From: Nautiliaceae bacterium
GTDB lineage: Bacteria; Campylobacterota; Campylobacteria; Campylobacterales; Nautiliaceae
Assembly: GCA_027038555.1 (NCBI GenBank)
Contig: JALVVX010000031.1
Coordinates: 1 to 35,955 of the forward strand
DNA: 35,955 bases
Direction of reading: 5' to 3'
Below are positions 1 through 35,955 of this stretch, piece after piece (position 1 is the first letter of the stretch; every line of letters starts with the position of its first letter). The notes below the pieces were generated by a model. It searched no databases and was not told the DNA's origin. It was given only the letters and a program-made list of their open reading frames with translations. The translations under genes and the position numbers were made by a program.

Positions 1-1961
1 TTATCAAGTTCACCTACTTTTCTTTTTGGAGTTTTGTCATTTTCAAGATATTTTGCCACAGCTCTATTTAGTGCTTCGGCAATAGTAGTGATTTTTTCAC
101 TTCCGCCTTGTTTTTTAGCAAGTTTAAGTGATTCTGCAAGTGCCAAAAATTCTCCTAAACTATCCCATCTTAAATGATTTTCTTTTAAGAACTGCTCTAC
201 ATGTTTTGGTGCACTTCCACCAGCACCTGTTTCATAAAGTCCTCCGCCTGCAAGTAATGGAACTATTGAAAGTGTTCTAGCACTTGTTCCAACTTCAATA
301 ATTGGAAAAAGGTCTGTTAAATAATCTCTAAGAATATTTCCTGTTACAGAAATTGTGTTTTCTCCGGCTCTAAATCTTTTAACAGTATATTTCATAGCTT
401 GTTCTGGTGCCATAATGTAATATTCAACATCGCTTAAATCATATTTTGGAAGCTCTTCAAGTACTTTTTTAATTAAATTTGCATCATGAGCTCTGTTACT
501 GTCAAGCCAAAATACAATAGGATATCCGCTCTCTTTTGCTCTGTTTACCGCAAGTTTAATCCAATCTTTTGCCGCATCATCTTTTACCTGGTAACCTCTG
601 TAAATATCCCCGGCTTGAAGCTCATGAGACATTACAACATTTCCATCTTCATCAATAACTTTTATAAATCCGTCTTTTGGAGGGAAAAATGTTTTATCGT
701 GACTTCCGTATTCTTCTGCTTTTTTAGCCATAAGGCCTACATTTTGAACAGTTCCTACTTTTGTAGGGTCAAATTGTCCATTTTTAACTAAATCAGCAAC
801 AACTTCTTTATACATTGTAGCATAAGTTCTATCAGGAACTACTATTTCACAATCTTCAGTCTCACCATCTGGTCCCCAACCTTGAAGTCCGTTTTTAATA
901 ACAGCAGGAATAGAAGCATCAACAATAACATCATTTGGTTTATGAAGGTTTGTAATACCTTTATCAGAATCAACCATATAAAGTCTTGGATTTTTAGCAT
1001 AAATTTCTTTTAAAGTCTCTTTAATAGCTTGTTGTTTATCTTCTGGTAATCTATCAAGTTTAGCTTCTAAATCAGATAGCCCGTTGTTTGGATTAAATCC
1101 TATTTCTTTAAGCTCTTTACCAAATTTATCAAATAACTCTTTGTAATAAACTCTAATAGCATCACCAAACATTACAGGATCGCTGACTTTCATCATTGTA
1201 GCTTTTAAATGTAAGCTAAATAAAATATCTTTTTCTTTTGCTTCTTCAATTGCTTTTGCATAAAAATCTCTAAGAGCCGCTCTATTTAAGAAACTTGCAC
1301 TTAAAATTTCATCTTTTTCAAGCGGAAGTTCTTTTAATACTTTTTTATTTCCTTCATAGTCTTCAAATACAAAAGTAACTGTTTGATTTTTTGGAGAAAT
1401 ATAACTTTGTTCGTTTTGATAGAAATCTTTTTCATTCATATGATTTACATATGATTTACATCCTTCTTTTACATCTCTCATTCTGTGAGGATGTGCTTTT
1501 GCGTAATCTTTAACAGGTTTTGCAAGTCTTCTATCTGAATTCCCTTGTCTTAAAACAGGGTTAACGTTTGAACCGATACATTTTGAATATTTAAGTTTAA
1601 TTTTTTCTTCTTCTGTATTTTTAGGCTCTTCTGGATAATCTGGAAGCGGATATCCTTGGCTTTGAAGTTCTTTTACAGCATTTTTAAGCTGAACAACCGA
1701 AGCTGAAATGTTTGGAAGTTTAATAACATTTGCCTCAGGTCTGTTTACAAGCTCACCAAGATAAGCAAGTTCATCAGGCTGTCTTAAATTTTCAGGTAAC
1801 ATATCACTGAATTCTGCGATTATTCTTCCCGCAAGTGAAATATCTCTTAATTCAATATTTACATTTGCATCTTTGGTAAACGCTTCTACTATCGGAAGTA
1901 AGCTGAATGTAGCTAAATAAGGCGCCTCATCAATTTTTGTCCATACGATTGTTGGCTTCAT
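1..1961 (-). CDS. icd: Monomeric NADP-dependent isocitrate dehydrogenase (3'-truncated by window)
   Basis: The reading frame is open from an ATG at 1961 to the window edge, giving 653 residues; the family is about 735-745 long, so roughly the last 85-90 residues are missing. The start is preceded by a strong AGGAG ribosome site. The N-terminus (MKPTIVWTKIDEAPYLATFS) and the substrate-binding segment SNVNPVLRQGNSDRR followed by an AHPHRM stretch are characteristic of monomeric (IDH-II) isocitrate dehydrogenase, not of the dimeric type. The enzyme interconverts isocitrate and 2-oxoglutarate with NADP(H). In autotrophic Campylobacterota it would run in the reductive TCA cycle (inference for this organism). 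It lies alone on its strand with about 260 bases of repeat-rich DNA upstream. The identification is firm; the direction of flux cannot be read from sequence. Confidence 0.95.
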   Translation of the reverse strand, partial: MKPTIVWTKIDEAPYLATFSLLPIVEAFTKDANVNIELRDISLAGRIIAEFSDMLPENLRQPDELAYLGELVNRPEANVIKLPNISASVVQLKNAVKELQSQGYPLPDYPEEPKNTEEEKIKLKYSKCIGSNVNPVLRQGNSDRRLAKPVKDYAKAHPHRMRDVKEGCKSYVNHMNEKDFYQNEQSYISPKNQTVTFVFEDYEGNKKVLKELPLEKDEILSASFLNRAALRDFYAKAIEEAKEKDILFSLHLKATMMKVSDPVMFGDAIRVYYKELFDKFGKELKEIGFNPNNGLSDLEAKLDRLPEDKQQAIKETLKEIYAKNPRLYMVDSDKGITNLHKPNDVIVDASIPAVIKNGLQGWGPDGETEDCEIVVPDRTYATMYKEVVADLVKNGQFDPTKVGTVQNVGLMAKKAEEYGSHDKTFFPPKDGFIKVIDEDGNVVMSHELQAGDIYRGYQVKDDAAKDWIKLAVNRAKESGYPIVFWLDSNRAHDANLIKKVLEELPKYDLSDVEYYIMAPEQAMKYTVKRFRAGENTISVTGNILRDYLTDLFPIIEVGTSARTLSIVPLLAGGGLYETGAGGSAPKHVEQFLKENHLRWDSLGEFLALAESLKLAKKQGGSEKITTIAEALNRAVAKYLENDKTPKRKVGELD

Positions 1962-2004
1962 ATATTCTCCTTTTGTTTTTTCTAAATTTTATCAGCTTTT
2001 ATAC

Positions 2005-2019
2005 AAATTGTAACAATTT
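2005..2019. promoter_or_regulatory. Inverted repeat in the icd promoter region
   Basis: A perfect 6-3-6 palindrome, AAATTG-TAA-CAATTT, lies 44 bases upstream of the icd start. On the minus strand it overlaps a plausible -35 (TTGTTA, 2011-2016) set 17 bases from a GATAAA -10-like hexamer (1988-1993). The position suggests an operator, but no regulator is identified, and AT-rich palindromes arise by chance fairly often. Confidence 0.35.
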
Positions 2020-2059
2020 TATAATTTTATGATTTTTTCTTGTTACTAAAAGTAGCAAA

Positions 2060-2230
2060 AGAATGAGAAATGGGAAATGGGAAATGAGGAATGAGAAATG
2101 GGGGAAATTATTTTATATTATTTATAAACTTATCCCCCATATACATTCATAACTCTAAACTCATAACTTAAAACTCCTCCCTACTTACTCCTCCCTCATC
2201 CCTACTCCCTCATCCACCCATCAACTCATT
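2060..2230. repeat. Purine/pyrimidine-skewed degenerate repeat block
   Basis: Two low-complexity stretches flank a short AT spacer. The first (2060-2103) repeats GAAATGGGAAATGAG-like units on the plus strand. The second (about 2144-2230) is pyrimidine-rich, made of CTCCCTCATCC, CTAAACTCATAAC and CACCCATC units. ATGGGGGA (2096-2103) and TCCCCCAT (2131-2138) can pair as an 8-bp stem with a 27-base loop. The far end of the block contains the mltG stop codon (TGA on the minus strand, 2226-2228). The same unit types recur near 8860, 13085-13190, 15105-15210 and inside prmC. No coding function is seen. Confidence 0.7.
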
Positions 2231-3143
2231 TACATCTTTTTATATTTCTCAAATGAGCTTTATATGAAGTTGCGAATAAATGATGCTTACCGCATTTTAC
2301 AAAATAAAGATAATTTACTTTGGCAGGAAATACAGCGGCAATTATAGCTTCTTTACTTACTACGCAAATAGGATTTTTCGGAAGTCCATAATTTTTGTAA
2401 GTATTATAATAAGATTTATCGTTTCTTATCATTGCGGGTGTGATTTTTGTATGAGAATTTTTTCCATAATTTAAACTACCATCCATTTGAAGTTTCATAT
2501 GTTTTTTCAAACGATTGTATATAACTGCGGATACATATTTCATTTCATTTGAATTAGCCGCTTCTTTTTGTATTACGGATGCAATTATCAAATATTTTTT
2601 ATATGTTTTATAGTTCCAAACTCCGAAAAATTTTTTTGCAAGTTGTTTATGCCATTTAAGTGATTTTTCATATAAATATTTACAAACATCTTCTCTTTTC
2701 ATACCTATGGGAAGTTTATAGGTATCAGGTTTTATAAAACCTTCGTCGATGTTGCAGTAAAAATTTTTTATTTTTAATTTTTTTTCAATTTGTTTAAAAA
2801 TAAAATAATTTGTTTCACCTGGAATTATTTTAATATCTTCCAAAGCCGCTTTATTGTGTGTGAGCCTGTATAAAAAATCAGCTTTTGTAAAAACATCACC
2901 CTTTAAATCGACCCATCCGGCCTGAGGATATCCCATCAAATAAATTATCAATTTATCAAAGCCTGTTATATCAAAGCCTGATTTTTGTAATACTTTTATA
3001 GTATAATTTGTATTACCTTTTGGTATATATATTACTCTTTTTGATTTAACCTGATGGCTAAAATAAAAAAGGAAAAAAATGGTCAAAACCAGTAAAACTT
3101 CGATTGCGGCAATAATTTTTGTAATAATATATTTTTTATTCAT
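2226..3143 (-). CDS. mltG: Endolytic murein transglycosylase MltG (YceG-like)
   Basis: A 305-residue membrane-anchored lytic transglycosylase that cleaves nascent glycan strands and so limits their length. The ATG at 3143 is chosen over an in-frame ATG 69 bases upstream because AAGGGAAAT sits just ahead of it and the product then starts MNKKYIITKI followed directly by one hydrophobic helix (about residues 8-29). The catalytic region SVIQKEAANSNEMKYVSAVI and the following YNRLKKHMKLQMDGSLNYG match the YceG core, with the catalytic Glu near residue 194. The protein is a little shorter than E. coli MltG (340). Its 5' end overlaps the divergent AsmA-like gene by 65 bases, and its stop codon lies inside the adjoining repeat block. 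Confidence 0.9.
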   Translation of the reverse strand: MNKKYIITKIIAAIEVLLVLTIFFLFYFSHQVKSKRVIYIPKGNTNYTIKVLQKSGFDITGFDKLIIYLMGYPQAGWVDLKGDVFTKADFLYRLTHNKAALEDIKIIPGETNYFIFKQIEKKLKIKNFYCNIDEGFIKPDTYKLPIGMKREDVCKYLYEKSLKWHKQLAKKFFGVWNYKTYKKYLIIASVIQKEAANSNEMKYVSAVIYNRLKKHMKLQMDGSLNYGKNSHTKITPAMIRNDKSYYNTYKNYGLPKNPICVVSKEAIIAAVFPAKVNYLYFVKCGKHHLFATSYKAHLRNIKRCK

Positions 3144-5970
3144 TGTATTTATTTCCCTTTTTAAAGGCATTACCTTATATAATTTAAATTTTAATAAATT
3201 TTTAATTAACAAACTTTTTATAAAACTCGATAAAAAAATTATTTTAAAAATCGATGATTTAAAAATTTATACTACAAAAAAATATAATAAAGATGCAATA
3301 AAAATCCATAATTTTTTTTATTATGCTACCAAAACACTTCCGTTATTTAAAATAATTGAAATTAACGGTATTTACACTGACAATAATTTATTGATAAAAA
3401 AAGTTATTTTAAATAAAAATAATTTTGAACTTATTTCACCAGATATTTTTATCAGCGGATATTTTAAAATTTTTAAAAAATACAGCTCCACTTATTTTAC
3501 AGTTATCAAATATAAAAAATATCTATTAAAAAACACTTCGGTTTTTTCTTATTATACAAAAAAATACGTCTTTGCAAATATAAAAACACATTTTAATAAA
3601 GATATTATTTATATCGCTTTAAAAGCAGATGATAATTTCATAAATTATTCATTAAATGCAAAAAAATTCAAAACCCATTTTAATAATTATTCCTTATATA
3701 CTAATAATTTAAACGCTTTGGGGAAAATAAACACAATATTTACTTATTACGATATAAAATTTAATAGCAATTTGTTCCATTTAAAAAACAAAGACCTTGA
3801 TATCTTATCTTATAATCCAAACGGAAATATAAAAAACAACATTATAAATATAATGACTCAAAAAGCAGATATAAAATATAAAGATATAAATAAACTTGAA
3901 TTTAAAAATCTAATATTTACATATAATTTAAAAAACAAAACTTTAATGAGTGATGCAAAAAAAGCTTTCATTATTTACAAAAAAAATAAATTAAACGCAA
4001 AAAATTTGACTTTCAATTATCATTTAAATAATGGTAATCTTTTTTTACATGCTCTTAATTTAAAACTCAATAATGATATTAATGCTACAAGCCAAGAAAT
4101 CGTCGTTTCAAAACTTCCTAAACTTTATTTTTATTTAAAAGATAACAACGTTATTCATAAATATTTTCATCTACAAAACAATTTAATTAACGGTAATAAA
4201 AAAATTATTATTCTCTCAGATATTTTAGGGAAAGTAATAGGGTTTAATACTAAGATTTCAAATCCGAAAATAGACATTTCAAAAAAAATAGCAACATCAA
4301 ACAATATAATTTTCAATAAAATTAAATTTAATAAAACAGCTTTTAACTTTAATAAAAAACCATTTATTTTATCATCCTCAACCAATACTCTTTTTAATAA
4401 AAACATAACATCAATTCTAAGTAAATTTCATATAAATATTCCTATATCCCAGCTAAAAGGAAAAAATTCACTTGTTTTTAAAGTTTATATCAATAATAAA
4501 TTACAAAATATTACTTATAATTTAAATTCTGCAAATTCTTTTTTTAAATACAATAAAACACTAAATTTTTCATATAAAAATCTTATTGCCAATGGAGATT
4601 TGAATTATACCTCTATTAAATTAAATCATTTTAATTTATCTAATAAATTTTTAAATACACAATTTGATTCGAATATCTCCATTTATTTAAATAAAAAATA
4701 TATTAATTCTTTTACTCATTTTTATTTTTTAAATATAGACCATTATCTGAATATAAAAAATTTTAATGAAAAAATAGTTGTGGATTTAAAGAAAAAATTT
4801 CTATATCTTTTAAATTCCGCAATATTTGTTAATCTACACAATAAAACAATTTATTTATATTCTCTTAAAAGGCTATTGAAATATTCTATCTTTAATAAAA
4901 TATTCACTGATGGAAATATCATAATAAAATTATTTAAAGATAAAACCGATATTATTGCAAAATCTTATATCAAATATCCGCTTTTTCTAAATCAAAAAAA
5001 TCCTTACAATATTAATGCTGTTTTCGAAATTAAAAACGACAATGTATATATTTATAATAAATTTATAAATGTGAAAATTGTTAATTTAAGAAAAATAAAC
5101 GCTCATATCAACAGTCTTGATATAAATATTCAAGGATTGATTGATATTATTAATGCCACTAATGAAATAACAAAAACTCTCTCTAAAAAACCTAAACAAA
5201 ATAATTCCAGTTTAAAAATTACAATTAATGCAAAAAACACCAACTTTATTTATAAAAATCATAAATTTTTGACTCAATATGCAAATTTTTACTTTGATAA
5301 AGAAATAAAATTCAATGCAACATACAAAAAAAGTTCACTGCAAGGTTATACTAAAAACAAATATTTATTAATCGAAGGTAAAAATTACACACAAAAAGAA
5401 CTCGTACCGTTATTTGATTTTTTCAATCATTTTAATTACATTAATCTTGATTTTATAACAGTGCGTTCTCCTCAAAATTTTTATACGGGAAAAATATATA
5501 TAAAAAAAGGAGCAATAAAAGACCTTGGGGCTTTAAATAATATTATAGCATTTATCAATACAATTCCTGCCTTGTTGACATTAAACAATCCTGGATTTTC
5601 GGCAAAAGGTTATAAAATAAAAAGTGGGTTTATCAATTATCTTTTTTACAATAATATTCTTTATTTCAAACAAATTAAAATTAACGGAACCAATCTGAGT
5701 TTTAATGGAAAAGGATATGTTGATTTGAATAGAAAATATATAAAAATGAAAATTCATACGATTATAAAAATAAAACTTAAAAAAATACCTATAATAGGAA
5801 AAAGTTTAAGTTATCTGTTTTTTGGAAAAGACGGATATCTTCATATAAATATTTTTGTAAAAGGAAATATAGACAATCCTAAAATAGAAAAAGATATGGG
5901 AGGAGGAATTATAGAATCTCCTCTTAAATTATTTAAAAGGATTTTAACACTTCCTTTTAATATTTTTTAA
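3079..5970 (+). CDS. Large AsmA/YhdP-like membrane-anchored protein (DUF3971 type)
   Basis: A 963-residue protein with one N-terminal transmembrane helix (about residues 8-30) followed by a long, beta-rich, Lys/Asn/Ile-rich periplasmic region without cysteines. The last 200 residues (GKIYIKKGAIKDLGALNNII, then FSAKGYKIKSGF, NGKGYVDLNRKYIKMKI and IPIIGKSLSYLFFGKDG) match the AsmA-like C-terminal module that ends TamB/YhdP/AsmA proteins. Family members bridge inner and outer membrane and are implicated in phospholipid or lipoprotein movement; that role is inferred here. AAAAAAGGA lies close to the ATG at 3079. Only 2 bases separate its stop from the convergent hspR stop. The middle of the protein is recognisable only by composition. 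Confidence 0.75.
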   Translation: MVKTSKTSIAAIIFVIIYFLFIVFISLFKGITLYNLNFNKFLINKLFIKLDKKIILKIDDLKIYTTKKYNKDAIKIHNFFYYATKTLPLFKIIEINGIYTDNNLLIKKVILNKNNFELISPDIFISGYFKIFKKYSSTYFTVIKYKKYLLKNTSVFSYYTKKYVFANIKTHFNKDIIYIALKADDNFINYSLNAKKFKTHFNNYSLYTNNLNALGKINTIFTYYDIKFNSNLFHLKNKDLDILSYNPNGNIKNNIINIMTQKADIKYKDINKLEFKNLIFTYNLKNKTLMSDAKKAFIIYKKNKLNAKNLTFNYHLNNGNLFLHALNLKLNNDINATSQEIVVSKLPKLYFYLKDNNVIHKYFHLQNNLINGNKKIIILSDILGKVIGFNTKISNPKIDISKKIATSNNIIFNKIKFNKTAFNFNKKPFILSSSTNTLFNKNITSILSKFHINIPISQLKGKNSLVFKVYINNKLQNITYNLNSANSFFKYNKTLNFSYKNLIANGDLNYTSIKLNHFNLSNKFLNTQFDSNISIYLNKKYINSFTHFYFLNIDHYLNIKNFNEKIVVDLKKKFLYLLNSAIFVNLHNKTIYLYSLKRLLKYSIFNKIFTDGNIIIKLFKDKTDIIAKSYIKYPLFLNQKNPYNINAVFEIKNDNVYIYNKFINVKIVNLRKINAHINSLDINIQGLIDIINATNEITKTLSKKPKQNNSSLKITINAKNTNFIYKNHKFLTQYANFYFDKEIKFNATYKKSSLQGYTKNKYLLIEGKNYTQKELVPLFDFFNHFNYINLDFITVRSPQNFYTGKIYIKKGAIKDLGALNNIIAFINTIPALLTLNNPGFSAKGYKIKSGFINYLFYNNILYFKQIKINGTNLSFNGKGYVDLNRKYIKMKIHTIIKIKLKKIPIIGKSLSYLFFGKDGYLHINIFVKGNIDNPKIEKDMGGGIIESPLKLFKRILTLPFNIF

Positions 5971-5972
5971 TT

Positions 5973-6347
5973 TTATTGTTTTAAATCTTTATCGTTAGGG
6001 ACCAACACAAGCTGGTAATTTTCTTTTCTAATTACTATGCTTCTGTTTCTCGGAATTTGTCCCTGCTGTTTTCTAAGCGCTTCAATTTCTTTTTGAAGCT
6101 CTTCGATTTCTTCTTTAAGTTGAAGAATAATCTCAACTCCTGCAAGATTAACACCTAAATCTCTTACAAGAGACAATATTAGCTTTAATCTGTCAATATC
6201 TCTTTGAGAATAAAGTCTCATTTTACCTTCTGTTCTGCTCGGTTTAATAAGCCCCTCTCTTTCATATTGTCTAAGTGTTTGAGGGTGTATGTTTAAAATT
6301 TTACTCACCACGCTTATTAGATATACCGGTTCATCATAACTATACAT
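5973..6347 (-). CDS. hspR: MerR-family heat-shock repressor HspR
   Basis: A 124-residue MerR-type regulator. The winged helix-turn-helix reads VYLISVVSKILNIHPQTLRQ, then YEREGLIKPSRTEGKMRLYS, and is followed by a coiled-coil dimerisation segment (EEIEELQKEIEALRKQQG). IHPQTLRQYEREGL with the RTEGKMRLYS wing is typical of HspR. It is the second gene of an operon, 29 bases after cbpA, the arrangement known from Helicobacter and Campylobacter, where HspR represses chaperone genes by binding HAIR operators with help from a chaperone. A HAIR-like site lies in front of cbpA, so autoregulation is likely. The C-terminal tail is basic and poorly conserved. Confidence 0.92.
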   Translation of the reverse strand: MYSYDEPVYLISVVSKILNIHPQTLRQYEREGLIKPSRTEGKMRLYSQRDIDRLKLILSLVRDLGVNLAGVEIILQLKEEIEELQKEIEALRKQQGQIPRNRSIVIRKENYQLVLVPNDKDLKQ

Positions 6348-6376
6348 GATTCACCTCCTTTCCCTGCTAAGCAGGA

Positions 6377-7225
6377 TTATTCAGGTAATTTTTCTTCCAT
6401 CATTTTTGCAAGTTCAGGGTCAAGTTCTTCAACTTTCGGTAAAATAGGTCTAAGTTCAAGATAAAGGTTACCGTTTTTTACACCATAACCTTTAACTCTC
6501 AGTTTTTGACAGCATTTCGAATTTTTAGGCACTTTAACATTAATATGGCCTTTAAAAGTATCTACACCGATTTTACCTCCGAATATCATAGTTTTCAAAG
6601 GGACATCAAGTTTTTTATATAAATCGTCTCCTTTTCTTTCCCATTCATTTGAAGGTGTAACTTCTACTTCCAAAATCAAATCGCCTCTTTTACCTTGAAA
6701 AGTTTTACCCTTACCTTTTACTCTCAGCTTTTGAGCGGTTTTAATACCTTCTGGTATTTTAACTTTTATAGTCTCACCGTTGTAATTGATGGGTAAAACT
6801 CCTCCTCTTATAGCCATATCAAAAGGCACTTGAATTTTAGCGTGCACATCCAAATCAGGTTCAAAACCTCCAAAACCATCAAAACCGAAACCGCCAAAAC
6901 CGCCAAAACCTCTGCTTTGTCCGAATCCTCCTCCAAATATTTGAGAAAGGATATCTTCCAAATCAACATCTTTATGCTGACGGTAGAAATCTTGGAAGTT
7001 TTGACCGTTGAACATACTATCACCCATTGCATCATACTGCTTTCTTTTTTCAGGGTCACCTAAAATTTCATACGCAGTATTTATCTCTTTAAACTTTTCT
7101 TCACATTCAGGTTTTTTACAAATATCGGGATGATATTTTCTGGCTAACTTTCTATAAGCCTTTTTTATTTCATCCTGAGTTGCGTTTTCGCTAACACCCA
7201 AAACTTCATATAAACTTTTGCTCAT
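6377..7225 (-). CDS. cbpA: DnaJ-family co-chaperone CbpA
   Basis: A 282-residue type II J-protein. The J domain occupies about residues 1-68 with the HPD motif at 32-34, which stimulates DnaK ATPase. A Gly/Phe-rich linker follows (about 95-125, repeated GFGG units), then two C-terminal client-binding beta domains. The CxxCxGxG zinc fingers of true DnaJ are absent, which separates CbpA from DnaJ. A strong AGGAGGGG ribosome site precedes the start. It is the first gene of the cbpA-hspR operon. The promoter upstream has near-consensus hexamers overlapped by a HAIR-like inverted repeat, indicating heat-shock control by its own operon partner. Confidence 0.93.
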
Positions 7226-7261
7226 TTCCCCTCCTTATACTTCACCTATTTTGGATGATTT

Positions 7262-7295
7262 ATTATACAAAATATTTGAGCGAAAGTCAATCAAC
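7262..7295 (-). promoter_or_regulatory. cbpA-hspR promoter with overlapping HAIR-like operator
   Basis: On the minus strand a -35 TTGACT (7285-7290) is set exactly 17 bases from a -10 TATAAT (7262-7267). Overlapping the -35 and spacer is GTTGATT-N7-GCTCAAA (7275-7295), which keeps the TTGA...TCAA core and the 7-base spacing of the HspR operator consensus CTTGAGT-N7-ACTCAAG. A repressor bound here would block RNA polymerase. The assignment combines the visible site, its position, and hspR being the second gene of the transcript. Confidence 0.7.
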
Positions 7296-7420
7296 TATAT
7301 TAACAATATTTTTTTTAAATTTTAAAAATAATAAATTCTAATTGATATTTCTAAATAAAGTTACAGAGATGTATGTAAAGTTATGTAAAATTTTTATTAA
7401 ATTTAAAGAAAGAAAAAAGA

Positions 7421-8785
7421 TTAAAGAAATTTTTGAAGTATATTTTGAAGTTTTGTTTTAATCTCTTCCAAAGCCTCTTTTGTTTTTGCTTCAAATCTTG
7501 TCACAAGTACGGGAGTTGTATTACTCGCCCTTATAAGCCCCCATCCTTTTTCAAATATGACTCTGACTCCATCAACATCAACAATTTCTTTTATATTTAA
7601 CTTTTCTCTGTTTTCATTGAGATAATTTTTAAGTTCTTCAATAATTTTGAATTTTTTATCTTCTGTTGTATTTACTTTAAGCTCATCTGTATTATAAACT
7701 TTTGGTAGTTTTTCATATTCTGCCACAAAATCAAACCCTTTATCTATCAGTTCTATGATTCTAAACGTCACATAAATAGCATCGTCAATTCCAAAATATC
7801 TGTCATTAAAAAATATATGTCCGCTAACCTCTGCCGCTAAATCGCATTTTTCTTTTTTAAGCAATGTTTTTAAGTTGCTATGTCCCGTTTTATACATAAT
7901 AGCACGTCCGAATTTATTAATCTCATCATACATGACCTGAGATGCTTTCACTTCACTTATTACACACGGATTTTTCATATTTTTTGCAAAAAAGTAAGCT
8001 AAAATATCGCCTTTATAGTTGTATTTCTGGTCTAAAAATGCAATTCTATCAGCATCTCCATCGTAAGCAAATGCGTATTTTTTTCCTTTTTTCAGTTCTT
8101 CTTTTACCCATCGCAAATTTTCTTCTATCGTTGGGTCTGGATGATGATTAGGAAAAGTTCCATCAGGCTCTTCAAATAAAATTTCATAATTTTCAATACC
8201 TATTTTTTCCAAAATATCTCTTAAAACAACTCCTGCAACTCCGTTTCCACAATCAAATACGGCATTTAAATTTAAACCTTTTAGATGAGAAAACTGATTT
8301 GAGATAAAATCGATATAATCATTTTTTAAATCATATTCAATAACTTTTTCATTGTCTTGTATTGTTATATCGCTTTTTAATATTTCTTCACCAAGTGCAT
8401 AAATATCACTACCGTAAAAAGGTTTTTTATCGACTGTAATTTTAAACCCGTTGTATTCGGGAGGATTGTGAGAACCAGTAATTTGAATACTTCCTCCAAT
8501 TTCAACCTTCCCCACACCGTCAATACACAAAGGTCTGAAATTTGCAAAATAATTTGCACCAGTCGGTAGCATCCCTCCGCTAATTACTTTTTTACCGGCT
8601 TTATTCAGTCCGCTTACAAGCCAGTTATGAAGCACAGGTGAGTGAGTTCTTGCATCATAGCTTACAAAAACATAATCATCTTTTATCTTTTTACCCAAAA
8701 AATAGCCTATCTTTTTAACAATATCTTCATTTAAATCTTTTTTAAAAATTCCTCTAATATCATATTCTCTGAATATGTGTTTCAT
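7421..8785 (-). CDS. Phosphomannomutase/phosphoglucomutase (alpha-D-phosphohexomutase family)
   Basis: A 454-residue enzyme moving phosphate between C1 and C6 of glucose or mannose, feeding nucleotide-sugar synthesis for cell-surface polysaccharide. The N-terminus FREYDIRGIF is typical of the AlgC/ManB branch. The active-site phosphoserine loop is TGSHNPPEYNGFK with Ser105, the metal loop is DGDADR (242-247), and the sugar-binding loop EVSGHIFF is present. The C-terminal phosphate-binding loop RASNTTPVLVTRFEAKT is complete. The length is normal. It is transcribed alone, with AAAGGA ahead of the start and a TATAAT at 8820-8825. Substrate preference (mannose, glucose or both) cannot be decided from the sequence. 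Confidence 0.9.
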   Translation of the reverse strand: MKHIFREYDIRGIFKKDLNEDIVKKIGYFLGKKIKDDYVFVSYDARTHSPVLHNWLVSGLNKAGKKVISGGMLPTGANYFANFRPLCIDGVGKVEIGGSIQITGSHNPPEYNGFKITVDKKPFYGSDIYALGEEILKSDITIQDNEKVIEYDLKNDYIDFISNQFSHLKGLNLNAVFDCGNGVAGVVLRDILEKIGIENYEILFEEPDGTFPNHHPDPTIEENLRWVKEELKKGKKYAFAYDGDADRIAFLDQKYNYKGDILAYFFAKNMKNPCVISEVKASQVMYDEINKFGRAIMYKTGHSNLKTLLKKEKCDLAAEVSGHIFFNDRYFGIDDAIYVTFRIIELIDKGFDFVAEYEKLPKVYNTDELKVNTTEDKKFKIIEELKNYLNENREKLNIKEIVDVDGVRVIFEKGWGLIRASNTTPVLVTRFEAKTKEALEEIKTKLQNILQKFL

Positions 8786-8819
8786 TTTTTTTCCTTTAAA
8801 TTAATTTGAATATTGTTGT

Positions 8820-8825
8820 ATTATA
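8820..8825 (-). promoter_or_regulatory. Candidate -10 element for the phosphohexomutase gene
   Basis: TATAAT on the minus strand, 34 bases ahead of the ATG at 8785, in an otherwise non-coding gap. No convincing -35 is visible, which is usual for Campylobacterota sigma-70 promoters. Confidence 0.45.
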
Positions 8826-8858
8826 ACAAATACATAAATTAACTACACTAATAACCCA

Positions 8859-8890
8859 TATACACTTTTCACTTTTCATTTTTCATTTTA
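8859..8890. repeat. TTTTCACTTTTCATTTTTCAT-type short repeat at NUDIX gene 3' end
   Basis: Tandem degenerate 7-mers (TTTTCAC/TTTTCAT on the plus strand). On the minus strand the unit reads GAAAAATGAAAAGTGA, and its TGA is the stop codon of the NUDIX gene (8869-8871), so the repeat encodes the last residues (KMKNEK). A near-identical stretch lies inside prmC at about 30822-30853. Confidence 0.6.
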
Positions 8891-9441
8891 TTATTTAACC
8901 ACCACAAAAGTGCCAATTTTGCACCGGGTGTCAAAACAATACTCTCATCAAAAATAAACTCTTCAACTTTTTCGGATTTAAGCTCAATCACTTCAATATC
9001 TTCATCTTCAAGACCCCCACCTTCATTTACTTTATCTTTTTGCGTAACTTCCACATAAAAAATCTCCTGTCTTGCGGCACTGCTTCCGACACTTGCCCAT
9101 GTTGAAGTTATCTTTTCAAGTCTGTTACTCTCAACATCATATCCGCACTCTTCTAAAACTTCTTCTCTTGCAATTTCTATATTGCATTTGTCTTTATCAC
9201 AAAGCCCAGCACATAGTTCATATGTAAATCCGTCATTGTTTTTAAGAAATACAGGAAGTCTGAACTGTTTGACAAGTATTATCGAATCTAAATCCCTATC
9301 ATAAATAAGAATGGAAACACTATCCATTGAAGAGCAAACTTCCCATCTTTTATCTTTATCTTTATATCTGTAAAACACTTCTTTAAGCTCTAAAAATTTT
9401 CCTTTACACAATGTGTTTATATTTTTTATATCAATCATCAA
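8869..9441 (-). CDS. NUDIX hydrolase, NDP-sugar/ADP-ribose diphosphatase-like
   Basis: A 190-residue NUDIX hydrolase. The box runs from Gly79 to AREEVLEECGYDV (91-103). The Arg is shifted one residue relative to the canonical REUXEEXGU, a variant seen in NDP-sugar diphosphatases. Downstream TWASVGSSAARQEIFYVEV fits the ADP-ribose/UDP-sugar pyrophosphatase group, so the likely reaction is hydrolysis of a nucleoside-diphosphate sugar to NMP and sugar phosphate; the exact substrate is unknown. It overlaps the preceding gene by 11 bases and is last in the fbp-metG cluster. The final residues and stop are supplied by a short simple repeat, so its C-terminus may differ from relatives. Confidence 0.82.
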   Translation of the reverse strand: MMIDIKNINTLCKGKFLELKEVFYRYKDKDKRWEVCSSMDSVSILIYDRDLDSIILVKQFRLPVFLKNNDGFTYELCAGLCDKDKCNIEIAREEVLEECGYDVESNRLEKITSTWASVGSSAARQEIFYVEVTQKDKVNEGGGLEDEDIEVIELKSEKVEEFIFDESIVLTPGAKLALLWWLNNKMKNEK

Positions 9442-10315
9442 AAAGACCTTTTTCTTTTTTTTCTTTTAATCCCGTCATATAGTCAATAAGCGCAGCAAAA
9501 TTAAATTTTTCTTTGAGATATTTTGTATGTTTTTTATCTACAATTACAGTATTAGCATGTTTTGTGTATTTGATTATATAATTTAATTCATCAATTAAAA
9601 ACTCATCGTTTTTTAAACCTGTAATTAACACTTTTTCACTTTTTCCATACTCTACTTCTTCAAAGTTAGAATTAATAAAAACAGGTTTAAATCTTTCAAT
9701 TTCAAATTCAAGCGTATATTTTAAATTATTACTCTCAAAAAAATTAAGAGCTTTTGCAAAATAGTTTTTATAAACAAAAGGAAGATTTATTTCAGTTTTT
9801 TTAAATTCGGATTTAAAAAGGGACTTCATTGTTAACATAATATTTTTACTCTTTAATCCTTCGGTGTTAACAAAAAGTTCTTTTATCAAAGTATTGGATG
9901 TAACTATATATTTATCGTGAAGATTAAGTGCTCTTATCATATCATCAAACTCATCTTCTATTACAACAACATTTTTTTCTAAATTCATAGACTTAATTAT
10001 TGAAGCAGTTATCTTATCGGTAGTATAAATTTTTGTTTTTAGATTTTCATACTTGAAAATATTAAAAACGGCCTTTTTAAAATCATCAACAACTATCCAA
10101 GCAATTTCATTATCCAAAATTTCGACATTTTCTGTTGAGATTATTGCATAAGCGCCTTTTTTTACAGCTTCTTTTATATCTTTTTTATTAAGTGCAAAAA
10201 AACAAGTGCCTCTATTTACCTCATCAACATTTTGTGTAAAAGAGACCACCTCGCTAATATAGGGGCGGTTTATAAGCTCACCCCCCGTTAAATTGACAAG
10301 TGTTTCAATTTTCAT
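9431..10315 (-). CDS. MurF N-terminal-domain-like protein without an ATP-binding loop
   Basis: A 294-residue soluble protein. Residues 1-95 resemble the N-terminal UDP-binding domain of MurE/MurF ligases: LVNLTGGELINRPYISEVV, then a segment ending VNRGTCFFALNKKDIKEAVK, then KGAYAIISTE, which parallels the MurF pattern of a Gly-rich turn, a 'pGd.FfAl' strand and a 'GA.a.v' strand. The Mur ligase ATP loop (GTNGKT) is absent, and the rest has no motif I recognise. It sits 7 bases downstream of metG and overlaps the NUDIX gene by 11 bases, so it is probably co-transcribed. It may bind a nucleotide-sugar or be a degenerate Mur ligase; function is unknown. The similarity is by eye only. Confidence 0.55.
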   Translation of the reverse strand: MKIETLVNLTGGELINRPYISEVVSFTQNVDEVNRGTCFFALNKKDIKEAVKKGAYAIISTENVEILDNEIAWIVVDDFKKAVFNIFKYENLKTKIYTTDKITASIIKSMNLEKNVVVIEDEFDDMIRALNLHDKYIVTSNTLIKELFVNTEGLKSKNIMLTMKSLFKSEFKKTEINLPFVYKNYFAKALNFFESNNLKYTLEFEIERFKPVFINSNFEEVEYGKSEKVLITGLKNDEFLIDELNYIIKYTKHANTVIVDKKHTKYLKEKFNFAALIDYMTGLKEKKEKGLFDD

Positions 10316-10322
10316 AAATTTC

Positions 10323-12224
10323 CTATTTTATTGGAGTTCCTGTTTTTTTCTTTTTCTCCGGTCTTATCAGACTAAGTCCACTATCATCTTTTGCGGCAAG
10401 AAGCATCCCCTCACTCATCATTCCCATAAGTTTTGCAGGTTTTAGATTACTTACCACACATACCTGTGTTCCTACAAGTTCCTCAGGTTTATAATATTCT
10501 TTGATTCCAGCAATAATTTGACGAAGTCTCTCTTCTCCTAAATCAACTTGAAGTTTTAAAAGTTTTTTTGATTTTTTAACTTCTTCGGCCTCAATAACTT
10601 CGCCGACTTTAAGCTCAACTTTAAAAAACTCATCAATTGTAATAATATTTTCAGGCTCTTTTTTAACCTCTTCTTTTTTCATTAAAGGTTTTTCTATTTT
10701 AGGGAAAAGCGGTGGAATTTTTTTGATAACAAAATCATTAAGAAGTATTCCTTCGTTAATTGCATTAAATCTTTCGGTATTTATTTCAAAGCCAAGCGTA
10801 TCGGCTATTGTTGAAGTGGTTTTAGGCATAACTGCATGGAGATAAACGGCTACCATTGCAAGAAGATTTGCAATAAGCCCTATCAGCGCCATAGCTTTAT
10901 CTTCTTCGCCGTTTTTCATAAGCTCCCAAGGCTTATATGTATCAATAGCTTTATTTCCGATACTTAAAATTTTCCAAAGCTCTTCAAGGTATTTATGTGT
11001 TTGCATTTTCCAAAGGTATTTTTCTTCAATATCTTTTATAATCTCTCTTGCTTCACTAAGCTCATTTGCATAATATTTTTCAATATCCCTGCTGCTCACT
11101 TTTCCATCAAAATATTTATAAGCCATTCCTATTATTCTGTTTAGAAGATTCCCAAGGTCATTTCCAAGGTCATTGTTTATTCTGTCAATCAGTGCTTTTT
11201 CACTGAAATCTCCGTCAGCCCCAAAAGGCACTTCTCTTAGCATAAAATATCTGAAATTCTCAATCCCGTAAGCATCGGCCACTTCTTTTGGATTAATTAC
11301 ATTTCCTTTACTTTTACTCATTTTCTCACCGTCTCTTGTCCACCATCCGTGAGCTGCGATTTTTTTAGGGAGTTCGTATCCTATACTCATCAAAAACGCA
11401 GGCCAGTAAACGGCATGGAATTTAAGTATATCTTTTCCTACGATATGAAGTTTTGCAGGCCAGTATTTTTTTACAAGAGACTCGTCCTCACTTCCGTATC
11501 CAAGGGCAGTCAAATAGTTAAATAAAGCGTCAAGCCATACATAAACCACATGTTTCGGGTCATTAATCTCTTTTGGAAGTTTCACTCCCCATTCAAAAGA
11601 AGTTCTTGTAATTGATAAATCTTTCAGTCCTTCTTCAACAAATCTAATAACTTCATTGGCTCTTGATTCGGGTAGAATAGGTTTTTTTTCTTTAAGCCAT
11701 TTTAAAATTGCATCTTGATATTTTGAAAGTTTAAAAAAGTAGCTTTCTTCTTTAATAATTCTTGTAGGTTTGCCACAGTCAGGACACAGCTCATCGTTTA
11801 CAAGCTGGCTTGGAGCCACAAAACTCTCACAGCTTACGCAGTAATGCCCTTCGTAATAATCCTTGTAAATATCGCCCTTTTTATACATTTCAAGAAACGC
11901 TTTTTGAACTCCTTTGATATGTTCAAGATCAGTAGTTCTTATAAATTTATCATAGCTTATCTCAAACTCGTCCCAAAGTTCTTTAAATTTTGCGCTTATT
12001 TCATCTGCGTATTCTTTTGGCGTTTTTCCTCTTTTTCTTGCCGCTTCTTCTATTTTTTGACCGTGTTCGTCAGTACCCGTAAGAAAAAATGTATCTATTC
12101 CTTTAAGTCTTGAATATCTTGCAATGGTATCGGCTATAATAGTCGTATATGCATGTCCTATATGAGGCACGTCATTTACATAATATATCGGAGTAGTTAA
12201 ATAATATGTCTTACAATCGCTCAT
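10323..12224 (-). CDS. metG: Methionyl-tRNA synthetase
   Basis: A 633-residue class I synthetase that charges tRNA-Met. The HIGH motif is HIGH (21-24), the KMSKS loop is KMSKS (301-305), and a zinc knuckle carries Cys129, Cys132, Cys147 and Cys150. An anticodon-binding helical domain follows (about 370-500). A C-terminal EMAP/Trbp-type tRNA-binding domain spans about 525-633, with [20 protein letters not shown] and [17 protein letters not shown], as in dimeric bacterial MetRS. Its start overlaps the fbp stop by 4 bases (ATGA), implying translational coupling. Between the catalytic core and the appended domain lies a Lys/Glu-rich linker (about 500-525). Confidence 0.97.
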
Positions 12225-13066
12225 TTTTTCCCCTTATAAGTTTCTAAAACTCTGTTTATTTCATATTCACTTCCAAAAAAACAAGGTGTGGTATCGTGAT
12301 AATGTTCCGCTTTAAGACTTAATAAATCTTTATGCCCGTCAACCGCATATCCTCCGGCTTTTTTATATACATATGCAAAAGGAAACACTTCAAAAAGTTT
12401 TCTAAGTTTGCCTTTTGGCTTATCAGTAGTTCCTGGATATGCGAAAAGACCGCCTTCTTTTAACAAAATCTGATGCAAATCAGGCACCATTCCACCTGAA
12501 TATCTCAGTCTGTAACCTTCTTGAAAAAGAGAATCAATCATTTCTTTATGATAAGGATACCAATGTTTTTGAGTGCCTCCCGGACCTAAAATTTTACCTT
12601 TGTTTTGAAGTTTCAATTCTTTAATAAATTCAAATTCTCCCCTTTTTTCATTAAGTCTGAAAAGCTCAACCACATCTCTTGCCACAACCATCTCAACCCT
12701 TGGTCCGTATACCACATAAATCGCCGCTTTTATATTTTCTCCGTTATAACCGTTTTCATATATTCCGAAAATACTCCCTACACTCAAATCCACATCAATC
12801 AAACTGCTCCCATCAAGAGGGTCATAAGCCACCATATATTTACCTCTCTCTTTTGTAACAGGACTTTCTTTTTCTTCACTGATAATCTCTTTCACACTTG
12901 AAGTATTAAGCATATATTTTTCGACTATGGTATCGCTTATAACATCAAGTTTTACCTGAATATCACCGCTTGAATTTTGAGTTTCCACTTTTCCAGTATC
13001 CTGAGTTTTTATCGCTTCACTTATTTCTATTGCGGCTCGTTTTATATTTTCAATTATTTCGGTCAT
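12221..13066 (-). CDS. fbp: Fructose-1,6-bisphosphatase, class I
   Basis: A 281-residue class I FBPase that hydrolyses fructose 1,6-bisphosphate in gluconeogenesis, expected in an autotroph building sugars from C3 units. The metal site is clear: SEEKE (63-67) and [19 protein letters not shown] (DPLDGSS at 82-88), with the substrate region [14 protein letters not shown] and the [20 protein letters not shown] segment. It is shorter than the roughly 330-residue proteobacterial average, mainly at the N-terminus, as in other Campylobacterota. It opens the fbp-metG-MurF-like-NUDIX cluster. A strong GGAG site precedes it, and the upstream DNA is a purine-rich repeat. Confidence 0.95.
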
Positions 13067-13084
13067 TTTTTCTCCTTTTTCTCT

Positions 13085-13190
13085 TTTTCCATTTTTTTAC
13101 TTCCTTCTCCCTATTTTCTGCTTCCTTCTTCTTTCCTTTTTTATATATCCACCCATTCACTCATCTACCCATTCACTATATATCCACGGC
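13085..13190. repeat. Two-part skewed repeat (GGGAGAAGG / GTGAATGGGT units) between mobB and fbp
   Basis: On the minus strand the block begins at the mobB stop with GTGAATGGGTAGATGAG-like 8-mers and then changes to AGGAAGCAGAAAATAGGG-like purine-rich sequence running into the fbp leader. It has the same two-part structure and orientation as 15105-15210. It fills nearly all of the 109-base gap between mobB and fbp. The segment GGATATATAAAAAAGG inside it could serve as a fbp -10, but this is weak. Confidence 0.65.
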
Positions 13191-13661
13191 GTTATTTAAT
13201 ACCCATTCAATTATTTCATCGGTATTATTCAAATCAAGTACTTCAATATTAGAAGGGATTTTACTTTTGTCTACACTTTCATCCACGGCAACCGCTTTTA
13301 CATACCTGAAATAACTCTCATCAATATCACCTCTAAATACCGCAATTCTTGGAAGAGGAAGATATTTAAGGCCTTCTACTAAAAGAATATCAAAATCATT
13401 TATCATATTGACAATTTCATCAAGAGATTTTTGTCTGTGTGAAAAATATGTCGTTCTTGTAGGAGATGTCACTACTACTTCGGCTCCGGTTGCAAAAAAC
13501 TTGTAACTGTCTTTTCCGGGAGTGTCAAATTTTGCTTTATCACTCGGGTCATTTTTAATAATTGCAAGTTTATAAGAGCTTATAAGTCTTTTTGCAATTT
13601 TTTCAATTAATGTAGTCTTTCCGGAATTACTCGGACCTGTAAATGCAACGGCTTTTCTCAA
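13176..13661 (-). CDS. mobB: Molybdopterin-guanine dinucleotide biosynthesis adapter MobB
   Basis: A 161-residue P-loop GTPase that helps attach GMP to molybdopterin, for bis-MGD enzymes such as formate dehydrogenase and nitrate reductase. The frame opens with no ATG. I prefer the TTG at 13661 (product MRKAVAFTGPSNSGKTTL) because AAAAGG lies 7 bases upstream; another TTG at 13691 would add 10 residues. The P-loop is GPSNSGKTT. The switch region IIKNDPSDKAKFDTPGKDSY and the DILLVEGLKYLPLPRIAVF segment match MobB. It follows dinB closely, separated by a possible 25-codon ORF. The stop (TAG) sits exactly at the edge of the downstream repeat. Confidence 0.88.
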   Translation of the reverse strand: MRKAVAFTGPSNSGKTTLIEKIAKRLISSYKLAIIKNDPSDKAKFDTPGKDSYKFFATGAEVVVTSPTRTTYFSHRQKSLDEIVNMINDFDILLVEGLKYLPLPRIAVFRGDIDESYFRYVKAVAVDESVDKSKIPSNIEVLDLNNTDEIIEWVLNNAVDI

Positions 13662-13687
13662 TTTTAACCTTTTTTTATGAAATTTTA

Positions 13688-13765
13688 TCAACTTTTTAGA
13701 AATTTTTCTAAAACATCATCAAAATCTTTACTCTCATACAAAAGCTTTGACGATAAATTCATCAT
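13688..13765 (-). CDS. Possible small ORF (25 aa) between dinB and mobB
   Basis: ATG at 13765, stop TGA at 13688-13690, product beginning MMNLSSKLLYESKDF with an amphipathic acidic C-terminal half. A GGAG lies 9 bases upstream of the start, and the stop overlaps the upstream TTG candidate of mobB, so it could be a leader or coupling peptide. There is no recognised family. It may be chance; size and ribosome site are the only support. Confidence 0.3.
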   Translation of the reverse strand: MMNLSSKLLYESKDFDDVLEKFLKS

Positions 13766-13799
13766 CCATAATCTCCAAGATATATAAAATTACTATTTT

Positions 13800-15035
13800 T
13801 CATATTTCATCAGCTCCTATAATGGAGCCAACTCCGTATTTGAATCTTATTTTATTTATTGCCTTATTAAGATTTTTCAATTTAAAATCTTTTTCATAAT
13901 CAAAAAGATTTGTAATTTCTTTAAATTTAGAGACACTAAGTCCTATCGAAATAACCGCTTCTTCTTCACTGTCCGCTTTTATAAAAAGTTCTCTCATAAT
14001 CTCTTTTAGCAAAAGCTCGTTAAAAATTCTGTAAACGCTTTTATGCGCTTTTGATTTTTTGCCCGATTTATATCGAATTTTCAGATAATAAAAAGTCGGA
14101 TTTACCTTCTTTTTGGCTACTAAAAACGAAAGATATCTGCAAAGTATGTAAACTCTTCTTATTAATTCTTCTCTATTGTAAACCGCATCGAATCTTCTTG
14201 ATATTCCTATGCTTTTTCTAACTTCTTTTTCCTTAACTTCTTCATTGTCTTCGCCTATTATTCTTTTATAAAGAACAATTCCCAGTTTTCCCCACGAATA
14301 GAGATAATCCCTATTTTCAATCACATCTTTTAGAGTAAGAATACCTCTTTGTTTCAGTCTTTTTTCTATTCTTTTGCCGATACCCGGAAACTTTTCTATC
14401 GGAATATCTTTTATAAATTCATAAATATTATCAACCTTATAAACTCCGTTTGGTTTTGCGAAGGAAGTGGCTAGTTTTGCTATCCATTTGGCTTTTGATA
14501 TTCCTATGGATATGGGAAGCGAAAATTTATCTTTTATGCTTTTTTTAAGCTGATATGCAAAATCCAAAACATCCTCTTCCTCCACCCATCCGCTTACATC
14601 TCCGAAAAATTCGTCTATACTGTATTGTTCGATTTGAGGAATATGTTTTTTCAAAAACAGTTTGAGTCTGTAAGAGAGTGTATGGTAAAGTCTGTAATCA
14701 GGAAGCAATACAATCAAATCCGGATATATTTCAAGCGCTTCTTTTAAAGTGGTGCCTGTTTTGATTCCAAGTGCCCTTGCCTCATAACTGGCCGTTACCA
14801 CAATACCCCTTATTTTGCCGTTTTCCAAAAAATAGCTTTTGTCATATCCATTTTTATTTATTATGATATCCCCTGTAAAAGCCCCCTCGTTTAAATTCAA
14901 AACTTCATGTTTTTGATTTTGAAATATCTCTTTATCGTTTCTTTTTACGACTACCACTGGTCTGTTTAGAAGAGATTTATCGTTTATCCTGTGAGCGGAT
15001 ACAAAAAACGAATCCAAATCCATATGAAGTATCAT
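13800..15035 (-). CDS. dinB: Y-family translesion DNA polymerase (DinB/UmuC-like)
   Basis: A 411-residue error-prone polymerase that copies past lesions. The palm metal ligands are visible as HMDLDSFF (Asp6, steric-gate Phe11) and SIDEFFGD (Ser139-Ile-Asp-Glu142); TASYEARALGIKTG is the fingers signature. Helix-hairpin-helix PIEKFPGIGKRIEKRLKQRG and a little-finger domain follow. An insertion of about 40 residues (roughly 31-74) separates the first strand from the fingers. No clear C-terminal beta-clamp peptide was seen. A GGAGAGAGG site precedes the start. It is divergent from a LexA-like repressor gene 247 bases away, suggesting damage control, but the repressor's palindrome is on the far side of the gap. 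Confidence 0.92.
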   Translation of the reverse strand: MILHMDLDSFFVSAHRINDKSLLNRPVVVVKRNDKEIFQNQKHEVLNLNEGAFTGDIIINKNGYDKSYFLENGKIRGIVVTASYEARALGIKTGTTLKEALEIYPDLIVLLPDYRLYHTLSYRLKLFLKKHIPQIEQYSIDEFFGDVSGWVEEEDVLDFAYQLKKSIKDKFSLPISIGISKAKWIAKLATSFAKPNGVYKVDNIYEFIKDIPIEKFPGIGKRIEKRLKQRGILTLKDVIENRDYLYSWGKLGIVLYKRIIGEDNEEVKEKEVRKSIGISRRFDAVYNREELIRRVYILCRYLSFLVAKKKVNPTFYYLKIRYKSGKKSKAHKSVYRIFNELLLKEIMRELFIKADSEEEAVISIGLSVSKFKEITNLFDYEKDFKLKNLNKAINKIRFKYGVGSIIGADEI

Positions 15036-15104
15036 CCTCTCTCCTTTTATCAGTTCAAATTTTTAATCCCTCCAAACATAGAACCTGCAACACTTACCAC
15101 TCAA

Positions 15105-15210
15105 AACTCTTCTCCCATTTTCCTCTTCCCTTCTCCCATCTACCTATCTACCCATCCACTCATCCACTCATTTACCCATCCACCCATCCACCCATCCACT
15201 CATTTACCCA
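15105..15210. repeat. CCCATCCA/CCACTCAT degenerate tandem repeat between dinB and the LexA-like gene
   Basis: The plus strand is almost purely C/T/A: a TTCTCCCATTTTCCTCTTCCC part, then 8-mers of the type CCCATCCA and CCACTCAT. The minus strand carries G-runs (GGATGGGTGGATGGGT). The arrangement mirrors 13085-13190. Its edge ends 8 bases before the -35 of the LexA-like gene. No start codon and ribosome site combination suggests coding. Confidence 0.75.
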
Positions 15211-15217
15211 CAATCTC

Positions 15218-15245
15218 TTGACAAATATTAACAAATAGATATAAT
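15218..15245 (+). promoter_or_regulatory. Consensus sigma-70 promoter of the LexA-like gene
   Basis: -35 TTGACA (15218-15223), 16-base spacer, -10 TATAAT (15240-15245); both hexamers match consensus. Transcription would start near 15252, immediately before the inverted repeat at 15259-15273, and run to the start codon at 15283. Such a strong promoter directly followed by a palindrome fits autorepression. Confidence 0.85.
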
Positions 15246-15258
15246 TTGAGTAGGCAAA

Positions 15259-15273
15259 TTAACATTTTGTTAA
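15259..15273. promoter_or_regulatory. Inverted-repeat operator candidate (TTAACA-N3-TGTTAA)
   Basis: A perfect 6-3-6 palindrome, TTAACATTTTGTTAA, lies between the predicted transcription start and the start codon of the S24 repressor gene. Its first 14 bases recur at 24065-24078 in the dapE/amidohydrolase divergent region. An isolated half-site-like TTAACA also lies in the promoter spacer at 15229-15234. It is probably the binding site of the repressor encoded next to it (inference). Confidence 0.6.
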
Positions 15274-15282
15274 GGTAATGTA

Positions 15283-15906
15283 ATGGATTTTGAAAAAATA
15301 ATAGAAAAAATAAAAGATATTCTCTCAAATGAAATAGGAGAGAAAAAAGTACTTAATAAAGACGTGGCAAAAGCACTTGGAATAACACCTGAAAATCTTT
15401 CAATACTTAAAAAAAGAAACAAAATCCCTTATGAGGAAATAGCCTATTTCTGTGCTAAAAGAAAAATATCGATAAACTGGCTTTTGTTCGATCAGCTAAG
15501 TGACGACATAATTAAAGAAACAGAAAAGTTTGCAACGATAAGATATTTCAAAGACATAAATGCAAGTGCCGGCGGAGGGGCTTTGAATTTTGAAGAAAAT
15601 TATGAAACTGTTTATATAGACAAAAAAATAATTGACAAAAATCTTGATGCAATAAACGTCATAGGCGATTCGATGGAACCTACAATAAAAGACGGAAGCA
15701 TTATTTTTATAGACAGAAACGACACGAATATAAGTAACGGCGGGATATTTGTCATAAGCACACCCGCAGGTGTATTCGTAAAAAGAGTAAGAATAAAAAG
15801 CAGCGGAGAAATTGAACTTATTTCAGACAATAAAGTATACCCTCCTGAAAACCTAAAAACAGATGAGGTGAAAATTGTTGGAAAGGTAGTTAAAATATTG
15901 TCTTAA
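15283..15906 (+). CDS. LexA/CI-like S24-family autocleaving repressor
   Basis: A 207-residue repressor. Residues about 20-65 form a CI-type helix-turn-helix (KDVAKALGITPENLSILKKR). The C-terminal half is a LexA-type S24 peptidase with an Ala96-Gly97 cleavage site in NASAGGG, nucleophile Ser130 in GDSMEPTI and general base Lys167 in GVFVKRVR. RecA-stimulated self-cleavage is therefore expected. The DNA-binding domain resembles phage CI repressors rather than canonical LexA. The gene is divergent from a Y-family polymerase, sits behind a consensus promoter plus palindrome, and ends 1 base from the convergent aat stop. It could be a domesticated phage repressor now governing a damage response; no phage genes are nearby. 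Confidence 0.85.
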   Translation: MDFEKIIEKIKDILSNEIGEKKVLNKDVAKALGITPENLSILKKRNKIPYEEIAYFCAKRKISINWLLFDQLSDDIIKETEKFATIRYFKDINASAGGGALNFEENYETVYIDKKIIDKNLDAINVIGDSMEPTIKDGSIIFIDRNDTNISNGGIFVISTPAGVFVKRVRIKSSGEIELISDNKVYPPENLKTDEVKIVGKVVKILS

Positions 15907-15907
15907 A

Positions 15908-16588
15908 TTATTTTAAAAATCCACTTGCTTTTTGAATTATAGGTATAAACTCTTCTTTTTTATAAACCCTGCCGCCCATACTGCCTAAATGTTCGCTTGG
16001 CACCTGACAGTCGATATATTCCACTCCGTTTTCTTTTAATAAATCACAAAAATAAATCAAAGCAAGTTTTGAAGCGTCCGGTTTTAAATAAAACATACTC
16101 TCACCGCTGAAATATTTATTTATAGCAACCCCGTAAAATCCTCCGACAAGCTCACCTTCATAATAACTCTCAACCGATATTACAAAACCAAGCTCATATA
16201 ATTTTGTATAGGCATCAATAAAACTTTTGTTTATCCAAGTTCCGTCTTCATGTTTTCTTTTAACTTTTGAACAGTGTCTGATAACTTCATCAAAATTTGT
16301 ATTGATTTTAAAATCCCACTTTTTACTTCTTAATTTTTGTCTGAGCCTTTTTGTTGTTTTGACTTCATCGGTTTTTAAAAGCATTCTTTCATTTAAAACA
16401 AACCAGTGAAAAAGACCTTCATCGTCCTGATACCATGGGAAAAAACCTCTTGAATATCCTTCAAGAAGCCTTTTTGGATGCAAATCGTAACTTGCCCCTA
16501 TAAATCCGTCTTCAAAATTTTCATAAGGGGAGGGAAAAGAAAAATCATCAAGTAAATATAAAAGAGGATTATCGCTTATTTTTATCAT
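15908..16588 (-). CDS. aat: Leucyl/phenylalanyl-tRNA-protein transferase
   Basis: A 226-residue enzyme that adds Leu or Phe from aminoacyl-tRNA to proteins with N-terminal Arg or Lys, creating an N-degron. Family signatures are RGFFPWYQDDEGLFHWF, HEDGTWINKSFIDAYTKLYE, ESYYEGELVGGFYGVAI, FSGESMFYLKPDASKLALI and IDCQVPSEHLGSMGGR. The length is typical. The start overlaps the clpA 3' end by 20 bases, so it is the last gene of ligA-clpS-clpA-aat, joining the modifying enzyme, adaptor and unfoldase of one pathway in a single transcript. Confidence 0.95.
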   Translation of the reverse strand: MIKISDNPLLYLLDDFSFPSPYENFEDGFIGASYDLHPKRLLEGYSRGFFPWYQDDEGLFHWFVLNERMLLKTDEVKTTKRLRQKLRSKKWDFKINTNFDEVIRHCSKVKRKHEDGTWINKSFIDAYTKLYELGFVISVESYYEGELVGGFYGVAINKYFSGESMFYLKPDASKLALIYFCDLLKENGVEYIDCQVPSEHLGSMGGRVYKKEEFIPIIQKASGFLK

Positions 16589-18764
16589 TTTTTCTCTTTA
16601 ACGTAAATTTATCTTTAAGATAATCGATTTTAACTTCTCCTCCGCTTTTAAGCTCTCCAAAAAGTATCTCGTCACTCAAAGGTTCGACTATATTTTCTTC
16701 TATAATCCTTGCAAGAGGTCTTGCACCAAGTGATGGTGTATATCCTTTTTTTGCAAGCGCTTCTTTTGCTCTTTTAGTAAGTGAAATTTTCACTTTTTTA
16801 TTATTAAGTCTCTCTTGTAATTCATCTATAAATTTATCTACAACCATAAGCACTGATTCTTTGCTTAAAGGTTTAAATCTTACAATTGCATCAAGCCTGT
16901 TTAAAAATTCAGGTGCAAAGAATCTGTGAATTGCTTCTTCTTTAAATTCACTAAACTCCTGCATAAATCCGAGATTTTGTCCTTCCCCTACTCCTAAGTT
17001 GCTTGTCATTATAAGCACTACATTTCTAAAATCGGCTTTTCTTCCGTCATTATCCGTTAAAGTTGCATTATCCATAACCTGTAAAAGTATCTGTACAATA
17101 TCCGGATGTGCTTTTTCTATTTCATCAAGCAATAATACCGTATGAGGCTGTTTTCTTATAGCCTCGGTCAAAAGTCCGCCTTTTTCATATCCTACATATC
17201 CCGGAGGCGAACCTATAAGTTTTGCAACTGAATGTTTTTCCTGGTATTCACTCATATCAAATCTTAAAAAGTTAATTCCAAGAATTGAAGCAAGTTGTTT
17301 TGCAATCTCCGTTTTTCCAACGCCCGTCGGTCCTACAAAAAGAAAACTACCAATCGGTTTGTCTTCTCTTGTAAGCCCTGCTTTTTTTCTTTTTATAACT
17401 TTTACAAGCTCTTTTATGGCCTTTTCTTGACCGAAAACTTTTGCTTTTAAATTTTCTTCCAAATATTTTAATTTTTCAACTTCATTTTGAGAAGCTGATT
17501 CTTTTGGAATATTTGCGATATTCGCAACAATTCCTTCAATATCGCTTTTTGTGATAAGTTTTTTACCTCTTATTTTAAATTTTGCCCCCGCTTCGTCTAT
17601 CAAATCAATAGCACTATCCGGCAAAAATTTCTCTCTTAAATATTTTTTAGCCAAAATTGCCGCCGATTTAATAGCCTCTTTTGAGTATCTCACACCGTGA
17701 AATTCTTCATATTTAGGTTTTAATCCTTCTAATATTTTAATAGTATCCTCAATGCTCGGCTCTTTTATATCTATTTTTTGAAATCTTCTGTGAAGGGCTT
17801 TGTCTTTTTCGAAATAGTTTTTATACTCTTCATATGTAGTAGCCCCTATACATCTGATTTCACCTTTTGCAAGAGCCGGTTTTAGCAGATTTGCAACATC
17901 CATCTTGCTGTCTCCTGCCGCTCCGGCTCCTACAATCATATGAATTTCATCTATAAATAAAATAGGCTCTTTTTCTTTTTTGAGCTCCTGTAATATTTTT
18001 TTAAGTCTTTTTTCAAATTCACCCCTGTATTTGGTACCTGCTATCAAACTTCCCATATCAAGTGCGTAAATTTTTTTATTTTTAAGCACTTCCGGCACTT
18101 CGCCTTTTGATATTTTTTTAGCCAGACCTTCAACCACTGCGGTTTTACCGACACCTGGTTCACCTACCAATACAGGATTGTTTTTTTTACGTCTTGCCAA
18201 AACCTGAATTACTCTGTCAATCTCTTTTTCCCTGCCTATTACATCATCAAATTTTTCCGCTTCTTTTGTAAGTTCAGTAGTAAAGGCACTCAGAGCCGAT
18301 TCTTTATTTTCTTCTTTTAAATTTTCAATCTCTTTTTCCAAATCTTTTATTTCTGTTACATACTCTACAATCTCAACTTTTTCTATACCGAATTCTTTTA
18401 AAAGCTGAGAAGTGTAGCTTGTTTCATCTTCAAGGAGTGCTACAAAAAAGTCTATTTCATCGGCTATCGGTTTTCTGATACCTTGAAGATGATTTATCAT
18501 CCTTTCAGTTGCTTTATGAAATGCAAGGGTTTCAGTCGGATTTACTTCTACGGGGACTTTTTCAATATATCTGTCAAGATAATAATCAAGTCCCCTTCTT
18601 ATATAATCCACATCAACCCCTACATCTTCCAGTATTTCTTTTATATTTTTGTTTCTTAATAGAATATAAAAAGCATGATCAAGAGTAATGTATTCATGCT
18701 TTCTTCTTTTTGCTTCATTTATAATATCAGCTAATATTTTTCTTAAATTTTCTGTTATATTCAT
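16569..18764 (-). CDS. clpA: ATP-dependent Clp protease ATP-binding subunit ClpA
   Basis: A 731-residue AAA+ unfoldase that feeds substrates to ClpP. The Clp-N repeats occupy about 1-145. The first AAA module has Walker A GEPGVGKT (201-208) and Walker B ILFIDEIH. The second has Walker A GPTGVGKT (478-485), Walker [11 protein letters not shown] and the D2-small domain with [15 protein letters not shown]. The short linker between modules lacks the long coiled-coil of ClpB, so it is ClpA. The ClpP-docking loop appears as NLGF (LGF 598-600) in the position of E. coli IGL. It starts directly after the clpS stop, without a gap, and is the expected partner of ClpS. No clpP is in the window. Confidence 0.95.
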
Positions 18765-21175
<2,411 letters not shown>

Positions 21176-21290
21176 CAAAGTTTAGTCATTGTGACTTAAA
21201 GATTTGTGACACTATTTTGCCAAATTTTTATAAAACTTACTTGAAAATTCATTATACCCTTTTTTAATAATTTATTCCAACCAAATTCGG

Positions 21291-21296
21291 TATAAT
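21291..21296 (+). promoter_or_regulatory. -10 element of the lipoprotein gene
   Basis: TATAAT lies 17 bases before the ATG at 21314, with an AAAAAGGA ribosome site between. The predicted leader is only about 10 bases. No clear -35 is visible. Confidence 0.5.
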
Positions 21297-21313
21297 TATC
21301 AAAAAGGATTTAT

Positions 21314-21652
21314 ATGAAAAAAATGGTTTTTTTCATTTTTGCATTGCTTTTAATTACAGGATGTACACAAGAACAGCAAAATAAAATCGGACGCTCTATT
21401 CAAAACATAACAGGAGTAAACGGAGTTGTAGACGTATATAGTGGAGGAAAACTCGTTATGAGATTTTTAAAAGTAGACAAACTCACAACCGCACACGGGA
21501 CAGATGACAATGAACCAAGACCTTACAGGTTTGCATACGGTTATCTTGATAAAAACTTTAATTATAAAGTCGACCCTGACGAAAAGAAAAAACTATATTT
21601 TGAAGTGACGAATTACGAAACATATGTTTTTTACGAAAATCCTTTACAATGA
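21314..21652 (+). CDS. Small putative lipoprotein, unknown function
   Basis: A 112-residue protein with a lipoprotein signal peptide: MKKMVFFIFALLLITGC, with lipobox ITGC and Cys17 as the lipidated residue. The mature part (GVVDVYSGGKLVMRFLKVDKL, then a HGTDDNEPRPYRFAYGYLDK segment and a C-terminus with YFEVTNYETYVFY) looks like a single small beta domain. It starts close behind a TATAAT. Its last bases overlap the start of a decayed esterase ORF (ATGA), suggesting the two once formed an operon. I do not recognise a family; membrane attachment is the only supported property. Confidence 0.7.
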   Translation: MKKMVFFIFALLLITGCTQEQQNKIGRSIQNITGVNGVVDVYSGGKLVMRFLKVDKLTTAHGTDDNEPRPYRFAYGYLDKNFNYKVDPDEKKKLYFEVTNYETYVFYENPLQ

Positions 21653-21762
21653 AAATATTATACATTCATAGATTCGGAAGCTTTGATAATTCAAATAAAT
21701 CAAAAAAATTGAATTATCCTCTTTTATCCCCGAACCTTCCTCTTTCTTCAAAAATACAATAA
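21649..21762 (+). pseudogene. Remnant of a YqiA/UPF0227-type esterase
   Basis: The ATG overlaps the lipoprotein stop (ATGA). The translated 37 residues start MKILYIHRFGSFDNSNKSKK and contain LLSPNLPLSS before a TAA. This resembles the start of small alpha/beta-hydrolase esterases, which usually begin MKILYIHGFGSSGNSNKAK and continue with 'v.sPdLP'. Here the first G of GFGS is Arg, the stretch between the two motifs is shortened, and the catalytic Ser, Asp and His regions are missing. Shortly after the stop, another frame reads NILVTNTVDV, possibly a further scrap. Family resemblance is by eye. Confidence 0.5.
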
Positions 21763-21803
21763 ATATACTTGTTACAAATACCGTGGATGTATAATAAAAA
21801 ATT

Positions 21804-22826
21804 TTATAATCTGCTTACTCTTTTTTTATCCCTTAAAACATATTTACTTAAAAATTTACAGTATTCACTGTAACACACATTGTATTTCTCTTCCACATTG
21901 TGAGTATTTTCAAATTGAAGTCTTAAATAATCTTTACCTCCGTATCTATAAAACAAAACCCCGCTGTAAAAAAATCTTTTTTTATTTAAAAATTTCACTA
22001 TTTCATCAACTTCTTTCGTTTGTAAATTTATATCCGCATAAATCATTTCGGCACTAACTTTCGCACGCGAAAAAAGCAGATTAAATCTGTTTTCAAAATT
22101 TTTAATTTTTCCGTCAATTATAATTCCGGCTATTTTAAGAAGCCTGTTTTCCCATAACTTTATTTTTTTTCTTATAGGTTTTATCGATGTTTTTTTAAGT
22201 TTAATTCCTGCTTTTTTGTATCTGTTTTTTATAATTTTTTCATAAATTTTTGGAATATAAAGAGATTTAGGTGTTGTTTTAAAAAGTTTATATCCCACAA
22301 GCGTACCGGTTCTTTTTTCAAATTTTATCTCTTTTTGGGCAATAAACGAAGCTACTTCTCCAAGTTGCAAAGCCGTCTCAATCATACCGTGTTTTAAATT
22401 TGCTTTTTGAGAAAACGGATGAAACATAATCGCTTCTCCGTATATTGCAAAAAGTCCCAAACTTTTTGCTTTTTGTATAAGATAATCAAACATCTTATTC
22501 ATAAGACCTCTCCCTTTAAAATCGGGATGTACCACCACAGCACCTATTTCGCCGTTATATTCATCATTAAGAGTCAAAAGAAACTGCCCTATTACCCTTC
22601 CTTCATATTCGGCAACAATCGGATAATATTTATTGCTTTTTACCATTTCATCCCAAACGGAAGGATTATAAAAATTTTTTTTATAATATGTATCTCCGTA
22701 ATTTTCTTTGAAAAGTTCAACTATATCTTTTCCGTCTCCTGTTTTAATATTTCTTATAACTGCATTAAGCTCTTTTTGTTTATAAACAATGGGTGAACGT
22801 ATGTTTGTAATAATATTTTGATTCAT
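21804..22826 (-). CDS. GNAT-family acetyltransferase with a C-terminal extension
   Basis: A 340-residue protein. A GNAT domain spans about 20-185: VIRNIKTGDGKDIVELFKEN at the first strand-helix and HPDFKGRGLMNKMFDYLIQK as acetyl-CoA motif A (Q/R-x-x-G-x-G/A type). A basic linker follows (about 200-230). A second small domain (about 255-330) contains MIYADINLQTKEVDEIVKFL and FFYSGVLFYRYGGKDYLRLQ, like the C-terminal part of GNAT proteins found with anti-sigma ATPase-like domains. The acceptor is unknown. It overlaps the upstream M20 amidohydrolase by 4 bases (ATGA), so the two are translationally coupled and may act on related substrates. Confidence 0.78.
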   Translation of the reverse strand: MNQNIITNIRSPIVYKQKELNAVIRNIKTGDGKDIVELFKENYGDTYYKKNFYNPSVWDEMVKSNKYYPIVAEYEGRVIGQFLLTLNDEYNGEIGAVVVHPDFKGRGLMNKMFDYLIQKAKSLGLFAIYGEAIMFHPFSQKANLKHGMIETALQLGEVASFIAQKEIKFEKRTGTLVGYKLFKTTPKSLYIPKIYEKIIKNRYKKAGIKLKKTSIKPIRKKIKLWENRLLKIAGIIIDGKIKNFENRFNLLFSRAKVSAEMIYADINLQTKEVDEIVKFLNKKRFFYSGVLFYRYGGKDYLRLQFENTHNVEEKYNVCYSEYCKFLSKYVLRDKKRVSRL

Positions 22827-23983
22827 CTGTATTCCTTTAAAATCTGTGCAAAAATTTTAGCGCCGATAATCAAAGCATCTTCGTCTATATCGAACCTCGG
22901 GTGATGTTGCGGATAACATGTATCTTTTTCCTCATTACAGCTTCCCAGTCTGAAAAACGCACCTTTTACAACTTTTAAATAATTCGCAAAATCTTCTCCT
23001 CCCATTACAGGAAGTTTTAAATCCACAGCTCTTGCGTGTTTTTTAGCGGCTTTAACTACAATATCCACCATTTTATCATCATTTATAAGCTCCGGATTTC
23101 CGAATTTATATTCAAATTTATACCTTGCCCCCATACTTCTGCACACTCCTGCAATCGCTTCTTCCATCATCTCTTTTATATGCTGTCTGACTCTGTCATT
23201 CAAACTTCTGACAGTACCGGTAATTTTTACATAATCGCAAATAATATTAGCAGCTTTCCCGCCTTTTATAGTCCCCATTGATATTACAGCCGGATGAAGA
23301 GGGTCTATTTTTCTGCTTACTATATGATTAATTGAATTAATTACAAGAGAAGCGGTAAGAATAGCATCAACCCCCTCATGAGGTCTTGCCCCGTGAGCGC
23401 TTTTACCAAATATTTCTATCTCAAACATATCGGCACTAGCCATCATTTCCCCGTATTTATATCCAATCTCCCCGGTTTTTAGATAAGGATACATATGAAG
23501 CCCGAAAATCGCTTCAACTCCTTCAAGAACCCCGTCTTTTATCAAATCCTCGCTTCCGCCCTCCATTACCTCCTCAGCAGGCTGGAAAATCCCTCTTATG
23601 TTATAAGGAAGCTCATTCTTATGTTTATTAGCCGCAACCAAAAAACCGGTAAGCACCGCCGAATGACCGTCATGACCGCATGCGTGCATAATACCGTCTT
23701 TTCTTGATTTATAAGGCTTATCTCCTTCTTCTTGAATTGGCAACGCATCCATATCCGCCCTAAATGCAAGAGTCGGTTTTTTATCATCTACTTTTATATC
23801 CACAACCATTCCGTAATGATTATCAAAAGTTTTAATATCTTCAATTCCTTCTTCTTCCAAAACCGCTTTTATATAATCTCTTGTCTCTTTTTCTTCACCG
23901 CTTAAATCAGGATACATATGAAGATGCCTTCTTACTTCAATTATCAAATCTTTTAATTTATCAATTTCTTTTATTAGTTTCAT
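22823..23983 (-). CDS. M20D amidohydrolase (hippurate/N-acyl-amino-acid hydrolase type)
   Basis: A 386-residue binuclear zinc amidohydrolase cutting N-acyl amino acids. Metal-site motifs: FRADMDALPIQE, MHACGHDGHSA, FQPAEEVMEGG, FGLHMYPYLKTG and VMGGEDFANYL near the C-terminus; the dimerisation insert holds SAHGARPHEGVDAI. The length and order are normal for the AmhX/HipO/IAA-amino-acid hydrolase group. Possible roles are hippurate-like hydrolysis, peptide salvage or N-acetyl-diaminopimelate deacetylation. The last is less likely because dapE is divergent next door. A TATAAT lies at 24013-24018 and AGGAG precedes the start. It is coupled to a downstream GNAT acetyltransferase. Confidence 0.88.
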   Translation of the reverse strand: MKLIKEIDKLKDLIIEVRRHLHMYPDLSGEEKETRDYIKAVLEEEGIEDIKTFDNHYGMVVDIKVDDKKPTLAFRADMDALPIQEEGDKPYKSRKDGIMHACGHDGHSAVLTGFLVAANKHKNELPYNIRGIFQPAEEVMEGGSEDLIKDGVLEGVEAIFGLHMYPYLKTGEIGYKYGEMMASADMFEIEIFGKSAHGARPHEGVDAILTASLVINSINHIVSRKIDPLHPAVISMGTIKGGKAANIICDYVKITGTVRSLNDRVRQHIKEMMEEAIAGVCRSMGARYKFEYKFGNPELINDDKMVDIVVKAAKKHARAVDLKLPVMGGEDFANYLKVVKGAFFRLGSCNEEKDTCYPQHHPRFDIDEDALIIGAKIFAQILKEYR

Positions 23984-24012
23984 TGAAGCTCCTTAATAGA
24001 GTTTATATATAA

Positions 24013-24018
24013 ATTATA
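24013..24018 (-). promoter_or_regulatory. -10 element of the M20 amidohydrolase operon
   Basis: TATAAT on the minus strand, 29 bases before the ATG at 23983. No convincing -35. The palindrome at 24065-24079 is about 47 bases upstream of it. Confidence 0.45.
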
Positions 24019-24064
24019 ACATATTTGAGCCGCTTTGTTTAAGTTTTTTTAGTTTTTTTAAGAC

Positions 24065-24079
24065 TTAACATTTTGTTAT
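24065..24079. promoter_or_regulatory. Second copy of the TTAACA-N3-TGTTA palindrome
   Basis: TTAACATTTTGTTAT matches the 15-base palindrome beside the S24 repressor gene except for the last base. It keeps a perfect 5-3-5 core. It lies in the divergent region between the M20 amidohydrolase and dapE, upstream of a TATTAT -10-like hexamer for dapE (24108-24113). It may be a second operator for the same regulator. Confidence 0.45.
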
Positions 24080-24129
24080 TATTTTAAGTAACTAAAATAT
24101 CTTTTGATATTATCTCAAAAAGGAAAAAG

Positions 24130-25227
24130 ATGGATATAATAGAACTTTTTAAAAAACTTTTAAAATTCAAATCAATCACCCCTAATGACGCAGGGGCTAT
24201 GGAATTTATAAAAGATTATTTAAAAGATTTTGAAGTTATTGAGACTGAAAAAGAAGGCGTTAAAAATATCTTTTTATATAAAAAATTCGGCGAAGGAGAG
24301 CATCTTTGCTTTGCCGGTCACATAGATGTAGTGCCTCCGGGAGAGGGATGGGAGAGTAATCCTTTTGAGCCTATCGAAAAAGACGGTTTTATATACGCAA
24401 GAGGCGCTCAGGATATGAAAAGCGGTGTTGCGGCGTTTTTATACGCGCTTAAACACGCCAAAAATTTTAATGGAACACTCAGCACTCTTATTACGAGCGA
24501 TGAAGAAGGCGATGCTGTATGGGGAACCAAATATATGCTTGAAATATTAAAAGAAAAAAACCTAATCCCTGATTTTGCAATAGTAGCAGAACCTACATGT
24601 GAAGAAAAGTTTGGTGATGCTATAAAAATAGGAAGAAGAGGTTCAATCAACGGTGTTTTAAAAAAAACCGGCAAACAAGGTCACGCCGCATATCCTGAAA
24701 AATCAATAAACCCTATTCATAAAGTGGCACAGGTTTTGCATAAAATAGCGGGAGTGGATTTAGACAGTGGTGATGAGTTTTTTGCACCAAGTAAATTTGT
24801 AGTAACTGATATTAGAGCCGGTATGGAAGTTACAAATGTTACTCCGGGAGAGCTTAAAATGATGTTTAATGTCAGAAACAACACTCATACCAATAAAGAA
24901 AAAATCAAAAATTTTATACACGAACATTTTAAAGATATGAATTATACTCTTGAACTTAAACAAAGTGCAAAACCTTTTATTACCAACCCGAATACAAAGG
25001 TTGTCAAAACGCTTGATGATGCAATAAAAAAAGTTACGGGTATTACACCTAAACACTCAACTGCTGGTGGAACAAGCGATGCAAGATTTTTTGCAGAGTA
25101 TGGCGTAAAAGTTGTTGAATTCGGAGTCAAAAACGATACAATTCATGCACCAAATGAACGTACCAGCAAAGATGAAGTTATTAAATTAACAAAAGTTTTT
25201 GAAGAGACAATCAAAAAATGGAAATAA
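24130..25227 (+). CDS. dapE: Succinyl-diaminopimelate desuccinylase
   Basis: A 365-residue M20 metallopeptidase-like enzyme that removes succinate from N-succinyl-LL-diaminopimelate, giving the precursor of meso-DAP for peptidoglycan and of lysine. Signature elements are FAGHIDVVPPGEGW, YARGAQDMKSGVAAFLYALK, TSDEEGDAVWGT, AEPTCEEKFGDAIKIGRRGS, QGHAAYPEKSINPIHK and the C-terminal AGGTSDARFF; the last, with RRGS and YPEK, is diagnostic of DapE over other M20 enzymes. The size is normal. An AAAAAGGAAAAAG site precedes the start. It is followed 22 bases later by a small gene, probably co-transcribed. Confidence 0.95.
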   Translation: MDIIELFKKLLKFKSITPNDAGAMEFIKDYLKDFEVIETEKEGVKNIFLYKKFGEGEHLCFAGHIDVVPPGEGWESNPFEPIEKDGFIYARGAQDMKSGVAAFLYALKHAKNFNGTLSTLITSDEEGDAVWGTKYMLEILKEKNLIPDFAIVAEPTCEEKFGDAIKIGRRGSINGVLKKTGKQGHAAYPEKSINPIHKVAQVLHKIAGVDLDSGDEFFAPSKFVVTDIRAGMEVTNVTPGELKMMFNVRNNTHTNKEKIKNFIHEHFKDMNYTLELKQSAKPFITNPNTKVVKTLDDAIKKVTGITPKHSTAGGTSDARFFAEYGVKVVEFGVKNDTIHAPNERTSKDEVIKLTKVFEETIKKWK

Positions 25228-25249
25228 ATATACGCTTTAAAGGCTTAAA

Positions 25250-25465
25250 ATGAGAAAAGTTTATGAACTTAAAAAAGGAACCAAAATTTTTCATAATGAA
25301 GAAATTATTACTTTTGAAGAAATAAGAGGGGATAAAGCCGTTTTTTATAACGAATGGGGAATTGAATATATTTTCCCCGATTTTTTGGATATTGACGAAA
25401 TAGGAGAAATTATCGAAGATATTTATATTTACAAACCAAGCGAAAACTACCCTACTCTTTTTTAA
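25250..25465 (+). CDS. Small acidic protein of unknown function
   Basis: 71 residues, beginning MRKVYELKKGTKIFHNEEII, rich in Glu, Ile and aromatic residues (YIFPDFLDIDEIGEIIEDIY). It has no signal peptide, helix-spanning segment or metal motif. The start has only a weak GGCTTAAA-like leader, but it directly follows dapE in the same direction and the frame has good coding character. Its 3' end overlaps the convergent adaptor gene by 14 bases. No family recognised. Confidence 0.55.
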   Translation: MRKVYELKKGTKIFHNEEIITFEEIRGDKAVFYNEWGIEYIFPDFLDIDEIGEIIEDIYIYKPSENYPTLF

Positions 25466-26189
25466 AATCTATCTTTACGACTTCACCGAATTTAAGTCCG
25501 TTACCGATTAATTCAACTTTATAACTTGTAATATATTTAGAGTCAGTAACATTCCATATTTTGCTTATTTTAAAATTGCTTTTTTTACCGTTAATATAAA
25601 TTTTTTTATTTTTTATTTCATCAATTTTTTCAATTGGAACATAAATATCAAGTTTTTGTTTTGAAATGTCATATCCGAGAGCCAAATCTCTTCCAATGTT
25701 TACATAATCTCCCTTTTCAACATCAACAGAATATAAATAACCGCTGAATATGATATTTTTTTTATCCAAAATATCTTTTATTTTGTCTTGTTGAGTATAC
25801 AGAGAACTTAACTGATTTTGTAAATTTAACAGCTGGTTTTCTGCCGAAATGTAATCAAAAAATTTCATATCTTTTTGCTCAATTGATTTTGATTTTAACT
25901 GTTTATATTTTTCATAAAGAAGCTTTTTTCTTTTTACAATTTCTATTTGATTTTTTATCTGTTTTTTTAAAATTTCTATCTGATTTTCAATGCTTTTAAG
26001 CTCGCTCCTCTCAACTGTATCATCAAGTTTTACAATAAGTTTATTTAAAATTTCTTTCCCTTCAAAATTTTTAGCGCTTTTTATCACAATTCCGTTTACA
26101 GCCGCTTTTATATGATATGTATGAATAGGCTCAACTTTTGCTTCATAAGCAAACAAAACAACCGAAAAAAATAACAATAAATATCTCAC
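25452..26189 (-). CDS. Periplasmic adaptor (HlyD/RND membrane-fusion-like) protein
   Basis: 245 residues starting at a GTG with AAAGGA 4-9 bases upstream. The N-terminal signal sequence is MRYLLLFFSVVLFA. Then come a first half-lipoyl strand (YHIKAAVNGIVIKSAKNFEG), a two-stranded coiled-coil (about 60-130; ENQIEILKKQIKNQIEIVKR, later AENQLLNLQNQLSSLYTQQD), the second lipoyl half (FSGYLYSVDVEKGDYVNIGR) and a beta-barrel segment. This is the layout of membrane-fusion proteins that link inner-membrane transporters to outer-membrane exits. It lies 21 bases after an MlaF-type ATPase gene. No permease or outer-membrane factor is adjacent. Confidence 0.72.
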   Translation of the reverse strand: MRYLLLFFSVVLFAYEAKVEPIHTYHIKAAVNGIVIKSAKNFEGKEILNKLIVKLDDTVERSELKSIENQIEILKKQIKNQIEIVKRKKLLYEKYKQLKSKSIEQKDMKFFDYISAENQLLNLQNQLSSLYTQQDKIKDILDKKNIIFSGYLYSVDVEKGDYVNIGRDLALGYDISKQKLDIYVPIEKIDEIKNKKIYINGKKSNFKISKIWNVTDSKYITSYKVELIGNGLKFGEVVKIDFKKE

Positions 26190-26210
26190 TTTTATCCTTT
26201 CATATCGATT

Positions 26211-26975
26211 TTACACCGCCTGTTTGGAAACTTTTTCGAATTTTTCACTATCTCCTTCTATAAACGCCCTTACTATTGGATTTTTTGAATTTTTAAACTC
26301 TTCAACAGTGCCGTATTCGACAATTTCGCCATTATACAATAAAGCCACGTAATCCGCACTTTTAAACGTCTCTTTCAAATCGTGAGAAATTACAACACTT
26401 GTCATATTATGTTCTCTTGTAAGTTTTTCTATCATTTTTGTAATTCTGTCACTTATAATAGGATCAAGTCCGCTTGTAGGCTCGTCATATAAAACATATT
26501 TAGGTTTAAGAATAATAGCTCTTGCCGTAGCTGCTCTTTTTCTCATACCACCGCTTAGCTCATGAGGAAATAAATAAGCAACTCTATTTGCTTCAAGTCC
26601 AACCATTTCAAGGGTTTTAAAAACTTCGTTTTTTATTTCGTTTTCTTTTAGCTTAGTATGTTCTCTTAAAGGAAAAGCCACATTGTCATATATATTCATA
26701 CTATCAAACAAAGCGCCTTCTTGAAATGTAAATCCTACTTTTTTTCTTATTTCATATAAAGTTTTCAAATCGGCTTTTCCTACATCAACACCATCTACCA
26801 AAATTTCTCCCGATGTAGGTTTGAGAAGTCCTACGATATGCTTGATAATTGTCGACTTTCCCTGACCTGAGAGTCCTAAAATATAAGTTATTTTATTATC
26901 ATAAATCGTTAAATTGACATCTTTTAAAACTTCTTTCGTGCCAAAAACCTTTCTTAAATGTTTTATCTCAATCAT
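26211..26975 (-). CDS. mlaF: MlaF/Ttg2A-type ABC transporter ATPase
   Basis: A 254-residue ABC ATPase. The start at 26975 (MIEIKHLRKVFG) is chosen for its AAGGG leader; an in-frame ATG 33 bases upstream lacks one. Walker A is GLSGQGKST, the Q-loop region is FTFQEGALFDSMNIYDNVAF (an MlaF hallmark), the signature is LSGGMRKRAATARAI and Walker B is YVLYDEPTSGLD, with H-loop VVISHD. Family members power phospholipid or sterol-like lipid transport between membranes with the permease MlaE and MCE protein MlaD. Neither mlaE nor mlaD is here; the neighbour is an HlyD-like adaptor. Its partners must be elsewhere, or it drives a different exporter. Confidence 0.85.
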   Translation of the reverse strand: MIEIKHLRKVFGTKEVLKDVNLTIYDNKITYILGLSGQGKSTIIKHIVGLLKPTSGEILVDGVDVGKADLKTLYEIRKKVGFTFQEGALFDSMNIYDNVAFPLREHTKLKENEIKNEVFKTLEMVGLEANRVAYLFPHELSGGMRKRAATARAIILKPKYVLYDEPTSGLDPIISDRITKMIEKLTREHNMTSVVISHDLKETFKSADYVALLYNGEIVEYGTVEEFKNSKNPIVRAFIEGDSEKFEKVSKQAV

Positions 26976-27077
26976 TAAAACCCTTGAATTTTTTAAATAT
27001 TTTATCAAAATAATTTAAACTGATATTAAAAACAGAGGTTTAAATTGTAAAATTTAATATTATTGTCTAATATTTTA

Positions 27078-27306
27078 GGCAAAGGTTTATACGATAAAAA
27101 AACCAATATTAATAAATTAAGACAAGAAGTTGGAATGGTTATACTATATTATGCAAGTAATGGGTTTTGCAAGGGAAGTTGGAGAAAGAACTATATTTAT
27201 GTATGCATAAGAAATTATTGAATAAACACTCGTAAAATTTTTCACAATCATTAAAGCAATAAAGCAAAAAAATTTAAGCGAATTTTTACATCATCAATTG
27301 AATAAA
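27078..27306 (+). pseudogene. Remnant of a GlnQ-type amino-acid ABC transporter ATPase
   Basis: Two pieces of a polar amino-acid ABC ATPase are readable. The first (27078-27140) gives GKGLYDKKTNINKLRQEVGMV, like the 'INKLRQEVGMVFQ' segment before the Q-loop. The second, in another frame (27160 on), gives MGFAREVGERTIFMYA-stop-EIIE-stop, like '[25 protein letters not shown]', then a KQKNLSEFL-like tail. The Q-loop end, signature and Walker B are deleted between them, and stops interrupt the second piece. It fills most of the otherwise empty 27009-27308 gap. It is opposite in strand to mlaF, so it is not a broken end of that gene. Confidence 0.7.
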
Positions 27307-27308
27307 AT

Positions 27309-30056
27309 TCAATCCTTTATGTTGTAGTGCAATTCAATTCCCTTACTCGTAGTCACAAACCCTTTTATTATTATTTTTCCTTCATGCACCATTTTATGGT
27401 GTTTTTTACAAAGAGGAATAAGATTATATTTGTGATTTATTGGCATATGATTTATAAAACCTTCTTTTGCCTTTTCTTTTTCTTTTATATGATGCACATC
27501 TTCCACCACTGCCCCGCATATTGCACAAGTAGAGATAAAAAGATTTTTATTATAACGTGAGCGTTTTTTCTTAATTAAAAGTTCAAGCTCATTATATTCG
27601 TTTGTTAGTTTTTTTCTTATATTCTCAGCAGTTTTCAAAAATTCTTCATCCATATATATCGATTTTGCAAATTCAAGTCCATATACACTGCTTCCACTTC
27701 CATCTTTAAGTTTCCTGTCATAAATAAGTTTTTCCCCGTCAAAATAGACTTCAAGATGTTTTGCCACAACGTTTGGCAAATTTTTAATTTCATCCAAATC
27801 CATCAGCTGATGGAGATGAGTGGCAAATACAAATTTTATATGTTTTTTTGAAAGTTTAATTACAGCACTTGCTACAATACTTAAAGCAGAAAGCGTCTCA
27901 GTCCCATGTGCAATCTCATCACCAAGAACCAAAGAATTTTCATCAGCTCTTTTGAAAATGTTTTTAAGTTCTAACATCTCGACAGCAAAAGTAGAAAGCC
28001 CTTTTGAGAGATTATCTTTTGCCTCAATTCTTGTAAAAATTCCCTTAAAAGGCTTATATTCCATCTCACTTGGTACAAAAAAACCGCTTTGTGCCAAAAA
28101 TATTGCAATTCCAACACTTTTCATAAGCGAACTTTTTCCTGAACTATTTATACCATACAAAAGCATACCGTCAAATTCACTAAAATCAACATCATTTGGC
28201 ACATAAACACCGTTTTCCTGATTTGCTTCAATCAATGGATGTCTTAAACCATTTAAAACGGTTTTATTTGATATTTTTGGTCGGAAATATTTTCTCTCTT
28301 TTGCAGTTTTTGCAGATGATATAGCTACATCGATTTTTGCTATTTCACTTGAAAAATCATCTAAAAAATCAAATTTTCTCTCAATCTCACCAAGTGTTTC
28401 AAGATATAATTTTGATGTTCTTTTTATTATTTTACTCTCTAATGCCAAAATCTTTTCACTCAGCTCATCTATAATATCCCCGGTTATTTTTACGGAATTT
28501 GTCAGATGTTTTATATTCAAATCTTTAAAAAATATATTTTTGTTATCCACTTCCATAAATGTATCAACAAATCTGTTTTTAATCAGATTAAATCTGTTTT
28601 TCGTCAGTGTAAGATAATGTCCTTCTTTATCCAAAATTCCAAGTTCTACCTTTACATCCCCAAGTGATTCTATCTTTTCTTTTATTTTGTTCATTTCATT
28701 AACATAATAATTTCTCTCTTTAACCAATTCATCAAGTTCTTTATCAACTCCTTCTTTAAAAAAAGATTCTTTGATGTCTTCAAGTTTTACATTTACTTTA
28801 TCAAGCTCGAAATTATTTTCAAGATAGTCTAAAAAATTATCAAGTTTTGTTGTTTTTTTACGAAGCTTGATATATATTTCAATCCCTGCTTTCAAAGACG
28901 AATATAAAAAATTAATCTCAAAAGGATGAAGCCTTTTTATTTTAATTTTTCTGTTTATTTTTTCTATATCATAAATTTCTTTTAAATATTTTTCAAATTC
29001 TTTATAACGGTTAAGCATATACTCCACTGCTTTATATCTTTTATTTAACTCATCTTCATCAAAAATCGGATTGTAAAGCCTCTCTTTTATAAGACGTCTT
29101 CCCATTGGTGTTTTGGTTTTATCAATAAGTTTTAAAACTTTATTTATTTCAAGCTGTTTTATCGGATTGTTTCCAAGATAGACAAATTTTTCATCTTCAA
29201 TAATTTGCGGCTCTTTTAATTTATTTAAAAGATTTTTATTATGTGTCAATACAAATTCAAGTAAAATTGCAAGCGCTTCCGTAATTAGGGGATATTTTTC
29301 AAGATTCATAACCTCTATTGGACTTAGTAGACTTTGAATATTATAAACTCTTTTAAAAAGCTCGTTTTGATACTCTATTTTCATCCTCGTTTTATTAATT
29401 ACTATATTTTTACCGTCAAGTTCTAAATAATTTATAATTTCATCACATTCTACATTTTTTAGAGTTAAAATTATTTCATTGCTTTTATATGTTTGAAGAA
29501 GCCTAAAAAGTTCATCCAAAGCAAAAGTTTTATCCTCTTTTGTAGAATAATTCTCATATACATAACTTTTACCAGTATTTAGGTCTATATTTGCAAAACC
29601 GACATGAAAGGCACTATACTTTTCAATTATTATACTTGTTACATAATTTTCTTCTGACTTTGAATATTCAATATTTACACCGGGTGATATAATTTCACTA
29701 AGATATCTTTTTACATTAGGGGGAGTTCCTTTTTGTTTAATAAGAATAATTGTATATTTATTCTCATCAATAAGTCTTTCAAGATACCTATCAAGTGCGT
29801 GATTTGGAAAACCAGCCATTAAAGGGTTTTTGACATCAATTTCAGGAATAGATTTATTCTTTTTCGTTAACTGTATATTTAATACATTTGCAATTTCTCT
29901 AGCCTTTCCCACACCTTCTGCCTCATACGTTTCAAAAAAAGTCCCTACTTCCATTAAAACAACAGCATTAGGATAAAGAGAGTCAAAATACCTTTGAATT
30001 TCAAAATATATTTCAGTCAAAAGCTTTTTAGAATTAAGAAGTTTATTAATATCCAT
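27309..30056 (-). CDS. mutS7: MutS7-type mismatch-repair ATPase fused to an HNH endonuclease domain
   Basis: A 915-residue MutS. The N-terminal mismatch-recognition domain has Phe-x-Glu as F40-F-E42 in EVGTFFETYEAE, with the connector, core and clamp domains after it (to about 590). The ATPase has Walker A GINSSGKSS (635-643), a GDE Walker B (712-714) and the ATHLH switch. A zinc HNH domain follows: Cys844/Cys847 (CAIC), HH (855-856), Asn878, Cys883 and HH/H (886-891). MutS with C-terminal HNH is the MutS7 group, known from Campylobacterota, giant viruses and octocoral mitochondria. MutS1 normally needs MutL or MutH for nicking; the fused nuclease could supply it. No mutL is in the window. 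Confidence 0.88.
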   Translation of the reverse strand: MDINKLLNSKKLLTEIYFEIQRYFDSLYPNAVVLMEVGTFFETYEAEGVGKAREIANVLNIQLTKKNKSIPEIDVKNPLMAGFPNHALDRYLERLIDENKYTIILIKQKGTPPNVKRYLSEIISPGVNIEYSKSEENYVTSIIIEKYSAFHVGFANIDLNTGKSYVYENYSTKEDKTFALDELFRLLQTYKSNEIILTLKNVECDEIINYLELDGKNIVINKTRMKIEYQNELFKRVYNIQSLLSPIEVMNLEKYPLITEALAILLEFVLTHNKNLLNKLKEPQIIEDEKFVYLGNNPIKQLEINKVLKLIDKTKTPMGRRLIKERLYNPIFDEDELNKRYKAVEYMLNRYKEFEKYLKEIYDIEKINRKIKIKRLHPFEINFLYSSLKAGIEIYIKLRKKTTKLDNFLDYLENNFELDKVNVKLEDIKESFFKEGVDKELDELVKERNYYVNEMNKIKEKIESLGDVKVELGILDKEGHYLTLTKNRFNLIKNRFVDTFMEVDNKNIFFKDLNIKHLTNSVKITGDIIDELSEKILALESKIIKRTSKLYLETLGEIERKFDFLDDFSSEIAKIDVAISSAKTAKERKYFRPKISNKTVLNGLRHPLIEANQENGVYVPNDVDFSEFDGMLLYGINSSGKSSLMKSVGIAIFLAQSGFFVPSEMEYKPFKGIFTRIEAKDNLSKGLSTFAVEMLELKNIFKRADENSLVLGDEIAHGTETLSALSIVASAVIKLSKKHIKFVFATHLHQLMDLDEIKNLPNVVAKHLEVYFDGEKLIYDRKLKDGSGSSVYGLEFAKSIYMDEEFLKTAENIRKKLTNEYNELELLIKKKRSRYNKNLFISTCAICGAVVEDVHHIKEKEKAKEGFINHMPINHKYNLIPLCKKHHKMVHEGKIIIKGFVTTSKGIELHYNIKD

Positions 30057-30072
30057 TTTTGCCTTTTTTATA

Positions 30073-30082
30073 TATAATTATA
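30073..30082. promoter_or_regulatory. Overlapping divergent -10 elements between mutS7 and the small secreted gene
   Basis: In a 41-base gap, TATAAT on the plus strand (30073-30078) and TATAAT on the minus strand (30077-30082) share two bases. Each lies about 20 bases from its own start codon (30098 and 30056), a symmetric arrangement. The -35 regions would fall within the first codons of the opposite gene. Confidence 0.5.
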
Positions 30083-30097
30083 TCAAAAAGGAATTTA

Positions 30098-30373
30098 ATG
30101 AAAAAGTTACTATTTATGGGAATTTTAATATCATTTAGCTTTGCATTTAACTGGAATACGGTTGTTGGATTTTTTAAAAAAACGGTAAATACTCTCAGCT
30201 ATACAATAGAAACAAGTGGAATTAATCCAAGAGTTTATGAATTTGACACTCAAGGATATCCAAGAATGCATTGTGTTGTAATTTTTAGAGATGACCCAAG
30301 AACATCTCCTGCAATGCAATGTATCGAAACAAGACCGGAATACATTAAAATGAATGAAAAATTAGCTAAATAA
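30098..30373 (+). CDS. Small secreted/periplasmic protein, unknown function
   Basis: A 91-residue product. The start at 30098 (MKKLLFMGILISFSFA) is chosen because AAAAAGGA lies 7 bases upstream and it produces a normal signal peptide; an ATG 39 bases upstream lies before the -10 element and has no such site. The mature part (NWNTVVGFFKKTVNTLSYTI, then YPRMHCVVIFRDDPRTSPAM, then CIETRPEYIKM) has two Cys that could form a disulfide. It is divergent from mutS7, and its end overlaps the prmC end by 12 bases. I recognise no family. Confidence 0.65.
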   Translation: MKKLLFMGILISFSFAFNWNTVVGFFKKTVNTLSYTIETSGINPRVYEFDTQGYPRMHCVVIFRDDPRTSPAMQCIETRPEYIKMNEKLAK

Positions 30374-31123
30374 AATCTCAACTCCTCTGACTCTTCCACC
30401 TAAATCTTTAAAAAACTCATATTGACAATCAAAATTTTCCAAAAATTCACTTAAAGGCTTCTTTTGATTATAGCCAATTTCAAGTATCAAATGCTTAATT
30501 TCAAATTTAAGTGCTTTTTTTATAATATCTCTTACAATATCAAGCCCATCCTCTCCACCAAAAAACGCAATATCTGGCTCATATTCATTTGGCTTTTGCC
30601 AAAAATTTTCAACATATGGAGGATTTGCCACCAAAATATCTGCGCTTTCATTAAATAAATCGCATTTTTTAAATTCAATTTCAACACCATGCATTTTTGC
30701 ATTTTTCTTAGCAACTTCCAAAGCCAAATCACTTATATCCGTAGCTATAACTTTTGCATTAGTATGTTTTGCAATCTCAATTGCAATTACCCCGCTTCCC
30801 GTGCAACAGTCTAATACCTTATACTTTTCACTTTTCACTTTACACTTTTCATTTATAACCTCTATTGCCCTCTCAACCACGACCTCAGTATCATCCCTTG
30901 GAATTAAAACACCTTCTTTAATATAAAACTTATCTCCATAAAAATAAACCTCTTCAAAAATATACTCAATCGGATATCCGCTATCAATCTTTTTTTTAAT
31001 TTCAAAATACTCTTTTGGCACTTCCAAATTATCATTCAAAAATAGCCATGCTTTATCTTTATTAAAAAGTTTTTCAAGAATATAACTTCCATTTCGCTCT
31101 TTTAAAACATCTTTAATTTTCAA
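30362..31123 (-). CDS. prmC: Peptide chain release factor N5-glutamine methyltransferase
   Basis: A 253-residue SAM-dependent methyltransferase that modifies the GGQ glutamine of release factors RF1/RF2. The motif GVLIPRDDTE (71-80) replaces the usual IPRPETE but keeps PRxxTE. SAM motif I is VLDCCTGSGVIAIEIA (103-118), with acidic motif II ATDISDLALEVAKKNA and catalytic NPPY (167-170). Residues about 93-102 (KCKVKSEKYK) look inserted and are encoded by a GAAAAGTGAAAAG-type repeat. The start overlaps the condensin ATPase stop by 4 bases (ATGA), so it is the fourth gene of that operon. Confidence 0.93.
   Translation of the reverse strand: MKIKDVLKERNGSYILEKLFNKDKAWLFLNDNLEVPKEYFEIKKKIDSGYPIEYIFEEVYFYGDKFYIKEGVLIPRDDTEVVVERAIEVINEKCKVKSEKYKVLDCCTGSGVIAIEIAKHTNAKVIATDISDLALEVAKKNAKMHGVEIEFKKCDLFNESADILVANPPYVENFWQKPNEYEPDIAFFGGEDGLDIVRDIIKKALKFEIKHLILEIGYNQKKPLSEFLENFDCQYEFFKDLGGRVRGVEILFS
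30822..30853. repeat. TTTTCACTTTTCACTTTACACTTTTCAT repeat inside prmC
   Basis: Degenerate 7-mer units in frame within prmC, between the PRxxTE motif and SAM motif I, encoding KCKVKSEKYK. The sequence resembles the repeat at 8859-8890 closely (shared CACTTTTCA core). The reading frame stays open. Confidence 0.6.
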
Positions 31124-34100
31124 TTTATTTTTATCCCCCCATCAGCTATAAGTTTTACAACTTCAAATTCACCTTTAACATTTCTAAATTTATAAATATC
31201 AATATCATCAACATCTACAAGCGGCAAATCAGGAGTGACATAAATAACTCCAAGACCTTTTTCATTTACAAATTCTTTTAAAAGTTTTTGATTTTTAGTA
31301 GATAGCACACTTACCTCATCTAATATCAAAAATAAATCGGCTTTCTCTTTAATAAATAATTCTAAAAGACTTACAGCAATTGCTATTTTTAAAAGTATAC
31401 TACCTCCTGTTGAGCTTTCATTTTTAATTATTTTTAAAACATTTTCTTTTTCATTCTCTATAAATTTAACACTTATTTCAATTACATCAATAAGCGAAAA
31501 ACTCTCTTTATTAACTTCTTTTTTAATAAATCCTAAAAGCTCTTCAACTTTTTTTAATTTTCTTTCACTATCACTTCTTTCAAAAAACTCATTTTCATTT
31601 TCAATTATCATAAACTCTTCTATGATTTTTCTAATATCTTCAAATACTTTTAAAATATTTCTTTTGCTCTCTTCAATTTCAATTTTTATATTTCTAATAA
31701 TTCCAAAGTCAATTTTGCTTAAATTTTGATTTATTCTTCTTACCTGATTTAAAAATTCCTCTTTACTTCTCTCAAATCCTTCAAGTTTTTTACTTAAAAG
31801 CCCATCAAGTATATTTTTAAGCTCTTTCATTTTAGCTTTTTTAAGCACTTCAAACTTTTTATTTTTAAATAGATACAATTCATCAACTTTTTCAAGCTCC
31901 TCAGGCAGTAAATCAGCAAGTTTTTCAAGAATAAAATTCACATCAAGCCCGTTTATTGAAAATGCAATTAAAGAAGTTTTTATATTACTCGCCACTTCTT
32001 TAAATTCAATTTTCTTTTCACTCAAAAGTGATTTTTTTACTCTGTAATCATTTATTAAGTTTTTCAAAAACTCATTTGTAGGAATTTTCTCTTCACTTAA
32101 AGGAACTTTTTTAACTTCACTTATACCATCTTTTATAATGTCAAGTTTTTCATTTAATTCTTTAACTTCTTTTTCAAAAGCTAAAATTTTTGCATCCACT
32201 TTTGCAAAAAGTTTTTTTGAAAATTCATCAATCCTATTTAAATACTCCTCATATTTTTTTAATTCATTCTCTTTATCTTTTAAAGAATCAATCAATTCTT
32301 TTCTCTTTTTAAATTCCTCTAAAAAAAGCTCACTTTGTTTAATTTTATTTAATCTCTCTTCAATATCTTTAATCTCTTTTTCAATTTCATTAATTCTTTC
32401 ATCTTTTGAAATTTTATTTTTTTTGATATTTAATTCATTTATTTTTTCATCAATAAGTTTTTCTTTAATTTTAAATTTTTCAACAAGCTCATTTCTTTTT
32501 TCTCTAAATTCAGCATCTTTTTGTTTTAAAAGCTCATTAATTTTTTCTTTTTGCTCTTTTTTAAGTCTTTTAATTTTAATTCTTATTTCATTAATTTGAT
32601 TGTTTAAAGATTTTATCATTTCATCTATTTTTTGGATATTCAATTTAATAAGCTTAATCTCTTCATTTTTTATCTCTTCTAACTTTTTAAACTCAATATT
32701 TAATTTTTCATTTAAATTTTTTATCTCTTCATCAATTTCTTTAAATCTTTTTTCAAAATCTTTAATCTTTTCTTCATTTACTTCAATAACTGAATTTATT
32801 TCAATCTCTTTTGATTTTAACTCTTTTTTTAATATTTCAATTTTTTTATCTTTTTCTTCTTTTAAAGATTCTTCAAGAAGATTTAACCTTTTTAATTCTT
32901 CTTCTGCTTTTGCCATAGTCGGAATTGTTTCAAGTTTTGTAGTATCTACTTTAATTGCACACACAGGCTCATTTATTATTTTTGGTTTTAAATCTTTAAT
33001 ATCCATACTCAAAAGTTTTTTATCAATCAAAGGATACAAATCCTCTTCCCAGCCTTCAACATTTTGATTTAAAAACTCTTTAAATGAATTAGGAATAGTT
33101 TTTAAAATATTTTTATAAAAAATTCTTTTTTCTTCTATTTTTTTAATCTCTTCATCAAATTCTCTTAAAATATTCTCTTCTTTTTCTTCGTAATCTCTTT
33201 TTATATGTTTTAACTCTCTTTTTAAATTATAAATCTCATCCATCAATTCATCTTTTTTAGCTCTTAGAGATTTTTTTTCATTAATTAATTTAATTTTTTC
33301 ATCTTCAAAAGCATTTTTAATTTTTTCTTGTTCAATATGGTATTTTTCATTTACTTTTTTAATTTCATCATTTAACTGTTCTTTTTCATCAAGTTTTTTT
33401 TCTATCTCTTTTTTGATATTTTCAATCTCAGTTAAATAATCATTCTCTTTATTTAAAAATTCCTCTTTAATTTTTTCAATTTTCTCTTCATAAATCTCTT
33501 CTAAATTTCTTTTTAAAACAATCTCTTCTTCTTTTAATCTCTCTTTTAAAATTCTTTTTTCTCTTTTGTTTCTTTCAATCTCTTCATCAATCTCATCTAT
33601 TTGACTTTTTATCCCTTTAATCAGCTCATTTAATGAAGTTCTAAGAGCAATTAATCTTTTTTCCAACTCTTCTTTTTTAGCTACTTCACTTCTTGCATTT
33701 TGTAATTTTTCAATACTAAATTTCTCTTTTAAAGATTTTATCTCTTCAATAATCTTTTTTAAATCAAAAATTTCATTTTTAATATTCTCTTCTAACGCTC
33801 TTATTTTTTTCTCAAAAAGCCCGTATTGCTTTCTTTTTTTATTGATTTTTCTCTCAATCTCTGCAATTTTTTTTATAAGCTCATCAACTTCTTTCTCTTC
33901 AATTTCTTTACGATAAGCTATTTTTGCAAGCAGGGTTTTAACTTCTTCATCTAAATTTAAAAGCGTATTTTTTAAATCATATAATTTTTCTATGTTTGAG
34001 AATTGATTTTTAAACCTGTTATAAAAAACAAAATATTTTCTAAAAATAGAAATTTCATCTAAGAAATTTTCATAATCAATCTCACCCGCCTCAACCCTAT

Positions 34101-34656
34101 CAAGTGTTGTAAAAATAACCTCTTTTATAGAATTTGCATCAAAAACGGCTTTGTTTACATTAAAAATTTTATTGTAAAGATTTATAAAAGTATTGTAATT
34201 TCTAATGGTTGTTAGTTTAAAATCAAGATGTTTCCTATCAAGCCCGTAAATTATTTTTTTATACTCTTCATTTGTAGGAGGAGAATATTTTAACTCTGCG
34301 CTTTTTGCATAATTTATCATACTCTCAAAGTCATTAGTATCAACCTCTTTTACATTAAATTTTTTCTTACTGAAAATCCTTTTAATTTCCCCTCTTTTTT
34401 TATACATCAATACAAAATATTCTTCAAACTCATAAACAATAAAAGAGTTGTCATACTTAAAATAAAAATTCTTAAAACTCTCTTTATTAGCATCAATTCC
34501 AAGAGCTTTTACATCGGAGTTGTAAAAAAAGTGAATTGCCCTTATTGCAGTTGTTTTACCGCTTCCGTTATCCCCTACAAAAAATATGTTTTTTTTGCTT
34601 AAATCAATCTCAGCATAAGGAAAGTTTGCCGCATTAAAAAAATATATCTTTTTCAT
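31120..34656 (-). CDS. SMC-type condensin ATPase, MksB/JetC-like
   Basis: A 1178-residue SMC protein. Head N-half: MKKIYFFNAANFPYAEIDLS with Walker A GDNGSGKT (28-35). Two very long coiled-coil arms (about 245-515 and 585-1010) flank a small hinge at about 518-582 (SFKEFLNQNVEGWEEDLYPL) of the MksB/MukB/JetC kind rather than the larger Smc hinge. Head C-half: signature SSTGGSILLKIAIAVSLL (1081-1098) and Walker B LFLILDEVS (Asp1113-Glu1114). It overlaps both the upstream MksE-like gene and the downstream prmC by ATGA. Relatives either compact chromosomes (MksBEF) or extrude loops and recognise plasmids (Wadjet JetABC). Which applies here is undecided. Confidence 0.85.
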   Translation of the reverse strand: MKKIYFFNAANFPYAEIDLSKKNIFFVGDNGSGKTTAIRAIHFFYNSDVKALGIDANKESFKNFYFKYDNSFIVYEFEEYFVLMYKKRGEIKRIFSKKKFNVKEVDTNDFESMINYAKSAELKYSPPTNEEYKKIIYGLDRKHLDFKLTTIRNYNTFINLYNKIFNVNKAVFDANSIKEVIFTTLDRVEAGEIDYENFLDEISIFRKYFVFYNRFKNQFSNIEKLYDLKNTLLNLDEEVKTLLAKIAYRKEIEEKEVDELIKKIAEIERKINKKRKQYGLFEKKIRALEENIKNEIFDLKKIIEEIKSLKEKFSIEKLQNARSEVAKKEELEKRLIALRTSLNELIKGIKSQIDEIDEEIERNKREKRILKERLKEEEIVLKRNLEEIYEEKIEKIKEEFLNKENDYLTEIENIKKEIEKKLDEKEQLNDEIKKVNEKYHIEQEKIKNAFEDEKIKLINEKKSLRAKKDELMDEIYNLKRELKHIKRDYEEKEENILREFDEEIKKIEEKRIFYKNILKTIPNSFKEFLNQNVEGWEEDLYPLIDKKLLSMDIKDLKPKIINEPVCAIKVDTTKLETIPTMAKAEEELKRLNLLEESLKEEKDKKIEILKKELKSKEIEINSVIEVNEEKIKDFEKRFKEIDEEIKNLNEKLNIEFKKLEEIKNEEIKLIKLNIQKIDEMIKSLNNQINEIRIKIKRLKKEQKEKINELLKQKDAEFREKRNELVEKFKIKEKLIDEKINELNIKKNKISKDERINEIEKEIKDIEERLNKIKQSELFLEEFKKRKELIDSLKDKENELKKYEEYLNRIDEFSKKLFAKVDAKILAFEKEVKELNEKLDIIKDGISEVKKVPLSEEKIPTNEFLKNLINDYRVKKSLLSEKKIEFKEVASNIKTSLIAFSINGLDVNFILEKLADLLPEELEKVDELYLFKNKKFEVLKKAKMKELKNILDGLLSKKLEGFERSKEEFLNQVRRINQNLSKIDFGIIRNIKIEIEESKRNILKVFEDIRKIIEEFMIIENENEFFERSDSERKLKKVEELLGFIKKEVNKESFSLIDVIEISVKFIENEKENVLKIIKNESSTGGSILLKIAIAVSLLELFIKEKADLFLILDEVSVLSTKNQKLLKEFVNEKGLGVIYVTPDLPLVDVDDIDIYKFRNVKGEFEVVKLIADGGIKIN

Positions 34657-35162
34657 TCTTCTCCTTCAACTAAATCTACAATATCAAGATAATAATCGAT
34701 TGCATTTAAAACAAGATATTCATCTTTGTTTTTAGATTCAATTACATAATTTCTATCAAGCAAATTAAAAAGTTTTTCGGTAATTTCCATCAAATCATTT
34801 GTATTAAAAAGGTATTTAATAATTTTTTCATCTTTTTTTGAATCAAATCTTTTTATAAATTCACTCTTTTTAATTTTATGTCCTTTATCAAGATGGACAA
34901 AAACTTTTTTAAGCTGAGCTATTGCCAAAATTACATTTTTATGAGAATTAAAAAATTTCTCTTCTTCATCCGCTTTTAATTCTTTACTCAAATAGAAATA
35001 TCCATTCTCTCCAACAAGATAAAATCCAAGCCTATTAAGCAAAGCATTAAATGAATTAAAATTATCTTCATCAAGTAGATACATTGCTTCATTTTTATAT
35101 TTTGAAGAATTAAGAGAAATTATCACTCCTTTTGATAAAACATCAAAAATCACTTCTTCCAT
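34653..35162 (-). CDS. MksE/JetB-like condensin accessory subunit
   Basis: 169 residues, winged-helix rich. The segment NALLNRLGFYLVGENGYFYL (about 38-57) is the MukE/MksE/DUF4194-type strand-turn that precedes the wing. Then a helix-rich centre and an acidic end (YYLDIVDLVEGEE) follow. The family binds the kleisin and DNA and bridges it to the SMC heads. Overlaps: 13 bases with the upstream kleisin-like gene and 4 bases with the ATPase gene. Identification depends on position as much as on sequence. Confidence 0.72.
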   Translation of the reverse strand: MEEVIFDVLSKGVIISLNSSKYKNEAMYLLDEDNFNSFNALLNRLGFYLVGENGYFYLSKELKADEEEKFFNSHKNVILAIAQLKKVFVHLDKGHKIKKSEFIKRFDSKKDEKIIKYLFNTNDLMEITEKLFNLLDRNYVIESKNKDEYLVLNAIDYYLDIVDLVEGEE

Positions 35163-35955
35163 TTTACAACCTTTACATTAAATTCATTATACTCTTTTTC
35201 ATATGCAAGATATTTGTCATAATGATTAAGTATATACACAAATACCCTCACACTCTCATTTAAAAGCTCTTTATCAATTTCTCCCACATATTCAATAATG
35301 CTTTTAAAAATATCTTCACTTCCTCTTATAAATTTTAAAAGATTTTTTAAATCGATTAAATTTATAACCTCTTCAAATGTCCTTACTTCACTTTTTTTAA
35401 TAATCTTTTCTTTTTTAATATCTCCTATTATTTTTTTGATTTTTGAAGTGTTTATATAAGCAGTATCAGGAAGAGGCGTTATTTTTTGTTTATAAACAAA
35501 TCTTTTACTCATTAAAAAATTATCAATTTTTTTATTTTCGTTTATTATATCGCCTGCAAGTTTAAAAAGTTTTTGATTAAATCTTCTTTTTCTCTCAGTT
35601 TGAGCGATAAATTCTTGAAGTCTTTTTAAGTAAGAGTCAATATTTTGATTAAGCATCACAAGCTCAAATAAAATATCTTTTATAAATTCACTAAATTCTT
35701 CAAACTCCAAAAACGTCTCAAATACAAAATAAATTTTTTCATTCTTATCCATAATTTCGGTTATTCTATCAAGTATGCTTTTAGCTTCTTTAATCAAAAA
35801 GTCAAGCTCACTTTCAGCATCGTTTTCCAAATTTTCAATTAATGCTTTTACTCTTTTATCCCTGTTTTGCATTCCCTGATAAATTTTATTTAAAAGCTTT
35901 ATAATTAGCTCATAAACGCTATTTGAATGTTTTAATTTATACTCTTCTTTTAAAG
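35150..35955 (-). CDS. MksF/JetA-like kleisin subunit (5'-truncated by window)
   Basis: The visible 267 residues are the C-terminal part; the frame is open beyond an internal Met at 35872 to the window edge (residues LKEEYKLKHSNSVYELIIKL precede it), so the true start is outside the window. It is almost wholly helical and charged: LIENLENDAESELDFLIKEA, IYFVFETFLEFEEF and a C-terminal YDKYLAYEKEYNEFNVKVVK. Family MksF/MukF/JetA proteins are about 400-500 residues. Order F-E-B with overlaps of 13 and 4 bases matches known condensin operons. It has no catalytic motif, and the assignment follows the adjacent SMC ATPase. Confidence 0.65.
   Translation of the reverse strand, partial: LKEEYKLKHSNSVYELIIKLLNKIYQGMQNRDKRVKALIENLENDAESELDFLIKEAKSILDRITEIMDKNEKIYFVFETFLEFEEFSEFIKDILFELVMLNQNIDSYLKRLQEFIAQTERKRRFNQKLFKLAGDIINENKKIDNFLMSKRFVYKQKITPLPDTAYINTSKIKKIIGDIKKEKIIKKSEVRTFEEVINLIDLKNLLKFIRGSEDIFKSIIEYVGEIDKELLNESVRVFVYILNHYDKYLAYEKEYNEFNVKVVKWKK

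Follow-up and report, generated by a model that had tools for sequence, protein, structure and literature searches.

In the plasmid-cutting Wadjet systems, the executor is the nuclease JetD (PMC10586767; PMC10123090). One view of the MksBEF system of Pseudomonas aeruginosa is that of a JetABCD lacking JetD, and the MksBEF condensins, perhaps also MukBEF, have been proposed to derive from plasmid-cutting Wadjet systems via loss of the nuclease (PMC10586767). The MksB protein of Borrelia burgdorferi has been shown by Hi-C to promote long-range chromosome contacts (PMC10406323). Here we describe a locus from the Nautiliaceae, a family in which nuclease-bearing, nuclease-free and empty versions are found at one site, which looks like the proposed step. 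A route known as a proposal for the Pseudomonas MksBEF appears to have been taken repeatedly within a single family.

The window analyzed here is the entire 35,955-nt contig JALVVX010000031.1 (C31 of genome G000 in our labels), one of 51 contigs in a 97%-complete assembly (GCA_027038555.1) of a Nautiliaceae bacterium from a deep-sea vent. At one end it carries four genes in the order mksF-mksE-mksB-prmC, all on the minus strand (Table 1). The successive overlaps of 13 (35150-35162), 4 (34653-34656) and 4 bases that the original prediction had listed are confirmed, as is its statement that no nuclease gene follows the ATPase gene: none lies between mksB and prmC.

Table 1. Features of the mksFEB-prmC segment, with positions in the window.
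Feature	Position	Strand	Evidence
mksF, kleisin subunit, 3' 267 codons	35150..35955	-	open frame; homologue in G004; MukF-like fold matches of the homologue
mksE, KITE subunit, 169 aa	34653..35162	-	Pfam PF21980 MksE, 7e-15
mksB, MukB/MksB-type SMC ATPase, 1178 aa	31120..34656	-	PF12128, 2.2e-20; orthologues across Nautiliaceae
Walker A (GDNGSGKT) of MksB	34552..34575	-	P-loop conserved in alignment A6
ABC signature region (SSTGGS) of MksB	31399..31416	-	identical in all Nautiliaceae copies, with or without nuclease
Walker B (LFLILDE) of MksB	31315..31335	-	intact in all Nautiliaceae copies
TTGA overlap of mksB stop and prmC start	31120..31123	-	junction comparison; compact MksG gene lies here in nuclease-bearing sisters
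prmC, peptide chain release factor N5-glutamine methyltransferase, 253 aa	30362..31123	-	TIGR03534, above cut-off

The identification of the trio as a kleisin, an MksE-like subunit and an SMC ATPase of the MksFEB/JetABC type is borne out by profile searches, although not evenly so. MksE scores 56.2 bits against a cut-off of 27 bits, MksB passes the DUF3584 model and displays the Walker A, signature and Walker B motifs of an SMC-type ATPase along with a long coiled coil, and PrmC narrowly clears its model (200.2 against 199.1 bits). In contrast, nothing in Pfam, NCBIfam or PADLOC matched the window MksF above cut-off, and the PADLOC JetA and JetB models did not match the window F and E proteins. 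Neither RecN nor Rad50 is among the Pfam, NCBIfam and PADLOC matches listed for the window proteins, and the condensin assignment holds against both. For the kleisin, we turned to the homologue from a member of the same genus (G004), whose model (mean pLDDT 63) features a winged-helix/helical-bundle/winged-helix layout with C-terminal strand elements. A fold search with this moderate-confidence model recovered MukF chains from the PDB at ranks 1, 2, 4, 6, 7 and 10, with weak E-values of 0.009 and up. Together with the gene position, the predicted layout and these repeated matches weakly suggest that mksF codes for a MukF-like kleisin.

The N-terminus of this kleisin lies beyond the DNA available. 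The mksF reading frame runs on to the very edge of the contig, and the window aligns to residues 82-348 of the 348-aa G004 homologue with 84% identity; as the window is the whole contig, the gene is cut short with about 81 N-terminal residues missing. The 240-aa kleisin originally called from the ATG at 35872 is accordingly an artefact of an internal codon.

Comparison with the described systems places the locus close to several of them. Judged by its subunit set, with the Pfam MksE match and a tentative kleisin, it shares with the P. aeruginosa MksBEF the same three subunits in a cassette without a nuclease gene; here, no Smc-ScpAB was detected alongside, and versions with and without the nuclease are found at one chromosomal site within one family. 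With type I Wadjet (JetABCD) it has in common the kleisin-KITE-SMC order, and sister loci add a JetD_C-family nuclease after the SMC gene; however, the PF09983 and A1 profiles found no JetD/MksG in the genome of the window, and the nuclease of the sisters is only about 246 aa long. The PADLOC JetC model matches the window MksB at 1e-4 only, whereas the same set of models, with a type I Wadjet in another member of the family (G005) as positive control, detects that locus with E = 0 for JetC, 1e-143 for JetD and values up to 1e-57. The MukB/MksB-type SMC and the leading position of MukF structures in the kleisin fold search recall MukBEF, but the kleisin here has about 348 aa as against 431 residues in the matched MukF chain. 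No relatives of the F, E, B or nuclease sequence profiles were found among solved structures, and MksB in particular has no detectable sequence relative among the solved MukB or JetC chains. Borrelia differs in having a canonical Smc and no MksE or MksF, both of which are kept here. Smc-ScpAB itself is a poor fit, as neither ScpA nor an Smc above the TIGR02168 cut-off was found in the genome of the window. As for Lamassu, the LmuB match (7e-10) is limited to the second coiled coil and C-terminus of MksB, and beside mksB there is no match to LmuA, the neighbours being MksE and the kleisin. We rejected the MksB matches to TIGR02168 and LmuB as chiefly reflecting coiled-coil similarity.

The Nautiliaceae loci differ with respect to the nuclease. 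In three genomes (G012, G015 and G019) a compact gene of about 246 codons, hereafter MksG, lies 3' of mksB, and its product matches JetD_C (PF09983) at 4e-9 to 8e-9 with invariant Toprim-type acidic residues (E131, E134, D174 and D176 in alignment A1). That a JetD-type nuclease belongs in the slot after the ATPase, as originally supposed, is thus upheld by sister genomes G012 and G015. The compact protein matches the PADLOC JetD1 models in its C-terminal Toprim part only, and this in two copies, with none in two others; such loci are therefore probably under-annotated, being poorly covered by the defense-system models. Its AlphaFold model is poor (pLDDT 54, two sequences). In other families of the order, the compact MksG (L111, L115 and L120) shows a match just under cut-off to Pfam DUF7281 (PF23947), which suggests from sequence that DUF7281 is a related Toprim-type domain.

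The remaining cassette carriers of the family, six or seven including the window, lack the nuclease. In five of these (G004, G008, G009, G010 and G017), F-E-B is present and the flanking genes were read. Neither the PF09983 nor the A1 profile found a nuclease anywhere in these five genomes or in G000, and no nuclease relic was found at the nuclease-free Nautiliaceae loci. G005 is likewise without the compact nuclease but has its separate textbook type I Wadjet. Of the two outcomes originally laid out, a stand-alone condensin or a Wadjet with its jetD beyond the window, the former is the better. The G000 genome yielded no jetD relative; a trans-acting nuclease diverged past detection may exist. 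We also considered whether an N-terminal motif of MksE marks nuclease-bearing systems, but it failed to separate the two groups.

The cassette lies at a defined chromosomal site. In G004, G008, G009, G012, G015 and G017 it is found between genes for a short-chain dehydrogenase (SDR) and PrmC, with an HI0933-type flavoprotein gene beside the SDR upstream of the cassette in G009. Where the cassette is absent, the SDR directly adjoins prmC with the same 4-base TTGA overlap (G006 and G014), or is separated from it by the flavoprotein gene (G013, of the same genus as G009) or by an inserted opposite-strand gene (G011), while in G007 a peptidase gene precedes prmC. G010 has F-E-B at a different site, without prmC. 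The window also has, at 27309-30056 on the minus strand, a gene for a 915-aa MutS-family protein with domains I, III and V and a C-terminal HNH endonuclease domain (PF13391), a neighbour of the locus that is conserved across the Nautiliaceae. Since the upstream gene adjoins prmC where the cassette is missing, and does so with the same overlap in G006 and G014, gene order indicates that prmC is the ancestral downstream neighbour of the site, with no functional partnership. The idea that prmC took over the nuclease slot fails for the same reason, and the F-E-B-prmC order holds in only a part of the Nautiliaceae, with F-E-B-G-prmC occurring as well.

Orthologues of MksB were found in 10 of 21 Nautiliaceae genomes, including one 3' fragment (G005), and MksE in 25 of 399 genomes of the order. 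As the cassette is missing from half of the family, it is dispensable and not an essential housekeeping condensin. In a tree of concatenated F, E and B, the Nautiliaceae copies group together with support of 100 on the branch to the other families; within this group, copies with the nuclease are intermixed with copies that lack it, and the tree of the nuclease itself is congruent within the family. Elsewhere in the order the small nuclease is typically encoded upstream of mksF (G029, G066, G096, G151, G181 and G232), once as a partial gene where a contig stops (G127), once 8 kb upstream and separated from mksF by restriction genes (G371), and twice on another contig than F-E-B (G275 and G319); G226 has the order F-E-B-G, and G103 is without a nuclease. 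G371 and G275, which had been candidates for nuclease-free systems, were not scored as losses because the genome-wide search recovered their nucleases. An ancestral nuclease would require about four losses (in G010; in the ancestor shared by G009 and the window genus; in G017; and in G008), against about two gains and one loss under the converse scenario. We prefer loss over repeated gain at one slot, a direction of change that is inferred from the unchanging slot, the agreement of the trees and the presence of the nuclease in outgroup families.

We thus consider it probable (roughly 60%) that the locus is a complete-looking, nuclease-free MksBEF-type condensin that descended from a four-gene MksFEBG by loss of the nuclease. 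The ancestor of the Nautiliaceae would have had a Wadjet-like MksFEBG plasmid-restriction cassette between the SDR gene and prmC; the gene for the small Toprim nuclease would then have been cleanly deleted in several lineages, including that of the window, with F, E and B retained and the coupling to prmC inherited from the neighbourhood of the ancestral site. By homology, MksB dimers, bridged by MksF as kleisin and MksE as KITE subunit, would be driven by ATP to capture and extrude DNA loops, and this loop extrusion would organize the chromosome or aid its segregation. Among the genomes of the order searched for other condensins (G000 and 40 relatives), ScpA was found in none of the 41, as against 9 of 14 control genomes, and no protein exceeded the SMC cut-off of TIGR02168, all SMC matches falling far below it. 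Since no Smc-ScpAB was found, MksFEB, where present, is the sole condensin detected, except for the additional Wadjet of G005. By analogy with the P. aeruginosa MksBEF and the Borrelia MksB, chromosome organization is the most likely role without the nuclease, and the role of such a motor in the chromosome after nuclease loss becomes testable in bacteria with no other detected condensin.

The strongest competing view, which we regard as possible but unlikely, is that the system still acts in defense, with F-E-B sensing and compacting circular plasmids and either acting without cutting, through silencing or mis-segregation, or using another effector nearby or in trans. The patchy presence of the cassette and its defense-rich setting speak for this view: McrB- and McrC-like genes lie between mksB and the nuclease in G012 (L019 4421-7424), genes for a WD40-GTPase and a metallophosphoesterase lie between mksB and prmC in G008, and in G371 a type IIG restriction-methylase and a PLD/SNF2 helicase are encoded between the nuclease and mksF (L108 10260-17408). 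Against it, no effector candidate is found beside the cassette in the window, G004 or G017; the sole extra gene in G009, that for the HI0933-type flavoprotein, is also present at a site without the cassette; and suppression of plasmid transformation in B. subtilis needs all four Wadjet subunits (PMC10586767). The mksFEB slot behaves as a defense insertion site, as seen from the McrBC insertion in G012. The nuclease slot in G008 (L021 12219-16672) is filled by a WD40 protein with 12 repeats and a GTPase-like end together with the calcineurin-type metallophosphoesterase, which matches a PADLOC "Effector" endonuclease model (5e-18); the two are a possible new defense pair. We tentatively entertain the wider notion that MksFEB forms, in the Nautiliaceae, a core module that does not depend on its effector. 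The cassette would repeatedly shed its nuclease and be kept as the only condensin of cells lacking Smc-ScpAB or, in some species such as G008, with a swapped effector, such that defense machine and chromosome organizer interconvert at one site.

It is improbable that the locus of the window is a decaying remnant, in which the nuclease was lost and F-E-B is in turn disappearing. Such decay would fit with the several relatives that lack the whole cassette and with the broken mksB of G270, from another family. However, mksE and mksB are intact, as is the part of mksF that the window contains. For the nuclease-free pair G000/G004, dN/dS is 0.105 for F, 0.041 for E and 0.132 for B, with prmC (0.074) and mutS (0.055) as comparison genes, and the ratio of the dN of B to that of prmC is alike with and without the nuclease (mostly 1.1-1.5). 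These low values and the similar rates in the absence of the nuclease indicate that the trio is maintained under purifying selection.

Also improbable is an ordinary four-gene MksFEBG with its nuclease hidden upstream of mksF in an assembly gap. Other families do show the order G-F-E-B, and the upstream side of the window falls in such a gap: the missing start of mksF and the orthologous SDR neighbour were not found elsewhere in the G000 assembly, and hence a nuclease there is excluded by synteny with relatives alone. Yet, where the family has the nuclease it is downstream, no Nautiliaceae locus with its upstream side read has one there, and in G004 the SDR gene abuts mksF. Finally, the 4-base mksB-prmC overlap might suggest that condensin and PrmC work as one unit in which the methylation of release factors is coupled to the folding of the chromosome. 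This is very improbable, as prmC has an identical overlap where the SDR or nuclease gene precedes it instead, and outside the Nautiliaceae prmC was next to no cassette that we examined in the order.

Further variants of these genes were encountered in the survey. One metagenome-assembled genome (G019) has two copies of F-E-B (L015 and L016, on contigs C162 and C136), one of them at the SDR site, which may represent two cassettes or a mixed bin. G024 (L024 6976-12463) codes for an orphan MksB-like ATPase, about 30% identical and without MksE or MksF, that adjoins an ATPase of the AAA_15 type with similarity to PD-T4-4 and OLD proteins. In G270 (L118 6794-10485), mksB is in pieces with an opposite-strand ORF resembling a transposase helper between them, pointing to a decayed cassette.
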